In this document: positions 1 to 64,000 of the stretch, in pieces | Layout: every line of letters starts with the position of its first letter | How positions within the stretch are numbered: the first letter of the stretch is position 1 | From: Flavobacteriales bacterium | GTDB taxonomy: Bacteria; Bacteroidota; Bacteroidia; UBA10329 | Reading direction: 5' to 3' | NCBI GenBank assembly: GCA_021739695.1 | Contig: JAIPBM010000011.1 | Coordinates: 1-64,000 of the forward strand | DNA length: 64,000 nt | Position numbers and translations under genes: made by a program | The notes under the pieces: generated by a model | What the model was told of the DNA's origin: nothing | Databases searched by the model: none | What the model saw: the letters and a program-made list of their open reading frames with translations, nothing else

Positions 1-194
1 CCTGAACAAGGAAAAAAAGAAACCCGAGAAGAGAAGAACCGATGAAGGAATTTGAGCTAACCTCACCCTCAGTCCGCTCTACTTGGGAGATGGGTGACTA
101 GGTAGTTAGCCATTAGGCTATATCTGATGACGAGTAGGTCAAGAACTTTCGTGAACGAAGAGATTGCTTCGTCCAACGTTTACCGTTTCGGATT
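1..194. other. left-edge segment: possible gene tail and short repeat-like DNA
   Basis: No complete gene is visible here. Two plus-strand frames are open from the left edge and are rich in Lys, Arg and Glu. One stops at 43-45 and the other at 53-55. Either could be the basic C-terminal tail of a gene that begins outside the window, and I cannot choose between them. Around 150-176 an imperfect hairpin (acgaag/cttcgt arms around agattg) resembles the dispersed 'gagattgcttcgtc' type of intergenic repeat common in bacterial genomes. No promoter or terminator is clear. Confidence 0.3.
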
Positions 195-599
195 TTACTT
201 CTGCATGGCCGTTTTCCAATCTTCTGGAATGGCAACTGATGCATTTGTCTCATAATCGAAGGCTACAATGATGTTGGTGCCTTTTGCCGCAGGACGCTCG
301 CCTTTTTTGTCGGTTTTGGTGATGAGGCATTCGAGCACTACGCTCTTCCCTCCTATTTTAGCGGCACGCATGTAGACCTTTACCTTGTCGCCAAGGAACA
401 CTGGCTCCATATAATCGATGGAGACATGGGCGAGGATGAAGCCGATTTTTTTCCAATCTATTTCGGGTAGTACGGCATCTGTAAACGCCATTCTTCCCAA
501 CTCCATCCAACTCAGATACACTGCGTTGTTTACATGTCCGAGGGCATCGGTGTCTCTAAATCGTAGCTGCGCCTCTACCGTTGCTTGAAATTCTTCCAT
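195..599 (-). CDS. acyl-CoA thioesterase, hotdog-fold (4HBT/YbgC-FadM type)
   Basis: A 134-residue single-domain hotdog protein that probably hydrolyses acyl-CoA thioesters in the cytoplasm. The N-terminal block DTDALGHVNNAVYLSWME (about residues 16-33) is the 4HBT signature. Asp18 in DALGHVNN is in the usual catalytic position, followed by the long central helix. The length is normal for the family, and the ATG start gives residues MEEFQATVEA that lead straight into the first strand. The gene lies downstream of glyA on the same strand, separated by 165 bp that hold a hairpin-like repeat, so co-transcription is possible but not shown. Substrate chain length cannot be read from the sequence. 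Some relatives act on 4-hydroxybenzoyl-CoA. Confidence 0.88.
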   Translation of the reverse strand: MEEFQATVEAQLRFRDTDALGHVNNAVYLSWMELGRMAFTDAVLPEIDWKKIGFILAHVSIDYMEPVFLGDKVKVYMRAAKIGGKSVVLECLITKTDKKGERPAAKGTNIIVAFDYETNASVAIPEDWKTAMQK

Positions 600-670
600 T
601 TTGATCGTTCGTTCTGTCTGATTGCTGTTATTAAAATCCCCCGCCTCTATCGATCCGCAAGCTCCACTTT

Positions 671-703
671 AGAGCCACCCCCTTTTAAAGAGGGAAGGGC
701 TCT
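671..703. repeat. imperfect inverted repeat 3' of glyA
   Basis: Arms agagccacccccttt and aaagagggaagggctct form an imperfect hairpin with a very short loop between glyA and the thioesterase gene. There is no T-run on the minus strand after it, so it is not a typical rho-independent terminator. The CCCCC..TTTAAA..GGG composition resembles dispersed palindromic repeats of Bacteroidota intergenic regions. Confidence 0.4.
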
Positions 704-764
704 TCACGTTTTGAATACGTGCGGCCCGATCGTTGAACTTTCGGATTTATCTGGTTGATGGATT

Positions 765-2039
765 TTAATATGCGAATAGCGGTCGTCCGCTCATCATTTC
801 GTGTACTTCCTTTTTCACTTCGGCAATCACTGCTTCATTTTCTGAATTGGTGATCACGCGGTCCATCAGGTCAACAATGGTTTTCACTTCTTGTTCTTTA
901 AGACCACGAGTTGTGATAGCTGGTGTTCCAACTCGGATACCTGAACTGATCATTGGTGGCTGATCATCGAACGGAACCATGTTCTTATTGACGGTGATTT
1001 CGGCCTTGCCCAAAGCTGCATCGGCATCTTTTCCTGTGACGCCTTTAGAGCGTAGATCGATAAGCATGGAATGGTTGTCTGTGCCGCCAGAAATGATCTT
1101 GTAACCACGGTCCATAAATTCTGCGGCCATCGCTTTTGCGTTCTTCACCATTTGCACGCAGTATTCCAAGTATTCGTCTGAAAGAGCTTCTCCGAATGCC
1201 ACCGCTTTTGCAGCAATTACGTGCTCTAACGGACCACCTTGCATTCCTGGGAACACCGCACTATTAATGAGCATGCTCATTTTCTTGACGGTTCCTTTCT
1301 GTGTGGTCAAACCCCAAGGATTATCGAAATTCTTTCCGATCATGATCATACCTCCACGCGGACCACGAAGCGTTTTGTGCGTGGTAGTGGTAACGATGTG
1401 GCAATCTTCCATTGGATCAGTCAACAAACCTCTTGCAATCAATCCTGATGGATGCGAAATATCGGCCATAAGCAATGCTCCTACTTCATCGGCAATCTGA
1501 CGCATGCGCTTGTAATCCCAGTCGCGGCTGTAAGCAGATGCACCAGCGATGATCATTTTCGGCTTGCATTTTTTGGCCGTTACCTCCATGGCATCGTAAT
1601 CGACCGTTCCTGTTTCGCGACCAACACCATAGAAATTCGCTTTATAAAGAATGCCGCTATAGTTGACCGGTGAACCGTGGGTCAGGTGTCCGCCATGCGA
1701 AAGATCGAAGCCAAGAATATCATCTCCAGGCTTTAGACAGGCCAAGGCCACGGCCGAATTGGCAGATGCGCCAGAATGCGGCTGAACGTTCACGAACTCG
1801 CAATTGAAAAGTGTTTTAGCACGTTCTCTTGCAAAGTCTTCTACTTGATCTACAAACTCGCAACCTCCGTAATATCTAGCTCCCGGAAGTCCTTCTGCAT
1901 ACTTGTTGGTAAGCACAGAACCTTGCGCTTCCATCACTTGCGGACTGACAAAATTCTCTGAAGCGATCAGCTCCACTCCTTCCAATTGTCGGTGATTTTC
2001 CTTCTCGATGAGGTCAAATATTTCTTGGTCGCGTTGCAT
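765..2039 (-). CDS. glyA: serine hydroxymethyltransferase
   Basis: A cytosolic PLP enzyme that converts serine plus tetrahydrofolate to glycine plus 5,10-methylene-THF, the main source of one-carbon units. The 424-residue length is typical. Visible landmarks are ELIASENF near residue 23, the YYGGCEFVD active-site segment near 57, the SHGGHLTHG loop near 114, [10 protein letters not shown] near 193, and the PLP-binding lysine Lys222 in [14 protein letters not shown]. The DISHPSGL form of the usual D-AH-AGL motif is, as I recall, common in Bacteroidota. The ATG start lies at 2037-2039. Its upstream region runs into the repeat array at 2103-2432, so that array lies in the promoter or 5' leader region of this gene. 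Confidence 0.98.
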
Positions 2040-2102
2040 AAAATGTTGGTTTTTCTGTATGACTTAGTGGGCAATCGTAAGCGTCAAATGTACCTAGCGA
2101 GG

Positions 2103-2432
2103 TAGAAATTCGAAGCACGAAATGAAGAAATTCGAAACGGGTTTTGAACATGCACTTCTTGAAATCCCAAATGAGAAAATTCGAATAATTGAAAGCCGAA
2201 ATTCGAAACCGAAATGTGTGAAGCACCAAATTCGAAATCAAGAAATTCGAAAAAGGGAAATTCGAAATTCGAAACGGTGATGTGTGAAGCACGAAATTCG
2301 AAATCAAGAAATTCGAAAAGGGAAATTCGAAACGGTGATGTGTGAAGCACCAAATTCGAAACAAGGAAACTCGAAACCGAAATGTGTGAAGCACGAAAGT
2401 CGAAGTGAAGACGAAAAGTTTAAATTCGAAAC
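2103..2432. repeat. degenerate tandem array of a gaagcacgaaattcgaa motif (left arm of cassette)
   Basis: About 330 bp built from irregular copies of a unit containing tgtgtgaagcac followed by several aaattcgaaa blocks. By eye I count 13 TTCGAA hexamers. Successive tgtgtgaagcac starts are at 2215, 2281, 2339 and 2383, giving spacings of 66, 58 and 44 bp that shrink towards the following gene. Segments 2286-2302 and 2177-2190 have perfect inverted matches of 17 and 14 nt at 2813-2829 and 2808-2821, on the other side of the four-helix-bundle gene. The array holds no plausible gene. It separates glyA from the plus-strand genes, so promoters for either side must lie in or next to it. Confidence 0.9.
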
Positions 2433-2789
2433 GTGACTGGCGAGAAGAAATACGATTTAGAAGACAGAACCCTAGAGTTTGCGAAACGAGTTAGGAGGTT
2501 TATTCGAGAATTGAAGATGGATGTTCCTAACCGCGAAGACGGGAAACAACTGGTCCGTTCATCGGGATCTATTGGCGCAAACTACCGAGAAGCTAATGAT
2601 GGATTGAGCAAGAAAGATTTTATCTATCGAATCAAGATCTGTCGGAAGGAAGCAAAAGAATCGTGTTACTGGCTCCATCTGCTTGACACGCTCGGAAATC
2701 AAATTATGGAAAATTCCAGAACTGAATTACTTCAAGAAGCGAATGAACTTATGCTGATTTTCGGTTCAATTCTGAGAAAGTCTGAATAG
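2433..2789 (+). CDS. four helix bundle protein (S23/IVP family, TIGR02436-like)
   Basis: A 118-residue small alpha-helical protein of the family encoded in intervening sequences of some 23S rRNA genes and related to the Avd accessory protein of diversity-generating retroelements. Recognition rests on YDLEDRTLEFAKRVRRF at the N-terminus and the central SSGSIGANYREA and YRIKICRKEAKESCYWL segments. The biochemical role of stand-alone members is unknown. GTG at 2433 is the likely start. The frame opens only at 2424 after a TAA, there is no ATG upstream, and the next Met falls inside helix 1. The start codon lies directly against the last repeat copy, so the leader is the repeat itself. The gene sits between inverted arrays (2103-2432 and 2790-2890), like an rRNA intervening sequence but outside rRNA. 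Confidence 0.85.
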   Translation: MTGEKKYDLEDRTLEFAKRVRRFIRELKMDVPNREDGKQLVRSSGSIGANYREANDGLSKKDFIYRIKICRKEAKESCYWLHLLDTLGNQIMENSRTELLQEANELMLIFGSILRKSE

Positions 2790-2890
2790 AACCGTGTTTC
2801 GAATTTTAATTATTCGAATTTCGTGCTTCTTCTATTGTTTCGAATTTCCATCTTAGGATTTCGTGCTTTATACTTCAAATGTCGTGCTTA
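2790..2890. repeat. inverted copies of the gaagcacgaaattcgaa motif (right arm of cassette)
   Basis: The segment after the four-helix-bundle stop carries three TTCGAA sites and three cgtgctt endings: ttcgaatttcgtgcttc at 2813-2829, then atttcgtgcttt, then atgtcgtgctta. These are reverse complements of the units in the left array. The last copy contains the ATG at 2879, so that ATG is probably repeat sequence and not the start of the next gene. Confidence 0.85.
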
Positions 2891-3838
2891 ATGAAAAACA
2901 GAATAACCGAACTCTTTCAAATTGAATATCCCATCATTCAGGCAGGCATGATCTGGTGCAGCGGCTGGCGATTGGCAAGTGCCGTGAGCAATGCTGGAGG
3001 CCTCGGAATCATTGGTGCAGGGTCCATGTATCCAGATGTGTTGCGGGAGCACATTCAAAAGTGCAAAGCCGCAACCGACAAACCGTTTGCTGTTAATATC
3101 CCGTTGCTTTATCCGGATATCGACAAACACATTCAGATCATTATTGAAGAGAAAGTTCCCATCGTTTTTTCATCCGCTGGAAGCGCTAAAAAATGGACGC
3201 CTTTGTTGAAAGAGCACGGAATAATCGTGGTACATGTAGTGGCCAGTTCTGCCTTGGCGAAGAAGGTGGAAGATGCTGGTTGCGATGCCGTGGTGGCAGA
3301 AGGATTTGAAGCAGGTGGGCACAATGGGCGAGAAGAAACAACCACAATGGTTCTGATTCCGCAAGCGGTGAATGCCGTAAAAATCCCAGTGATAGCTGCC
3401 GGTGGAATTGGCACTGGAAGAACCATGGCCGCGGCATTTGCTTTGGGGGCAGAAGGCGTGCAGATAGGAAGCCGATTTGTGGCTTCGCCCGAAAGTTCAG
3501 CACACGAATATTTCAAGCAAGCGATAATTGAAGCCAAAGAAGGCGACACCAAATTGAGCATGAAAAAATTGGTTCCTGTGCGTTTGCTGAGGAACAAGTT
3601 CTTTGAAGAAGTTCAAACGCTCGAAAACCGTGGTGCTGAAGGTGACGAACTATTGGAATTGCTTGGACGAGCGCGCGCCAAAAGAGGCATGTTTGAAGGC
3701 GATATGGAAGAAGGCGAATTGGAGATCGGGCAGATTTCAGGCTACATTGATGCCATGAAACCAGCTGGTGACATCGTGAAGGAAATTGTGGGAGAATTCA
3801 ACTACGCGTGCGAACAATTAGGAGGCCTTCGGCTTTAG
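2891..3838 (+). CDS. FMN-dependent oxidoreductase, nitronate monooxygenase/FabK-like
   Basis: A TIM-barrel flavoprotein of the nitronate monooxygenase / 2-nitropropane dioxygenase family. Motifs in order are the N-terminal YPIIQAGM and GGLGIIGAG (FMN phosphate side), AEGFEAGGHNG with the conserved His near residue 140, AAGGIGTGR, and GVQIGSRF. The GGH motif and the C-terminal GQISGYID..PAGDIV segment resemble FabK-type enoyl-ACP reductases as much as nitronate monooxygenases. Either fatty-acid synthesis or nitronate detoxification is therefore possible. I chose ATG 2891 (315 residues) because the in-frame ATG at 2879 belongs to the upstream repeat. The gene is followed after 60 bp, including a palindromic repeat, by an aldo/keto reductase. 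Confidence 0.85.
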   Translation: MKNRITELFQIEYPIIQAGMIWCSGWRLASAVSNAGGLGIIGAGSMYPDVLREHIQKCKAATDKPFAVNIPLLYPDIDKHIQIIIEEKVPIVFSSAGSAKKWTPLLKEHGIIVVHVVASSALAKKVEDAGCDAVVAEGFEAGGHNGREETTTMVLIPQAVNAVKIPVIAAGGIGTGRTMAAAFALGAEGVQIGSRFVASPESSAHEYFKQAIIEAKEGDTKLSMKKLVPVRLLRNKFFEEVQTLENRGAEGDELLELLGRARAKRGMFEGDMEEGELEIGQISGYIDAMKPAGDIVKEIVGEFNYACEQLGGLRL

Positions 3839-3861
3839 ATAGAGAATAGAAAAACCAGTAA

Positions 3862-3886
3862 TGGCGTATGACCATACGCCCCTACA
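3862..3886. repeat. partial copy of the GTAGGGGCGTA palindromic element
   Basis: Perfect 8-bp arms GGCGTATG (3863-3870) and CATACGCC (3873-3880) with a 2-nt loop are followed by cctaca. The string tacgcccctaca (3875-3886) is identical to the end of the 71-bp element at 17844-17914. This looks like a one-ended or eroded copy of the same family, placed between two plus-strand genes. Confidence 0.75.
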
Positions 3887-3898
3887 TAACGAGACAAA

Positions 3899-4852
3899 AT
3901 GAAACAACTGACATTCAGAAACGGAGACAAACTCGACATTCTCGGACTTGGAACTTGGAAATCTAAACCTGGTGAAGTTTACACAGCCATCCGCGAAGCG
4001 ATCAAAATCGGATACCGCCATTTCGATTGTGCCTTCATTTATATGAATGAAAAGGAGATCGGGCAGGCTTTTGCCGATGCGTTCAAAGATGGTGACGTGA
4101 AACGGGAGGATGTGTGGATCACTTCGAAGCTTTGGAACAACTCTCATGCTCAAGAAGATGTGATTCCGACCTTGAAGAACACGCTTACCGACCTTCAGCT
4201 CGATTACCTCGACCTATACTTGGTGCATTGGCCGCACGCGTTCAAGAAAGAATTTGTTGGAGCGAGTTCGCTAGAAGAAGTGCATGTGGCAGACACGCTT
4301 CCGCATATTGAAACATGGCGAGGAATGGAAGCGGCAGTAGCGCAAGGCTTGGCCAAACATATTGGCGTTTGCAATTTCAATAAGCACAAACTGAAAGCGC
4401 TTTCGGAGCAAGCAACCATAGTTCCTGAAATGAACCAAGTGGAATTGCACCCAATGCTTCATCAAACGAATCTGTTGGATTTCTGTAAGAAGAATGGAAC
4501 ACACGTTACGGCCTATTCCCCGCTTGGATCGCCTGATAGAAGTGCAGGAATGAAAGCGGCCGATGAACCGAACTTGTTTGAAATTCCTACAATCGTTGAA
4601 TTGGCTGAAAAGCACAATTGTTCTCCCGCTCAGATCATGATCGCATGGGCCATGGAACGCGGAACGGCCGTCATTCCAAAATCGGTGAATGCTGGAAGAT
4701 TGAAGCAGAATTTTGAATCTAAGGAAATCCAACTTTCAGCAGAAGACATGGCCAAAATGACTGCATTGGATAAAGGCTATCGCTTTGTGAAAGGACAGTT
4801 TTGGGCCTTTCCAACAAGTGGTTACACGGTAGAATGGCTTTGGGATAAATGA
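3899..4852 (+). CDS. aldo/keto reductase
   Basis: A 317-residue NADPH-dependent oxidoreductase of the AKR superfamily that reduces aldehydes or ketones to alcohols in the cytoplasm. The catalytic tetrad is visible: Asp43 and Tyr48 in HFDCAFIYMNE, Lys77 in ITSKLWN, and His110 in YLVHWP. The IPKSVN segment near residue 260 binds the adenosine 2'-phosphate of NADPH. The start GLGTWKS near residue 16 and the length fit the AKR1-like branch. It is preceded by an acaaa-rich leader after the palindromic repeat at 3862-3886. The natural substrate cannot be told. Confidence 0.93.
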   Translation: MKQLTFRNGDKLDILGLGTWKSKPGEVYTAIREAIKIGYRHFDCAFIYMNEKEIGQAFADAFKDGDVKREDVWITSKLWNNSHAQEDVIPTLKNTLTDLQLDYLDLYLVHWPHAFKKEFVGASSLEEVHVADTLPHIETWRGMEAAVAQGLAKHIGVCNFNKHKLKALSEQATIVPEMNQVELHPMLHQTNLLDFCKKNGTHVTAYSPLGSPDRSAGMKAADEPNLFEIPTIVELAEKHNCSPAQIMIAWAMERGTAVIPKSVNAGRLKQNFESKEIQLSAEDMAKMTALDKGYRFVKGQFWAFPTSGYTVEWLWDK

Positions 4853-4925
4853 GTCTTAAGACGTCAGATTTCAGATGGTAAAGTCTGTTGCCTGATATCT
4901 CTCATCTGATATCTAGTTAAAAACC
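4853..4925. repeat. repeat-rich intergenic spacer (cagatttcagatg / catctgatatct)
   Basis: Between the aldo/keto reductase and the next gene, agatttcagatg (near 4866) pairs with one mismatch with catctgatatct (near 4905), and ctgatatct occurs twice in direct orientation. The composition resembles low-complexity dispersed repeats of Bacteroidota intergenic DNA. It could form a weak hairpin after the reductase gene, but no clear T-run follows. Confidence 0.4.
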
Positions 4926-4951
4926 TTCGTTCGATTATGTTTCTTTGGGGC

Positions 4952-5473
4952 ATGAAAAATCTCGTCACCCTTTTTTCCTTTTTCGTTTTCTCTTCTTCCC
5001 TTTTCGCTCAAGGAAATATCATGCTGATGCCCTTTGAACCATTGATGAACGCCACTTGGAAGGCTGAAGGAAAATGGAGCGATGGAAAACCTTTCAAGCA
5101 GGAAATCGAATACAAATGGAGCGATGGTGAAGAAACTGTGGAAATGAAAACCATGAGTTATTTGGACTCGACTTTCAAAGAATTCGGTCACTTTTCAGAT
5201 GGTGTTCACACTTGGGACACGACTTCCAATTCCATCCAATTCCGTATTCAAGATGTGAACGGGAAGGTGATAGAAGGCTCTATTATGACCAAGCAGAAAA
5301 CAATCATGTACAATTATGCCATCGAATCTGAAAACGGCATGAAAACCTACATGACCGATGCGCTTATCTGGATCAAACCAGACAAGTACATGTACAAAGT
5401 GGGCACCATGAAGGATGATGAGTGGGAAGCTATTTATCTAGAAACGTACTTCTTTAAGAAATCAATCGATTAA
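4952..5473 (+). CDS. exported lipocalin-like (DUF1579-like) protein
   Basis: A 173-residue protein of unknown function. Starting at ATG 4952, it has a classic signal peptide (MKNLVTL, hydrophobic core, cleavage after SLFAQ near residue 20). The mature part alternates strands with WKAEGKWSDGKPF, YKWSDGEETVEMKTM and a final W-E-IYLETYF strand, as in lipocalin-like beta-barrels such as DUF1579. That family call is tentative. An in-frame ATG at 4937 would add MFLWG and weaken the signal peptide. The 3' end overlaps the convergent GIY-YIG gene by 4 bp. Confidence 0.65.
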   Translation: MKNLVTLFSFFVFSSSLFAQGNIMLMPFEPLMNATWKAEGKWSDGKPFKQEIEYKWSDGEETVEMKTMSYLDSTFKEFGHFSDGVHTWDTTSNSIQFRIQDVNGKVIEGSIMTKQKTIMYNYAIESENGMKTYMTDALIWIKPDKYMYKVGTMKDDEWEAIYLETYFFKKSID

Positions 5474-6324
5474 TCAGATTTTGATTCAAAATCCTTTAAA
5501 GAGGTACCGTCTTTCTGTTTCCACTCAGTGAGCCCATTTGCATTTCTTCCCAAAACGAGGCAGGCTGCTGCTGAAGGACTGCTGAACACATAATCCTCCT
5601 GTAGGAATAATCGTCCGTCTTTGTTTCCTACGGAGGAAGAATTTACAATTCGATTTCTCTGATCATCAATGCTTTTCGTGATTGAAGGAACAGTTGAATT
5701 GGCAATTTCAGAACCTTCGAATACCACAAATCCATCAGATGTTGGCTCTCCGCTTGCATTGGCCCCTCTGGGCGCCTTGATGTGAAACGCGCCTTTTGAT
5801 TTCTTCCCGACCGGGGTTTCTCTTTTGTCCTCGAAAACTTTATGACCTAGGGTGTTCACCAGGATTTTAACGTTACTAATGAACTCCTCCATCTCCGAAG
5901 TATCTGATTCTGATATAGATGATTGAGTTGGAATTGTATTGTTGTCAATTTGATATCGATTGACTTTCGTGGCTATTGTATGAAGTCGGTTTTCGAGATA
6001 CTTGACGTGCGCCTTGTTTAAATTTTCGTCCTTACTAACGAAGACGATTGCTTCATTCCAAAATTCTTTTTGAGTGAGGTGTTGTCCGAGGCGCTTTAAA
6101 ACAGTCTCGGCTTCTCCAATGTAAACCTTATCCAAACCGGATTCATCCTTGCCAAAAAGAAGATATATTCCGGTATTGAGAAGATCAGGACGGTCGGAAC
6201 ATTCTTTAATCTTAATACGAGGAATTTTGTAAGCTTTTCCTGTCCAGTTTGATAGTTCGCATGTCATCCGGCCATTCGGTTCTCCATCAATCAAGAATAG
6301 CTTTATCGTTTTTCCAAATCCCAT
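5470..6324 (-). CDS. GIY-YIG nuclease with C-terminal DUF4357-like domain
   Basis: A 284-residue protein with a GIY-YIG nuclease core at about residues 48-125. GIY is at 52-54, YIG at 68-70, the conserved Arg at 78 in VLKRLGQH, and the metal-binding Glu at 111 in KYLENRLH, so the active site looks intact. The C-terminal segment VFSSPSAAACLVLGRNANG through WKQKDGTSL matches the DUF4357 pattern. Family knowledge: GIY-YIG enzymes include homing nucleases, UvrC and a few type II restriction enzymes. The DUF4357-linked members have no settled role that I know of. It lies 27 bp downstream of exonuclease III on the same strand, and a C5 DNA methyltransferase is divergent just beyond. Confidence 0.85.
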   Translation of the reverse strand: MGFGKTIKLFLIDGEPNGRMTCELSNWTGKAYKIPRIKIKECSDRPDLLNTGIYLLFGKDESGLDKVYIGEAETVLKRLGQHLTQKEFWNEAIVFVSKDENLNKAHVKYLENRLHTIATKVNRYQIDNNTIPTQSSISESDTSEMEEFISNVKILVNTLGHKVFEDKRETPVGKKSKGAFHIKAPRGANASGEPTSDGFVVFEGSEIANSTVPSITKSIDDQRNRIVNSSSVGNKDGRLFLQEDYVFSSPSAAACLVLGRNANGLTEWKQKDGTSLKDFESKSD

Positions 6325-6351
6325 TTCGTTTGAATAATTGTTGGGTTAAAA

Positions 6352-7110
6352 CTAAGAGATCACAATCCCAACCGGACAATGATCCGATCCTTCCACTTCG
6401 TTCAGAATGAAAGCATCTTTTACTCGCGGAGCAAAGCTTTTGGAGACCAAAAAATAATCGATCCTCCAGCCCACGTTATTCTTTCTTGCTCCAGCGCGAT
6501 AGCTCCACCAGCTGTATTTCTCGGTTTCGGGATTGAGGTGTCGGAATGTGTCAACCAATCCTGAATTGATGTAATTGTCGATGCCATCGATCTCTTCCTG
6601 CATGTATCCAGCGCTCTTGTTGTAATTGGCCTTGTCGTTTTTCAGGTCGATGCCGCGATGTGCCACATTCAGATCACCACAGAAAACCACTGGCTTTTTC
6701 TCTTCCAGTCCTTTTATATAGGAAAGAAGCGCTGCATCCCACGTTTGACGATAAGGCAAACGCGCCAATTCGCTTCCCGAATTCGGCACATATACATTGA
6801 GAAAATAGAATTCTTCGAACTCGCAGGTAATGGCGCGACCTTGATCATCGTGTTCTGGAATACCGATTCCGTATGCCACGCTCAACGGCTCTTTTTTGGT
6901 GATGACAGCCGTACCTGAATAACCCAATTTCTGAGCAGAAAAGGCATATATATGATAATCCAAACCGAAGAGCACTTCGCGCACTTGCGCTTCTGTCGAT
7001 TTGATTTCTTGGAATCCCATGATGTCGGGATTCATTTCCTGAATGCTTTCCAGCAGGCCTTTTTTAGCCGCTGCGCGAATTCCGTTTACGTTGAAAGAGA
7101 TGAGTTTCAT
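6352..7110 (-). CDS. xth: exodeoxyribonuclease III
   Basis: A 252-residue exonuclease III / AP endonuclease of base-excision repair, acting on abasic sites and 3' blocks. Motifs are MKLISFNVNGIRAA at the start, GFQEIKST with the metal-binding Glu near residue 34, the Tyr-containing central region, FCGDLNVAH near 147, and the terminal GSDHCPVGI with the catalytic Asp-His. ATG at 7110 gives the conserved MKLISFNV start. An upstream TTG would add three residues. It is followed by the GIY-YIG nuclease in a likely two-gene operon and is divergent from the DNA methyltransferase across 84 bp. Confidence 0.95.
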   Translation of the reverse strand: MKLISFNVNGIRAAAKKGLLESIQEMNPDIMGFQEIKSTEAQVREVLFGLDYHIYAFSAQKLGYSGTAVITKKEPLSVAYGIGIPEHDDQGRAITCEFEEFYFLNVYVPNSGSELARLPYRQTWDAALLSYIKGLEEKKPVVFCGDLNVAHRGIDLKNDKANYNKSAGYMQEEIDGIDNYINSGLVDTFRHLNPETEKYSWWSYRAGARKNNVGWRIDYFLVSKSFAPRVKDAFILNEVEGSDHCPVGIVIS

Positions 7111-7194
7111 AAATGACAATTTGCCGCAAGATGCTAAATCATGTGCAAGTTTTAGGCTTGATCAACTCAATTTTAATCCTGATCTTGGGCGCCC

Positions 7195-8430
7195 ATGGCG
7201 ATAAGGGTTGTAGAGCTTTTTGCAGGTGTTGGTGGTTTCCGTTTGGGCTTGGAACGCGCCAGTCCTGAATTTGATGTTGTGTGGAGCAATCAGTTTGAGC
7301 CAAGCTCTAAAATTCAGCACGCGAGCAGGGTTTACGAAGCACGGTTTCCGCATGCCAATCATTGCAATCAGGATATTTCTAGCGTTCCAACCAAGGAAAT
7401 TCCTGACCACGACCTCTTGGTTGGAGGTTTCCCTTGTCAGGATTATTCGGTGGCTTCTACACTGAAGCTTTCAGGCGGATTGATCGGCAAGAAAGGCGTG
7501 CTGTGGTGGCAGATCTTTCGCATCCTAAAAGAGAAAGAAAAGCATGCGCCCAAGTTTCTGATGTTGGAAAATGTGGATCGTTTACTGAAATCGCCTGTGG
7601 CGCAGCGAGGCCGCGATTTTGCTGTGATGCTTTCGAGTTTGAATCAACTTGGCTATGCGGTTGAATGGCGCGTGATCAACGCTGCCGATTATGGCATGCC
7701 GCAGCGCAGAAGACGCATTTTCCTGCTTGGGTACAAAAAAGGAACGGCTGCTTTCAATCAGCTTTCGAAACTGAAAAATCCTGAAAGTTGGATTTTGGAG
7801 CAAGGCTTATTTGCAGACTCCTTTCCTGTTATGGCTGATGGAAAAGTGACAAGTGACAACCTGGAAAGCGACCTTGTAGCGCTTAGCGAATCTTTTAACA
7901 AAGGCAAGAAACTGAGTCCGTTCTTCAATTCGGGATTCATGATAAATGGTAAGTTCTATACCATGAAAACAAAAGCGAATGCTGATGAGCAAGAAGTCCA
8001 GTTGAAAGACATCATTCTTCCTCTGGATGAAGTGCCTGAAGCATTCATCATCGATGAATCTGAGCTTGAGAAATGGAAATATCAGAAAGGCGCGAAGAGC
8101 GAACAGAAATTCAGCAAGGCGGGAAATTACCACTACAACTATGCGGAAGGCGCCATGGTTTTTCCCGATCCATTGGACAGACCATCTCGCACCATCATTA
8201 CGGGAGAAGGCGGTAATTCGGCTTCGCGTTTCAAACATGTGATCTTTCAGGATGGCGTATACCGCAGACTGACACCCGTGGAATTGGAACGCCTGAATCA
8301 ATTTCCGGACGACCACACGAAACTGAAAGGCACCACCGATGCCAGACGCGCCTTTTTTATGGGCAATGCCTTGGTGGTTGGTATCGTAGAAAGATTGGGC
8401 AAGGCCATTGCCAAACAAAACAAGGCGTGA
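7195..8430 (+). CDS. DNA (cytosine-5-)-methyltransferase
   Basis: A 411-residue C5-cytosine methyltransferase that transfers a methyl group from SAM to a cytosine in a specific DNA site. Motif I is VELFAGVGGFRLGLE (6-20). Motif IV is GGFPCQDYSV with catalytic Cys81. Motif VI is ENVDRL (125-130), motif VIII is QRRRRIF (170-176), and motif X is GNALVVG near the C-terminus. About 190-330 is the variable target-recognition region, and a typical motif IX segment, PSRTIITGEGG, follows. All catalytic motifs are present. No restriction enzyme is directly adjacent. The nearest nuclease genes are the divergent xth and the GIY-YIG protein. It could be an orphan regulator-type methylase or part of a dispersed restriction-modification set. 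Confidence 0.95.
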   Translation: MAIRVVELFAGVGGFRLGLERASPEFDVVWSNQFEPSSKIQHASRVYEARFPHANHCNQDISSVPTKEIPDHDLLVGGFPCQDYSVASTLKLSGGLIGKKGVLWWQIFRILKEKEKHAPKFLMLENVDRLLKSPVAQRGRDFAVMLSSLNQLGYAVEWRVINAADYGMPQRRRRIFLLGYKKGTAAFNQLSKLKNPESWILEQGLFADSFPVMADGKVTSDNLESDLVALSESFNKGKKLSPFFNSGFMINGKFYTMKTKANADEQEVQLKDIILPLDEVPEAFIIDESELEKWKYQKGAKSEQKFSKAGNYHYNYAEGAMVFPDPLDRPSRTIITGEGGNSASRFKHVIFQDGVYRRLTPVELERLNQFPDDHTKLKGTTDARRAFFMGNALVVGIVERLGKAIAKQNKA

Positions 8431-8713
8431 TAATCTGATAGGATTATTGGAAACCTAAGGGTTATCAGTCCAATCATTAACGTTTCCTCAATGTTATAAA
8501 CAATGATTCATTTGGATCTTGGGTAGTCTTTCTATCAGAACAAACTTCTACTGTTAGAAACTAATTTCCAGCGAAATATCAGAAACTTAAACCATCGACA
8601 TTTTTGTTCTGTTGGTCGTCTATTAATAACATCTGATTGACGTTTAACACCAACTGTTCTTATATTTTCGTTGGATACTATTCGCTTTGGAACTCCAAAA
8701 CAACACGATCAAT
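8431..8713. other. 283-bp spacer upstream of the giant secreted protein
   Basis: An AT-rich spacer with no plausible gene. A possible Bacteroidota-type promoter is TTG at about 8637 with tatatttt at about 8660, near the expected 20-bp spacing, but the -7 box deviates from TAnnTTTG. Weak inverted repeats (ctgata/tatcag and attgga/tccaat) follow the methyltransferase stop and may be its terminator. Confidence 0.25.
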
Positions 8714-11700
8714 ATGCTCAGCGCCATCTGGTCTTCAACGGCCTTCCGTTCCTTCAGCAGAATAGCATCGTTTCTCATTGTCCTATATACATTAACGGCA
8801 CATTCGACTGCTTTTGGACAAGCAACATTACCTGTTTCAAGAACTACCTGGACTGGAGCTGAACCAACGGGTTGGACAGAAAACGGCACAGTTGACAGGA
8901 CTTCCTCGTTTGCTTGCTCAGGAAGTAATGGATCCACTTTTAACAGTACAGGTGACAAAACGACTATCAATTTCTCTTCAGCACCGGATGAATTGGTATT
9001 TAAATTGAAGAAAGCCAGCATGAGTGGCGCCTCCAGTATGTTGGTAGAACGCTCTGACAACGGTTCGGTATGGACGACTATTGGAACGTTCGGAACTGCA
9101 AGTGGAGCTACAGCAATCTCAGATTGTGCAGACATTTCGATTTCATTGACATCAGCAACAAGATATGTGCGTTGGACTTACACAAAAGCAACCGGCAATT
9201 GCGATTTTGATGATGTTTCCATTTCCGCTGCCACAGTGGCTCCAACCATCGTTCTTTCATCTCCATCGCAAACAGGTGTAGCAAACATCGCTCAAAGTTC
9301 GACAGACAATATTCTATCCCATTTTCAAGCAGAAGTAACTGTGGCAGACGCTACACTCAATTCGCTTGCGTTCACAACAACCGGTACATACGGAGCTTCC
9401 GATCTAACTGGAACATTTAAACTTTATTATGGAACTTCAAGCGTATTCGGTTCTGCTTCAAGCATAGCAACTGTCGCAGTTGGCGCTGCAGGCACTTACA
9501 CTTTTTCAAGCCTTTCGCAAGCGATCAGTAGCGGTAATACTGGATACTTTTGGATTGTTGCTGATGCTTCTGGCACCTCAGGTGGCAACAGAACTTTGAC
9601 TATTTCCGCTAATCCAACGCTGAGCTTTGCTTCGGGCAGCGTATCAGGAACCATAGACGTTGGTGGAACTAAGACCTTCGTCATTCCGTCATCGCCAACC
9701 TTATCTACTACATCCATTACGGCATTTGGCACGCAGTGCATTGGAGGCACTTATGGTCCCAACTCATTCGATATTTCGGGAACAAATCTCACCTCGGCTG
9801 ATATAACCGTTGCAGCCTTGAGTGGATACACATTCAGCACCACAACCGGTGGAACTTACACGCCAACACTTACACTTACACAAGCTGGCGGCACGTATTC
9901 GCAGACCGTTTATGTGAAATTCTCGCCTGTTGCTGCTAGCGTATACAACGGCAATATCACCGTGGGCGGTGGCGGTGCTTCAGATGTAGATGCTGCAGCC
10001 TCTGGCACAGGAACCTACGGAACACCGGCCGTTACAACCGTAACTGCAACAGGCGTTACCATCATCTCGGCATCAAGCGGTGGAAACACCATCAGTACCA
10101 GCTGCGGCACCATTACAGATAAAGGCGTGGTTTGGGGCGCATCGGCCAATCCGACCATTATATCCAATTTGGGAATAACCAGCGATGGAACAGGAACAGG
10201 AAGCTACACAAGCAGTATCACCGGACTAAGTGCCGCTACCTCCTATCATTATCGTGCGTACGTAACCAATAGCAATGGCATAACCAGCTATGGTGCTGAT
10301 CTTACTTTCGTTACTCCAACACCTACCCTTTCGGCAGGTTCGCTCACGGCTTTTGGAGCGCAATGTCCTAATGTGACCTACGGTCCAAACTCATTCACCA
10401 TCACAGGTACAAACCTCAGTGCAGCCAACGTGACTGTTGCTTCATTAACGGGTTATACTTTCAGCACAACAAGTGGAGGAACTTATACGCCTTCCCTATC
10501 GCTTACACAAGCTGGCGGTGCGTATTCTCAGGCCATTTATGTGAAGTTTACACCAACAGCAGCTACTACTTACAATGGTAATATTGTAGTTGGAGGCGGT
10601 GGGGCATCAAACATCAACGTGGCTGCATCTGGCAGCGGACAGACAACCGTTCCGACCGGACTTTCCATATCATGCAACAACGGCACAGCAACTGCCACTT
10701 GGAGCAATCCTGCCTGTTATGATGAGTTGATGCTGGTAGTTTCGGCAGCATCTTTCACTGCGGCCATGCCTTCTGGCGATGGTTCGGCCTACACAGCAAA
10801 CTCGGCCTTTGGTTCGGGAACTGTCTTTGATGCTGGAAGAGTGGTTTACAAAAGCACAGGCGCGGCCAGCGGAACGATCACAGGACTAACCAACGGAACT
10901 GCTTATAACTTCAAGTTGTTTGCGCGCAAAGGATCTTCGTGGTCTGTGGCAGCTACAGTAGAAACCTGCACACCAGAAAACATCTGCGAAACGGAAGATA
11001 TGGATGGTGGAAATGTGGGCAGTGGCTCTTACTGGAATTCATCTTATTCCAAATATTCAGGAGCTGTCGTTTACAGTTGGACAAACGCCATCAAGGAAAC
11101 CTCCACGGCTTACACACACAATTCATCCACCTTCGCTATTCGATTACGTGATGTTGCTGGGTCTTCGTTCACTGCTAAACTGACCGATGGCGGCATGGGC
11201 ATATTTTCGGCCTATGTTAGAAGATGGAATAGTACTCCTGACCCTAATTATACCGTAGAATATTCTACCAATAATGGTGGAGCTTGGACAGCAGTGACGA
11301 CCATAAACAATGCTTGGCTTGGCAATAGCGATGCTTACAAGGAATTGACCTTTTCTGTGAATGCGTACAGCGCCCCGGCAAACAGTGCCGATGATATTCT
11401 TGTAAGATTTACGAACGTGAGTGGCGAGCGTCTCATAATTGACGATGTGATGTGGAGTTGCTACGCAGCTAACCCTGTCGTTTCGTTGGGAATCAGCCCG
11501 TCTTCTGGAACGGAAACGGCAGAAACCACCGTTAGACTTACCGCTACGGCAGATGCTGCTGTGAGCGGAGATCAATCAGTGAATGTGATCATAACCGCAG
11601 GCGGAACTGATACCGATTTTTATAATGGTGCCGATTTCAGTGGAACGGTGAGCATCACCATTCTGGATGGACAGACCTCAGGATACATCGAATTCGATAT

Positions 11701-13663
11701 TAAAGATGATTCGGACATTGAAGGCGATGAGACCGTAACGTTCTCTTTAACAGGTCCTTCAGCAGGTGTCAACTTGGATGTTCCTGCCAATATTTCTGTA
11801 GATCTTGACATTACGGATAATGACAATATCACCTCTTACGAAAGTGCGGTTGTTGAACAAGGCGGTGAGATAGCCACCATTTCATCTTTGACCACTGGTT
11901 CTATAGCAAACGTTTCTAGTGGTGTACAGGTTTGGAAATTCCGATTGTATGATGGCGATGGATCAGGCAGTGATGTGGATGATCTTCCGACCATTTATTC
12001 AGGTTGGACCATTCGAGCTTCTGCCGGAAACGAAGTTCCAGATTGGGATTTGGCCATTGGCGATCTTGCGTTCTTCAATGGTTCAACAGAATTATCAGCT
12101 GGTGGCGTATTGATCAGTGGTTCTTCCATCACCTTTTCCTTTCCATCACCTGTCAACTACATTAGTGTAACAGATAATGGCTATGTGGAAATTGACATGC
12201 GCCTTACACTTCAGTCATCGCTTCCATTGGGTTCTGATGGTCAGCATTTCGGATTCAGTATTGACGATGCAGATGTGTACGTGGATTCTGACCTATTGGC
12301 ATCATCGCAATTGGGAACGTTTACCGAAACAAGTGATGCTACAAAGAATGAGATATCGGTAGTTGGAACGTTACAGTTCATCAATGCACCGGCTGGCGTT
12401 ACGTTGGGAACAAATTTCAGCGCCACGGTCAGTGTAGTTGATGCAAACGGCAATATTGATGCTGATGTGACGAATTCCATCACATTGTCGCTCACGAGCG
12501 GTTCTGGCACGCTTACAGGTGTTCCGGTCACTGCCAGTTTGGTTGGTGGCACCTACACCTTTTCTGGACTGAATCACGATACGGAAGAAACCATTGAGAT
12601 CACAGCACATGATAACGGAAGTGTCTATGCAGATCTATCGGTATCCATCATAGTCAGTATTGAACCACATCAACTATTCGATGATTTCAATCGGGCAAAC
12701 AATGCAGTTGTTGGAGTTCCGAGCAGCGAAACGGTTACCGCTTATTCGGAAGTAGGTACTGGTAATGGAACACGAACAAGGATTGAGGATAACCAATTGC
12801 TATTGACGAACTGCGATAACGGTTCGGCCACAGGAGGAACCAACGGCATGGAGCGCGTGATGTTCAACGTGGAGAGTCGCTACGAGACCATTTACGATAA
12901 TACCGCAACAGATATGGAGTGGGTATTCAACATCAATCAGAGTAGACCCAGCCCATCAGGTCTTGGTACTGGAACGAACAACACCTATGCGGCAGCAGTT
13001 ATCTTGGGCTCAAGCCATGAAGATGTATATGACCCATCTGCATTAGGATACGCGGTGATCATCGGGCATCCAGGCGCTACACCTGATTATGTTAAACTAA
13101 TCCGTTTTGCAGGAGGACTTGGCTTAGATGCCAATACAACGGATGTTGCTCTGTCTACAGAATCCAATGCAGACAATCATTTCAGTGTGAAGGTCATCTA
13201 TTCTTCTTGCAGTGGTGAATGGTCCATATCCGTCAGGGATGACGGAGGCAGTTTCGCAGATCCAAATGTTGGAAGTTTGGGAACTCCAGTTACCGCCATT
13301 GACCAAACCCACGTTTTAGAAGATCTGAAATATTTTGGATACGTCTGGAAGCACGGTACCAGTTGTACTGAAACTGCCACCTTCGATAACGTAAGTATTC
13401 CAAACTCAGTATCAGGAACACCCACATCCAGCAATAAGATCTGGAACGGTTCGGCCAATAGTGATTGGCACGTTGGAGAAAACTGGGGTCCTTGCACTGG
13501 AATCCCCACACTTTCTGATAATGTGACTATTCCTAATACCACAAACAAACCTCACATTTATACAGGTCTACTGGGTCTGTGCAATACAATTAGTGTACAG
13601 ACTGATCTAGGTGCAAAATTGTACATAGACGGCACTGGAAAATTAAAGGTTCACCTACCTTAG
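8714..13663 (+). CDS. giant secreted multidomain adhesin-like protein (Calx-beta, FN3-like, jelly-roll segments)
   Basis: A 1649-residue exported protein. ATG 8714 gives a signal peptide ending STAFGQ near residue 36; a TTG at 8687 is less likely. Segments in order are a jelly-roll-like region, then two clear internal repeats of about 110 residues (near 325 and 540) that share YGPNSF, TGYTFSTT-type and GGTYTP-type blocks. An FN3-like region, a Calx-beta-like domain (near 920-1030, DDSDIEGDETVTFSLTG), Ig-like segments and a second jelly-roll follow. The last ~70 residues are a WNGSANSDWHVGENW module. No CHU_C or Por_Secre_tail sorting domain is visible, which is odd for its size and make-up. 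It is Thr/Ser/Gly-rich and poor in charge. The S74-domain protein follows 40 bp later, probably co-transcribed. Confidence 0.85.
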   Translation: MLSAIWSSTAFRSFSRIASFLIVLYTLTAHSTAFGQATLPVSRTTWTGAEPTGWTENGTVDRTSSFACSGSNGSTFNSTGDKTTINFSSAPDELVFKLKKASMSGASSMLVERSDNGSVWTTIGTFGTASGATAISDCADISISLTSATRYVRWTYTKATGNCDFDDVSISAATVAPTIVLSSPSQTGVANIAQSSTDNILSHFQAEVTVADATLNSLAFTTTGTYGASDLTGTFKLYYGTSSVFGSASSIATVAVGAAGTYTFSSLSQAISSGNTGYFWIVADASGTSGGNRTLTISANPTLSFASGSVSGTIDVGGTKTFVIPSSPTLSTTSITAFGTQCIGGTYGPNSFDISGTNLTSADITVAALSGYTFSTTTGGTYTPTLTLTQAGGTYSQTVYVKFSPVAASVYNGNITVGGGGASDVDAAASGTGTYGTPAVTTVTATGVTIISASSGGNTISTSCGTITDKGVVWGASANPTIISNLGITSDGTGTGSYTSSITGLSAATSYHYRAYVTNSNGITSYGADLTFVTPTPTLSAGSLTAFGAQCPNVTYGPNSFTITGTNLSAANVTVASLTGYTFSTTSGGTYTPSLSLTQAGGAYSQAIYVKFTPTAATTYNGNIVVGGGGASNINVAASGSGQTTVPTGLSISCNNGTATATWSNPACYDELMLVVSAASFTAAMPSGDGSAYTANSAFGSGTVFDAGRVVYKSTGAASGTITGLTNGTAYNFKLFARKGSSWSVAATVETCTPENICETEDMDGGNVGSGSYWNSSYSKYSGAVVYSWTNAIKETSTAYTHNSSTFAIRLRDVAGSSFTAKLTDGGMGIFSAYVRRWNSTPDPNYTVEYSTNNGGAWTAVTTINNAWLGNSDAYKELTFSVNAYSAPANSADDILVRFTNVSGERLIIDDVMWSCYAANPVVSLGISPSSGTETAETTVRLTATADAAVSGDQSVNVIITAGGTDTDFYNGADFSGTVSITILDGQTSGYIEFDIKDDSDIEGDETVTFSLTGPSAGVNLDVPANISVDLDITDNDNITSYESAVVEQGGEIATISSLTTGSIANVSSGVQVWKFRLYDGDGSGSDVDDLPTIYSGWTIRASAGNEVPDWDLAIGDLAFFNGSTELSAGGVLISGSSITFSFPSPVNYISVTDNGYVEIDMRLTLQSSLPLGSDGQHFGFSIDDADVYVDSDLLASSQLGTFTETSDATKNEISVVGTLQFINAPAGVTLGTNFSATVSVVDANGNIDADVTNSITLSLTSGSGTLTGVPVTASLVGGTYTFSGLNHDTEETIEITAHDNGSVYADLSVSIIVSIEPHQLFDDFNRANNAVVGVPSSETVTAYSEVGTGNGTRTRIEDNQLLLTNCDNGSATGGTNGMERVMFNVESRYETIYDNTATDMEWVFNINQSRPSPSGLGTGTNNTYAAAVILGSSHEDVYDPSALGYAVIIGHPGATPDYVKLIRFAGGLGLDANTTDVALSTESNADNHFSVKVIYSSCSGEWSISVRDDGGSFADPNVGSLGTPVTAIDQTHVLEDLKYFGYVWKHGTSCTETATFDNVSIPNSVSGTPTSSNKIWNGSANSDWHVGENWGPCTGIPTLSDNVTIPNTTNKPHIYTGLLGLCNTISVQTDLGAKLYIDGTGKLKVHLP

Positions 13664-13703
13664 AACAGCAATAAAGATGGATTACATAGCCAATAGAACA
13701 GCA

Positions 13704-15191
13704 ATGAAAAATGTTTTCAAACCGTGGATAGCACTTGCGTGCACTTGCATTTTGACCGCAAATGCATTAGACCTGAAGGCGCAATCGGTCGGAATTGCCA
13801 ATACCAGTATTGTGCCTGACGCCCAGTCCATCTTGGACATTCAGAGCACTACAAAAGGAATTCTGATTCCTCGAATGCTTACAACGGAAAGAGTGGCCAT
13901 TTCGCCTACCAATGGCTCAGACCTTGGTCTGTTGGTATATGATACCGATTTTGGTTCTTACTGGTACTGGAATGGTACTGCATGGCAAGAGATTCCAAAC
14001 AGCGGAAGTCTTCCATCTGGTGGTGATTTCATTGTGAATGGAACTGCGCTTCAGACAAGTGCCAATTTCAACATAGATGGAAATGGAACCTTATCTGACC
14101 TTTTCTTAACGGGAGGAGACATTGAATCTTCGGGAATTCTTCGAATTGGATCTACAACGGATGTAAGAGTGAGACTAGATACAGATGGAAACGGTTCTCA
14201 AGAATTTCAGATAACGAACGATGGTGGCTCAACACCTGTTTTCACCGTTTCGGAAGTTGGAAACCTGATTGCAGAAGGTCGAGGACAGTTTAACGGAAAC
14301 CTTACGCTGATCGGAGCCAATCGCAACCTAGTTGCAGGAGATAATTTTAGAGTTGCTGGAACTTCGGGTATAGATGTGGTGATTGATAGCGACAATACTT
14401 CTACCAACGCAGCGTACAGAATTCAGAAAGACGGCTCTACAAATCTGTTTGAAATTCAGGAAGATGGAGATATTTTCTTCTCAGACCTTGTAGGCGTTGG
14501 AACGAATCTTCTTCAAAGTGATGCTGCAGGGCAAATGACACGATCAACTACAGATGCTGCCACGCTTATCTCAGGAACAGGAACTGCTACTCAGATCGCC
14601 TATTTTAATGCTACTCAGACCATTACAAGCGAAGCAGCTCTTTTTTGGGATGCAACCAATGATCGACTCGGTGTTGGAACTGCTTCTCCAGCAGCCAAGC
14701 TGAACATAGATGCCGCTTCGGGCGATTTGTTTCTTGTAGCACAAGGAGGGGCACAACGAATGCTGATCGATGGTAGCGGAAACACAACGATCACTGGTAA
14801 ATTCAATTCAAACGGAATTGAAGAAACATCTGATCTCCGATTCAAAACCAACATCACTGATCTATCAAGTTCATTGGAAAAAATCACCCAATTGCGAGGA
14901 GTAACCTACAATTGGAAAGTGGCGGAGTTTCCAGAACGCGCTTTCAACGATAGAACAGAGATCGGTGTGATTGCTCAGGAAGTTGAGAAGATCTTCCCTG
15001 AGTTGGTAAGCACAGATGTCAACGGCTATAAGTCTGTTCAATATAGCCACATGGTTCCAGTACTGTTAGAGGCGATCAAGGAACAACAGTCCATCATCAA
15101 TTCGCTGACATCAGAAGTTGGTGGTCTTCGTTCGGAATTTGTGAGTTTGAAGAGCTTGATCGAAACTCAGTTAGAATCTGCCAACAAATAA
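13704..15191 (+). CDS. exported protein with C-terminal S74 intramolecular chaperone domain
   Basis: A 495-residue protein with a signal peptide (cleavage after LKAQ near residue 27). Residues ~28-100 form a module with the pattern ILDIQSTTKGILIPRM, GLLVYDTD and W-NG-AW. A long Asn/Gly/Ser-rich beta-repeat stalk follows. From ~375 comes a peptidase S74 (chaperone of endosialidase) domain with the Ser-Asp autocleavage site in TSDLRFKTN, then GVIAQEVEKIFPELV and YSHMVPVLLEAIKEQQ, and a terminal coiled coil. Known role of S74 domains: they trimerise fibrous proteins and then cut themselves off, mostly in phage tail spikes. Here it probably assembles a trimeric surface fibre. ATG 13704 is preferred to ATG 13677 because it gives a proper signal peptide. 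The N-terminal module recurs in the collagen-like protein at 56400. Confidence 0.85.
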   Translation: MKNVFKPWIALACTCILTANALDLKAQSVGIANTSIVPDAQSILDIQSTTKGILIPRMLTTERVAISPTNGSDLGLLVYDTDFGSYWYWNGTAWQEIPNSGSLPSGGDFIVNGTALQTSANFNIDGNGTLSDLFLTGGDIESSGILRIGSTTDVRVRLDTDGNGSQEFQITNDGGSTPVFTVSEVGNLIAEGRGQFNGNLTLIGANRNLVAGDNFRVAGTSGIDVVIDSDNTSTNAAYRIQKDGSTNLFEIQEDGDIFFSDLVGVGTNLLQSDAAGQMTRSTTDAATLISGTGTATQIAYFNATQTITSEAALFWDATNDRLGVGTASPAAKLNIDAASGDLFLVAQGGAQRMLIDGSGNTTITGKFNSNGIEETSDLRFKTNITDLSSSLEKITQLRGVTYNWKVAEFPERAFNDRTEIGVIAQEVEKIFPELVSTDVNGYKSVQYSHMVPVLLEAIKEQQSIINSLTSEVGGLRSEFVSLKSLIETQLESANK

Positions 15192-15806
15192 TCAGAGAAA
15201 TACAGGTGTAGGTTCATCTCTCCGCAACCAACCCGTAATGCTGAATCGCGTGCGATTGGTTGTGAGTACTTCGTGTGGCACCAGATCACTTCTGAAACAC
15301 ACCAAGCGCCCGATTATGGGCTGAATATCTACGAATTCATCGCCCTCGTACACGCGTAATTGTCCACCATCTTCTGCTTTCCAATCTACGTTCAAATAAA
15401 GAATGACGGAGAAGATGCGGTTGTTCGTTTCGCGGAATTGATCAATATGTCTGGTGTAAAAGCTACCGACCGGATAAGTAGCCAAATGGCATTCGAACCA
15501 AGGCAAGGAAATTCGGAAGTAATTAGATAAATGCTCGCGAAGCTGCTCAAGGAAAATGAAATATTCTGTTTGGGCAGAAGTGAGATTTTCCTTTTCCAAC
15601 CACTTGATCTTATCGCCACGCACCTCTTTTATGCGTTGAACAGCTACGCCTCTTCCTACATGAGCAGGCTCAAAATCGCCCTCATTCAGCAATTGCCTTG
15701 CATCAGATAAAAGTTCTTTCAGTACGAATTCAGGAAGAATATCGTCTACAATCGCGATTGCGTGCCGATCAAGCTGTTCGGCAATCAGCTTAACAGTGTT
15801 AATCAC
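15192..15806 (-). CDS. 2OG-Fe(II) oxygenase (prolyl 4-hydroxylase-like)
   Basis: A 204-residue non-haem iron dioxygenase that uses 2-oxoglutarate and O2 to hydroxylate a protein or small-molecule substrate. The iron triad is visible: His120 and Asp122 in YTRHIDQF and His178 in DLVPHEV. An Arg (186 or 188) in NRTRFSITGW is placed to bind 2-oxoglutarate. The strand pattern LATYPVGSFY then ILYLNVDW and GGQLRVYEGD is typical of the P4Hc fold. The start is GTG at 15804-15806, with no ATG in a better place. It is convergent with the S74 gene with no spacer. A collagen-like protein is encoded 41 kb away, but any link to it is speculation. Confidence 0.9.
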   Translation of the reverse strand: MINTVKLIAEQLDRHAIAIVDDILPEFVLKELLSDARQLLNEGDFEPAHVGRGVAVQRIKEVRGDKIKWLEKENLTSAQTEYFIFLEQLREHLSNYFRISLPWFECHLATYPVGSFYTRHIDQFRETNNRIFSVILYLNVDWKAEDGGQLRVYEGDEFVDIQPIIGRLVCFRSDLVPHEVLTTNRTRFSITGWLRRDEPTPVFL

Positions 15807-15890
15807 GCGCTTGGCTTAAGAAGTGCACGAATGTACGCGCGAATCACGATTCAAAAACCTGATTATATTGCACGTTCAAAATCTTAAAAC

Positions 15891-16277
15891 ATGAAATCAA
15901 TTTTCCAATTCGCGCTATTCCTTCTGCCTGTTTTCGCCATCACTTCTTGCAACTCGAATGATGATGACAATAACTCATTTAGCATCAATGATCTGAGCGG
16001 AACTTACACAGGCGCCATGAATGTTACTACTCCCGATTTTACCAACGCACAATACAACGTGGTGGTAACAAAGGTGGGTTCAACATCCGTTAAGATCACT
16101 CCTTCTGGTTCGGCAGGTTCTGAATGGACAGCCACGCTTACCAATGTACTTGGAGTCTACACTTGCTTGAGCTGTGCACTGAACAACCAGATTACCTTCA
16201 CCAACGTGAGTGGTTCCATTCAGTTGTCGTACAACTACGATGACAATAACGAGCAATTTGCTGGAGCAAAGCAGTAA
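15891..16277 (+). CDS. small surface lipoprotein of unknown function
   Basis: A 128-residue lipoprotein. The signal sequence ends with lipobox AITSC, making Cys20 the lipidated residue. It is followed by NSNDDDN, an acidic run just after the cysteine like the lipoprotein export signal that sends Bacteroidota lipoproteins to the outer surface. The mature part (SGTYTGAMNVT, VVTKVGSTSVKITPSG) has the strand pattern of a small beta-barrel. Two cysteines (CLSC) may form a disulfide or bind a metal. It lies divergent from the 2OG oxygenase and 69 bp before another lipoprotein with a similar signal (AITACNSNS), suggesting a pair. Function unknown. Confidence 0.75.
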   Translation: MKSIFQFALFLLPVFAITSCNSNDDDNNSFSINDLSGTYTGAMNVTTPDFTNAQYNVVVTKVGSTSVKITPSGSAGSEWTATLTNVLGVYTCLSCALNNQITFTNVSGSIQLSYNYDDNNEQFAGAKQ

Positions 16278-16346
16278 AAGCGAGGCTGCGCTTCAAAGTA
16301 CTCAATCCACCGTTTCTTAGCCATCCACCCTCTTTTTATGTTGACC

Positions 16347-17111
16347 ATGAACAAGACAATCCAACTCAGTCTAGGTATACTTAGTATGTTGGCCATTACC
16401 GCCTGCAACTCAAATTCCGAAGATTCTTACCGATGTGCCACTGGCCTTTGCGAGTTAGTTTCGAATGGCAATTATGACAACGCTGAAGAATGCCAATTGG
16501 CCTGCAATGCTGGTGCTGAAGTCACGGATATTGATGGAAATGTCTATGGTACCGTCATCCTATCAACACAGGAGTGGACCAGGTCCAACCTCGATGTGGT
16601 CACCTATAGAAATGGAGATCCAATTCCAGAAGTTCAGGATTTTACAACTTGGAAAAATCTGACCACTGGAGCTTGGTGCCATTACGAAAACAACTCTGCA
16701 AATGGACCTATCTACGGTAGACTTTACAATTGGTATGCTGTGAATGATCCACGCGGGTTGGCGCCCGAAGGATGGCATGTGGCATCTGATGCCGAATGGG
16801 CAGTAATGGTTGAACTCCTTGGAGGAACGAATGCCGCAGGCGGGCCGCTTAAATCAACTGGCACTTCGCTGTGGATGGCTCCAAACGAAGGAGCCACTAA
16901 TGCAAGTGGTTTCTCTGCCCTTCCTGGCGGTAAGCGAGATTCAAATTTGGACTTCGTGAACCAAAGTGAATCAGGAAGCTGGTGGACATCCAGCGATCAG
17001 AGCATTCCGTTTGCAAAGTTGAGGATCATTGAACACGGATCGGATGCGGCATTGGGCGGCTATTATGGCGATAAAAACAATGGCTATGCTGTGAGGTGCG
17101 TTAGAGATTGA
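16347..17111 (+). CDS. FISUMP-domain lipoprotein
   Basis: A 254-residue lipoprotein with lipobox AITAC (Cys20 from ATG 16347; an in-frame ATG at 16338 adds three residues). A short Cys-containing segment (YRCATGLCELV, EECQLACNAG) is followed by a FISUMP (Fibrobacter major paralogue) domain from about residue 65 to the end. Its typical blocks are DIDGNVYGTVILSTQEW, GRLYNWYAV, APEGWHVASDAEW, GFSALPGGKRD and YAVRCVRD. The fold is related to C-type-lectin/FGE-like domains. The family is abundant in Bacteroidota, is surface-exposed and has no defined biochemical role. The first two Cys pairs could be disulfide-bonded after export. Confidence 0.88.
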   Translation: MNKTIQLSLGILSMLAITACNSNSEDSYRCATGLCELVSNGNYDNAEECQLACNAGAEVTDIDGNVYGTVILSTQEWTRSNLDVVTYRNGDPIPEVQDFTTWKNLTTGAWCHYENNSANGPIYGRLYNWYAVNDPRGLAPEGWHVASDAEWAVMVELLGGTNAAGGPLKSTGTSLWMAPNEGATNASGFSALPGGKRDSNLDFVNQSESGSWWTSSDQSIPFAKLRIIEHGSDAALGGYYGDKNNGYAVRCVRD

Positions 17112-17124
17112 AACGCTGAAACGC

Positions 17125-17751
17125 TTATTTATCCTTACCGCAGGTCTCGTTGTAAGATTCGGAGAGTCTTATAACACCCGAAAAGAAATCGCTGAAGCCG
17201 CTTTTGTTCATCTCTTTGCATTCCTCAAAAAGAGGCATCAGATACTTCTTGTAATTCTTGATACTTGGAATGAACAGCGGACCGCCATCCACTGACGCAA
17301 GGATGTATTGAATGGTATGCACACGACCTAATTCATTTGGCATTTTGAATTTATCAATATGCTTGTGATTATTTGACCAGATAGTGATGTATCCTTCTGT
17401 TGAACGGAACATGTGCTGCTGCGCCTTTTCCGGTTTTTCCGGATTGGCAGGCATCAGTTCCATAATAGCCCCTTCGGTTTTGAACGCGATGGCGTTCCTA
17501 CAGTCAGTTCCTTTTATTACTGTATCGCGTCCATCTATCTGAAAAGATAGTTTTATTGGATCATTGCTTGACATTTTCATTTCCACTTTATCGCAGAATA
17601 TGGTGTCTTTTCGTCCTTTCAGAACCACAAAATCGGGCCCATCATAAAGCTTCTTGTATTGTTTGGCCTTTTGTTCGGATTCTCTGAACATGTCTTGAGC
17701 GTTTGCTGAAACAACGAATAACATAAAGAGGATTAGAGGAAGTGTTTTCAT
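17125..17751 (-). CDS. exported protein of unknown function
   Basis: A 208-residue protein. From ATG 17751 it has a signal peptide MKTLPLILFMLFVV with cleavage after SANAQ near residue 19. The mature part begins with a charged helix (FRESEQKAKQYKKLYDG) and then shows beta-rich stretches (FVVLKGRKDTIFCDKVEM, IKLSFQIDGRDTVI). Four cysteines are spread over the mature part. I do not recognise a family. A longer start at 17772 adds MRFKINL in front of the signal peptide and is unlikely. Downstream of icmF and the membrane protein on the same strand, it is separated from them by the repeat structure at 17796-17962. Confidence 0.6.
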   Translation of the reverse strand: MKTLPLILFMLFVVSANAQDMFRESEQKAKQYKKLYDGPDFVVLKGRKDTIFCDKVEMKMSSNDPIKLSFQIDGRDTVIKGTDCRNAIAFKTEGAIMELMPANPEKPEKAQQHMFRSTEGYITIWSNNHKHIDKFKMPNELGRVHTIQYILASVDGGPLFIPSIKNYKKYLMPLFEECKEMNKSGFSDFFSGVIRLSESYNETCGKDK

Positions 17752-17795
17752 AAGATTTATTTTAAAACGCAATATAGGAATGCGCGGTGTTTAAA

Positions 17796-17843
17796 CCTTC
17801 GCAAATTTCCTGCTGGCGCGGATGATGTGGTAGATGAAGAAAC
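17796..17843. repeat. 48-bp direct repeat, copy outside the gene
   Basis: This segment repeats 17915-17962 with 46 of 48 bases identical. Read on the minus strand it encodes the same last residues (RASRKFAKV) as the real gene end, followed by an in-frame TAA at 17793-17795. It is therefore a relic of the original 3' end of the membrane-protein gene. Confidence 0.9.
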
Positions 17844-17914
17844 TGTAGGGGCGTATGGCAATACGCCCGTTATTGAAACATTGGTAAATGGGCGTAAATC
17901 CTTACGCCCCTACA
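17844..17914. mobile_element. 71-bp palindromic element with terminal inverted repeats (MITE/REP-like)
   Basis: The element begins tgtaggggcgta and ends tacgcccctaca, an exact 12-bp terminal inverted repeat. Inside are two hairpins, ggcgtatggcaatacgcc near the left end and gggcgtaaatccttacgccc near the right end. It is bounded on both sides by the 48-bp direct repeat 17796-17843 / 17915-17962. It has no coding capacity. A shorter relative is at 3862-3886. Its right edge provides the TAG stop codon of the membrane-protein gene (17910-17912). Confidence 0.85.
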
Positions 17915-19373
17915 CCTTCGCAAATTTCCTGCTGGCGCGAATAATGTGGTAGATGAAGAAACCGGAGGAGAGACGCATGAAGAAATCTACAATGAGCATT
18001 CCTCCATGTGTATCGGGAAGTTTATGAACGGGATTTAGCAAGTAGAGATAGCTTCCAACGAAGTCTGCCGTTGCTCCCCATTCTTCAAGGTTTGAAGTGA
18101 AATAGAACCCGTTGTAACCAACTGCAATTGCAATCAGGAAAAAGAACATGTGAAAAACAAACAGCCAAAACAATGGTCTCATAAAACTTTGACCATGATC
18201 ACTTACGTGATAACCTAGCCACAGTAAAAACTTGTTCTGCCAGTCTTGAAGCCCTCTTTCGACACCGTAAATCCGAGAAAACAGGAATGATTGGTGAAGA
18301 CCTGTACTCTTTGGGTGTCTAACTAACGCCCAATGCGCTTCCATTTCGTTGCGATATAGAACTAAGCTGTCAAAATTATTCCCATCATTCAACATAGCTT
18401 TTTTGAGTTGGCGATACGACTCTCTTAAGGAAGCATACTTCTCTTTACTATTCTCGGGGTGAATAGAGCATAATTTCATGTCTTTAGGCCAAGTAACGTT
18501 CGAGAAAACACAATTACTTAGACGGGTGTTGTCAAAGTATAGTGAGCAATCTTGTAAATCGAGGTTCAAGGCATGTAGTTCATGTGGTGCTGCATACTTC
18601 ATATTCCACGAAGACTTAATCTTACTATTCAAAAGCCTAAAAGATGACTTACCGATTTCATAGTCTAAAGTCAATGTTCCAATCTCAGCATTTGCAACTA
18701 ACACCTCTATCGTACTTCCAAAAGAGTCAATTAGTAGTTTGTCAATTATGTTTTTTACTCCTATTATCTGAAATTGCTTAATATTCGCATGCGAAGAAAT
18801 TGAAGAAAATGTTCCGCTTTCTAACAGAACTCTTTCAAATGCCAATCCATGACTTAAGCTCAAATTCCCGCATTCAGAGCTTGAAATTCGGACTTGATCC
18901 ATTTTCAATGGAAGTCCATAAGCATCAAAGGAAATTTGGCCCTTAATGGTTGATGACCGAATATAGAGCGATGCATTATGGCACGTCAAGAACTGAATTT
19001 TATTCTCAACGAGTGATTCTCGTATTGTTATTTGCGAAGACCGAAGGTCTTCCGCTTCAATCGAAAAAATAGATGGGCAGGCATCAAACAATACAGTTGC
19101 GCCTTCTTTATTAGATTCAATGTAAAATCTTCCTTTGATCTCAGAATTATAGAATCTAATTGAATTCACTTCATCAATGTGAACCACAAGCTCATTTGCA
19201 AAAACACATTCACGAAAATTGATTATTCCAGTCCTTTCAGGTAACCGAACATTAACGTTTCCAATTATCCGCTTACACGAAAATTCTTCAATTCCAGACT
19301 TAAGTTGTTCAACAAACTTATCAGCAGAGATGTTGATTAGTTGAACACCTTGGTTTTCTGAATTCTCTTCCAT
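17910..19373 (-). CDS. membrane protein with N-terminal beta-helix-like (pentapeptide-like) domain
   Basis: A 487-residue protein. Residues ~30-305 show irregular short-strand periodicity (for example NFRECVF, IRFYNSEIKG, VLFDACPSIF, SYSLYFDN-type turns) like a right-handed beta-helix or degenerate pentapeptide-repeat fold. A linker follows with YASLRESYRQLKKAML...FDSLVLYRNEMEAHW, then GYHVSDHGQSFMRPLFWL. This layout is known from pentapeptide-repeat membrane proteins in which a channel-like pair of helices follows. Two or three transmembrane helices are visible near 390-410 and 450-475. ATG 19373 overlaps the icmF stop by one base (TGATG), so translation is coupled. The stop TAG is supplied by the inserted element at 17844-17914. 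Function unknown. Confidence 0.7.
   Translation of the reverse strand: MEENSENQGVQLINISADKFVEQLKSGIEEFSCKRIIGNVNVRLPERTGIINFRECVFANELVVHIDEVNSIRFYNSEIKGRFYIESNKEGATVLFDACPSIFSIEAEDLRSSQITIRESLVENKIQFLTCHNASLYIRSSTIKGQISFDAYGLPLKMDQVRISSSECGNLSLSHGLAFERVLLESGTFSSISSHANIKQFQIIGVKNIIDKLLIDSFGSTIEVLVANAEIGTLTLDYEIGKSSFRLLNSKIKSSWNMKYAAPHELHALNLDLQDCSLYFDNTRLSNCVFSNVTWPKDMKLCSIHPENSKEKYASLRESYRQLKKAMLNDGNNFDSLVLYRNEMEAHWALVRHPKSTGLHQSFLFSRIYGVERGLQDWQNKFLLWLGYHVSDHGQSFMRPLFWLFVFHMFFFLIAIAVGYNGFYFTSNLEEWGATADFVGSYLYLLNPVHKLPDTHGGMLIVDFFMRLSSGFFIYHIIRASRKFAKV
17915..17962. repeat. 48-bp direct repeat, copy inside the gene 3' end
   Basis: Together with 17796-17843 this forms a direct duplication that abuts the 71-bp element exactly on both sides. 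The two copies differ at two bases. This copy is the functional 3' end of the membrane-protein gene. Confidence 0.9.
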
Positions 19374-22300
19374 CACATATTTCTTCGGTATTGTCCTCCA
19401 ACCTCAAACAGCGCATCGGTAATTTGTCCTAGGGAGCAATGCTTGGTGGCTTCCATTAGTTCTACAAACATGTTGTCGTTTTGAATGGCCGTCTGCTGTA
19501 GTTTTTTGAGAGCCGTTTTGCTCAGTTCTTCCTTGCTCTTGTGGAGGTTCTCCAGCATGGTGATCTGATACTGCTTTTCCTCTTCCGTAGCACGGATAAC
19601 TTCCATGGGTAGCACCGTTGGAGAACCCTTGCTGCTGAGGAAGGTATTCACGCCAATGATCGGGAATTCGCCCGTGTGTTTCAGCGTTTCGTAGTACAGG
19701 CTTTCTTCTTGGATCTTGCTGCGCTGGTACATGGTTTCCATCGCTCCAAGCACGCCTCCGCGCTCCGTCAGGCGGTCGAATTCCATCAGAACCGCTGCCT
19801 CCACAAGGTCGGTCAGTTCTTCGATGATGAACGCACCCTGAATCGGGTTCTCGTTTTTGGCGAGGCCCAATTCCTTATTGATGATAAGCTGAATGGCCAT
19901 GGCTCTACGCACGCTTTCCTCAGTAGGTGTGGTAATGGCTTCATCGTAGGCATTGGTGTGCAGCGAATTGCAGTTGTCGTAAATAGCGTAAAGCGCTTGC
20001 AGCGTGGTGCGGATGTCGTTGAAATCAATCTCCTGCGCGTGCAAACTGCGACCGCTTGTTTGAATGTGATACTTGAGCATCTGTGCCCGTGGGTCAGCGC
20101 CATATTTCTGCTTCATGGCCTTGGCCCAGATCCTTCGTGCCACACGACCGATAACCGCATATTCAGGGTCGATTCCGTTGCTGAAGAAGAAGCTCAGGTT
20201 TGGCCCGAATTCGTTCACGTCCATACCACGACTCAGGTAGTATTCCACAAACGTGAAACCGTTGGCGAGCGTGAAAGCCAACTGCGAAATAGGATTGGCA
20301 CCTGCCTCGGCAATGTGGTATCCCGAAATAGAAACGGAGTAAAAATTCCGCACGTTCTTGTCAATGAAATACTGTTGCACGTCACCCATCAATCGCAGCG
20401 CGAATTCGGTGCTGAAAATGCAGGTGTTCTGCGCTTGGTCTTCCTTCAGGATATCTGCTTGAACCGTACCGCGAACTTTGCTTAATGCATCGGCTTTGAT
20501 CTTGGCGTACACATCGGCAGGAAGCACTTCATCGCCCGTCACGCCAAGCAACATCAAACCAAGACCATTATTTCCTTCTGGAAGCTCTCCTTGATATACA
20601 GGTCGCTTCAGACCTTGGTCATCCCATTTTTCCTTTTTCTTTTTCTCTACTTCACCTTCCAAGCCATTGGCTTGGATATATTTTTCACATTCCTGATCAA
20701 TGCAGGCATTCATGAAGAAGCCGAGCAACATCGGTGCAGGACCGTTGATGGTCATCGAAACCGAAGTCAAAGGATTGGTCAGATCGAAACCCGAATAGAG
20801 TTTCTTCGCATCATCCAAACAGCAAATACTTACACCCGAGTTTCCGACTTTTCCGTAGATATCAGGGCGATGGCCGGGGTCGTTTCCGTAGAGCGTCACG
20901 CTATCGAAAGCGGTGCTCAATCTCTTTGCTGGTAAACCCATCGAAACGTAGTGGAAGCGTCTGTTGGTACGCTCTGGACCGCCTTCTCCCGCAAACATCC
21001 GCGCAGGGTCTTCGCCTTCGCGCTTGAAAGGATAAATACCAGCCGTGTACGGGAATTCTCCAGGAACATTCTCTTGCAAAATCCATCTCAAAAGATCGCC
21101 CCAGTTCCTGTATTTCGGTGTGGCAACTTTTGGAATTTGTAAGTGTGATAAAGACTCAGAATGCGTCTTGATTTTGATCTCTTTGTCGCGCACTTTAAAA
21201 ATGTAGAACTCATCCTTGTAGCGCTGCGCCTGTTCGGGCCAACCTTCAATAATGAGCCAATTGCGCGGGTCTAAATCCAACTTTACACGGTCGAACTCTG
21301 CTTCCAACACCTTCTTGATCTCTGCGTCAGCAATCGTTTCAATCGTTCGCTGAATAGAATAGAGTTTATCCGCAGTCTCCGCCTGTTCCTTCGCCCATTT
21401 ATCATAGGCGCGGTTGTTCTCCGCAATCTCCGATAGGTAGCGCGTTCTGCTCGGAGGAATGACGAACACCTTCTCACTCATCTCGTCCGTAATTTGGAAA
21501 GTTGAGTTCAGGTCAGCGCCCGTTTTCTTCACCACCTCATCCATAATGGCCTTGTAAAGCGAATTTGTGCCAGGATCGTTGAACTGACTGGCAATCGTCC
21601 CGTAAACAGGAACATCCTCATCCTTCATGTCCCACAACTGGCGGTTGCGCTTGTATTGCTTCTTCACATCACGAATAGCATCCAGTGCACCGCGCTTATC
21701 AAACTTGTTAATGGCCACCACATCGGCAAAATCCAGCATGTCGATCTTCTCCAATTGCGTGGCCGCACCGAACTCAGGCGTCATCACATACAACGAAACA
21801 TCGCTGTGATCCATGATCTCCGTGTCGCTCTGCCCGATGCCCGAAGTCTCGAGAATGATCAGGTCGTACTGTGCGGCTTTCAGAATATCCACCGCTTCCT
21901 GCACGTGCTTGCTCAACGCCAGATTACTCTGACGCGTAGCCAACGAACGCATGTAAACACGTGGGTTACGAATAGAATTCATTCGAATTCTATCGCCCAA
22001 AAGCGCACCGCCCGTTTTACGTTTCGATGGATCCACCGATACAATCGCAATCGTTTTATCAGGAAAATCAACCAAGAACCTGCGCACCAATTCATCCACC
22101 ATTGATGACTTTCCGGCACCTCCCGTTCCTGTGATTCCCAAAACTGGAACCCCTCCTGACCTCCCCGAAGAAACCCCCTCCGTCTCCCCCGAAGGGGGAG
22201 TGCCCGCAGCTTCAATCAGCGTGCGATACTCTGAATTGTATGTATCTGTCTTGTTCTCAGCGATAGAAATCAAACGAGCAATGATGTTGCAGTCCTTTTC

Positions 22301-22783
22301 ACGCAGACTCTTCACAATTTCCTTCCCTTTGGGAAGGTCAGGATGGGTCGTATCACAACGCCCGATCATATCGTTGATCATGCCCTGTAAACCCATCTCG
22401 CGGCCATCATCCGGACCATAAAGCCGTGTAATACCGTAGCCATGCAATTCCTCCATCTCCGAAGGAAGAATAGTGCCGCCACCGCCACCGAATATCTTGA
22501 TATGACCAGCGCCTTTCTCTTTCAACAGGTCGAACATGTACTTGAAATACTCCGTGTGCCCGCCCTGATAACTCGTCATCGCAATGGCCTGCGCATCCTC
22601 CTGAATGGCGCAATTCACCACTTCCTCCACACTGCGGTCGTGCCCCAAATGGATCACCTCCACGCCCGTGGCCTGAATAATCCTCCGCATGATATTGATA
22701 GCCGCATCGTGCCCATCAAACAGACTGGCTGCGGTCACAATTCTGATCTTGTTCTTCGGTTTGTATGGCGCTACTTCCTGCAT
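19373..22783 (-). CDS. icmF: fused isobutyryl-CoA mutase (methylmalonyl-CoA mutase family, MeaI-type GTPase fusion)
   Basis: A 1136-residue adenosylcobalamin enzyme that interconverts isobutyryl-CoA and butyryl-CoA, or related acyl-CoAs. Domain order is diagnostic. The B12-binding domain is at ~10-140 ([13 protein letters not shown] supplies the cobalt-ligating DxH-type motif). The MeaI-like G-protein chaperone is at ~215-430 (Walker [20 protein letters not shown]). The catalytic barrel is at ~560-1080 ([38 protein letters not shown]). MFAGEG has Phe where methylmalonyl-CoA mutases have Tyr, favouring the isobutyryl-type substrate. ATG 22783 is preferred to TTG 22789. The linker before Walker A carries a Gly/Ser/Pro-rich stretch encoded by a palindromic G/C-rich repeat (22150-22202). 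The membrane-protein gene overlaps its stop. Confidence 0.93.
22150..22202. repeat. G/C-rich palindromic repeat read in frame inside icmF
   Basis: The segment contains a perfect hairpin CTCCCCC-GAA-GGGGGAG (22184-22200) flanked by similar ccccgaag/ccccctc blocks. The composition is unlike the surrounding gene and like the CCCCTTCGGGG intergenic repeats of Bacteroidota. On the minus strand it encodes [10 protein letters not shown] and a further Ser/Gly-rich run, in the flexible linker between the B12 domain and the GTPase domain. Confidence 0.65.
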
Positions 22784-22837
22784 CTTCAATTCTTATTTCG
22801 CGAATTTACGATTTAGACATTGCCCACACTTGATGAC

Positions 22838-23908
22838 TCAATCGCAACTCCATTCATCGTAATAAACCCCAAAGCGCATTTCGGTGCCTGAGAGTTCTGG
22901 GATCACAGCCTCCATCTTTTCGAAAAGTCGCTCCAAAATCCATGGTTCGGGCACGGCCATGGTGTTCGTTTGCTGGATGTAAAAGAGATTGACGTAGAAA
23001 CGCCAAGCTGCGTCTGTTTGCACGCAAGCCGTGCCAACTTCATCCGAAGGTTTATCCTTTAAGCAAACATACCCGTACGGGTCATCGGCACTATAAAGAT
23101 GCCAACCACAGGACCGCGGTGCGAGATGCAGCATGGTAGCAATTGGCAACAGCCAGATCATCGCCATTGGAACGATGGTACGCCAATTCCACACCACTAG
23201 TTCGTGCTTCGTTTCGAGGATGAAGGAACTTAAAATGGCCATCATAAACAGATTCCAAGGCCAAACGGTAGGATTCCACTGAAGACCAAAAGGCCCGATG
23301 GCGAGCAATATAATGACATGTGTTGCAATGAGAAGTAAGGCTGCATACTTCCGAAAGGCTCGGAACAGCAGTCCAGCCCCGAATAGAACTTCCAAGAATG
23401 CGCTGAAATACGCAAGCAGCGGCCACCTGCTTTCGGCCCAATAAGAAGGCAGATGGAACAGCTGGTAGAAGGTGTTGTAGAAGGCCGATTCGGCATAATG
23501 CGCATTAAATTTGTGCAGCCCGCTCCACACATAGATTCCCGCTAGTAAATAAGGCAAAATAGACACGGCAATTGACGTTCGTTCCTTATCGGCACAGAAC
23601 AAGAACAGCAAAAACAGGTACATGTAATTGTAGGGTTGCAACAGGTTCACGTCTACAAAAAGCACATATGATAAGAACAAACCAATGGTTAGAATTGCCA
23701 AGGAAGTACGAAGCAGAATCGCTGCAACTACGGCTGAAAATCCTGTAAGAAACAAGATGGAAATGGCAAATGCGTACGAAACGTTCATATCCCAAACGGG
23801 AATCCAAAGCCACTGGTTGCTCATGCTGAACAACTTTACACCAGCCAGATTGGATAGCAGAAAACCCAACACTGTGAGAACTGAAAAAAGTCGTTTTCCT
23901 GCAATCAT
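22838..23908 (-). CDS. polytopic membrane protein (DoxX/HTTM-like)
   Basis: A 356-residue protein with about eight to nine hydrophobic segments between residues 5 and 265, then a ~90-residue soluble tail containing five cysteines. The block AGIYVWSGLHKFNAHY (near 135-150) and the later FLEVLFGAGLLFR resemble DoxX/HTTM-type membrane proteins, a loose family assignment. ATG 23908 overlaps the stop of the preceding sugar-lactone oxidase gene by one base (TGATG), so the two are translationally coupled and probably act together. The soluble tail (CGWHLYS, YGYVCLKD, GTACVQ, YYDEWSCD) would lie on one face of the membrane. A redox or electron-acceptor role for the partner oxidase is possible but inferred from gene order only. 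Confidence 0.7.
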   Translation of the reverse strand: MIAGKRLFSVLTVLGFLLSNLAGVKLFSMSNQWLWIPVWDMNVSYAFAISILFLTGFSAVVAAILLRTSLAILTIGLFLSYVLFVDVNLLQPYNYMYLFLLFLFCADKERTSIAVSILPYLLAGIYVWSGLHKFNAHYAESAFYNTFYQLFHLPSYWAESRWPLLAYFSAFLEVLFGAGLLFRAFRKYAALLLIATHVIILLAIGPFGLQWNPTVWPWNLFMMAILSSFILETKHELVVWNWRTIVPMAMIWLLPIATMLHLAPRSCGWHLYSADDPYGYVCLKDKPSDEVGTACVQTDAAWRFYVNLFYIQQTNTMAVPEPWILERLFEKMEAVIPELSGTEMRFGVYYDEWSCD

Positions 23909-25185
23909 CAATCAAAAAGTCTGGATATGAAAGGGCTGGAAAACTGCCCATCGGGGTCCAGATCGCGTTTCAATTTCTGAAATGCGTTCCATTGCGGATA
24001 AACCGATCTCAGATACTCGGAATCCAACGTGAATTCCTTTCCCCAATGCGGTCGACCATTGTGTTTGACGGCCATTTCTTCGAAGTCAGAAAGCAACTGA
24101 TCCCAACCACGGTTATCTGCATTATACGCCCCGACATAAACACTATCTCGACCATAGCACGGACTGAGCGCAAAGTCATCGCCTTTCACAAATCGGATTT
24201 CCTGAATGAAGTTGATCAGGTGCCCCTTCTCCTCTACCATACGTTTGTATTCTCTTAGCAAAACAGGCGTCAACGAAAGATCAAAAGCCCATTCCGTCTC
24301 TCGGTGAATGGGCGGTTCGGGCACGTTGAAAACCTTGTAGCTACGCTCAATTCGATCCACGTTGGGCAACATTCCTTTCACGATCTGTTGGTTCACCCAT
24401 TTTCTGCGAATTGGTTTACGATCAGCCCACCAAAGCATCAATCGATAGGCATGAACCGAGACCCATTCATCCATGAACTTCTGACGGAAACGACTGTCAT
24501 TTTCGGGTTCGTAAGTGGTGTTGTAGCGATACACCATCATCTTATCTGTGTGCGGAAACCACCACATTTTGATGTGATTTTCATGCTTCACCCAATCAAG
24601 AATATTATCGCACACCTCCTCAAAATCCATCAGTCCAGACCGCTCGTGTAAATTGAACTTCGGCACCACACGGATTGTCATTTCCGTAATAATTCCCAAA
24701 GAACCAATAGAGATAATTGCGGTCTTAAATAACTCCGGATTCGCTTTTCTATCCACTTCCAAAACCTCGCCATCAGCTTTCACCATGGTAAAACGTTCCG
24801 CCTGCGAAGCCAAGATCTGATGATGGATTCCAGAGCCATGGGTTGCGGTGGAAATGGCTCCTGCCAAACTTTGCCTTGCAATCGAACCAAGGTTTGAAAA
24901 GGCATAACCCTTTGCCCAAAGGATCAAATTAAGATGCTCCAATTTGGCGCCTGCTTGAATGGTTGCGAGATTGGTGACCGTATCAACGGAAAGCACTTGA
25001 TTCAGGCCATCGGTCGCCATCAGAATATCTTCTGTTGGCGCTAGCTCGCTCCAAGAATGGCCCGTTCCAATGCAACGGATCTTTCGTCCCGTCTTAACGA
25101 GTTGAACCACATCCTCAGTACTTTCGGGATAGGCGACCTCGTTCGGAGTGAATTTGACGTTACCTGCCCAGTTTTGCCATTCCAT
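23908..25185 (-). CDS. FAD-linked sugar-1,4-lactone oxidase (D-arabinono-/L-gulonolactone oxidase family)
   Basis: A 425-residue VAO-type flavoprotein. The N-terminal FAD domain shows VAYPESTEDVVQLV, GTGHSWSELAPTEDILM (near 40-56), and SLAGAISTATHGSGIHH (near 105-121). The C-terminal ALO domain ends with GRPHWGKEFTLDSEYL (the HWGK motif near residue 385) and LKRDLDPDGQFSSPF. Known members oxidise sugar lactones to ascorbate-like products using O2 or another electron acceptor. The His of the GHSW-type motif in some members binds FAD covalently, and it is present here. ATG at 25185 is clear. The gene is divergent from the YdcF-like gene and coupled by overlap to the membrane protein at 22838-23908. 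Confidence 0.9.
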   Translation of the reverse strand: MEWQNWAGNVKFTPNEVAYPESTEDVVQLVKTGRKIRCIGTGHSWSELAPTEDILMATDGLNQVLSVDTVTNLATIQAGAKLEHLNLILWAKGYAFSNLGSIARQSLAGAISTATHGSGIHHQILASQAERFTMVKADGEVLEVDRKANPELFKTAIISIGSLGIITEMTIRVVPKFNLHERSGLMDFEEVCDNILDWVKHENHIKMWWFPHTDKMMVYRYNTTYEPENDSRFRQKFMDEWVSVHAYRLMLWWADRKPIRRKWVNQQIVKGMLPNVDRIERSYKVFNVPEPPIHRETEWAFDLSLTPVLLREYKRMVEEKGHLINFIQEIRFVKGDDFALSPCYGRDSVYVGAYNADNRGWDQLLSDFEEMAVKHNGRPHWGKEFTLDSEYLRSVYPQWNAFQKLKRDLDPDGQFSSPFISRLFD

Positions 25186-25256
25186 GCGGCAAGTTAGGTT
25201 TTGCTACTGCAAACTGAAACTCCATTCACACCGACATTTTAGCATCTTTACCGTTC

Positions 25257-26027
25257 ATGCTACTATCCATTCAATTTCTGATCAGACGAACGGAATTTTT
25301 TCTCTATCCATTCACGTGGGTTCTGATACTGCTCGTTCTTGCTCTCTTAACATACGATCAGAAAAAGCGTAGGAGACTGCTTTTGTGGGGTTTAGGAGTG
25401 ATGTTGATCTTCTCCAACTCATTCATCGTGGATGAATTTGTGAGGCTTTGGGAAACCGAGGTAACGCTTCTTTCAGACATTGACCCGCAGATCAAAACCG
25501 CCATTGTGCTAGGCGGTGGTGTTTTCTATGATAATGAGACCGACATGGTAAAATACGGTGGAAATGCCGACCGTTACCTTGGCGTTTTACGACCATATCG
25601 TAATGGAAAAGTGAAAAAAGTCTTAGTTTCTGGAGGTGCCGCCAATTATCTGGAGCCTAACACGCGGGAAGGTGAAATGCTTGCGCGACTTTACCTCTTG
25701 TGCGGCATGGATCAGAACGACATATTGATAGAAGACCAGAGCCTTAATACCTACGAGAATGCCCTGTATTCCAAACCGATTTTAGAAGCTACAGGCGAAC
25801 AACGATTTCTATTGATCACCTCTGCAGCTCATATCAGACGAGCTGTGGCATGTTTCGAAAAACAAGGATTGAACGTACAACCATTTCCAGTGATGCAAGG
25901 CGTAGGAAACAGACGCTGGGAACTCGATTATCTGTTCGTTCCACAGGTCGCCAATTTTCACAAATGGCACAGCCTGATCCACGAATGGGTCGGTTTCGCG
26001 ACCTACAAATTCCGTGGTTATATCTGA
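25257..26027 (+). CDS. YdcF/ElyC/SanA-family (DUF218) membrane protein
   Basis: A 256-residue protein with two N-terminal membrane helices (about 18-33 and 41-56) followed by a periplasmic DUF218 domain. The domain shows TAIVLGGGVFYDNE (near 82-95), VLVSGGAANYLEP, EDQSLNTYENALYS and FLLITSAAHIRRAVACFEKQGL, the usual order of conserved blocks. ElyC in E. coli affects peptidoglycan/undecaprenyl-phosphate metabolism under cold conditions. SanA affects the envelope barrier. The exact reaction is unknown. The start is ATG 25257. The upstream 71 bp is shared with the divergent lactone-oxidase gene. It is convergent with the DUF486 gene 1 bp beyond its stop. Confidence 0.9.
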   Translation: MLLSIQFLIRRTEFFLYPFTWVLILLVLALLTYDQKKRRRLLLWGLGVMLIFSNSFIVDEFVRLWETEVTLLSDIDPQIKTAIVLGGGVFYDNETDMVKYGGNADRYLGVLRPYRNGKVKKVLVSGGAANYLEPNTREGEMLARLYLLCGMDQNDILIEDQSLNTYENALYSKPILEATGEQRFLLITSAAHIRRAVACFEKQGLNVQPFPVMQGVGNRRWELDYLFVPQVANFHKWHSLIHEWVGFATYKFRGYI

Positions 26028-26028
26028 C

Positions 26029-26397
26029 CTATTTCTTAAAAATGAAATAGACAGCCAAAATCAGAAAACCAAAACCGATCAAGTGGTTCATTCTTAGCGT
26101 TTCGGTCTTAAATACCAGCACAGCGATGAGTGTGAAAACCACCAATCCCACCACTTCTTGTATGATCCGTAGCTGAAAAAGGTTGAAAGGGCCACCATTG
26201 CCTTCATAGCCGATACGGTTGGCCGGAACCATGAAATTATATTCGAAGAACGCCAATCCCCAGCTCAATAGAATGACGCCAAATAGGCTCAAATTCTGCG
26301 CCCACGACATGTCCTTGAATTTGAGATGTCCGTACCACGCAAAGGTCATGAAGGTGTTGCTCAAAACGAGCAATGCGATGGTATAGACCGCCTTCAT
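26029..26397 (-). CDS. DUF486 (DMT-like) small membrane protein
   Basis: A 122-residue protein with four hydrophobic helices, typical of DUF486, a small relative of drug/metabolite transporters. Recognisable blocks are TFMTFAWYGHLK in the first helix region, SWGLAFFEYNFMVPANRIGY in the middle, and QLRIIQEVVGLVVF near residue 75. It probably sits in the inner membrane as a dimer. The transported substrate is unknown. It lies 3 bp downstream of valS on the same strand, so it is probably co-transcribed with it. Confidence 0.88.
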   Translation of the reverse strand: MKAVYTIALLVLSNTFMTFAWYGHLKFKDMSWAQNLSLFGVILLSWGLAFFEYNFMVPANRIGYEGNGGPFNLFQLRIIQEVVGLVVFTLIAVLVFKTETLRMNHLIGFGFLILAVYFIFKK

Positions 26398-26400
26398 GAT

Positions 26401-29013
26401 CTACAGCGCCTGTAATTGCTCTTCCAAGGCTTTTATCTTGGATTCAGCGTCAGCTTGTTTGTTACGCTCGGCAGCAATCACCTGTTCTGGAGCACCCGCC
26501 ACAAATCGCTCGTTGCTTAGTTTTTTTAGCACGGAAGCAAGAAATCCTTTGGTGTATTCGAGTTCTTTCTGAAGCTTTTCCTTCTCTTCGCCAGCATCAA
26601 CCAATCCCTCCAATGGAACGAAATATTCCACTCCTTTAACCACAAAACCAGCGGCAGAAGCAGGGGCTTCCGCTACAGTTTCAATACTAATCAGGTTGGT
26701 TAGTTTGCTGATGACCGGACCGAATTTTGCTTCCCAATCGCCTTTCACAAGTAGACTCAATTTCTCCTTCGGAGCAATCTGTTTCTCGTTTCTGATTCTG
26801 CGAATTTCCATAATGGCCTTTTCGGCTTCCTCAAATCCAGCAAGAAGTGTTGAATTCACGTTGCCGCCTTCTGGCCAAGCTGAAACAATCATACGGTCTT
26901 TCTCAGTTCGTTCGCCCATCAGATCCCAAATTTCTTCGGTGATGAATGGTGTGAATGGATGAAGAATTTTCAAGAGTTCTTCCAAGAATTCAACCGTAGA
27001 ATCCAGCGTTTTCCGATCGATCGGTTTCTGATATTCAGGCTTCACCATTTCGAGATACCAAGAACAGAAATCATCCCAAACCAACTTGTAAGTGGTCATT
27101 AGTGCATCGCTCAAACGGAACTTATCGTAGTGCTCGTTCAGCAATTCCAATTCCTTGTTGAAGCGAGAACGGAACCAATCAATGGCAATTTTTGCTTCCG
27201 CTGGTTGTGGAATATTCTCATCAATCTCCCAACCTTTTATCAGTCGGAACGAATTCCAGATCTTGTTGCTGAAGTTTCTTCCTTGAAGGCAAAGTCCTTC
27301 GTCAAACAAAAGGTCATTTCCAGCAGGAGAAGAGAGCAACATGCCAACGCGAACGCCATCTGCACCGTACTGCTCAATCAGTCCGATCGGATCAGGCGAA
27401 TTGCCCAAAGATTTACTCATTTTCCGACCTTGCTTATCGCGCACAATTCCTGTGAGATACACGTTTTTGAACGGAAGATCACCACGCCATTCGTAGCCGG
27501 CCATTACCATTCGTGCTACCCAGAAAAAGAGAATTTCGGGAGCCGTAACGAGGTCATTTGTTGGATAATAATAGTTGATGTCCTTTCCATCGGGATCTTT
27601 GAAACCGTTGAAAACCGAAATCGGCCACAACCACGAAGAAAACCAAGTGTCAACCACATCCTCATCTTGCTTCAGGTCCTCAACTTTGAACTTGGAACCT
27701 TGAACTTTGAACTTCTCAATCGCTTCTTCCACAGATTTAGCAACTACATATTCTCCATTCGGAGCGTAGTAAACAGGAATACGCTGTCCCCACCACAATT
27801 GGCGGCTGATGCACCAATCGCGCACATTCTCCATCCAATACTTATAGGTATTGATGAACTTGTTCGGGTGGAATTGAATATCTCCGTTCAGCACGTGCTC
27901 CAAAGCTGGTTCGCTGAGTTTTTTCATACTCACAAACCATTGCTCTGACAAACGCGGTTCAATCACAGCATCGGTGCGTTCAGAATAGCCAACCTTATTC
28001 ATGTATTCCTCCACTTTCACCAGACTCCCTGAGGCTTCCAGTTCTTTCGCAATTTTCTTACGAACGATGAATCGGTCTTCACCAACGAAAAACTGAGCAG
28101 CTGCGCTCATCGTTCCGTTCGGGTTCAGAATATCAATGGTTTCGAGCTTGTGCTTTTTGCCAAGATTGTAGTCGTTCTCATCGTGTGCGGGTGTCACCTT
28201 CAAACAACCCGTTCCAAATTCCATATCCACATATTCATCTTGAATGATCGGTATGCTGCGGTTTACCATCGGAACAATGGCGCGCTTGCCATGCAAATGC
28301 GAAAAGCGTTCATCATTCGGATTGATGCAGATAGCTGTATCACCCAAAATGGTCTCAGGGCGAGTAGTGGCAATTGTCAGCCATTCATCGGTTCCCTCAA
28401 CCTGATAGCGAACGTAATAGAGTTTGGATTGAACCTCTTTGTGGTTCACTTCCTCGTCAGAAACCGCGGTCAAAGCCGATGGATCCCAATTCACCATTCG
28501 GTGACCTCTGTAAATCAAACCTTTATTGTACAGGTCGATGAAGGTGTCGATAACTGCTTCGCTCAGGTCCTCTTCCATCGTGAAACGCGTACGTTCCCAA
28601 TCGCAGGAAGCGCCTAGTTTCTTCAATTGTTCGAGGATGATGCCGCCATGTTTGTGCGTCCATTCCCAAGCATGCTCTAAAAATTCCTCACGAGAAAGGT
28701 CCCACTTGTTGATGCCTTGCTCCTTGAGCTTGTTCACCACTTTAGCTTCAGTAGCAATTGAAGCATGGTCCGTTCCAGGAACCCAGCAGGCATTCTTTCC
28801 TTGCATACGCGCTCTTCGCACCAACACATCTTGAATGGTGTTGTTGAGCATGTGCCCCATGTGCAAAACTCCGGTCACGTTCGGTGGTGGAATGACAATG
28901 GTATACGGCTCACGCTCGTCCGGCTCCGAATGGAAATATCCTTTTTCCATCCAGTAGCTGTACCATTTGTCTTCGGTTTGGCTTGGGTCGTACTTTGCTG
29001 CAATCTCGCTCAT
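26401..29013 (-). CDS. valS: valyl-tRNA synthetase
   Basis: An 870-residue class I aminoacyl-tRNA synthetase that charges tRNA-Val and edits mischarged Thr. Landmarks are [12 protein letters not shown] (HIGH motif, near residue 43), the [13 protein letters not shown] block, the CP1 editing domain at ~180-330 ([14 protein letters not shown]), [24 protein letters not shown] (KMSKS motif, near 530), and a C-terminal coiled coil ([16 protein letters not shown]). ATG 29013 gives [14 protein letters not shown] at 29037 would add eight residues and is less likely. Just before the conserved [13 protein letters not shown] segment, a low-complexity stretch [11 protein letters not shown] is encoded by a repeat-like DNA (27678-27717). 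DUF486 follows at 3 bp. Confidence 0.97.
27678..27717. repeat. ttgaactttgaacttgg-type repeat read in frame inside valS
   Basis: The plus strand reads aactttgaacttgg then aaccttgaactttgaactt, two tandem near-copies of the ttgaactttgaacc type that I associate with intergenic DNA of Bacteroidota. On the minus strand it is read in frame as [11 protein letters not shown] in a surface loop just before the conserved [12 protein letters not shown] block. Confidence 0.6.
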
Positions 29014-29079
29014 CTGCTCCTTTTTTGAAGGTCGCAAAATTAGGGATTGCGTTCCAAGATGAACGCCTTAATACCGATA

Positions 29080-30210
29080 CTACACGGAGTAAGCTTTGAG
29101 CAGCATTTCGCCAACTTCCTGATATCCGAATTTGCTCGAAAAGCGACTGGCGATTTCAGGTTTGTCATAAGGAGTAGATGTGGCTTTGATGATTCCGTTT
29201 TTCCACTCAGAAATCTTGTTTTCCACGAGAATACCGTTCGAATCATTGATCAACTCAGGAATGGCAGCCACATTCGATGCCACCACAGGCGTTCCACATT
29301 TCAGCGCTTCGGCAATCACCACCGAAAAGGTTTCGTATTCGGAACCGTGCAATAGAAGATCGGCCCGTTGAAACTCGCGGGCTACCATTTCCTTATTCAG
29401 AAATCCGTGAAACTGCGCGTGAACATCATTCTGAGCACAGAATTTTTTGAGTTCCGGAATTCGGTCGCCATCGCCAATAATGCCAAGAATGACCGGTTTG
29501 TCCAATTCTTTCGATGCCTGAGCAACTGCTCTGATGATGAGTTTCGGGCGTTTGATTACGCGTTTTCCTTTATTCCATTTGGCAGCCATCACGAAGTAAT
29601 AACTGGAGCCAATAGGCGCTGGCCGAAACTTGAATTCTTGAGACGAAACCACATTCGGAATAACCTGAAGCTTGCTGTCATCCGAAACGAATTCAGACGT
29701 TTTCTGCTTCAAAAATTCGGATACCACAAAAATTTTCCTCGCACTCGCGTAAGCTTCCTTTCCCCAATTGCTAAACAGATTTTTGGAGAAATAGTAAGCC
29801 AAATTCGACCAATGCTCGCTGATGAAATGAGGAAGCTTGTGTTCCTGCGCCAATCGGTGACCAATAGCTCCTGCAGGATGAATGACGTGCGAATGAAACA
29901 CATCAAACGAACTAAAATCGAGTCCGCTTTTCTTCAACAATCTTCTGATCAGAAAGAGTTGAACGGGATAAACCGTGTAAACCAACTTCCAGAGATTGCC
30001 AGAAAGATCAATTCGCAACAATCGGATTCCATCTTTCTCTGATTCTTGGAATTGATTTTTGACCAGTCCGGAACCTTGCGTAACGTGAATGTGAATGATG
30101 GTTACATCAACCCCAACAGACACAAGCGCTTTGGCCTGTTCGAGAATAAAAATGCCCGCCTGAGGATTCTCTTCTGTAGGAAACCAATGTGTGAAAAACA
30201 GAGCCCGCAT
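29080..30210 (-). CDS. glycosyltransferase family 4 (GT-B)
   Basis: A 376-residue GT-B retaining glycosyltransferase, probably adding a sugar to a surface polysaccharide or lipid-linked glycan on the cytoplasmic face of the inner membrane. The N-terminal half has FTHWFPTEENPQAGIFI and HSHVIHPAGAIG. The C-terminal nucleotide-sugar domain has VMAAKWNKGKR, LGIIGDGDRIPEL, and the E-x7-E motif in SEYETFSVVIAEALKCGTPVVAS (near 300-322). The ATG start overlaps the flippase stop by one base (TGATG), so the two are coupled. Donor and acceptor are unknown. Confidence 0.92.
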   Translation of the reverse strand: MRALFFTHWFPTEENPQAGIFILEQAKALVSVGVDVTIIHIHVTQGSGLVKNQFQESEKDGIRLLRIDLSGNLWKLVYTVYPVQLFLIRRLLKKSGLDFSSFDVFHSHVIHPAGAIGHRLAQEHKLPHFISEHWSNLAYYFSKNLFSNWGKEAYASARKIFVVSEFLKQKTSEFVSDDSKLQVIPNVVSSQEFKFRPAPIGSSYYFVMAAKWNKGKRVIKRPKLIIRAVAQASKELDKPVILGIIGDGDRIPELKKFCAQNDVHAQFHGFLNKEMVAREFQRADLLLHGSEYETFSVVIAEALKCGTPVVASNVAAIPELINDSNGILVENKISEWKNGIIKATSTPYDKPEIASRFSSKFGYQEVGEMLLKAYSV

Positions 30211-31688
30211 CAGAATCCGAATCGTTTTTTGATGGCCAACACAAATTCGTGTGCATCTTCCGACAATCGTAAGGAGATGGCCAAAGGGATAAAAATGACC
30301 ACAATAATCGCTGACCTCACAGCAATATCAATTAAAAGCGGTTGTCGCGGCAACAGTAAACTGACTCCGAATGCTGCGCCACCCAAAATCAACACGGCAG
30401 CAGATTTCCAAGAGAACGGTTCGAAATTGAACTTGATCTTCAAAAACAAATACTTGGAAATATTGAAGACAGTGAGTGAAATGGCCGTGGCCATGGCGGC
30501 TCCTTCAATTCCATAAATAGGGATAAAAATGAGGTTGAGAAGAACCGTAACGATCAAAAGCACCACATTGGAATACGTATCGAACTTATAATGTTTGGAA
30601 GTCGTGATGATACCACCATTCACTCCGAAACCGACATCTGCCAAACGGGCCAACCCAACGAAAAAAAGCACCCACTTTCCGCCAGCATATTCGGGCGGAA
30701 GTATCTCGAAAATATTGGCCTGATTGGCCCAAATTCCCACAAAAAGCAATGTGCCGATCAACAATTGGTTGATAGAGGTTTTCGCATAGATCTTCTGAAT
30801 GGTCTCTCTATCGTCCCGTTTCCAAGCGTCAGAAATTACCGGAACGGCAATGTTTCCGAGTGCGTTCCTTGGTATGTTGAGCAGCGCTACGATGTAAAAA
30901 GCCACAGCATAGAATGCGGTCTGATCCAACCCGATCATCGAGGATATCATGATCACATCAATATTCATCAGGAAAAGAGCGCTAACACTCGAAAGGAGCG
31001 TAAACAGTCTGTAATGTGTGAGTTCTTTCTTGAAATCGGAAGTGATGAATTGGCGCTTAACGGCTAGACTGAACCGACCGATGAAAAGGAGGTAAAGACC
31101 TAGTCCGAGGGCGCAAAAGCCAAACTGCGCAATGAACAACTGCATGAACAATTCGAACTCAATAATACCAAAGTGAAACAGCAGAATGAGAACGGTTGTG
31201 CTTGCCCGAAGGAATATCTCCCGAAAGAAAACATTCACAACTGCATGATACAAGGCACGGGAATAACTTGTGAATATTTGGAACAGCACTTCGAACAAGA
31301 GGTACGGCAAAAGCAGGTAGTAGAAATGAACGAACAATTCGGACTTCTCGCGGTAATGGTCCACCACAAACGGTTGGGCCAAGAGCAATATCCCAGCAAC
31401 AACAGCAGTGCCGATAAATCCAGAAATAAGCGACCAACTCAGAATTCCGTTCTGCGTTTTCTCATCTCCTTCGCTGAATTTTGGAAAGTAACGAATGATC
31501 GCATTCGTAAGTCCAAAGAGCGCAAACTGAGAAGAAACACCGATAACCGCTAGCAACACACGCGTGAGGCCAAATTCCTCAGCAGCAAAAAACTTCGGGA
31601 ACAGCAGCACCACATTGACGTAGCCAAGCACAACTCCCAAATAAGAGAGTATGGAGGTTTGAATGCTTTGCTTGCGGATGATGCCCAT
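30210..31688 (-). CDS. polysaccharide flippase (Wzx-like, MOP superfamily)
   Basis: A 492-residue membrane protein with about 12-14 hydrophobic helices over its whole length. The start (IQTSILSYLGVVLGYVNVVLLFPKFFAAEEFGL) and the pattern of helix pairs with the mid-protein AVAFYIVALLNIPRNALGNI block are typical of Bacteroidota flippases of the polysaccharide_synt/MATE-like group. The likely role is to flip undecaprenyl-linked oligosaccharide units across the inner membrane. It is the upstream partner of the family 4 glycosyltransferase (1-bp overlap). It lies 57 bp downstream of the T9SS propeller gene, which is itself coupled to a sulfotransferase. Confidence 0.9.
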   Translation of the reverse strand: MGIIRKQSIQTSILSYLGVVLGYVNVVLLFPKFFAAEEFGLTRVLLAVIGVSSQFALFGLTNAIIRYFPKFSEGDEKTQNGILSWSLISGFIGTAVVAGILLLAQPFVVDHYREKSELFVHFYYLLLPYLLFEVLFQIFTSYSRALYHAVVNVFFREIFLRASTTVLILLFHFGIIEFELFMQLFIAQFGFCALGLGLYLLFIGRFSLAVKRQFITSDFKKELTHYRLFTLLSSVSALFLMNIDVIMISSMIGLDQTAFYAVAFYIVALLNIPRNALGNIAVPVISDAWKRDDRETIQKIYAKTSINQLLIGTLLFVGIWANQANIFEILPPEYAGGKWVLFFVGLARLADVGFGVNGGIITTSKHYKFDTYSNVVLLIVTVLLNLIFIPIYGIEGAAMATAISLTVFNISKYLFLKIKFNFEPFSWKSAAVLILGGAAFGVSLLLPRQPLLIDIAVRSAIIVVIFIPLAISLRLSEDAHEFVLAIKKRFGF

Positions 31689-31745
31689 CGAGGATCAAAG
31701 GACGTAATTCACAACTGCTTATTAAACAGCATTTGCTAAAAAGGG

Positions 31746-33557
31746 TTAATTGTGCCGATAAAGAGTAACCGTACCCTTAAATACCTTTGGTTCGAACGTA
31801 TTGAATTCTCTTAGTCTGAACTTGTAGACATATAACCCTTGTTTGACGCGCTCATTACTGTTCATGTGCGTTCCATCCCACCACTTTAATGGATTGTCCG
31901 TTCGCCAAATGAGGCCTCCCCAACGATCAAAAACTTCCAATTCATAGCTAGCTACCTCGTAATTCAACCCAACTGGACCCCACGTATCGTTTTTTCCGTC
32001 ACCGTCAGGAGTAAAAGCATTGGGCACGTAAAAAGTGAAAAAGGGATCAACCTCAACATAACCATAAGTGGTATCAACGCATCCAAAACCTGGTTGACCA
32101 TAAGCTATCAACATCACGAGATAAACTCCAGCCGTATCATACGAATGTTCAGGGTTTTCCTCGTAGGTTGTTTCTCCATCTCCAAAATGCCATTCAAACG
32201 AATTTGCTCCTATACTTTCGTTATCAAACAGAACAGTAGGATCGGTGAATTCAACGGGTTTTGATCTTGTTTCGAACGCTGCCGAAGGAGGCTCAATTCG
32301 TGGCACAGTTACCACTCCAGTTACTTGGTAGCCGTCTGAATCCTCAACCACCACCGAATAGTTACCCGTTAATAATCCATCAATCAGATTCGTATTTGTG
32401 ACCGTATCCGTATAGAAATGTGAAGAGTCAGCAATCGTATTCCACATGAAGATATATGGCGGTGTTCCTCCTGTAACCTTCACTTGGGCAAACCCCGTGT
32501 GTCTGTAACAAGTGTCTGTACCAACCTCAAACTCCAAAATGAATTCAGGAATTTGCGTTGTATCTATCACAAAACCAGCCAATCCTCCGCTGTTCATTCC
32601 GACCCAAGGCCTGTTCAGATTCGAAATATCTATCGTTTCAATATAATTGTCTGGAAGAGTTGAGTTGGTAACATCAAATATCTGAAACGAATTTCCATCA
32701 TATTTTGCCACGCCTCCAGTCACCGTTCCAATCCACAAGTTTCCGTTCTGATCTTCTGCCAAAGACGAGAGGTCGTTGGAAGGAATACCTGAGTTGGACA
32801 TCACGTAATCTGTCAATACGGTCCCAACAATGGATGTTAATCTAGTAGTTGAAGCACACCAAATTTTTCCGTCCGTTGTTTGAATCACAACTCTTGAAAA
32901 ATCGCCTGAGTTGTAATTGGTCCATGTGGCCCCATCAAATTTGCTAATTCCACTGCCCGTTGCAGCCCAAATATTCCCTTGAGAATCTTCCAATACATAG
33001 TTAACCCAGTTGTCTGCTATTCCAGAATTAGTTGTGTTGTAAACTGTCCACGTGGCTCCGTCATATTTTACCAATCCTTGTTGACCCGCTGCGGACCAAA
33101 GGTTTCCAAACTGATCGGTGGTCATTCCCCAGCTTTCGTACGAAGGAAAACCCGAATTGCCTGGGTTGTAAGTCGTGAAAACAAGAGAATTGGTATCCAA
33201 CGAAATAATGCCTTGATCCTTAGTTCCCATCCACAATATTCCGTTAGGCGCAAAGGTTAGCGTTCGGAGTTTATCAGACGGAATATTCGAATTGGAGGTG
33301 GTGAAACTTGTAATCGTTTCTCCAACTACTTTACCTAATCCGCCATTGAAAGTAGCAACCCAATGCACCTGAGATTGTTGATCATACAATAAAAAATACG
33401 CCCGATTGTCCGCTAAACCAGAGTTACCTGTGGTGAAAATATGCCAATTAGGTGGTTGTTGTAATTGAGCAAAAGACGTGATGCTCGACAACAAAAAACC
33501 TATGAACATCAGCCATTTTACAGGCGCTGAAATCAGATTTGAGTAAAAACGAACCAT
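31746..33557 (-). CDS. T9SS type B protein with regulator-propeller, PKD and CHU_C domains
   Basis: A 603-residue secreted protein. The signal peptide runs to SITSFAQ (residue 31). A seven-bladed-type propeller of two-component-regulator repeats occupies ~35-335 (recurring GNLW-A, YDG-W--YNT and SGIPSNDLSSLAEDQ-type blocks). A SprB-like segment is at ~345-425, a PKD domain at ~430-505 (FEWHFGDGETTYEENPEHSY), and the CHU_C gliding-motility sorting domain at ~510-603 ([28 protein letters not shown]). The domain order indicates export by Sec, then T9SS, then surface attachment or release. The start overlaps the sulfotransferase 3' end by 25 bp. Its CHU_C tail is most like that of the protein at 44341-46575. 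Confidence 0.92.
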   Translation of the reverse strand: MVRFYSNLISAPVKWLMFIGFLLSSITSFAQLQQPPNWHIFTTGNSGLADNRAYFLLYDQQSQVHWVATFNGGLGKVVGETITSFTTSNSNIPSDKLRTLTFAPNGILWMGTKDQGIISLDTNSLVFTTYNPGNSGFPSYESWGMTTDQFGNLWSAAGQQGLVKYDGATWTVYNTTNSGIADNWVNYVLEDSQGNIWAATGSGISKFDGATWTNYNSGDFSRVVIQTTDGKIWCASTTRLTSIVGTVLTDYVMSNSGIPSNDLSSLAEDQNGNLWIGTVTGGVAKYDGNSFQIFDVTNSTLPDNYIETIDISNLNRPWVGMNSGGLAGFVIDTTQIPEFILEFEVGTDTCYRHTGFAQVKVTGGTPPYIFMWNTIADSSHFYTDTVTNTNLIDGLLTGNYSVVVEDSDGYQVTGVVTVPRIEPPSAAFETRSKPVEFTDPTVLFDNESIGANSFEWHFGDGETTYEENPEHSYDTAGVYLVMLIAYGQPGFGCVDTTYGYVEVDPFFTFYVPNAFTPDGDGKNDTWGPVGLNYEVASYELEVFDRWGGLIWRTDNPLKWWDGTHMNSNERVKQGLYVYKFRLREFNTFEPKVFKGTVTLYRHN

Positions 33558-34513
33558 CGGTTAAATATAAACCGAAAAAATGTTTCTCCTTGTTCTTTGT
33601 TGTAAAATGATTTTCTTGAACTCAACCGTTCGTACTCATATTCTTGCAGAACCAAGCCAGCAACCTCATTCGCGCAAGCAATTTCAATAGGAAGAAGGTC
33701 ATTTTTCCAACGGTCGGCATGTTTATCAGACACTGCTTCAAATTGTTCCCCTGTCGTACTATTTCCGCCCCACGATTCGCCCAAATGCGATGGACGAAGA
33801 AGAATCGGTAGAAATTCGATGTTCAGGAATTCAGAAATCGATTGCATTGTCGATTCTGTTTGAGATAGAATATCCTCGTAGCGAACAACCTTGTAATTCT
33901 TGATGTATTTCTGGTTCTCGAACAGATAATGATAACTGTTCCGAAATGTCTTCACCATTCGGTTCAGCAACGGAAACCCTACTCCTACACTCTTGTATTT
34001 TCTTAGCGATACAAAGTTGGAATATGGATTGCGCACGATATGAATGAACCGTGCGTCTGGAAACATCTCCGAAAGTTCTATGGCGAATTCGGCATTCTCC
34101 ACAGATTTTTCGACCACTCGCTTCGAATCGGGCAACAAGCCAGAACTCAAACTTTGATGAATGGACTCCATATATTTTTCAAACATCTGTTTTGTCGAAT
34201 CATTCTCGCTTAAACTGATGCTATTCTTAAACCGGTCAAGGTCCAATTTACCTGTAACAAAAGTATCTCCCATGGGATCAACAGCTTCGTTGCTGGTCTT
34301 GATCCAATCTACCAGATTTTGCTCAATCTGCTTTTTACTTAATCCTTTGGCAGTGTTCTTCCTGTACTCATAATCTACATTTCGATCCGTCAATTGAAAG
34401 AAGTGAGACTCGAACGGAACAACAAACAGATCAGGATGACCGCTCAACAAATTCCGAAGCAAGGTTGTGCCTGATTTGTGTGCTCCAAGAATGAAAATTG
34501 GCTTCTGATTCAT
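33533..34513 (-). CDS. sulfotransferase family protein
   Basis: A 326-residue PAPS-dependent sulfotransferase fold. The 5'-phosphosulfate loop is FILGAHKSGTTLLRNLLSGHP (residues 7-27), with the Lys-Ser-Gly-Thr-Thr core intact. The 3'-phosphate binding block is RFIHIVRNPYSNFVSLRK (near 168-185) with the conserved Arg and Ser. Other conserved features are SESKR-like VVEKSVENAEF and a C-terminal helical region. The cytoplasmic protein probably moves sulfate from PAPS to a hydroxyl on a glycan or small molecule. It overlaps the upstream glycosyltransferase by 4 bp and the downstream T9SS gene by 25 bp, suggesting that the glycan built by this cluster may be sulfated. PAPS-synthesis genes are not in the window. 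Confidence 0.9.
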   Translation of the reverse strand: MNQKPIFILGAHKSGTTLLRNLLSGHPDLFVVPFESHFFQLTDRNVDYEYRKNTAKGLSKKQIEQNLVDWIKTSNEAVDPMGDTFVTGKLDLDRFKNSISLSENDSTKQMFEKYMESIHQSLSSGLLPDSKRVVEKSVENAEFAIELSEMFPDARFIHIVRNPYSNFVSLRKYKSVGVGFPLLNRMVKTFRNSYHYLFENQKYIKNYKVVRYEDILSQTESTMQSISEFLNIEFLPILLRPSHLGESWGGNSTTGEQFEAVSDKHADRWKNDLLPIEIACANEVAGLVLQEYEYERLSSRKSFYNKEQGETFFRFIFNRWFVFTQI

Positions 34514-35790
34514 TTTGGAAGATCATCAATCAATTTTGAAAGCGACTTGGTCAACGACCGTCTCGAATACTTTCGAAACGCATCATTTTCAATATTGGCA
34601 TCATCTCGTTTCCACAAATCAAAACTTGATTCGATAAACGCTGAAATCCCAGCCTCATCAGCATAATTGAACATTTTTCCAGCTCCGGTTTCTGATAGAA
34701 TTCGTGCTGCATCGCCATCTGTCGGACCAATGGCCAAAATGGGTCGTTTCAGTGCTAAGTATTCAAACATTTTCCCTGTTAGAATTCCTTTGTTGCTTTC
34801 CACTTTTGGAATTACCAATAACAGAATACTGCAAGAACCTGCTTTGGCAATGGCCTTTTCGTGACTGAGATAGCCAGTAAATTCGCATCTGGAAGAAACA
34901 GATTGGAAATGCGCTTTCAACTCGGAAGGCATATCTCCAATGAATCTGAAACCCACATCCAAGTTGTTTTTTCGCAATGCCGAAAGCAATGAACTTGCGT
35001 CATATTGCTCCGTTATCGTTCCCATATAACCAATGGTGAATTCTGGATCTAACGAATAATCGATCTTAAAATCATCTTCATCAAATCCGTTTGGAATCAC
35101 AGCAACATTCTCTGGTTTGAGATTGGGAGCCAACTCGCGGAATTCATCAGCCAAATTTTGGCTCACCGTAATTACTCTATCAGCCGTTTCCAACACCTGT
35201 CGTTCCAACCTGGCATTTCGATTTTTGGCCCAGTTGGTCTGAAGCAGTTCCGATACATAATAGATTTTGGTCCAAGGGTCGCGCATATCTGCAATCCACT
35301 TGATCGCTCTTGTTTTCTTCAATTCGAGCCCGATCAGCTGTGTAGAATGAGGTGGTGAAGTAGTGATCACTGTTTCAATCTGAAACTGATCGATCAACTC
35401 CTTCGCCTTCGCCACAGCAAAGCGATTCCAGCCTTTCCGCGGATCAGGTATGAACACATTTCCTCTTACAAAACGGGCAAAGCCCTTTACGAGTCCTGAA
35501 AGCCCCGATGCACTCTCGTTGGCAAATCCGCTCGAAGGAGCATTTTTACCGAACATCTTGTAAATGGCGTAGGGCTCTGAAGTCTTTGTCGTGTGAACAA
35601 ATATCCGGTCAGAAACATCAGCAATCAGCGACTCATCGCGTTGCGGATATGTAGCATATTCTGGAGCCACAGTGAGCACATGAACCTCATAACCGAGCTC
35701 TGGTAAATACTTTGCGAATTTGAGCCATCGTTGTACTCCTGCGCCTCCGCTAGGCGGCCAGTAGTACGTAATGATGAGCACCTTTTTCAA
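34510..35790 (-). CDS. glycosyltransferase family 4 (GT-B), TTG start
   Basis: A 426-residue GT-B glycosyltransferase. N-terminal MKKVLIITYYWPPSGGAGVQ is characteristic of this Bacteroidota group, as are VITTSPPHSTQLIGL and ADMRDPWTKIYYV. The C-terminal donor domain has FTIGYMGTITEQYDASSLL, CEFTGYLSHEKAIAKAG and GILTGKMFEYLALKRPILAIGP. The start is TTG at 35788-35790, 2 bp after the YfhO stop, and no ATG is near. This rare start with tight spacing suggests translational coupling. The 3' end overlaps the sulfotransferase by 4 bp. Sugar specificity is unknown. Confidence 0.9.
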   Translation of the reverse strand: MKKVLIITYYWPPSGGAGVQRWLKFAKYLPELGYEVHVLTVAPEYATYPQRDESLIADVSDRIFVHTTKTSEPYAIYKMFGKNAPSSGFANESASGLSGLVKGFARFVRGNVFIPDPRKGWNRFAVAKAKELIDQFQIETVITTSPPHSTQLIGLELKKTRAIKWIADMRDPWTKIYYVSELLQTNWAKNRNARLERQVLETADRVITVSQNLADEFRELAPNLKPENVAVIPNGFDEDDFKIDYSLDPEFTIGYMGTITEQYDASSLLSALRKNNLDVGFRFIGDMPSELKAHFQSVSSRCEFTGYLSHEKAIAKAGSCSILLLVIPKVESNKGILTGKMFEYLALKRPILAIGPTDGDAARILSETGAGKMFNYADEAGISAFIESSFDLWKRDDANIENDAFRKYSRRSLTKSLSKLIDDLPK

Positions 35791-35792
35791 GG

Positions 35793-38216
35793 TTACGCTG
35801 CTTTTTTCGAGCGGCCATCCAAAGCCACTCCACCAACCACAAATAGAACCAGAAGAATTGAGCCAGCAAGTGACATACTTTCTCCTGTGTAGTACACTTT
35901 AGGTTCGAATTTGAACTCTACTTCGTGCTTTCCAGCAGGGACACGCATACTTCTGAGCACATAATCTGCTCTGAAATGTGGCTTCAATTGGCCATCTACG
36001 TACGCATTCCAACCATTGGCGAAATAGATTTCGGAGAACACAGCTAACTGTTCTGTACTTGCCTCAGTGGCATACTTCAAATAATTCGGTTTGTACTCCA
36101 AGAAGTAGATTCCAGCAGCGCTATCTACCGAAGCTTGAAATCCACTTAGTTCTTGCTCAAATCGTTTGTCGATAATGGCTAGTCTTTGTGGGTTGAAATC
36201 ATCATCACTAAGCGCTGCCAATTCCTCGTCTGCATTTTCTACAATTCTCAGATCATCCACAAACCAAGCATTTCCAAGTGCCAATGGATTTCTTCTTACG
36301 GTTGGACGACCTTCCTTATCTGGTGTGATGAAATATTTGGTATTCAACATATTCAGCACTGCCAAATTGGTTTTGCTGATACACGAATCAATCAGTTCCT
36401 GATAACGTTTCAACTTGGCGCCATGATATCCACCAATGGACTTGTGGAAATAGGAAGTCTTAGAATCGTTGAACGTGTTTGCTGCTAAGTTGATGACGCG
36501 GAAATTCGGGTCTGAATCTGCCAGTATCTGCTGATCAGCAGCAGTTGGGGTAATGATGTTCTTGTTCTTGCGAGCACTCACAAAATCATCCTCATCCAAA
36601 TAGCGCTTGTCCACTTGAACCAGATCTATTAACACCAAAACCGCAATAATTATGGCGGCCACATTCGCATTCACCTTTTTGTTGATGGCTCCGAAAAGTA
36701 TAGCTGCGCTGATCAGAATGAACAACAGCGACCTCAAGGCATCCGACTGCAACAGTGATTCTCTGTCATTGAGCAGAGCAGCTACCAACCAATCAGGAAA
36801 TCCTGCATTGGCCAATTGCGCATCGTTTGGTGATGAGAAATCGAAGAACGCGCCCGGAAGTAAAACGAAAAGAAGGCAGATTCCACCCACGATGCCAACA
36901 GCGATCATCAAATTCTTCGTCATCGCTTGCTTATCGCTTGCATCGAGGAATTTTTTCAGACCAAGAACAGCAGCAATGGGCAAAATGAGCTGCGCGATAA
37001 CCAAGGTCATGGAAACCGCTCTGAACTTGTTGTAGCCAGGAACATAATTGAAAAACAGGTCGGAGAAGAATGCGAAATTGTGTCCCCACGAAAGCATGAT
37101 AGAAAGAACAAATGCTGCGATCAACCACCATTTATTGCTTGATTCAATGATCAGAAAACCGAGCATGGCCAAAAAGCAAATGATGGCGCCCAAATAAACC
37201 GGGCCAGAAGTGAAGGGTTGCGTTCCCCAATAAAGCGGCAGACTGGAAATGATGCCTTTCGCCTGATTTTTCGGAATTCCCTTATCAACCATTGCTTCGA
37301 AAACTTCCGACTTCTCGTCCAAACTTCCTTGCGATGAACCTCCCATGAAATCGGGAATGAGCAATGTGAAGGTCTCTCCTACTCCATAACTCCATCGCAT
37401 GGCGTAATCTTTATCGAGGCCGGAACTTTCCTGTTTGCTGGAAAGCTCAGATTTTCCGCGCATGGTTTCCGCGCCATAATCGGCAGTGGTCCAAAGGCCA
37501 GAAATATTGGGGCCAATGGCGATGAATGCTGCCACAACCATCACTCCTGTTGCTTTGGCAAAATTGGGAATCGTGCCATTTTTGATGGCATCAACCAATT
37601 TAGATGCTCCAAGAATGAGTACAACGAGAAGCAGATAATAGGTTATTTGAAGGTGATTGGTGGCAATTTCCAAGGAAAGAAAAAGGGCAAGAAGAGCCGA
37701 ACCAAGGAAAAATCTGCCTTTGTAAGTGAGCAGAATGGCACCGATAACTGGAGCCATGAACGCCATAGCAAACGCCTTGGAATTGTGTCCCGCTTCAAGA
37801 ATAATAACCGAATACGATGCCATCGCGAAGCCGATTGAACCGACCAACGCATAGCGCCAACCCACGCCCATCATCAAGAACATGAAATACGCTCCAGCCA
37901 TCATCCAAAAGAGATAATTGGCAGGTTTGGGCACAATGGAATTCATGGCCGTAAGCAATTGCCGACTCCAATTGTTCGGGTACAATACGGAAATCTGATA
38001 AGCAGGCATTCCACCGAACATGGAATTGGTCCAAAGCGGTTCTTCTCCAGTTTCCTCTCTAAAATCAGCAATCTCTTGGCTCATCCCCAAGAAGTTGACA
38101 ATATCCGATTGGAACAACTCCTTACCCTGCAACAATGGATGCATGTAGGCCAAAGCGATGGCAGCAAAAACAAGCAGTACCACAACATGTGGTATGAGAC
38201 CTTTCAGTTTTTCCAT
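35793..38216 (-). CDS. YfhO-family membrane protein
   Basis: An 807-residue polytopic membrane protein with about 13 helices in residues 1-545 and a large soluble domain that follows. The extracytoplasmic blocks FGGMPAYQISVLYPNNW (near 65-82), TYKGRFFLG and the C-terminal FSEIYFANGWNAYVDGQ and RSMRVPAGKHEVEFKFEP are typical of YfhO. The family is related to GT-C-type glycosyltransferases, and B. subtilis YfhO glycosylates lipoteichoic acid. The Bacteroidota members have no settled substrate. It is in a run with two GTs and a sulfotransferase downstream, which suggests an envelope-glycan role. The DUF4834 gene lies 41 bp upstream. Confidence 0.92.
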   Translation of the reverse strand: MEKLKGLIPHVVVLLVFAAIALAYMHPLLQGKELFQSDIVNFLGMSQEIADFREETGEEPLWTNSMFGGMPAYQISVLYPNNWSRQLLTAMNSIVPKPANYLFWMMAGAYFMFLMMGVGWRYALVGSIGFAMASYSVIILEAGHNSKAFAMAFMAPVIGAILLTYKGRFFLGSALLALFLSLEIATNHLQITYYLLLVVLILGASKLVDAIKNGTIPNFAKATGVMVVAAFIAIGPNISGLWTTADYGAETMRGKSELSSKQESSGLDKDYAMRWSYGVGETFTLLIPDFMGGSSQGSLDEKSEVFEAMVDKGIPKNQAKGIISSLPLYWGTQPFTSGPVYLGAIICFLAMLGFLIIESSNKWWLIAAFVLSIMLSWGHNFAFFSDLFFNYVPGYNKFRAVSMTLVIAQLILPIAAVLGLKKFLDASDKQAMTKNLMIAVGIVGGICLLFVLLPGAFFDFSSPNDAQLANAGFPDWLVAALLNDRESLLQSDALRSLLFILISAAILFGAINKKVNANVAAIIIAVLVLIDLVQVDKRYLDEDDFVSARKNKNIITPTAADQQILADSDPNFRVINLAANTFNDSKTSYFHKSIGGYHGAKLKRYQELIDSCISKTNLAVLNMLNTKYFITPDKEGRPTVRRNPLALGNAWFVDDLRIVENADEELAALSDDDFNPQRLAIIDKRFEQELSGFQASVDSAAGIYFLEYKPNYLKYATEASTEQLAVFSEIYFANGWNAYVDGQLKPHFRADYVLRSMRVPAGKHEVEFKFEPKVYYTGESMSLAGSILLVLFVVGGVALDGRSKKAA

Positions 38217-38257
38217 AATGGGGAGATTGAGATGTTTTCCGAAGCCATTTTCAGCTT

Positions 38258-38539
38258 CTAATCTTTGATTTCTTCGAACTCTACATATTCACCTTCAGAA
38301 TCGGAAACCGTTCCTGATTTGTGCTTTTCTGCACCTTTCTGAATGATGACATCACCTTCGTGATCTGCGTAGTTATTGCCTGCTTGCTGATCGTAAGCCT
38401 GACGCATTCTGTCCTCCATGTTCTGCTGCGCCTTTTCGACCACTTTTTTGGCAACTACAGGAAAAAACAGCCTGAAAAGCAGTTTCCAAACGTAATAGAC
38501 AACTACAAGAAATAGTATGGTTTTCAGTACGCCAAACAT
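38258..38539 (-). CDS. DUF4834 small membrane protein
   Basis: A 93-residue protein. One N-terminal membrane helix (FGVLKTILFLVVVYYVWKLL, about residues 2-21) precedes a charged cytoplasmic or periplasmic tail with the coiled EKAQQNMEDRMRQAYDQQ segment and an acidic end (DSEGEYVEFEEIKD). The GDVIIQKGAEK block and length match DUF4834, a small Bacteroidota family of unknown function. It lies 15 bp after carB and 41 bp before yfhO, so it probably belongs to the same transcript. Confidence 0.85.
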   Translation of the reverse strand: MFGVLKTILFLVVVYYVWKLLFRLFFPVVAKKVVEKAQQNMEDRMRQAYDQQAGNNYADHEGDVIIQKGAEKHKSGTVSDSEGEYVEFEEIKD

Positions 38540-38554
38540 GCAGCACGATAAAGT

Positions 38555-41371
38555 TTAGCGGCTAAGATATAGGTTACGCTCCGAATAAATTTCGCGGAAG
38601 AACTCGTCATTGAGGTCATCAATAAAACGTATTGCTTCTCCAGTCGACTTCATTTCGGGGCCTAATTCCTTGTTTACGTTCGGGAATTTATCGAACGAGA
38701 ACACCGGAATTTTAATTGCGTAGCCTTCTTTATGCGGATTGAATTTAAAGTCTTTTAACATCTTCTCGCGCATCATCACCTTGGTGGCGTAGTTCACATA
38801 AGGTTCGCGATAAGCCTTGGCGATGAACGGAACCGTTCTCGAAGCTCGTGGATTGGCCTCGATAATGTAAACCAATTCATCTTTGACAGCAAATTGAATG
38901 TTGATCAACCCGATGGTTTTCAGCGCCATGGCAATCGTGCGCGTGTGCCGATCAATCTGTTCAAGCACATTTTCGCTCAAGTCGAATGTTGGAAGCAGCG
39001 CGTAGCTATCGCCAGAATGAATTCCAGCTGGTTCGATGTGCTCCATCACTCCAAGAATCTGAACATCTACGCCATCGCAGATTGCATCCGCTTCGGCTTC
39101 GATGGCTCCTTCTAAGAAGTGGTCGAGAAGAATTCGATTGCCTGGAATATCTTTCAACAGATCAACCACATGATTTTCGAGTTCTTTCTCGTTGATCACA
39201 ATCTTCATGTTCTGTCCGCCAAGAACGTATGAAGGGCGGACAAGCAGTGGAAATCCAAGGTCTTTGCAAAGCTCCAGAGCTGTATCTGCATCTTCGGCCA
39301 CTCCAAATTTCGGATACGGAATTCCGTGTTCTTTAAGTAGTTCGGAGAAACGACCGCGATCTTCGGCAAGATCGAGCGATTGAAAATCGGTTCCGATGAT
39401 CTTAATGCCATATCGCTCCAGTTTCTCTGCCAATTTCAAGGCAGTTTGTCCACCAAGCTGCACAATGACGCCTTCAGGCTTTTCGTGCAAAATGATATCA
39501 TATATATGTTCCCAAAAAACGGGTTCGAAATAGAGCTTATCGGCCACATCAAAATCCGTAGAAACCGTTTCGGGATTACAATTGATCATGATGGTTTCGT
39601 AGCCACATTCTTTGGCCGCCAAAACGCCATGAACGCAGCAGTAATCGAACTCAATTCCTTGTCCGATACGATTTGGACCTGAACCTAAAACAACAATTTT
39701 CTTCTTGTCGGAAACAACACTTTCGTTCTTATCCTCAAACGTGGAATAGTAATATGGTGTTTGAGCCGGAAACTCAGCAGCACAGGTATCAACCAATTTG
39801 TAAACACGTTGAATATTGAAATCCTGCCGTTTATTGAACACTTCGCTTTCCCAACAATTCAGGAGGTGAGCAATTTGTCTATCAGCATAGCCTTTTTGCT
39901 TCGCTTCGTAAAGCAAGGCCTTCGGCAATGTTTCCAATTTGTGGCGCTCAATCTCGTTTTCCAACTCAATCATCTCGTGGATCTGATTCAGAAACCACTT
40001 ATCAATGCGCGTTATCTTTTGGATGGTAGAAACCGGGATTCCGAGTTTAAAAGCATCATAAATGTGGAACAAACGGTTCCAACTCGCGTGCTTCAAACTA
40101 TGGAGAATCTGGTCTTGATTCCGAAGTTCCTTTCCATCGGCACCAAGTCCATTCCGTTTAATTTCCAGTGACTGACAAGCTTTTTGCAATGCCTCTTGGA
40201 ACGTGCGTCCAATTCCCATCACCTCACCAACAGATTTCATCTGAAGTCCCAATTCGCGATCTGCTCCTTTGAACTTGTCGAAATTCCAACGTGGAATCTT
40301 TACGATCACGTAATCGAGCGTTGGCTCAAAAAACGCTGAAGTTGTTTTGGTTATCTGATTCTGAAGTTCATCCAAATTATAACCGATGGCCAGTTTGGCT
40401 GCAATCTTAGCAATTGGATAACCTGTGGCTTTTGATGCTAAGGCAGAAGAACGACTAACCCGTGGATTGATCTCGATGGCGATGATGTCTTCCTTTTCGT
40501 CATCGCTAACAGCGAACTGCACGTTACAACCTCCAGCAAAATTGCCGATAGAACGCATCATGTGAATGGCCATATCGCGCATTCGCTGATAGGTCTTATC
40601 ACTCAATGTCATGGCCGGTGCAACGGTGATTGAATCGCCCGTGTGAATTCCCATCGGGTCGAAATTCTCGATGGAACAGATGATGATAACGTTGTCATTA
40701 TTGTCGCGCAGCAACTCCAACTCGAATTCTTTCCATCCGAGCACGGCTTTATCGATCATCACCTCATGGATAGGAGAAAGATGCAATCCGCGATTCAATA
40801 GATTATCGAAATCTTCTTGCTCGTAAACAATGGCTGCTCCTGCTCCACCAAGTGTGTAAGATGCGCGGATGCAAAGCGGAAATCCGAATTTCTGAGCAAC
40901 TTCTTTTCCTTCCAGAAATGATTTGGCCGTAGCCTGCGGTGCCATTGCAACTCCGATCTTTTCCATCAGTTTGCGGAACTTCTCGCGGTCTTCTGTTACT
41001 TCGATGGCTTCCACATCCACACCGATCATTCGCACACCATACTTTTTCCAAATTCCCATTTCCTTGCATTTGATGGCAAGGTTGAGTGCTGTTTGACCAC
41101 CCATTGTAGGTAAAACACAATCGATCTTGTGCTTCTCAAGTATCTCAATGATACTTTTTGGCTCAAGCGGGTTCAGATAAACGTTATCGGCTGTAACCGG
41201 ATCGGTCATAATGGTTGCCGGATTGGAATTGATAAGTGTCACCTCAATTCCTTCCTCGCGAAGTGAGCGCGATGCTTGAGAACCAGAATAATCGAATTCG
41301 CATGCTTGGCCGATCACTATTGGACCGGAACCAATGATCAAAACTGATTTTATGGAAGTATCTCTAGGCAT
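38555..41371 (-). CDS. carB: carbamoyl-phosphate synthase large subunit, lacking MGS-like domain
   Basis: A 938-residue enzyme that makes carbamoyl phosphate from ammonia (delivered by CarA), bicarbonate and two ATP, for arginine and pyrimidine synthesis. The N-terminal half has VLIIGSGPIVIGQACEFDYS and the first ATP-grasp unit (RASYTLGGAGAAIV; FAVSDDEKEDIIAIEINPR). The middle oligomerisation region lies near 400-530. The second half repeats the pattern (VVLGSGPNRIGQGIEFDYC, RPSYVLGGQNMKIV, IEANPRASRTVPF). The protein ends at NLYLSR just after the second ATP-grasp domain. The ~130-residue C-terminal allosteric domain of E. coli CarB (about 1073 residues) is absent, which I recall as usual for Flavobacteriia. 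ATG at 41371. Confidence 0.96.
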   Translation of the reverse strand: MPRDTSIKSVLIIGSGPIVIGQACEFDYSGSQASRSLREEGIEVTLINSNPATIMTDPVTADNVYLNPLEPKSIIEILEKHKIDCVLPTMGGQTALNLAIKCKEMGIWKKYGVRMIGVDVEAIEVTEDREKFRKLMEKIGVAMAPQATAKSFLEGKEVAQKFGFPLCIRASYTLGGAGAAIVYEQEDFDNLLNRGLHLSPIHEVMIDKAVLGWKEFELELLRDNNDNVIIICSIENFDPMGIHTGDSITVAPAMTLSDKTYQRMRDMAIHMMRSIGNFAGGCNVQFAVSDDEKEDIIAIEINPRVSRSSALASKATGYPIAKIAAKLAIGYNLDELQNQITKTTSAFFEPTLDYVIVKIPRWNFDKFKGADRELGLQMKSVGEVMGIGRTFQEALQKACQSLEIKRNGLGADGKELRNQDQILHSLKHASWNRLFHIYDAFKLGIPVSTIQKITRIDKWFLNQIHEMIELENEIERHKLETLPKALLYEAKQKGYADRQIAHLLNCWESEVFNKRQDFNIQRVYKLVDTCAAEFPAQTPYYYSTFEDKNESVVSDKKKIVVLGSGPNRIGQGIEFDYCCVHGVLAAKECGYETIMINCNPETVSTDFDVADKLYFEPVFWEHIYDIILHEKPEGVIVQLGGQTALKLAEKLERYGIKIIGTDFQSLDLAEDRGRFSELLKEHGIPYPKFGVAEDADTALELCKDLGFPLLVRPSYVLGGQNMKIVINEKELENHVVDLLKDIPGNRILLDHFLEGAIEAEADAICDGVDVQILGVMEHIEPAGIHSGDSYALLPTFDLSENVLEQIDRHTRTIAMALKTIGLINIQFAVKDELVYIIEANPRASRTVPFIAKAYREPYVNYATKVMMREKMLKDFKFNPHKEGYAIKIPVFSFDKFPNVNKELGPEMKSTGEAIRFIDDLNDEFFREIYSERNLYLSR

Positions 41372-41482
41372 ATTTCACTTATTTTTTTGGACGGCTCAAA
41401 TTCCTGCGAAGTTAGTATCTATGCGGAGGCGACTTTGTCAAAAACAAGGTCAGTTTTAAACATTTTATCCCCGAAACGAAAC

Positions 41483-42304
41483 TTGCGCAAAACACTTAAA
41501 ATAGGACGCGTTGATTGGACCTATCTTGACAGTGGTAGTGGTGATGAGGTTTGGCTTGCATTTCACGGCTTTGGGCAAGAAGCAGAAGTGATGATGCACT
41601 TTATGAAAAACATGAAGCCAACTGCCCGAATCCTAAGTTTCGACCTTCCGCTTCACGGGAATACGATAATTAAGGGTGAAGCAATTAGAATAGGAGACGT
41701 TGCAGATCTCCTAGGAAAAGCACTCCGCGAAACTGGTGCTTCAAGTTGTTCCTTGGTTGGCTTCAGTTTGGGTGGGAAAATCGTCTTGAAACTGGTAGAA
41801 CTCGTTCCAGGAAGAATTAAAGAAATCATACTTATTGCACCTGATGGACTCAGAGTAAATCCGCTTTACTGGTTTGTGACCAACACATTAATAGGAAAAG
41901 GATTATTCCAATTGGTGATCAGATTCCCGCAGCCTTTGCTATCGACATCCAAACTGCTTGGCAATTTGGGCCTGATGAATAAAAAGATCGATGAATTTGT
42001 GTCGTCTCAACTCAGCACAAGGGAAAAACGTGAAAAAGTGCTCAAAACCTGGATAACCTTTAAGAACCTGACTCCAAACTTAAAAGACGTTCGAAGTAAG
42101 ATATGGCGCTATCATATTAAACCAACGTTGGTTTTTGGAACATACGACCGCGTAATTCATCCAAAGTTGGCGAAGAAGCTTTCTGGCAGCAATTGCACGA
42201 CTTCTGAAGTGATAATGATCGATTCCGGCCACAACCTCATTACAAAAAAACACGCGTTGTTCCTCAAGTCCAAGCTAGATCCCGATCAGCAGCTTACCAG
42301 CTAG
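41483..42304 (+). CDS. alpha/beta hydrolase
   Basis: An alpha/beta-hydrolase fold protein of about 273 residues. The oxyanion-hole block is AFHGFGQEA near residue 28. The nucleophile elbow is LVGFSLGGK with the catalytic Ser at ~95. The acid is probably Asp in FGTYDRVI, and the His is in MIDSGHNLITKKH near the C-terminus. Substrate unknown. The start is uncertain. The frame is open back to a TTG at 41387, 15 bp from the divergent carB start, which leaves no room for either promoter. TTG at 41435 and TTG at 41483 (giving LRKTLKIGRVDWTYL) are more likely, and I chose 41483. No in-frame ATG exists before the conserved core. Confidence 0.75.
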   Translation: MRKTLKIGRVDWTYLDSGSGDEVWLAFHGFGQEAEVMMHFMKNMKPTARILSFDLPLHGNTIIKGEAIRIGDVADLLGKALRETGASSCSLVGFSLGGKIVLKLVELVPGRIKEIILIAPDGLRVNPLYWFVTNTLIGKGLFQLVIRFPQPLLSTSKLLGNLGLMNKKIDEFVSSQLSTREKREKVLKTWITFKNLTPNLKDVRSKIWRYHIKPTLVFGTYDRVIHPKLAKKLSGSNCTTSEVIMIDSGHNLITKKHALFLKSKLDPDQQLTS

Positions 42305-42440
42305 ACACCAACTTCAAAATCGTCACCAAATTGGATGATTCCATCCATCGCAGTTCATTTAGTTTTCGCGGCTGCGTATCTTGCGGAAAATTCAGCGCAG
42401 CCAAAGCAACCTGCAGAAATTACCCTCGTTATCTAATCGC

Positions 42441-43016
42441 GTGCAACCAACCGACCAAGAGCTCCAAGATCTAATAGCGGGTTGTCTTAAAAACGACCGC
42501 AGATGCCAGCAGAAGATCTATGAACAGTTTTATGGAAAGATGTTGAGCGTATGTATGAGGTATACGAAAGACCTTGATCAGGCAAAAGAGTTGGTGCAAG
42601 AAGGATTTATCAAGCTTTTCGGAAACTTAGAGAAATACAAGAACGATGGTTCTTTTGAAGGTTGGGTACGAAGGATTTTCACAAACAATGCGATTGACTC
42701 GTTCAGACGGAAAAAACATCAAGATCTGGTGCCAGATGATGATTATCAAGTACTGAATTTGGCAGATGAGAAAGATGAACATGAATTTTTAGATCCGGAA
42801 GAGGAAACCATTCAGCCAAAACACGTCATAGAAGCAATGCAGCAACTTTCACCAGCATATCAGATGGTTTTTAACCTGTATGTGATGGAAAATTTCTCGC
42901 ATCAGGAAATAGCAGATGAACTTGGAATAAGCGTTGGCACATCCAAATCGAACTTGGCGAAAGCCCGAATGAACATGAAGAAGCTTTTGAAGAAGCAATT
43001 TGCCGACCGATTTTAA
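42441..43016 (+). CDS. ECF-type RNA polymerase sigma factor
   Basis: A sigma-70 family extracytoplasmic-function factor of about 191 residues that directs RNA polymerase to a regulon. The sigma2 region shows QQKIYEQFYGKMLSVCMRY, QAKELVQEGFIKLFGNL and FEGWVRRIFTNNAIDSFR. The sigma4 region shows QQLSPAYQMVFNLYVMEN and HQEIADELGISVGTSKSNLAKAR. GTG 42441 gives (V)QPTDQELQDLIAGC, the usual start for this Bacteroidota subgroup. A TTG at 42381 would add 20 atypical residues. The next gene starts 8 bp after the stop and encodes a membrane-anchored protein in the place where an anti-sigma factor is expected. Confidence 0.9.
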   Translation: MQPTDQELQDLIAGCLKNDRRCQQKIYEQFYGKMLSVCMRYTKDLDQAKELVQEGFIKLFGNLEKYKNDGSFEGWVRRIFTNNAIDSFRRKKHQDLVPDDDYQVLNLADEKDEHEFLDPEEETIQPKHVIEAMQQLSPAYQMVFNLYVMENFSHQEIADELGISVGTSKSNLAKARMNMKKLLKKQFADRF

Positions 43017-43024
43017 TATAGAAT

Positions 43025-44302
43025 ATGAGCAACCCATTCGATAATAAATTAAAGGAGAGTCTCGAGCAATTCGAGATGCCTTATGATGCAAATGCCTGGG
43101 CAGAGCTGGAGAAGCAGCTTCCTAAAAGTGGCGGTGCTTCAACAAACAGGTTTAGCTGGAAAGCGGCTGCGTTAATAGCAGTGCTAGCTTCATCCGTTGC
43201 AACGCTTTTGTATTTGAATTCAGATACGGAAAGCACTAATTCGACTGAACAGACTGAATTGGTTCATGAGCAATCAACCATTCAAGAATCAGCTTCCGAA
43301 CAAAAAGATGAAGTGATTGTAGCTAAGAAATCGAATCATACCATCAACGCTTCTGAATCTGAGGCTGTAGAGTCTGAAAAAATGGTTCCAGTGGTGGCAG
43401 ATCAAAATCCTGAAGCCCAAAAATCTGATTCTGAGAATGATGCACAACTACCAATTCCTCTTACCGCAAGTACTGATACGAAAACAGTGCCTACCGAAAA
43501 ACCTACCACACCTAAGCCTCAAATAAAGCCTTTGGTTGTGAATGTCATTCCGAGTGCTTTGCAGGTTTGCGTTGGAGAAGATCTCAGCTTCCTCGTCACA
43601 TCATCTGACCCTAAGGCAATCATGAGCTGGGATTTTGGTGATGAGACATCAAGTCGAGAGCAGAATCCATCACACAGATACGTAAACCAAGGCGATTATT
43701 CAGTTGTGCTGAAAGCGGAAAACGCCAACCAAACTACAGAACAATTGGTTGCCATAACGGTTAAATCGAAGCCAATGGCAACGCTTGAGTCAATCAAAAG
43801 GTTGGATCAATTTGAATCTATTCCTCTCTACGATTTTAACACAACTCTACAACCTAGAGAAACGGCTATTTGGGAATTTTCTGACGGAGCAATTGTAAAG
43901 GGAGAAAAATCAAGTCGTTTATTCACAGAGGCTGGTAAGCCAAGTGTCAAGCTAACTGTAACAAATATTTCAGGTTGTAGCACTTCTGAAATCTGGGAAG
44001 AAGATAGTCGTGATAAGTTCGACATTTTGGCTCCAACGATATTCACTCCAGACGGAAACAATGATAATGAAACATTCATGCCTGCTACCTTGCCATTTAT
44101 CGGAATAGACTTCGAATTCAACGTCTTGGACCAGAAAGGCCAAACGGTTTTCCGAACAAATAATCCTGATGAAAGATGGAATGGAAAACTGAATAATACC
44201 GGTGAAAAATTAGGCCCGGGAACCTACATCTGGACCGTTGTTCTAAAAGAAGACATCGCGAAGAAAAAAGTATTCAACGGAACAATTATACTTCAGCGCT
44301 AG
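43025..44302 (+). CDS. membrane-anchored PKD/CHU_C protein next to the ECF sigma factor (anti-sigma-like position)
   Basis: A 425-residue protein. Residues 1-45 are soluble (FDNKLKESLEQFEMPYDANAWAELEKQL), followed by one membrane helix at about 46-64 and no signal-peptidase site. A Glu/Ser/Thr-rich linker (65-165), a PKD domain at ~170-245 (WDFGDETSSREQNPSHRY), a second Ig-like segment at ~250-325 and a CHU_C-like domain at ~335-425 (ILAPTIFTPDGNNDNETF, VLDQKGQTVFRT, WNGKLNNTG) would all be periplasmic. The short N-terminal DAWA-L--QL pattern recurs in membrane proteins encoded after ECF sigma factors in Bacteroidota (my recollection). It lacks a ZAS zinc motif, so an anti-sigma role is inferred from position and topology only. 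Confidence 0.75.
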   Translation: MSNPFDNKLKESLEQFEMPYDANAWAELEKQLPKSGGASTNRFSWKAAALIAVLASSVATLLYLNSDTESTNSTEQTELVHEQSTIQESASEQKDEVIVAKKSNHTINASESEAVESEKMVPVVADQNPEAQKSDSENDAQLPIPLTASTDTKTVPTEKPTTPKPQIKPLVVNVIPSALQVCVGEDLSFLVTSSDPKAIMSWDFGDETSSREQNPSHRYVNQGDYSVVLKAENANQTTEQLVAITVKSKPMATLESIKRLDQFESIPLYDFNTTLQPRETAIWEFSDGAIVKGEKSSRLFTEAGKPSVKLTVTNISGCSTSEIWEEDSRDKFDILAPTIFTPDGNNDNETFMPATLPFIGIDFEFNVLDQKGQTVFRTNNPDERWNGKLNNTGEKLGPGTYIWTVVLKEDIAKKKVFNGTIILQR

Positions 44303-44312
44303 GTGCAATTCG

Positions 44313-44320
44313 TATCTTTG
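44313..44320 (+). promoter_or_regulatory. possible Bacteroidota -7 box TATCTTTG
   Basis: The octamer matches the Bacteroidota -7 consensus TAnnTTTG exactly and lies 20 bp before the ATG at 44341. No good TTG is found at the -33 position, so this is a weak promoter call. If real, the large T9SS gene could be transcribed separately from the sigma-factor pair. Confidence 0.35.
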
Positions 44321-44340
44321 AAAATTAGCAAATTGTTAAA

Positions 44341-46575
44341 ATGAACTACCTCAACTTGAACAAATCATTAATCACCATTGTAGGATGCTTGGCAATCGTA
44401 CTTTTTCATTGCTCGCCTAGTTCCGTCAGTGCTCAAACTGTGGATGTCGGACCACCCGACACTTCCGTTTGTAACGGAACGCCAATAACCTTAACTGCCA
44501 TTACCACAGGTGTTGTTGGGACTCCAACATTCACAGATTTTTCATTCAATGTGGATGACCAACATGGACCTGTTGTAGATATTGGATTTCCATTCGATTA
44601 CTTCGGAAATACTTATACTCAATGTGTTGTGTCCACTAACGGGTATATCACCTTCGATCTTGCTACAGCCAACACTGGCTCTCCGTGGAGCATCAACAAT
44701 GCTAGTCCAACCCCTGGAGTTCCAGATAATTCAATCATGTTCCCATGGCAAGACATCAATCCTGGATCAGGGTCAGGAGGCACGAAATCTGCTGATTGCG
44801 GTGACGGAACCTTTATCGTTGATTTCGTGGATATTGCTATGTTCAGCTGCACAAGCTTGAACTTTTCCATGCAAGTGAAACTTTATCAAGGCAGCAATAT
44901 CATAGAAACATATATTGCAAACAAACCATTATGCACAACATGGAACGGAGGTGCAGCCATCCATGGTCTTGAAAATGCAACAGGAACACAATCGGTTATC
45001 GTTCCTGGAAGAAATTTTCCAACGCAATGGTCAACTACTAACGATGCTGTGAGATTTACACCTGATGGTTTTGGAAGCTATACCATAGACCAAACCATTC
45101 CTTTCAATCCTACTCCTGTTGGAAATGAGACAATAGAATGGACAGATGGCCAAGGCAATGTGCTTGGTTCTACCAATTCTATTACTGTAACACCAATTGC
45201 ACCCACATGGTATTATTGCACTTATCGTTCTGCTTGTTCAGCCATAACAGTTTCAGATTCAATTCTAGTCACACTTGGTAATGTGAATATCTCAACCCAG
45301 CCAACAGATGCTTCATGCTTTGGCTTTGCAGATGGCTTTGTAAAAGTTGACCCTGTTGGAAGTGCTTATCCAGTATCACTTGCATTAAGCGACCCAAGCG
45401 GAACACAACTTCAATTAGTAAACGGTGTTTACGGTATCGACACCCTTTTCGGATTGGTTGCTGGAGATTATACGGCAACAGTTACCGATGGTGTAGGCTG
45501 CCAAACATCATTGGATTTCACTATTGACGAGCCGACCCTTTTGGTTCCCAATGCCGGGCATTTCGATATATTATGTAATGGTTATGATGACGGCAAGGCG
45601 TATTCGTATCCTTTCGGTGGAATTGGTCCGTATGAAACTGTTTGGAATGACCCACTGGCCCAAACAACCGATACCGCCTATTGGCTTGCTCCTGGCGCGT
45701 ATACACTCACGGTAACTGATGCACAAAATTGCGTTTCCGATACGACACTATCCATATCTGAACCGCTACCGCTTATCATAACGATGAGCTCAGGAGCTGA
45801 TACTTGTTTGTATACAAATGGCGCGGTTAGAGCTGTTGTGCAAGGCGGAACTGTTCCGTACATCTACACGTGGAACAATCTTGGTGGCGATTCTGCCAAC
45901 TTCGACATGGACAGCGTCAATTACGCTTGGAGTTTGCTCTCCAACCTTTCCCAAGGTGAATATGGCGTTCTTGTAACTGATGCTAACGGATGTTTTATTG
46001 AAAGCAGCATTTCTGTACCTGTGATTCCACCTCCCTATGCAGACTTCTTAAGCCGTTCAAAGCCGCTGGAATTCGTAGACCCTGAGGTTCAGTTTGACAA
46101 CGAAAGCTCTGCGGCATTGACATACGAATGGCATTTTGGAGACAGTCAGATTTCTTACGAAGAGAACCCACTGCATTCTTACGACACTGCAGGTGTGTTC
46201 TTAGTGATGATGATAGCCTACAACGACCCACAATATGGATGTGCTGACACTACATTCAAGTACATTGAAGTGGAGCCGATGTTCACCTTCTATATTCCTA
46301 GCGGATTTACGCCAGATGATGACGGCCTGAACGATACATGGGGACCTTCTGGTCAGAATTTCCAATATGCAAGCTACAATGTCAAGATTTTCGACAGATG
46401 GGGAAAATTGATCTGGCAAACTGACAATCCAGACAAGTTTTGGGATGGAACTTATCAAAGCTCACTTAAGCCAGTAAAGCAAGGCATGTATGTTTATGTG
46501 TTCGATCTGAAAAAATCGAGTACGTTTGAACCAAAGACAATTACAGGAACTGTTTCTTTGTACAGGCACAAGTAA
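44341..46575 (+). CDS. T9SS type B surface protein with SprB-like repeats, PKD and CHU_C domains
   Basis: A 744-residue secreted protein. The signal peptide ends near SSVSAQ (residue 32). A nidogen-like beta-sandwich (~55-245) shows IGFPFDYFGNTYTQCVVSTNG and ETYIANKPLCTTWNGGAA. An Ig-like segment follows, then SprB-like repeats at ~320-565, each with the pattern DASC-G--DG and GDYTATVTDGVGC. A PKD domain is at ~575-645 (YEWHFGDSQISYEENPLHSY) and CHU_C at ~650-744 (FYIPSGFTPDDDGLNDTW, FDRWGKLIW, TVSLYRHK). SprB in Flavobacterium is the motile adhesin of gliding, and CHU_C directs type IX export. It is the first of three tandem relatives, and 32 bp separate it from the next. Confidence 0.93.
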   Translation: MNYLNLNKSLITIVGCLAIVLFHCSPSSVSAQTVDVGPPDTSVCNGTPITLTAITTGVVGTPTFTDFSFNVDDQHGPVVDIGFPFDYFGNTYTQCVVSTNGYITFDLATANTGSPWSINNASPTPGVPDNSIMFPWQDINPGSGSGGTKSADCGDGTFIVDFVDIAMFSCTSLNFSMQVKLYQGSNIIETYIANKPLCTTWNGGAAIHGLENATGTQSVIVPGRNFPTQWSTTNDAVRFTPDGFGSYTIDQTIPFNPTPVGNETIEWTDGQGNVLGSTNSITVTPIAPTWYYCTYRSACSAITVSDSILVTLGNVNISTQPTDASCFGFADGFVKVDPVGSAYPVSLALSDPSGTQLQLVNGVYGIDTLFGLVAGDYTATVTDGVGCQTSLDFTIDEPTLLVPNAGHFDILCNGYDDGKAYSYPFGGIGPYETVWNDPLAQTTDTAYWLAPGAYTLTVTDAQNCVSDTTLSISEPLPLIITMSSGADTCLYTNGAVRAVVQGGTVPYIYTWNNLGGDSANFDMDSVNYAWSLLSNLSQGEYGVLVTDANGCFIESSISVPVIPPPYADFLSRSKPLEFVDPEVQFDNESSAALTYEWHFGDSQISYEENPLHSYDTAGVFLVMMIAYNDPQYGCADTTFKYIEVEPMFTFYIPSGFTPDDDGLNDTWGPSGQNFQYASYNVKIFDRWGKLIWQTDNPDKFWDGTYQSSLKPVKQGMYVYVFDLKKSSTFEPKTITGTVSLYRHK

Positions 46576-46606
46576 ATTACATGAACTTGCAGAATCCAGA
46601 ATTCAA

Positions 46607-49600
46607 ATGATTTTCCACTATATACGAAGGACCGTTTGTCTTTTATTTATAATTGGTATCTCATTTCATACTGCCTTCGCCCAACCTGGCTGTCCAAACA
46701 TTACCTGCGGACCAAACCAAATTGTTGATTGCAATGTAAATTGTGCGAATCTGACTGCAACTGTTCTGGAAACAGGAGCAACCACGACCTACACCGTTTC
46801 GTCAACTCCTTATGCACCGCCAGCGCCATTTACAGGAGGCACGGCACAGTTCATTAACACCGATGATATTTGGGGCGATATTATCACCTTACCCTTTAAC
46901 TTCTGCTTCTACGGTACCAGTTACAATCAACTTGTGATCGGAGCAAATGGTCTACTGACATTTGACCTTACTCAAGCAAATCAATATTGTGCTTGGGAAT
47001 ATACCGCAACGTGTCCAACTACCACCCCGCCTGGAGCTCCAAATTACGGTCTATATACAAACTCGATCATGGGTGCATATCATGATATTGATCCATCTGT
47101 GTGCACCGGTTTGTTTAATCCAGTCTGTCCTGCAGACATTAACTACATAATCGGAGGCTCTGCTCCATGTAGAACTTTTACTGTGAATTTCACAACCGTA
47201 CCACTGTATAGTTGCAATAATCTGGAAACAACTCAACAGATCGTTCTGTACGAAACAACAAATATTATTGAAGTATATCTTCAGAATAAACCAGCATGCG
47301 CAAGTTGGAACAGTGGAAACTCAACTGTAGGAATCCAAGACGCCACGGGTGCAAACGGCATCACACCTCCAGGAAGGAACACTGGTAATTGGAGTGCCAG
47401 CAATGAAGCTTGGAGGTTTACGCCAAGCGGTGCTCCCAACTACGTTGTAAACTGGTACGATGGAGGAAATCTTGTTGGAACAGGTCTTACGCTCAATGTT
47501 TGCCCAAGCGCTACCACTACGTACGATGCTGAGGTTGTTTACACAAATTGTGATGGTGCCGTAGTAACGGTAACGGACCAAGTAACTGTTACTCAAAACA
47601 GCACCGTTTCTGTAAACGTTAATCCAACCATTGCTAATATCTGTAGTGGTCAATCAGTAAGTGCTACCGCAAGCAGTCCAAACGCAGGCATTGTATACTC
47701 TTGGTCGCCTGCAACTGGTCTTTCAACTACTTCTGGCCCTACAGTCACGGCATCTCCTACTACTACTACACTTTACACTGTGACTGGTGATGATGGTAAT
47801 TGTGCAGCGAGTGCAAACGTAAATGTGGTAGTGGTAGATATTCAATTGCAAACTAGCTCAACTGATGCTTCGTGCGCAGGAGATGATGGTACCGCAACTG
47901 TGACTCCTTCGGGCGGAGTTGCTCCATACGCCTATTCGTGGTCGACAGTTCCAGCTCAAAACACACAAACTGCAACGGGATTGGCAGCCGGAAACTATGA
48001 TGTGACGGTGACCGATGCTACGGGGTGTTCTCAAACAACTACCGTTACAGTTTCGCTTACGCTAGGTTCTTTATCACCTCCAACAATGACTTCAACAGAT
48101 GCTGTGTGTACCTCAGCAAATGGAACAGCAACTGCGACCCCGATAGACGGGATTGCTCCATACACCTATTCTTGGAATACGAACCCAGTGCAAACGACTC
48201 AAACAGCAACAGGGCTTACCGCTGGCACGTACACAGCAACAATCACCGATAATGGAGGCTGCAGTGCTTCCAATACTGTAATTGTAGGAATTGATCCTGG
48301 TAACTTGAGTGTTGCAATTTCTTCGTTCGCAGACGCCCTTTGCAACGGTTCATGCGATGGAACAGCCACTGCTTTGGCGCAAAATGGCACAGCACCTTTC
48401 CAATATGCATGGGACGACCCAACATTTCAACAAACAAGCGTTGCAACAGGGCTTTGCGCGAACACTTATAACGTTGGTGTTGCGGATGCAAACGGATGCC
48501 TTGCAACGGCTCAAGTGGTCATTACAGAACCAACACCAATTGTAGCAAATGCCGTGATGGACAACCAATCCAATTGCGGTAATCCTGATGGTGGAGCCAG
48601 CGTTGTGGCTAGTGGTGGTACTGTCGCGGTTGATTATACTTACACTTGGAATTCAGTTCCTCCTCAAATAACCGCAACTGCTGTTGGACTTCTTCCTGGA
48701 AACTATACGGTTTCCGTTACTGACGATAATGGATGCTCTGAAATAGCAAATGTGGTTGTTACTTCAACACCTGGATTTACTGCTAGCATCACGTCATCTA
48801 CCGATGTTAGCTGTTTCCTAGGCTGCGATGGCAACGCTACAGTTCAAGAATCTGGAACTGCCGTGTTGCCCGTTACATATTCGTGGAACACGGTTCCAGT
48901 TCAGCAATCTGCAACAGCAACGAACCTTTGCGCTGGCAGTTACACGGCAACGATCACCGATAATGTTGGGTGTATCGCTACTGCTAGCGTTACCATCGCT
49001 GAACCTACCAAGGTTACTGCGAATGCTATCAATAGTTCAAACTTGATCTGTATTGGAGAATCTTCGGATTTAACGGCTTCTGCATTTGGTGGAACTCCTC
49101 CGTACCTAAACTTTGGCTGGACATCAAATCCGAACGATCCTACTTTGAATGCAACGCAGCAAAATCAAACTGTTAGCCCGTTGGTGACCACCACTTACAC
49201 GCTAATTGCTATTGATGCCAACGGCTGCACAACCGCTCCAGTGACTACTACTGTGCAAGTAAGAGACCCATTGACATTGAGCGTTACGCGTCCGATTTTC
49301 AGTCCAGACACTGGAATTTGCCCATACGATTTTGCCGTAATTGACCTTCAGGCTTTTGGAGGTGATGGTGATTACAGATACTTCTTAGCCCCAGATAACC
49401 TCAACCCAGTTGTATTGCCAATGCAGGTTCAACCAAATACAACAACTACTTACAATTTCAATGTACTTGATGGTTGCACAACGCCACCAGCATTTGCATC
49501 TTCCACTATTACTGTGTTCGTTATTCCTACCGTAGATTTTATCGGAGACGACCTTTCAGGATGTGATGTGCACACGGTTCAATTTTCGGATGAAACAACT

Positions 49601-50311
49601 CCAAACCCGGTTCTTTGGAACTGGAGTTTCGGTGACCCAAATTCATCGGCAAATACCAGTACGGCAGAAAATCCTGTGCACGAATTCTCTGGTCCTGGAT
49701 TGTATAGCATCAGTTTACATGTTAAATCGGCTGAAGGCTGTATTTCTGACAGTACTAAGAATTCGTATGTGGAAGTTTTTCCGCTTCCAATTGCCAGATT
49801 TGATCTCAATCCTGAAAAAACCAATGTTTTGGATGGAACGATTCAGTTCACCGACCAATCTATTGGAGACATAGCCGCTTGGAGCTGGAATTTTGGAGAC
49901 GGTGAAATTTCCGACATACAGAATCCTGAACATAATTATCAAGATACTGGAACTTTTACCGTTTGGCTTTTGGTGACAACCGTGGACGGCTGTGAGGATG
50001 AAACGACACGTCAAGTGGAAATTGAACCTGACTTCATGTTCTATGTTCCTAACGCCTTCTCTCCAAACAGAGATGGAAAAAATGATCTATTCCGTGGATA
50101 CGGAGAGGGAGTAGATTGGAACACGTACCAGATGAGCATTTTCAACCGATGGGGTGAAGAATTGTACTTCACAAGCAACATTGATGAGCCTTGGAATGGA
50201 TGGTTCAAGAACCAAGAGGTTCCGAATGATGTGTATGTATATACGATCAGAATATTCGACCTAAAGGGTAACGAACACAATTACTGGGGTCACGTTACAC
50301 TCTACCGCTAG
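46607..50311 (+). CDS. large T9SS type B adhesin with five SprB-like repeats
   Basis: A 1234-residue secreted protein, ATG 46607, with signal peptide MIFHYIRRTVCLLFIIG and cleavage after TAFAQ (residue 26). A nidogen-like domain (~45-290) shares FPFNFC-YGTSYNQLVIGANG and EVYLQNKPACASWNSG with the preceding protein. Ig-like segments are at ~290-410. Five tandem SprB-like repeats at ~415-810 show recurring DA-C---GTATATP, APY-YSWNT and GTYTATITDNGGC. Further Ig-like and PKD domains (WNWSFGDPNSSAN; WSWNFGDGEISD) precede CHU_C (~1130-1234: FYVPNAFSPNRDGKNDLF, IFNRWGEELY). It is extremely rich in Thr, Gly, Ala and Cys. A longer reading from 46526 would overlap the previous gene and lacks a signal peptide at its start. 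Confidence 0.93.
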   Translation: MIFHYIRRTVCLLFIIGISFHTAFAQPGCPNITCGPNQIVDCNVNCANLTATVLETGATTTYTVSSTPYAPPAPFTGGTAQFINTDDIWGDIITLPFNFCFYGTSYNQLVIGANGLLTFDLTQANQYCAWEYTATCPTTTPPGAPNYGLYTNSIMGAYHDIDPSVCTGLFNPVCPADINYIIGGSAPCRTFTVNFTTVPLYSCNNLETTQQIVLYETTNIIEVYLQNKPACASWNSGNSTVGIQDATGANGITPPGRNTGNWSASNEAWRFTPSGAPNYVVNWYDGGNLVGTGLTLNVCPSATTTYDAEVVYTNCDGAVVTVTDQVTVTQNSTVSVNVNPTIANICSGQSVSATASSPNAGIVYSWSPATGLSTTSGPTVTASPTTTTLYTVTGDDGNCAASANVNVVVVDIQLQTSSTDASCAGDDGTATVTPSGGVAPYAYSWSTVPAQNTQTATGLAAGNYDVTVTDATGCSQTTTVTVSLTLGSLSPPTMTSTDAVCTSANGTATATPIDGIAPYTYSWNTNPVQTTQTATGLTAGTYTATITDNGGCSASNTVIVGIDPGNLSVAISSFADALCNGSCDGTATALAQNGTAPFQYAWDDPTFQQTSVATGLCANTYNVGVADANGCLATAQVVITEPTPIVANAVMDNQSNCGNPDGGASVVASGGTVAVDYTYTWNSVPPQITATAVGLLPGNYTVSVTDDNGCSEIANVVVTSTPGFTASITSSTDVSCFLGCDGNATVQESGTAVLPVTYSWNTVPVQQSATATNLCAGSYTATITDNVGCIATASVTIAEPTKVTANAINSSNLICIGESSDLTASAFGGTPPYLNFGWTSNPNDPTLNATQQNQTVSPLVTTTYTLIAIDANGCTTAPVTTTVQVRDPLTLSVTRPIFSPDTGICPYDFAVIDLQAFGGDGDYRYFLAPDNLNPVVLPMQVQPNTTTTYNFNVLDGCTTPPAFASSTITVFVIPTVDFIGDDLSGCDVHTVQFSDETTPNPVLWNWSFGDPNSSANTSTAENPVHEFSGPGLYSISLHVKSAEGCISDSTKNSYVEVFPLPIARFDLNPEKTNVLDGTIQFTDQSIGDIAAWSWNFGDGEISDIQNPEHNYQDTGTFTVWLLVTTVDGCEDETTRQVEIEPDFMFYVPNAFSPNRDGKNDLFRGYGEGVDWNTYQMSIFNRWGEELYFTSNIDEPWNGWFKNQEVPNDVYVYTIRIFDLKGNEHNYWGHVTLYR

Positions 50312-50376
50312 AGGCATTTCAAGTCTGTCATTCGCATAACATTTAGATCTTACCTGAATAAATACCTTTTCCAAGA

Positions 50377-50402
50377 AATCTTAACATTAAACCGTTAAGA
50401 TT
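50377..50402. promoter_or_regulatory. perfect 9-bp inverted repeat (possible operator or weak terminator)
   Basis: AATCTTAAC (50377-50385) and GTTAAGATT (50394-50402) flank an 8-nt loop, in the 175-bp spacer between two T9SS-associated genes. No T-run follows on the plus strand, so it is a poor terminator. It lies 85 bp before the GTG at 50487. A second small palindrome, ctacg/cgtag, is at 50440-50453. Confidence 0.4.
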
Positions 50403-50486
50403 AAACGAATTTGTGCAACTTGACCTTTGAATGAGCAACCTACGCAACCGTAGATAGTCTTGTTCAGTAACCAATCAAAATAACTC

Positions 50487-50948
50487 GTGCAATCGACCAA
50501 CCTCCTTCATTTTAGGACCAGCAGTCTACTCTTAATACCGCTTCTCCTATTTTCATCGTCTTTATTCTCACAAAATCCTGAAGCGCTTGAGAACGCTGAA
50601 ATCTACAGTCAGCATGGCGTATCTATTTCCTCAGCTTTGGAAAACTGCGAAAACATCCACAATGGAACAGCCAAGCAATTCCTACTGCTGACTATAAAGA
50701 ACGAAACCACTTCTCGATTAGAGGTTTCTTTCAAGCGAAACACTTGGTACAACGGAATATGCAGCTCATGTGATTCCAGTAGCTCGGAAAACACGATAGA
50801 AGTGACAATTGAACCCAACAGTGAACTAAAAGGCGAATGTGATGCGAACAATGGACTTCGCATTTTCTCAAAAATGCTGAACTTGAATAACGTTCGGCAG
50901 CTCACTCATTATGAACTCGTAGATGTTATCGTTCATGAAGCAGACTAG
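50487..50948 (+). CDS. small exported Cys-containing protein
   Basis: A 153-residue protein of unknown function. GTG 50487 gives a signal peptide rich in Leu and Ser, with cleavage after SSLFSQ (residue 29). The mature part contains [22 protein letters not shown], then [20 protein letters not shown], then [15 protein letters not shown]. It thus has five cysteines, two in a CSSC pair. Strand alternation suggests an Ig-like beta-sandwich. There is no sorting domain. It overlaps the start of the next, giant T9SS gene by 14 bp, so the two are translationally coupled and may act together, for example as a periplasmic chaperone or surface partner. That role is inferred from position only. Confidence 0.65.
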
Positions 50949-53900
50949 ACCATTCTATTCTCGGGGCATTTGGTTTGCTCTTATTTTAGCTCCGTTCATT
51001 TCGTTAAATGCATTTGCACAATGCGATGTAATTGCAAATGCCACTTACTCGGAAATAACTTGTGGAGAATGTGTGACGCTTTCTCACTTTGGTTCCACTC
51101 AAGGTAACATTAGCTTCTCCGAAGATTTCAACAGTGGGCAACCGACTGGTTGGTCGTTCACGCAGCAGGCTTCCTTCAACAATCCTTGCAGCCCGAATGG
51201 AGTTGATGGAACCACGCATCTTTGGATGGGAGACCAATCAGCTGCGCCTCGTTCATTGGAAACACTTCCATTGAATTTTGGTCCTGCTGTAGCACCCGCA
51301 GGCGGTACCATTTGCTTTGACATGTTGTTTGCCCAACAGGGAAACGCATCACCATGTGAAGGCCCTGACGAACCTCAGGAAGGCGTATATCTACAATATT
51401 CGATAAATGGAGGTGCCACATGGATCACTATCAACTATTTCGATCCAAATGGCGGTAACGACCCTCAATTGGTTAACTGGAACAATTGGTGCTTTCCAAT
51501 TCCAGCTGGAGCTTTAGTCAACGGGGTTCAGTTCCGCTGGTTTCAAGATGCGGATTCAGGTGCTGAATACGATCACTGGGGAATTGACAATGTGGAAATT
51601 ATTGTGAATGATCCCACCGTACAATACACTTGGGTTCATGATGGGTACACAACTCCGCTTCCAGGAGACAATCCAACTCCAGTATGTCCACTCGCGACAA
51701 CCACTTACACGGTGAACATGACTTCTGCTAATGGCAACTGTACGGACAACATTCAAGTTGTGGTAGTGAATCCAGTAGTAACGGTTAACGCTGGGCCAGA
51801 CCAACAAGTCTGCCCTGGCGATTGCATTAATTTAGCTGGAACGGCCACTGTTATTTTTGATCCAGGAGGCCTTACAACCTTCTCCAATAATCAAACTGAG
51901 GATTTTGATGCATCTATAATTGGCGGAGCAACGGTCAATGTAAATGTTCAGGATCTGAACATGACTACAGTTAATCCTAATTCACTGGTTGAGGTTTGTC
52001 TTTCTAGTCTGACCTTTGAAGGTGGTCTTCTAGGTACGGATGGAGTCGAACTGTTAAGCCTAACCCTTGTCTGTCCTGATGGTACAACAGTATTGCTAAC
52101 TCCAGATGGCATTGCACCAGCAGGCGGAGGATTATTCGGTAATCCATCATATTATGAAAACGCGTGTTTCGTTAGCTCAGGTGGCACCGCATTGTCTGGT
52201 GCTAATCCCGAGCCAATAACCGGAACATTCAACTCAAACCAATCTCTTTCCGGTATGGACGGGTGTACAGCAAATGGAGTTTGGTCCATTGAAGTATCGG
52301 CTGGTGGCTTAATTGGAGGCAATGGAACATTTGATGGTTGGTCCATTACTTTCAATGATGAACCAGAAGAATACACTCCTGATGTACTTTGGTCTCCTAC
52401 GACCTATATGGCCGCTGGACAGGAAACAACATTAACTCCTCAAGTATGCCCCAACGCTGCTACCACATATACGCTAACTGCTTCAGACGATGCTGGTTGC
52501 GTAACCGTAACTGACAACGTTTCTATTACTATCGACCAGAATTGCTGCGACCCGCAAACACCACCTATCCAAGGACCAACGCCTCTTTGCCAAAACGCAA
52601 CTGGAAACGTTTATTCAGTAACCAACACCCCTGGTTCCACTTACGCTTGGACTGTTCCTGCGGGAGCAACTATTACAGCTGGCCAAGGAACAAATTCGAT
52701 CACTGTTAGTTTCGGCACTTCTGGCGGACAGATCACGGTTGTGGAAACCATCAACTGCGGTGATGGACCTGCCATAACCTTTGATGTGGTTGTTGACCCA
52801 GCTCAAACATTGGTCGTCACAAATCCGGCTGCTGTTTGTCAACCAGGAACGGTTGATCTTACATCTGCTGCAGTCACCGCAGGAAGCACTGGTGGAGGAG
52901 CATTGACATATTGGACAGATGCGGGTGCCACCAATGCGTTGGCAAATCCTGCTGCAGTTGCAACATCTGGAACGTACTACATTCAAGCAGGATCGGGAAG
53001 TTGCTCCGACATTCAACCTGTGTCTGTAACCGTTAACAATTGTGTTGGATGCACAATGGACGCCTTGGACATGCAATTGAGTGATTGTTATACTTCTGGT
53101 CAAGGATTTCTGCAATATGATGTGGAAGGAACTTTGACATTCAGCAATCCACCAGCCACCGGTCAATTGATAGTTTCTGACTGCTATCAGAATATTCAAA
53201 CCTTCAATCCACCGTTCGTCAGTCCATTGGTATTCACCTATTCTGGTCTTCCTCAAGATGGTCTTCCATGCGATTTCGGAGCCGTTTTCACAGACGATCA
53301 GGCTTGCCTTATTTCTGCCACTTATATCGCTCCACCAACCATAACATATTATTTTGCGGAATGCACAAGTGGTGCAGGAGTGGTAGATGGAACAATCGAA
53401 TTCAATAACCCGCCAGCTACTGGAACAATTGTCGTTAGCATTTTTGATGGGACAAATACGCAGGTCACTAATATTCAACCTCCTTTCAATAGCCCAGAAG
53501 CATGGCAGGTTACTGGACTCGATCCAGCGGCATCTACTTACGTTATCACCTATTATTTCTCCGATTTTCCAACGTGTGAACAGATTCAAACCATACAATG
53601 TGGTTGTGCAGCAGAAGGAGGAACGACAACTACGACAGTTTCCGGAGATGGAACCATCGATTTCATTCTCTGTGATGGCGATCAATTGGATATTGTGAAT
53701 AATGGAGATTATAGTTTCCCTGAAGATGAAGGTCCTCTAGGTCCATATCCTTACCAACCGGCTTACACATTCCTAGTGTATGGTTGCCCACCGACACCTG
53801 GGGTTTTTCCTGGAGATGATCCTTGCTTTGCCGGAATCATTCCGAGTGATGGCAGTATGATGGATATCAATGATCCAAACTCCATTTTCGCATTATTCCC

Positions 53901-56286
53901 ACCTGGACTTCTTCCAAATAATGAACTTTACTTCGTTCCAATAACTCTTTACCACTACGACCCAGTTGCAGGTAATTATATTATTAACGCCAATTGCTGG
54001 AATATTGGAACCGTAACAACCGTTAGTTATCTCCCACCAGTAACGTCTGTAGTAACCCCAGATTGCCAGACAAATACGGTAACAGTTACTGTAAATGGAG
54101 GTTATCCAGAGGTTTTTGGAGGTGACTTCACTGCATCCAATTTGGTTCCAGCTACGGCCAATTTCGTAAACATCACATGTCAGAATGGAGGTGATATTGT
54201 GATTGAGAATCTACAGGATGGTGACAATTATTCGTTCGATATTACCGATGCAAATGGCTGTCCACATCCTATTACCGGTGGACCATTTGTTGCGCTACCA
54301 ATTGCAGATGCTGGTATTGATGCCCAAACATGTATTCTTTCCTATGATCTAGAGGCAATTGCCAGCTACGGAACGGGCTCTTGGACCGGAGGACCTGCTG
54401 GAACAGTATTTTCTCCTAGTGCCAATACCCCAAATGCAACAGTTACCGTCCCATCTGCTGGCACCTTCACTTTTACATGGACAGAAGACAACGGAAACGG
54501 GTGCGTTGCATCGGATGATGTTGTCATTACCTTCTCACTAATGAGTATTCCTGCTGTGATAACAGATGCGGCTTGCGGATCAACAGACGGACAGATCGTT
54601 GTTGCGCCTCAAGGTGGAGTTGGTCCATACACTTACAGTTGGACCAGTGGAGGAAACTCTCCAGTAGAAACAGGTTTGGGAGCTGGCATCGTCACCGTGA
54701 CGGTAACAGATGCAACCGGTTGTAGCCTAGATTCTACGTTCGTGGTAATGCAACCTATCACGTTCAATTATGTGGTGAACACCGCTGATGAAACATGTTT
54801 CGCTGCATGCGATGGGCAAGTGAGTATTGTACCTGACGGCATTGGTCCTTACACCTACGGATGGACTCCGAATGTGGGTAACTCTGGACAAGAAAACAAC
54901 CTTTGCCGAGGAAACTATCAAATCCTAGTAGCTGATCAAGATGGTTGCACGCAAGTTGTACTCCTTACCATTGGCGGTCCAACAGAAGTCGTAGCTCAAG
55001 TAAGTTCCGATGTAAGCGAAGTGTGTATCGGTAGCTCTGCGAATCTCACAGCAGTAGTAGTCGGTGGAACTCTTCCGTACAGCGCGTATCAGTGGACCTC
55101 CAATCCAAATGACCCTTCTTTGGTTGCCAATGTTCAAAATCCAACTGTAAGCCCAACACAAACAACGACTTACACGCTTGTAGTGACAGATGCAAATGGC
55201 TGCACATCAGCTCCTAAAGTTGTGACCATTGATGTCCTTCCTCCTCTTACGCTAAACGTGATCAGGCCGTTTTTCAGTCCTGATACCACGATTTGCCCAT
55301 ATGATTTCGCTACACTGAACCTAATAGCTGGAGGAGGCGATGGAAACTATCAGGTCTACCTTCTCCCCGATAACGTCAACCCTGTAACACTTCCACTAGA
55401 CACACAACCTGCTGTTACGACCACATTCAATTTCATGGTGCTTGACGGATGTGGAACACCTCCAGCGTTCGCATCAAGCACGGTTACTGTAGTTCAGCTA
55501 CCATTAATTCAAATTGATGCACAACCTGATAGTGGTTGCCACCCACTCACAGTTGATTTTACCGATCTAACGCAACCAACACCCACATCGTGGAATTGGA
55601 ATTTTGGAGACCCAGAATCAAACTCGAATTCTTCAACTGTTATTGACCCGACACACGTTTATTCCAGTCCAGGGCTTTATGATGTATCGCTGTCAATCAC
55701 AACAGCGGAAGGCTGTGTTACTGATACTGTATTGAGTGATTTCATCGAAGTGTTCCCACTCCCTTATGCGAATTTCGATATGAACCCTGAAGTGACAAAC
55801 CTTCTTGATGCAGAAATAGATTTCACCGACAATTCTACAGGAAACATTGCGAGCTGGAATTGGAACTTCGGTGATGGATCCGCATCAAATATAGAAAACC
55901 CAACACACTTGTATAGCGATACTGGAACCTACACCATAGACCTTTTAGTCACAACTATTCACGGCTGTACAGACGAAGTTTCGCGCCAAGTAATCATCGA
56001 GCCAGACTTTATGTTCTACGTTCCAAATGCTTTTACACCAAACGTTGACGGAAAAAATGATGGCTTCCGAGGTTATGGTCAAGGTATAGATTGGGACACT
56101 TACCAAATGTCAATTTTTGACCGATGGGGAGAGCTCATTTATTATACCGAAGACATCAATGACCCATGGGACGGAAGCTACAAAGGAGCTCAAGTAGAAA
56201 ATGATGTCTACGTGTGGAAAATCGGATTCAACGACTTTAGAGGAAACGACCACCAGTATTATGGACATGTCACATTACTTCGATGA
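50935..56286 (+). CDS. giant T9SS type B surface protein with P-domain-like, PKD, SprB-like and CHU_C domains
   Basis: A 1783-residue secreted protein. ATG 50935 begins [11 protein letters not shown] with a signal peptide ending NAFAQ (residue 29). An N-terminal jelly-roll-like region (~40-220) contains [11 protein letters not shown] and [20 protein letters not shown] region at ~315-480 resembles a proprotein-convertase P-domain ([32 protein letters not shown]). Several Ig-like Cys-rich segments and SprB-like repeats (~1180-1360: [22 protein letters not shown]) follow. PKD domains ([26 protein letters not shown]) precede CHU_C (~1680-1783: [28 protein letters not shown]). The CHU_C is nearly that of the 46607 protein, so these two are a recent pair. 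ATG 50923 is also in frame. Confidence 0.93.
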
Positions 56287-56399
56287 TTAATCAGTCAATG
56301 TCAATCAAAGCTCTGCAATTCACCCATTTACCGAGGTTGTTGCTGATTGAATGGATTGAACATTTACTTACATTTGACAATTCTATAAAACCCCCTTCA

Positions 56400-57692
56400 A
56401 TGAGAATATATTTTAGATTGTTTGCGACAGCAATGATTATGTTGCAATTGTTTTCCAATGGAACTAGCGCTTTAGCTCAAGACAACGTTGGTATTGGCAC
56501 TACAACTCCTCATGAGAATGCCATATTGGATGTTTCTTCCAATAAGAAAGGACTTCTTATCCCCCGATTGAATACACTTCAGAGAACTACACAGATCAAC
56601 CTAATTGCTGGAGCCGATGGTCTAATTGTGTATGACACTGATCTTTCTCAATTCTGCTACTGGGATGAAACCAATGCACAATGGGTCTGTATTGGAGGTG
56701 GCTTTGGGTCTACTGGCCCAACAGGTCCTACAGGAGCTCAAGGTGCTGCGGGCCCAGCTGGAGCACCCGGCAGTAATGGAGCAACAGGCCCTCAAGGCCC
56801 AACAGGTGTTGGAGTTGCTGGCCCAACTGGTCCAACCGGTCCCGTTGGAGCTAACGGATTACCTGGAAGCACGGGAGCCACTGGCCCTGCTGGCCCTGCT
56901 GGCCCAACTGGAGCAGACGGAATTGCTGGTCCTACTGGCCCACAAGGACCAACAGGTCCTTCGACAGGAGTTCCTGGCCCGACAGGACCTGCTGGAGCGA
57001 ATGGTGCAACTGGTCCCGCTGGTGCGAACGGTGCAACTGGTCCTGCTGGTCCTGCGGGCGCTCAAGGGCCTGCGGGAACAAATGGTACGAACGGAGCAAC
57101 TGGTCCTGCTGGCCCTGCCGGTCCTCAAGGGCCCGCTGGAACGAATGGTACGAACGGGGCAACAGGACCTGCTGGTGCTCAAGGCCCTGCGGGCCCTCAA
57201 GGTCCCGCTGGACCTACAGGCTCTTCCGGAACTGCGGGTCAAGGAATTAGTCAAGCCTCCGCAACATCTGAAGTTCGAATTATTGGAACAAATGACGGTT
57301 CATACAGCAGTTCAGCTGGAGTGGGTTACACTCCTGGGGCGTTTCAATTGGTTGATGCTATGTCTGTCACACGAACTGTGACGAGCGGAAGCTCCTTATT
57401 GGTCTCTTTCAGTGGTCATGTCGAAGTTGACGACCTAAACTGGTATGGACCTGAACTAATCTATTTCAGAATTTTGCGAGATGGAACAGAAATAGGTAGA
57501 ACAGCAACGTACACACATGATGACGCTTACTATTTCATTAATTCTAATGTTGCCTTGGTTGTAGGTGATACGCCCGCAGCTGGCAATCGAACGTACACTG
57601 TGGAATGCTGGATTCCCGACACTTATGGTTCAGGAACGGAATCTTTTAACATAAAAGAGAGGTATCTGACCGTAACGGAAATTCGACCGTAA
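56400..57692 (+). CDS. exported collagen-like protein with C-terminal globular domain
   Basis: A 430-residue protein from ATG 56400 with a signal peptide ending SALAQ (residue 27). A longer frame from ATG 56283 overlaps the previous stop but puts 39 odd residues before the signal peptide. Residues ~28-100 carry the module [32 protein letters not shown] and W-CIGGG. About 175 residues of Gly-X-Y collagen-like triplets follow (56706-57240), rich in GPT, GPA and GAN, with breaks near VGVAG and PSTG. The C-terminal ~150 residues ([41 protein letters not shown]) look like a beta-sandwich trimerisation head. It is probably a trimeric surface fibre. Confidence 0.88.
56706..57240 (+). repeat. collagen Gly-X-Y coding repeat
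   Basis: A run of about 175 codons with glycine every third residue. A near-duplicate block of ~60 bp is seen at about 57061-57120 and 57121-57180, encoding [16 protein letters not shown] twice. Triplet-repeat DNA of this sort expands and contracts easily, so length is likely to vary between strains. Confidence 0.9.
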
Positions 57693-57750
57693 ACCGTTGA
57701 TGCAGAGCATTAAGCTAAAACTTTTACAGAAACTCAAAACACATAACACA

Positions 57751-58176
57751 ATGAAGTCTACATCCGCAATCATACTAGGATTTTCGCTGGTGGTACTATG
57801 CTCCAGCAATGGATTTAGCCAAGGTTCACCCGTCAAACGCAATACCAATTTTGAAGTTGGAGACGTCCTTAGTTCTTCTACAGGAACTATAACTGGAGAC
57901 CTTCGAAAAGCTACTGTCGGAGATGACGAAGCGATTGCTGTGTTCACTGGTTCAAACTCGAACCTACGTAGTGATGTAATTAGAACCAGCGGTGTGGTCT
58001 CAGTCAAAGTATCGGAAACAGTTAAAATTTCGAAAGGCGATTTGTTAGCCGTTGCTGAAGACGGAAAGGTTGGGAAATTAGAGAAAAGTGGAACTTCGAT
58101 AGGAACAGCTGTATCAGAACCACAAAACGGTATGGTAAAAGTGAGATTGAACTTTGAATATGTAACAGTTAAGTGA
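57751..58176 (+). CDS. small exported beta-barrel-like protein (DUF2190-like pattern)
   Basis: A 141-residue protein from ATG 57751 with a signal peptide ending GFSQ (residue 24). The mature part has FEVGDVLSSSTGTI, VSVKVSETVKISKGDLLAVAEDGKVGKLEKSG and IGTAVSEPQNGMVKVRLNF. The GD-L----DGKV pattern followed by IG-AV-----G-V-VRL is like the DUF2190 family of phage capsid-decoration-type beta-barrels, a tentative similarity. A longer frame from 57697 (MMQSIKLKLLQ) lacks a better signal. It lies 58 bp after the collagen-like gene and before the terminator at 58218-58253, and is probably co-expressed with it. Confidence 0.65.
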   Translation: MKSTSAIILGFSLVVLCSSNGFSQGSPVKRNTNFEVGDVLSSSTGTITGDLRKATVGDDEAIAVFTGSNSNLRSDVIRTSGVVSVKVSETVKISKGDLLAVAEDGKVGKLEKSGTSIGTAVSEPQNGMVKVRLNFEYVTVK

Positions 58177-58217
58177 TTATAGCTCATTTAATGAGCAATA
58201 CAGAGTCAATTGCAGAA

Positions 58218-58253
58218 AAAAGGGGTGTTTCAAACGAAACGCCCCTTTTTTTT
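58218..58253. terminator. strong bidirectional rho-independent terminator
   Basis: A 14-bp stem with one G-T pair (58218-58231 and 58236-58249) and an aaac loop is followed by a T-run on the plus strand and preceded by an A-run that serves as the T-run on the minus strand. It ends both the T9SS/collagen operon and gyrB, which are convergent here. Confidence 0.92.
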
Positions 58254-58269
58254 GTAGCTAAAAACCAAA

Positions 58270-60237
<1,968 letters not shown>

Positions 60238-60359
60238 TTATTTTGGGTTAAATCAAATCAACCCCCGAAGATACTCAAAACACCCCCGAAAGCCCCGTAA
60301 ATACTGGGGTTTCGTTCTCATTTATCAACAAAAAACGGGCAGTTTTACACACCCTGAAA

Positions 60360-62054
60360 TCAGAAGCTGAAATGCAGTCCGGCAATGAAGCTGAACCGTT
60401 GTGCTTGATACTGATTCCATACTTCATAACGAAGTGCAGCAATGTTTCTTAGGTCCACAAAAGCACCCAGCCATCTTCGGTAGCGGTATTCTACTCCGAT
60501 ATTGGCATCCGCATATCCTTTAAGCGTTATTGGAGTCATGCTCACAACTCCCATGGAATCGGTACTGAACCCGCGCGCAACTCTTGCTCCATAGGCGCTG
60601 ATGGAAGCCTTGAAGATGAGTTTGTCTTTGAGATTGTAATTACCTGCAAACGTGAACCGGAATGGTGCCTCGTGCCAAGGTTTGATACTGTCTGTTGGCA
60701 TTACAAAAAGTCTATATTCCGCTTCGGCAACCAGTTGAAGTTTGCTTTTCAATTGATAACTCAAAGCTCCTTTAAAACTCGTTACGCGCACGTCATGGAA
60801 CTCAGCGAGAAACTTATTGCCCAAGCCGTTTGATGTGTCATTGACGAAGAACATCTGCTGTCCGGTAATGATTTCTGCTACGGAAAGATCATAACCAATG
60901 CTTCGTGTGATGCTTCCTTTAAAGCCACCATAAATATTCAACCTTTCCCAGCTATTGCTAAGCGCTTGGTTTGTGTTGAAATATGGATTGACCTGAGAAA
61001 TGGAGCGCAATCCATTACGTTGAACTCCGCCTTTTGCTCCTACATAGAATCGGAGCATGTCTTTCACGATGAAATAATGAAAATTCACCACTGGAAAAAG
61101 GAGAATCTTGGTAGTCGTGTCGTTTACATCGAGTGCGAAATTCACTCCAAGATCAATTCCCCAACGTTCTCTTCTTGCTCTGAATTCAGGCTGAATTCCC
61201 CAGATTAAATTATTGGTCTTAAGACTTGGTTGAGCCAGATTGTAATAATCGAACGCAGTTCGGATGAACATCTGTTCTTTCTTGATCTTGAATGCAACTC
61301 CAGCCGATAGTGCGGCATAATGCTCTTCGGCTTGGAAATTATCGCGCGTGTATTTATAGGCAATGGCTGCTTCGTTGAGCAGATGAAGCTTTTTCTCGCG
61401 CAGCGCATTCAGATCTAAATTGAAGCCCACATGATGAAATACCTGATGCATGCTATCACCTTTGGCCGCATTGGCATTGCCAAATGTGACATCTGAAAAC
61501 TTGAATCCGTAGTAGTAATTTTCATCCACATCATATTCCAGTTTGCCAGCCAACACATGATTCTTCATGAAATATTTACCAAATCCGGTGATGCCAGCAT
61601 CAGTAAAACCAAAGTTTCGAACCTTGTTCAGCTTTGCGAATGAAGCGTGGTAGCGAGCAAAGAAACCTGCTTGATATTTTTTACTGCGTAGGCTGCTAAA
61701 ACTCGCCTCGAAAAACGGCATGGTGTAATTCCCGAATCCAGCTTTCACAAATCCGTTGTAAAGCTTTGCCAATGGCTCGTTCGAAAGTGTTGCTGCCCGC
61801 AATGGCTCCGCTTCATAACCGATCTCCTTGGTTTTTGGCAGCACAGAATAATTGACTGGAGCCAAACTGGCCGAATCGTGTTTTACTTCTGGCTTGGAAA
61901 GGATTTTTCGGGCATCTCTGGCCACAGGACGATAATCTTTGCGAATAGTGAAGCGCAAACTGTCTGGAAGTTGCTGACTTGTCTGCGCAAACAGACCGCT
62001 ACCAACACTGGCTAAAAGCAGCACAAGAACGATTCGAGAAACCATCTTTTTCAT
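60360..62054 (-). CDS. outer-membrane beta-barrel protein
   Basis: A 564-residue protein with signal peptide MKKMVSRIVLVLLLASVGSG, cleavage after LFAQ (residue 24). The mature protein has a ~70-residue periplasmic plug-like start, then long alternation of amphipathic strands ending with Phe (AGLHFSF at the C-terminus), typical of an outer-membrane barrel. No TonB box or carboxypeptidase-like domain was recognised. ATG 62054 overlaps the stop of the TPR gene by 4 bp (ATGA), so both proteins are translationally coupled. Pairing of such a barrel with a TPR protein recurs in Bacteroidota genomes (my recollection), where the role is unclear. Confidence 0.8.
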   Translation of the reverse strand: MKKMVSRIVLVLLLASVGSGLFAQTSQQLPDSLRFTIRKDYRPVARDARKILSKPEVKHDSASLAPVNYSVLPKTKEIGYEAEPLRAATLSNEPLAKLYNGFVKAGFGNYTMPFFEASFSSLRSKKYQAGFFARYHASFAKLNKVRNFGFTDAGITGFGKYFMKNHVLAGKLEYDVDENYYYGFKFSDVTFGNANAAKGDSMHQVFHHVGFNLDLNALREKKLHLLNEAAIAYKYTRDNFQAEEHYAALSAGVAFKIKKEQMFIRTAFDYYNLAQPSLKTNNLIWGIQPEFRARRERWGIDLGVNFALDVNDTTTKILLFPVVNFHYFIVKDMLRFYVGAKGGVQRNGLRSISQVNPYFNTNQALSNSWERLNIYGGFKGSITRSIGYDLSVAEIITGQQMFFVNDTSNGLGNKFLAEFHDVRVTSFKGALSYQLKSKLQLVAEAEYRLFVMPTDSIKPWHEAPFRFTFAGNYNLKDKLIFKASISAYGARVARGFSTDSMGVVSMTPITLKGYADANIGVEYRYRRWLGAFVDLRNIAALRYEVWNQYQAQRFSFIAGLHFSF

Positions 62055-64000
62055 TCTACTTCCATTTCAAGTTGATACTCCTCGTCCTCATCTACTTCAA
62101 AAATGTCGTCACGCACTTTTCCTTCCTGCTCAAATTCAATATCCCAGCCAGCGCCATCTTTTCGTTCTTCCAATTTTGGCTGCATATCATTCACTCGTTC
62201 AAGCTTGAGCTGCGCCTCTTTCTTTAGTTCTCCGTCATAATTGTCGATGAGATTTTGAAGCGTCAGTTTGGCCTGAAACAGGTCATTCCTAGCGATGTAA
62301 TCATCAGCAAGAAGCAGGAACGATCTCGAGATCCATTCTCCGTAACTCGGGAAGATGTTGACCATTTCGAAGACCAATTTTTCTGATTGGTCATACTCCT
62401 GCTCCAAATAATGAATGTAAGCCAAGTTGTAGAGCGCTTCTGCTCCAATCTCGCTGTTCGACTCAAGTAAGGTTTGCTTGAATCGCTCTTGCGCCATACG
62501 CAAATTGTTCTCCGCTAAGGCACATTTGGCCGATGTCAAGCTCGCTTCGGCAAGAATTTCTTCGGGCACTTTATCCGAGCGCTGAAGCTTTAAGGCATAT
62601 TCATGTGCTTGCTCGAAATTGTTGAGCAAATAATTGCAGCGCATCAAACCAACTCGTGCTTCCATGAGGTTTTCTGCGTTTTCGGCAACTTCCTCAAGCA
62701 TGGTAAATCGTAATAATGCATCGTTGTACTTTTTCTGGAAGAAATAGATCTCCGATGCCGACATCAGCGACCTTTCGGTGAATCCGTTCTTTTTGAACTC
62801 CAGCACATGATCAAATCCAACAAGTGCCTGATCATAATCCTTTAGCTGAACCGCAGCTTCTGCTCTGTAGAAATTGGCGTTCAATTTAAAATATCCGTTC
62901 GGGAACTTATCGAGATAGGACTTGAACTCTGTCATTGCTCCCGCAAGGTTTCCGCGCAAGTACATCAACTCAGCACTTTCGTAATAAGAGGTGTCCAATG
63001 CGCCAGTTGTGATGTCAGGGAAATTGTTGGCGGCCACGTATTTTTCAAATCCAGGAACATCGCCCCGTTCCACGTAGATCTTTTGGATCTTCATCAATGC
63101 TTCCTTGGCTTCTTCTGTTGCCGGATAATTCTCCGCCACATCTTCAAACAATGGCAGCGCCTGCGCGTCCAAACTTTGATTGTAGAACAAAAGTCCTTTG
63201 TTCAGTTTGGCTTTAGGCACATAACTCGAATTCGGATGTTCTGAAATCACCTTATCGAAATACCTGATGGCTTCGGAACTGTTATCCGTAAAGAAGAATG
63301 TCTCGGCAATTTCATATTTGGCATCGGCTGCAAAATCGGTTTCAGGATAGTTCTCCAACATGGCTTTCAACGTTTCCACTTTTGAAGCATTTTGCCCATC
63401 TAGCCCATAGCAAACAGCAATTTGGAAGATCGCGTAGTCAGTATCGAACTTATCGAACTTGATGGCCCTATCGTAAAACTCGATGGCTCGCTTGTTATTC
63501 TTTTGCAGATAGTAAGCATCGGCAATTCGTAGCAAACCATCGTTCACTCGAAGCGAATCCACTTTTTCGTAATCGACAAAACGTCTGAACCAACTGATGG
63601 CATCATCAAAGCGCTGATTCTCGAAATAAACGTAAGCCAGTCCGTAATGAGCCAAACCGAATTCGGAAAGATTGATGGCGCTTGGCGCCTCCATGAATAG
63701 CTTGTAGTGTGACTCTGCAGCATTCCAACGCTGCATCCTAGAATACGTTTCTGCTTGCCAAAAAATAGCCTGTGCAGTGATTTTCGGATTGACCGGATAC
63801 TTATCTGAACGTTGGAAAAAATTGACCGCTGTCTTAAATATCAGGTCATTGAAGAGTTCAGTTCCGCGCAGATAAGCAATGCGCTGATAGGTTTCCTTCA
63901 GCCCATCGTTCACCACTTTCATCTTATCTATAGATTTCAGCGCGCTTTCGTAATTGTGAGTCGTGAGATAAACCTTCAACAGAAAATTGTAGGCTTCGTC
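62051..64000 (-). CDS. tetratricopeptide-repeat protein (5'-truncated by window edge)
   Basis: About 650 residues are visible, and the frame stays open to the right edge (it reads DEAYNFLL before the first TTG), so the N-terminus lies outside. The whole visible part is made of ~34-residue TPR units, for example YGLAYVYFENQRFDDAISWF, YEIAETFFFTDNSSEAIRYF, AKLNKGLLFYNQSLDAQALP and LYNLAYIHYLEQEYDQSE. The last ~60 residues are acidic (VDEDEEYQLEMEVE). TPR arrays form protein-binding solenoids. It probably sits in the periplasm and scaffolds an envelope complex with the barrel protein that follows, with which it overlaps by 4 bp. Confidence 0.85.
   Translation of the reverse strand, partial: DEAYNFLLKVYLTTHNYESALKSIDKMKVVNDGLKETYQRIAYLRGTELFNDLIFKTAVNFFQRSDKYPVNPKITAQAIFWQAETYSRMQRWNAAESHYKLFMEAPSAINLSEFGLAHYGLAYVYFENQRFDDAISWFRRFVDYEKVDSLRVNDGLLRIADAYYLQKNNKRAIEFYDRAIKFDKFDTDYAIFQIAVCYGLDGQNASKVETLKAMLENYPETDFAADAKYEIAETFFFTDNSSEAIRYFDKVISEHPNSSYVPKAKLNKGLLFYNQSLDAQALPLFEDVAENYPATEEAKEALMKIQKIYVERGDVPGFEKYVAANNFPDITTGALDTSYYESAELMYLRGNLAGAMTEFKSYLDKFPNGYFKLNANFYRAEAAVQLKDYDQALVGFDHVLEFKKNGFTERSLMSASEIYFFQKKYNDALLRFTMLEEVAENAENLMEARVGLMRCNYLLNNFEQAHEYALKLQRSDKVPEEILAEASLTSAKCALAENNLRMAQERFKQTLLESNSEIGAEALYNLAYIHYLEQEYDQSEKLVFEMVNIFPSYGEWISRSFLLLADDYIARNDLFQAKLTLQNLIDNYDGELKKEAQLKLERVNDMQPKLEERKDGAGWDIEFEQEGKVRDDIFEVDEDEEYQLEMEVE

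Follow-up and report, generated by a model that had tools for sequence, protein, structure and literature searches.

An S23-family gene between inverted heptamer arrays in a Flavobacteriales bacterium: a candidate mobile element related to rRNA intervening sequences

The locus and its features

The window, i.e. the whole stretch of 64,000 nucleotides that was analysed, contains near its left end a gene for a 118-aa four-helix-bundle protein of the S23/IVP type (positions 2433-2789, forward strand), which lies between two arrays of short repeats. The upstream array (2104-2432, forward strand) is built of degenerate heptamers (GAAGCAC, GAAATTC, GAAATCA, GAAACGG and others) and is G-rich on the sense strand of the gene, and the downstream array (2796-2889, reverse strand) carries the same heptamers inverted. 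The element is located outside any 23S rRNA gene, between the genes for a serine hydroxymethyltransferase (SHMT; 765-2039, reverse strand), the left flank in the empty-site comparison described below, and a nitronate monooxygenase (NMO)/FabK-like protein (2891-3838, forward strand), which is syntenic with this left neighbour. The downstream array stops 1 nt short of the ATG at 2891. The S23-family gene is the sole gene between the arrays; a transposase or recombinase is absent there. The description in an earlier note on this DNA, namely an intervening sequence (IVS)-like cassette placed outside rRNA, with an S23/IVP gene between opposed arrays in protein-gene intergenic DNA, is thus confirmed.

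The gene was assigned to TIGR02436 (E 1.3e-20; 73.6 bits against a curated cut-off of 24) and to PF05635, 23S_rRNA_IVP (E 4.1e-13; 49.9 bits against a curated cut-off of 33.8). Its predicted start codon, GTG at 2433, lies in ...GAAACGTG... and overlaps the final repeat unit, as the earlier note had also recognised in calling the start codon fused to the last repeat copy; no nearby in-frame ATG was found before position 2517. Autocorrelation at lag 7 (z 6.0 upstream and z 3.0 downstream) gave a repeat unit of 7 nt, so that the window holds degenerate 7-nt tandem units in intergenic DNA, as expected of heptamer repeat arrays.

The complementarity score between the two arrays was 73, whereas 500 dinucleotide shuffles averaged 28 and did not exceed 46, none of them matching the inverted score observed. 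The two inverted matches quoted previously proved exact: one of 17 nt (GAAGCACGAAATTCGAA at 2286-2302, forward strand, with its partner at 2813-2829, reverse strand) and one of 14 nt (AAATTCGAATAATT at 2177-2190, forward strand, with its partner at 2808-2821, reverse strand). The upstream array extends beyond these pairs and has a second-order repeat of about 58-66 nt. When the region was folded as RNA, a z of -4.0 was obtained, which none of 20 shuffles equalled, and in the predicted structure the arrays close a stem around the gene; the window element therefore has terminal inverted repeats that would close a stem round a sense ORF. An Rfam search of positions 1-6000 of the window gave 0 matches. 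Further along the window, judging by reading of the translations, the ORF at 7195-8430 is DNA cytosine methyltransferase-like and that at 5470-6324 (reverse strand) is GIY-YIG-type-like.

Heptamer arrays in the TIGR02436 family

The source genome contains 12 TIGR02436 genes, nearly all of which are bracketed by inverted short-repeat arrays, each with its own motif (e.g. TTAGGTG, GTCGATA, GAGTTTC and AAGTCGT). Two sets of loci were compared. The first comprised 99 Bacteroidota-side loci of the source genome and its relatives, picked by protein profile alone. The second comprised 80 loci from a sequence scan of a multi-phylum collection covering Planctomycetes, Acidobacteria, Clostridia, candidate phyla, Proteobacteria, an archaeon and others; 77 of them were used in the flank-matching and array tests. 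Thirty GNAT genes from the same genomes as the first set served as a control.

In the first set, the upstream flank matched its own inverted downstream flank with a score of 36.9, compared with 20.2 for mismatched pairs, a difference reached in 0 of 2000 permutations. The multi-phylum loci behaved alike (38.8 matched, 20.2 mismatched), and the GNAT control showed no own-flank matching (20.5 versus 19.5). Autocorrelation peaks at 7, 14, 21 and 28 nt appeared at the S23 loci only and not at the GNAT controls. With one null used throughout, significant arrays were found at 148 of 176 TIGR02436 loci (79/99 and 69/77) and at 4 of 30 controls, the loci being non-independent draws in that some represent orthologous sites within a single genus and the conserved peptides of one subfamily were used to find the second set. 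At about 16% of the loci neither flank has a significant array. The period of the significant flanks (n=227) was 7 nt in 171 and 8 nt in 44.

The arrays have a median size of 5.7 units (IQR 4.7-8), with a mode of about 5-5.5. The distance from the end of the upstream array to the first residue of the profile is about 35 nt, and that from the stop codon to the downstream array is 6.5 nt. Polarity is also kept: read on the sense strand, 124 of 135 upstream arrays are rich in G and 90 of 105 downstream arrays are rich in C. Heptamer arrays are thus a hallmark of the TIGR02436 family and not a quirk of the window locus. On the other hand, the long stem around the gene that had been supposed from the window stands only in part. 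The predicted fold of the window closes it, but the exact stem is not generally conserved: in a test by shuffling of unit order, the order of heptamers was collinear between the arms at p<0.1 in 15 of 94 loci. Since this signal is weak, strict co-linear inverted repeats were rejected as a description of the arms.

Genomic placement

The elements fill the junction between two genes: the array starts where the upstream gene stops (median -3 nt relative to the stop codon), and 8 nt separate the end of the element from the next ATG. Both neighbours run in the same direction as the S23 gene at 128 of 167 loci and both in the opposite direction at 6 of 167. The corresponding numbers in the gene control were 16 and 3 of 29, and part of the bias towards the sense orientation is therefore ordinary operon structure. 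Most of the family members in this sample, which was assembled by protein profile and sequence scan, are placed between protein genes, and the idea of a cassette that had "spread from, or to, rRNA" appears to be the wrong frame.

Some individual placements deserve mention. On an Anabaena plasmid, a type I-D CRISPR locus has an S23 element between its cas6 and cas4 genes, and the heptamer array of this element (L242) is very long. In two congeners (L011 and L034; 89% protein identity), an element conserved in both separates what appear, by reading, to be the two portions of a divided methionine synthase locus.

Filled, empty and truncated sites

The SHMT-NMO pair is conserved in the genus of the window, and in three congeners (L140, L143 and L145) the element is absent and the junction intact. 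In a fourth congener (L141) the gene is absent, and the SHMT-NMO junction carries short motif traces and a different hairpin.

Empty sites were resolved at the nucleotide level on cyanobacterial plasmids. The empty version of site C (L247, flank identity 97.8%) reads AAAAAGTAATTAACAAATAAATATG, and the filled version reads AAAAAGTAAT, then the element (AAATCAG...CTTTG), then TAATTAAC, so that 4-5 bp are duplicated. The junction without an element reads TAG-GTT-ATG at site A, and in the filled version the element occupies exactly that point. One Nostoc strain has three related plasmids, of which one is filled at site A, one is filled one gene further by a different element and one is empty at both places. 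Three copies (L243, L244 and L249) share 78-83% nucleotide identity over about 410 nt and a TCAGRAG heptamer but have unrelated flanks, i.e. they lie at three sites. Truncated (L248) and gene-less (L264) versions were found at sites that are filled on other plasmids, and a comparison of L243 with L246 revealed gain or loss in whole heptamers. Site C alone gave a clear short target duplication; elsewhere the junctions are ambiguous, or flank sequence is extra or missing, and no constant length of target-site duplication was seen across the junctions. The Calothrix plasmid pair L239/L240 was considered as a case of transposition and rejected, because it represents a duplicated region (about 90% identical overall).

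Mobility of the element at the DNA level, which the earlier note had put forward for the cassette, is thus well supported, both by the empty sites in the genus of the window and by those on the plasmids. At the same time, some insertions are common to congeneric species (e.g. L019/L104, L020/L108 and L036/L063), hence many copies are stable over long times, and such copies might be domesticated.

A different and unrelated long hairpin insert was observed at S23-element junctions in two cases, at positions 873-1119 of L250 and just upstream of the NMO gene in L141. In relatives, the same junctions hold an S23 element or are empty. Junctions of this kind may be hot spots for insertion in general.

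Motifs, cognate genes and gene-less arrays

Each heptamer is specific to its locus or genome. The window motif, GCACGAAATTCGAA, has 9 matches in its own genome and 0 in 8 congeners. Counting all motif places, gene-bearing or not, the total for the motif of L186 is 317 in its own genome and 0 in 9 others, and for that of L204 it is 11 in its own genome and 0 in the other genomes tested. The 317 matches, all to a GTATTGA-type heptamer pattern in an Ignavibacteriae MAG (G402), represent an extreme expansion.

Elements at different sites share a motif above background only when their proteins are more than about 60% identical, as did 29% of 76 pairs at 60-70% protein identity and 5 of 8 at 70-80%; below about 60%, no above-background motif is shared. 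This suggests that the motif travels with the gene and drifts quickly. The presence of GAAATGCGAAGCA and GTGCTTC at the window site of one congener (G008) raised the possibility that the motif is derived from the target, i.e. that the array is seeded from host sequence. It was set aside as a general rule, because proteins more than 60% identical tend to share motifs at different sites and because a single heptamer is common to three cyanobacterial copies whose sites are unrelated.

Seven of the nine window-motif matches lie outside the window element, and no relative of the window protein was found in the stretches examined around them. Another place in the source genome (L008, C39:27128; positions 1497-1563) holds a gene-less mini inverted array of the window heptamer, with homoserine acetyltransferase-like and OsmC-like genes (by reading) as neighbours; it looks like a non-autonomous derivative. 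At the start of contig C22 (L005, positions 1-470) there are about four tandem 118-nt units with the window motif (three full matches), and no four-helix gene was found in the stretch examined. More intergenic copies of TTTCGAATTTCGTGCTTCATCC are present near the end of contig C24 (L006 and L007), beside other repeated sequence.

As a prediction test, the Xanthomonas repeat GGGAATC was searched for across 369 genomes. Arrays of it were found in a single genome (G400), where inverted GGGAATC arrays flank the only TIGR02436 gene, itself disrupted, and where further gene-less inverted GGGAATC pairs occur elsewhere. The reversed control pattern gave a signal in a second genome, whose S23 gene is surrounded by GGGCYAA-type arrays. 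The outcome that would have spoken against the cassette, i.e. arrays without genes, unrelated flanks and no mobility, is not what was observed: gene-less arrays carry the motif that is cognate to a gene of the same genome.

The S23 protein

In pairs with measurable divergence, taken both from conserved sites and from copies at different sites, dN/dS was 0.02-0.14, and these ratios show the predicted S23 protein to be under strong purifying selection. This is unlike the case of Coxiella, where it was suggested that S23p is not made (PMC4990558).

The window protein was modelled with four helices (AlphaFold2, mean pLDDT 90) and can be confidently predicted to be a four-helix bundle. A Foldseek search with this model gave 2rld and 2gsc, both of the S23 family, as the best matches, followed by Avd of Bordetella phage; the model aligns with Avd 4dwl at a TM of 0.73. 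The solved relatives 2gsc and 2rld have 5 chains each, and XCC0516 is a homopentamer according to a citation in PMC4990558. By analogy, the window protein is probably pentameric. Among the other family members, that of L009 hit PHROG 3206, annotated as "Avd protein of DGR", with an E of 9.7e-8. Viral contigs yielded no close relatives of the window protein.

Proposed mechanism and alternative explanations

We think it fairly probable that the feature in the window is one copy of a mobile element of about 0.4-0.8 kb, which consists of a G-rich heptamer array, an S23/IVP gene and an inverted array, and whose protein recognises its own heptamers. The S23/IVP protein, a pentamer in two solved relatives, would bind the heptamers at both ends of the element, probably with one heptamer unit per subunit, and would thereby bring the ends together or protect them for transfer. 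Such recognition is suggested because it is the motif rather than the order of units that is preserved, because the arrays have about five units and because of the cognate specificity. TRAP, a protein that wraps short motifs recurring at a fixed spacing, is mentioned here as an analogy only. As no nuclease, recombinase or reverse transcriptase (RT) is encoded by the element, cutting, copying and joining would be performed by host enzymes. Fast gain, loss and mutation of units, together with co-selection with the protein, would lead to a heptamer that is the lineage's own. In transcripts, the two arrays may pair, which would allow RNase III to release the element from operon mRNA in the way that IVSs leave 23S rRNA, where the cut is not followed by religation; this would make the insertion nearly harmless. 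Such RNA-level excision is plausible by analogy with the rRNA IVSs.

It is possible, yet in our opinion doubtful, that the unit works mainly as RNA, i.e. that RNase III cuts the stem formed by the paired arrays from operon mRNA, that the protein or the freed RNA is the product and that RNA-level copying spreads it. The sense orientation in operons (128 versus 6 loci), the predicted RNA stem round the window gene (z -4.0) and the in vitro cleavage by RNase III of the Coxiella IVS, which has an S23p ORF, a terminal stem and heptamers (PMC4990558), are all consistent with this explanation. However, the mostly non-collinear order of heptamers argues that exact pairing is not the conserved feature, and RVT_1 was not found in 22 of 29 genomes of relatives, though TIGR02436 was present in 26 of the 29. 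This survey likewise leaves unsupported the dependence on an RT, in which the element would be a retroelement akin to diversity-generating retroelements, with the four-helix protein as an Avd-like partner of an RT acting in trans. The PHROG 3206 match of L009 and the structural alignment of the window model with Avd point in that direction; against it, most surveyed host genomes are without detectable RVT_1, there is no RT near the window gene (the source genome has two RVT_1 matches, on C1 and C44, and none on C11), and no template/variable repeat pair was seen. We consider this retroelement quite improbable.

An immobile autoregulatory gene, whose protein would bind the adjacent arrays as operators or translational control sites, would explain why the arrays directly abut the start and stop codons and why some sites are conserved across species. 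It would leave unexplained the two-sided inverted arrays, the empty sites, the same element at unrelated sites and the hundreds of motif copies elsewhere in one genome, and is improbable in our view. Even less can be said for the arrays being neutral slippage products, i.e. simple repeats that came to lie beside S23 genes by chance. Slippage would give whole-heptamer gain and loss as seen between L243 and L246, and polymerase slippage has been put forward as the source of heptamer over-representation (cited in PMC4679880). The large difference between matched and mismatched flanks, with nothing of the kind at control genes, the fixed orientation and polarity, and the motifs that track the cognate gene make this explanation hardly credible.

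Returning to a mobile element with a protein that reads its own ends, we see about even chances that it represents a new class, distributed over many prokaryotic phyla, in which a non-catalytic pentamer is combined with heptamer arrays as private ends under a lineage-specific code, and of which rRNA IVSs, the STRRs, the Xanthomonas GGGAATC repeats and the Beggiatoaceae TAACTGA repeats would be members or gene-less offshoots. The element seems to account for several "mystery" repeats of bacteria and to tie them to the intervening sequences that split rRNA. Two old puzzles, the role of the S23/IVP protein and the origin of intergenic heptamer arrays in cyanobacteria, xanthomonads and others, would then become one. 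If the protein does read its own heptamer, nature would supply, in this family, a great many protein/heptamer pairs with which to work out a recognition code, and a class of repeats that is very common in bacteria would be explained.

Relation to known elements

In the open PubMed Central literature, we found no paper that names TIGR02436 and, apart from the report of heptamers in the Coxiella IVS, none that links heptamer arrays to the S23 family; most subscription journals and preprints lie outside this scope. Of the heptamer papers of 2015, one found no association with mobile elements (PMC4692102) and another no evident mechanism of transfer (PMC4679880).

The closest known system is the 23S rRNA IVS with an S23p ORF, known from Leptospira, Coxiella and Xanthomonas, which has the same protein family, a terminal inverted stem, an ORF in the sense orientation and a sporadic distribution, and which the literature regards as selfish (PMC4990558). 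The earlier note's proposal of a kinship with rRNA IVSs is strengthened by the Coxiella 23S rRNA IVS, in which tandem heptamers are situated just 5' of the S23p start codon (PMC4990558), a trait shared with the window-type elements. Unlike the IVSs, which interrupt helix 9, 25 or 45 of 23S rRNA, window-type elements lie between protein genes and have two-sided arrays, a heptamer that varies with the locus and gene-less relatives in the genome. The rRNA IVSs are the known relatives of the element.

The STRR heptamers of filamentous cyanobacteria (Mazel et al. 1990, cited in PMC4692102) are likewise degenerate intergenic heptamer arrays. In the account given of them in PMC4692102 they appear without a protein or mobile element, whereas here they are tied to a cognate gene, as cyanobacterial S23p genes are flanked by STRR-type heptamer arrays. 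The GGGAATC arrays of Xanthomonas, mostly of four units and with about 70 convergent inverted pairs per genome, were treated as G-quadruplex repeats without a general association with mobile elements (PMC4692102); here, arrays of this heptamer were found round the S23-family gene of G400. The TAACTGA repeats of Beggiatoaceae, Cyanobacteria and Bacteroidetes form intergenic arrays near start codons, with two to six units per array, and their patchy distribution suggests horizontal transfer, with no evident transfer mechanism (PMC4679880). Compared by description, their likeness to the present elements lies in the intergenic heptamer arrays; the S23 gene is not mentioned in PMC4679880.

Two further systems share other features with the element. 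Avd of the diversity-generating retroelements has the same fold as the window protein and a distant sequence match to its paralogue L009, but the window element is without the RT, template repeat and variable repeat of such retroelements. REPIN/RAYT systems and MITEs likewise combine a gene-bearing copy with many gene-less inverted copies that share an end motif within one genome; in contrast to these, the S23 gene is no transposase, and at the ends the place of a single fixed terminal repeat is taken by tandem heptamer arrays.
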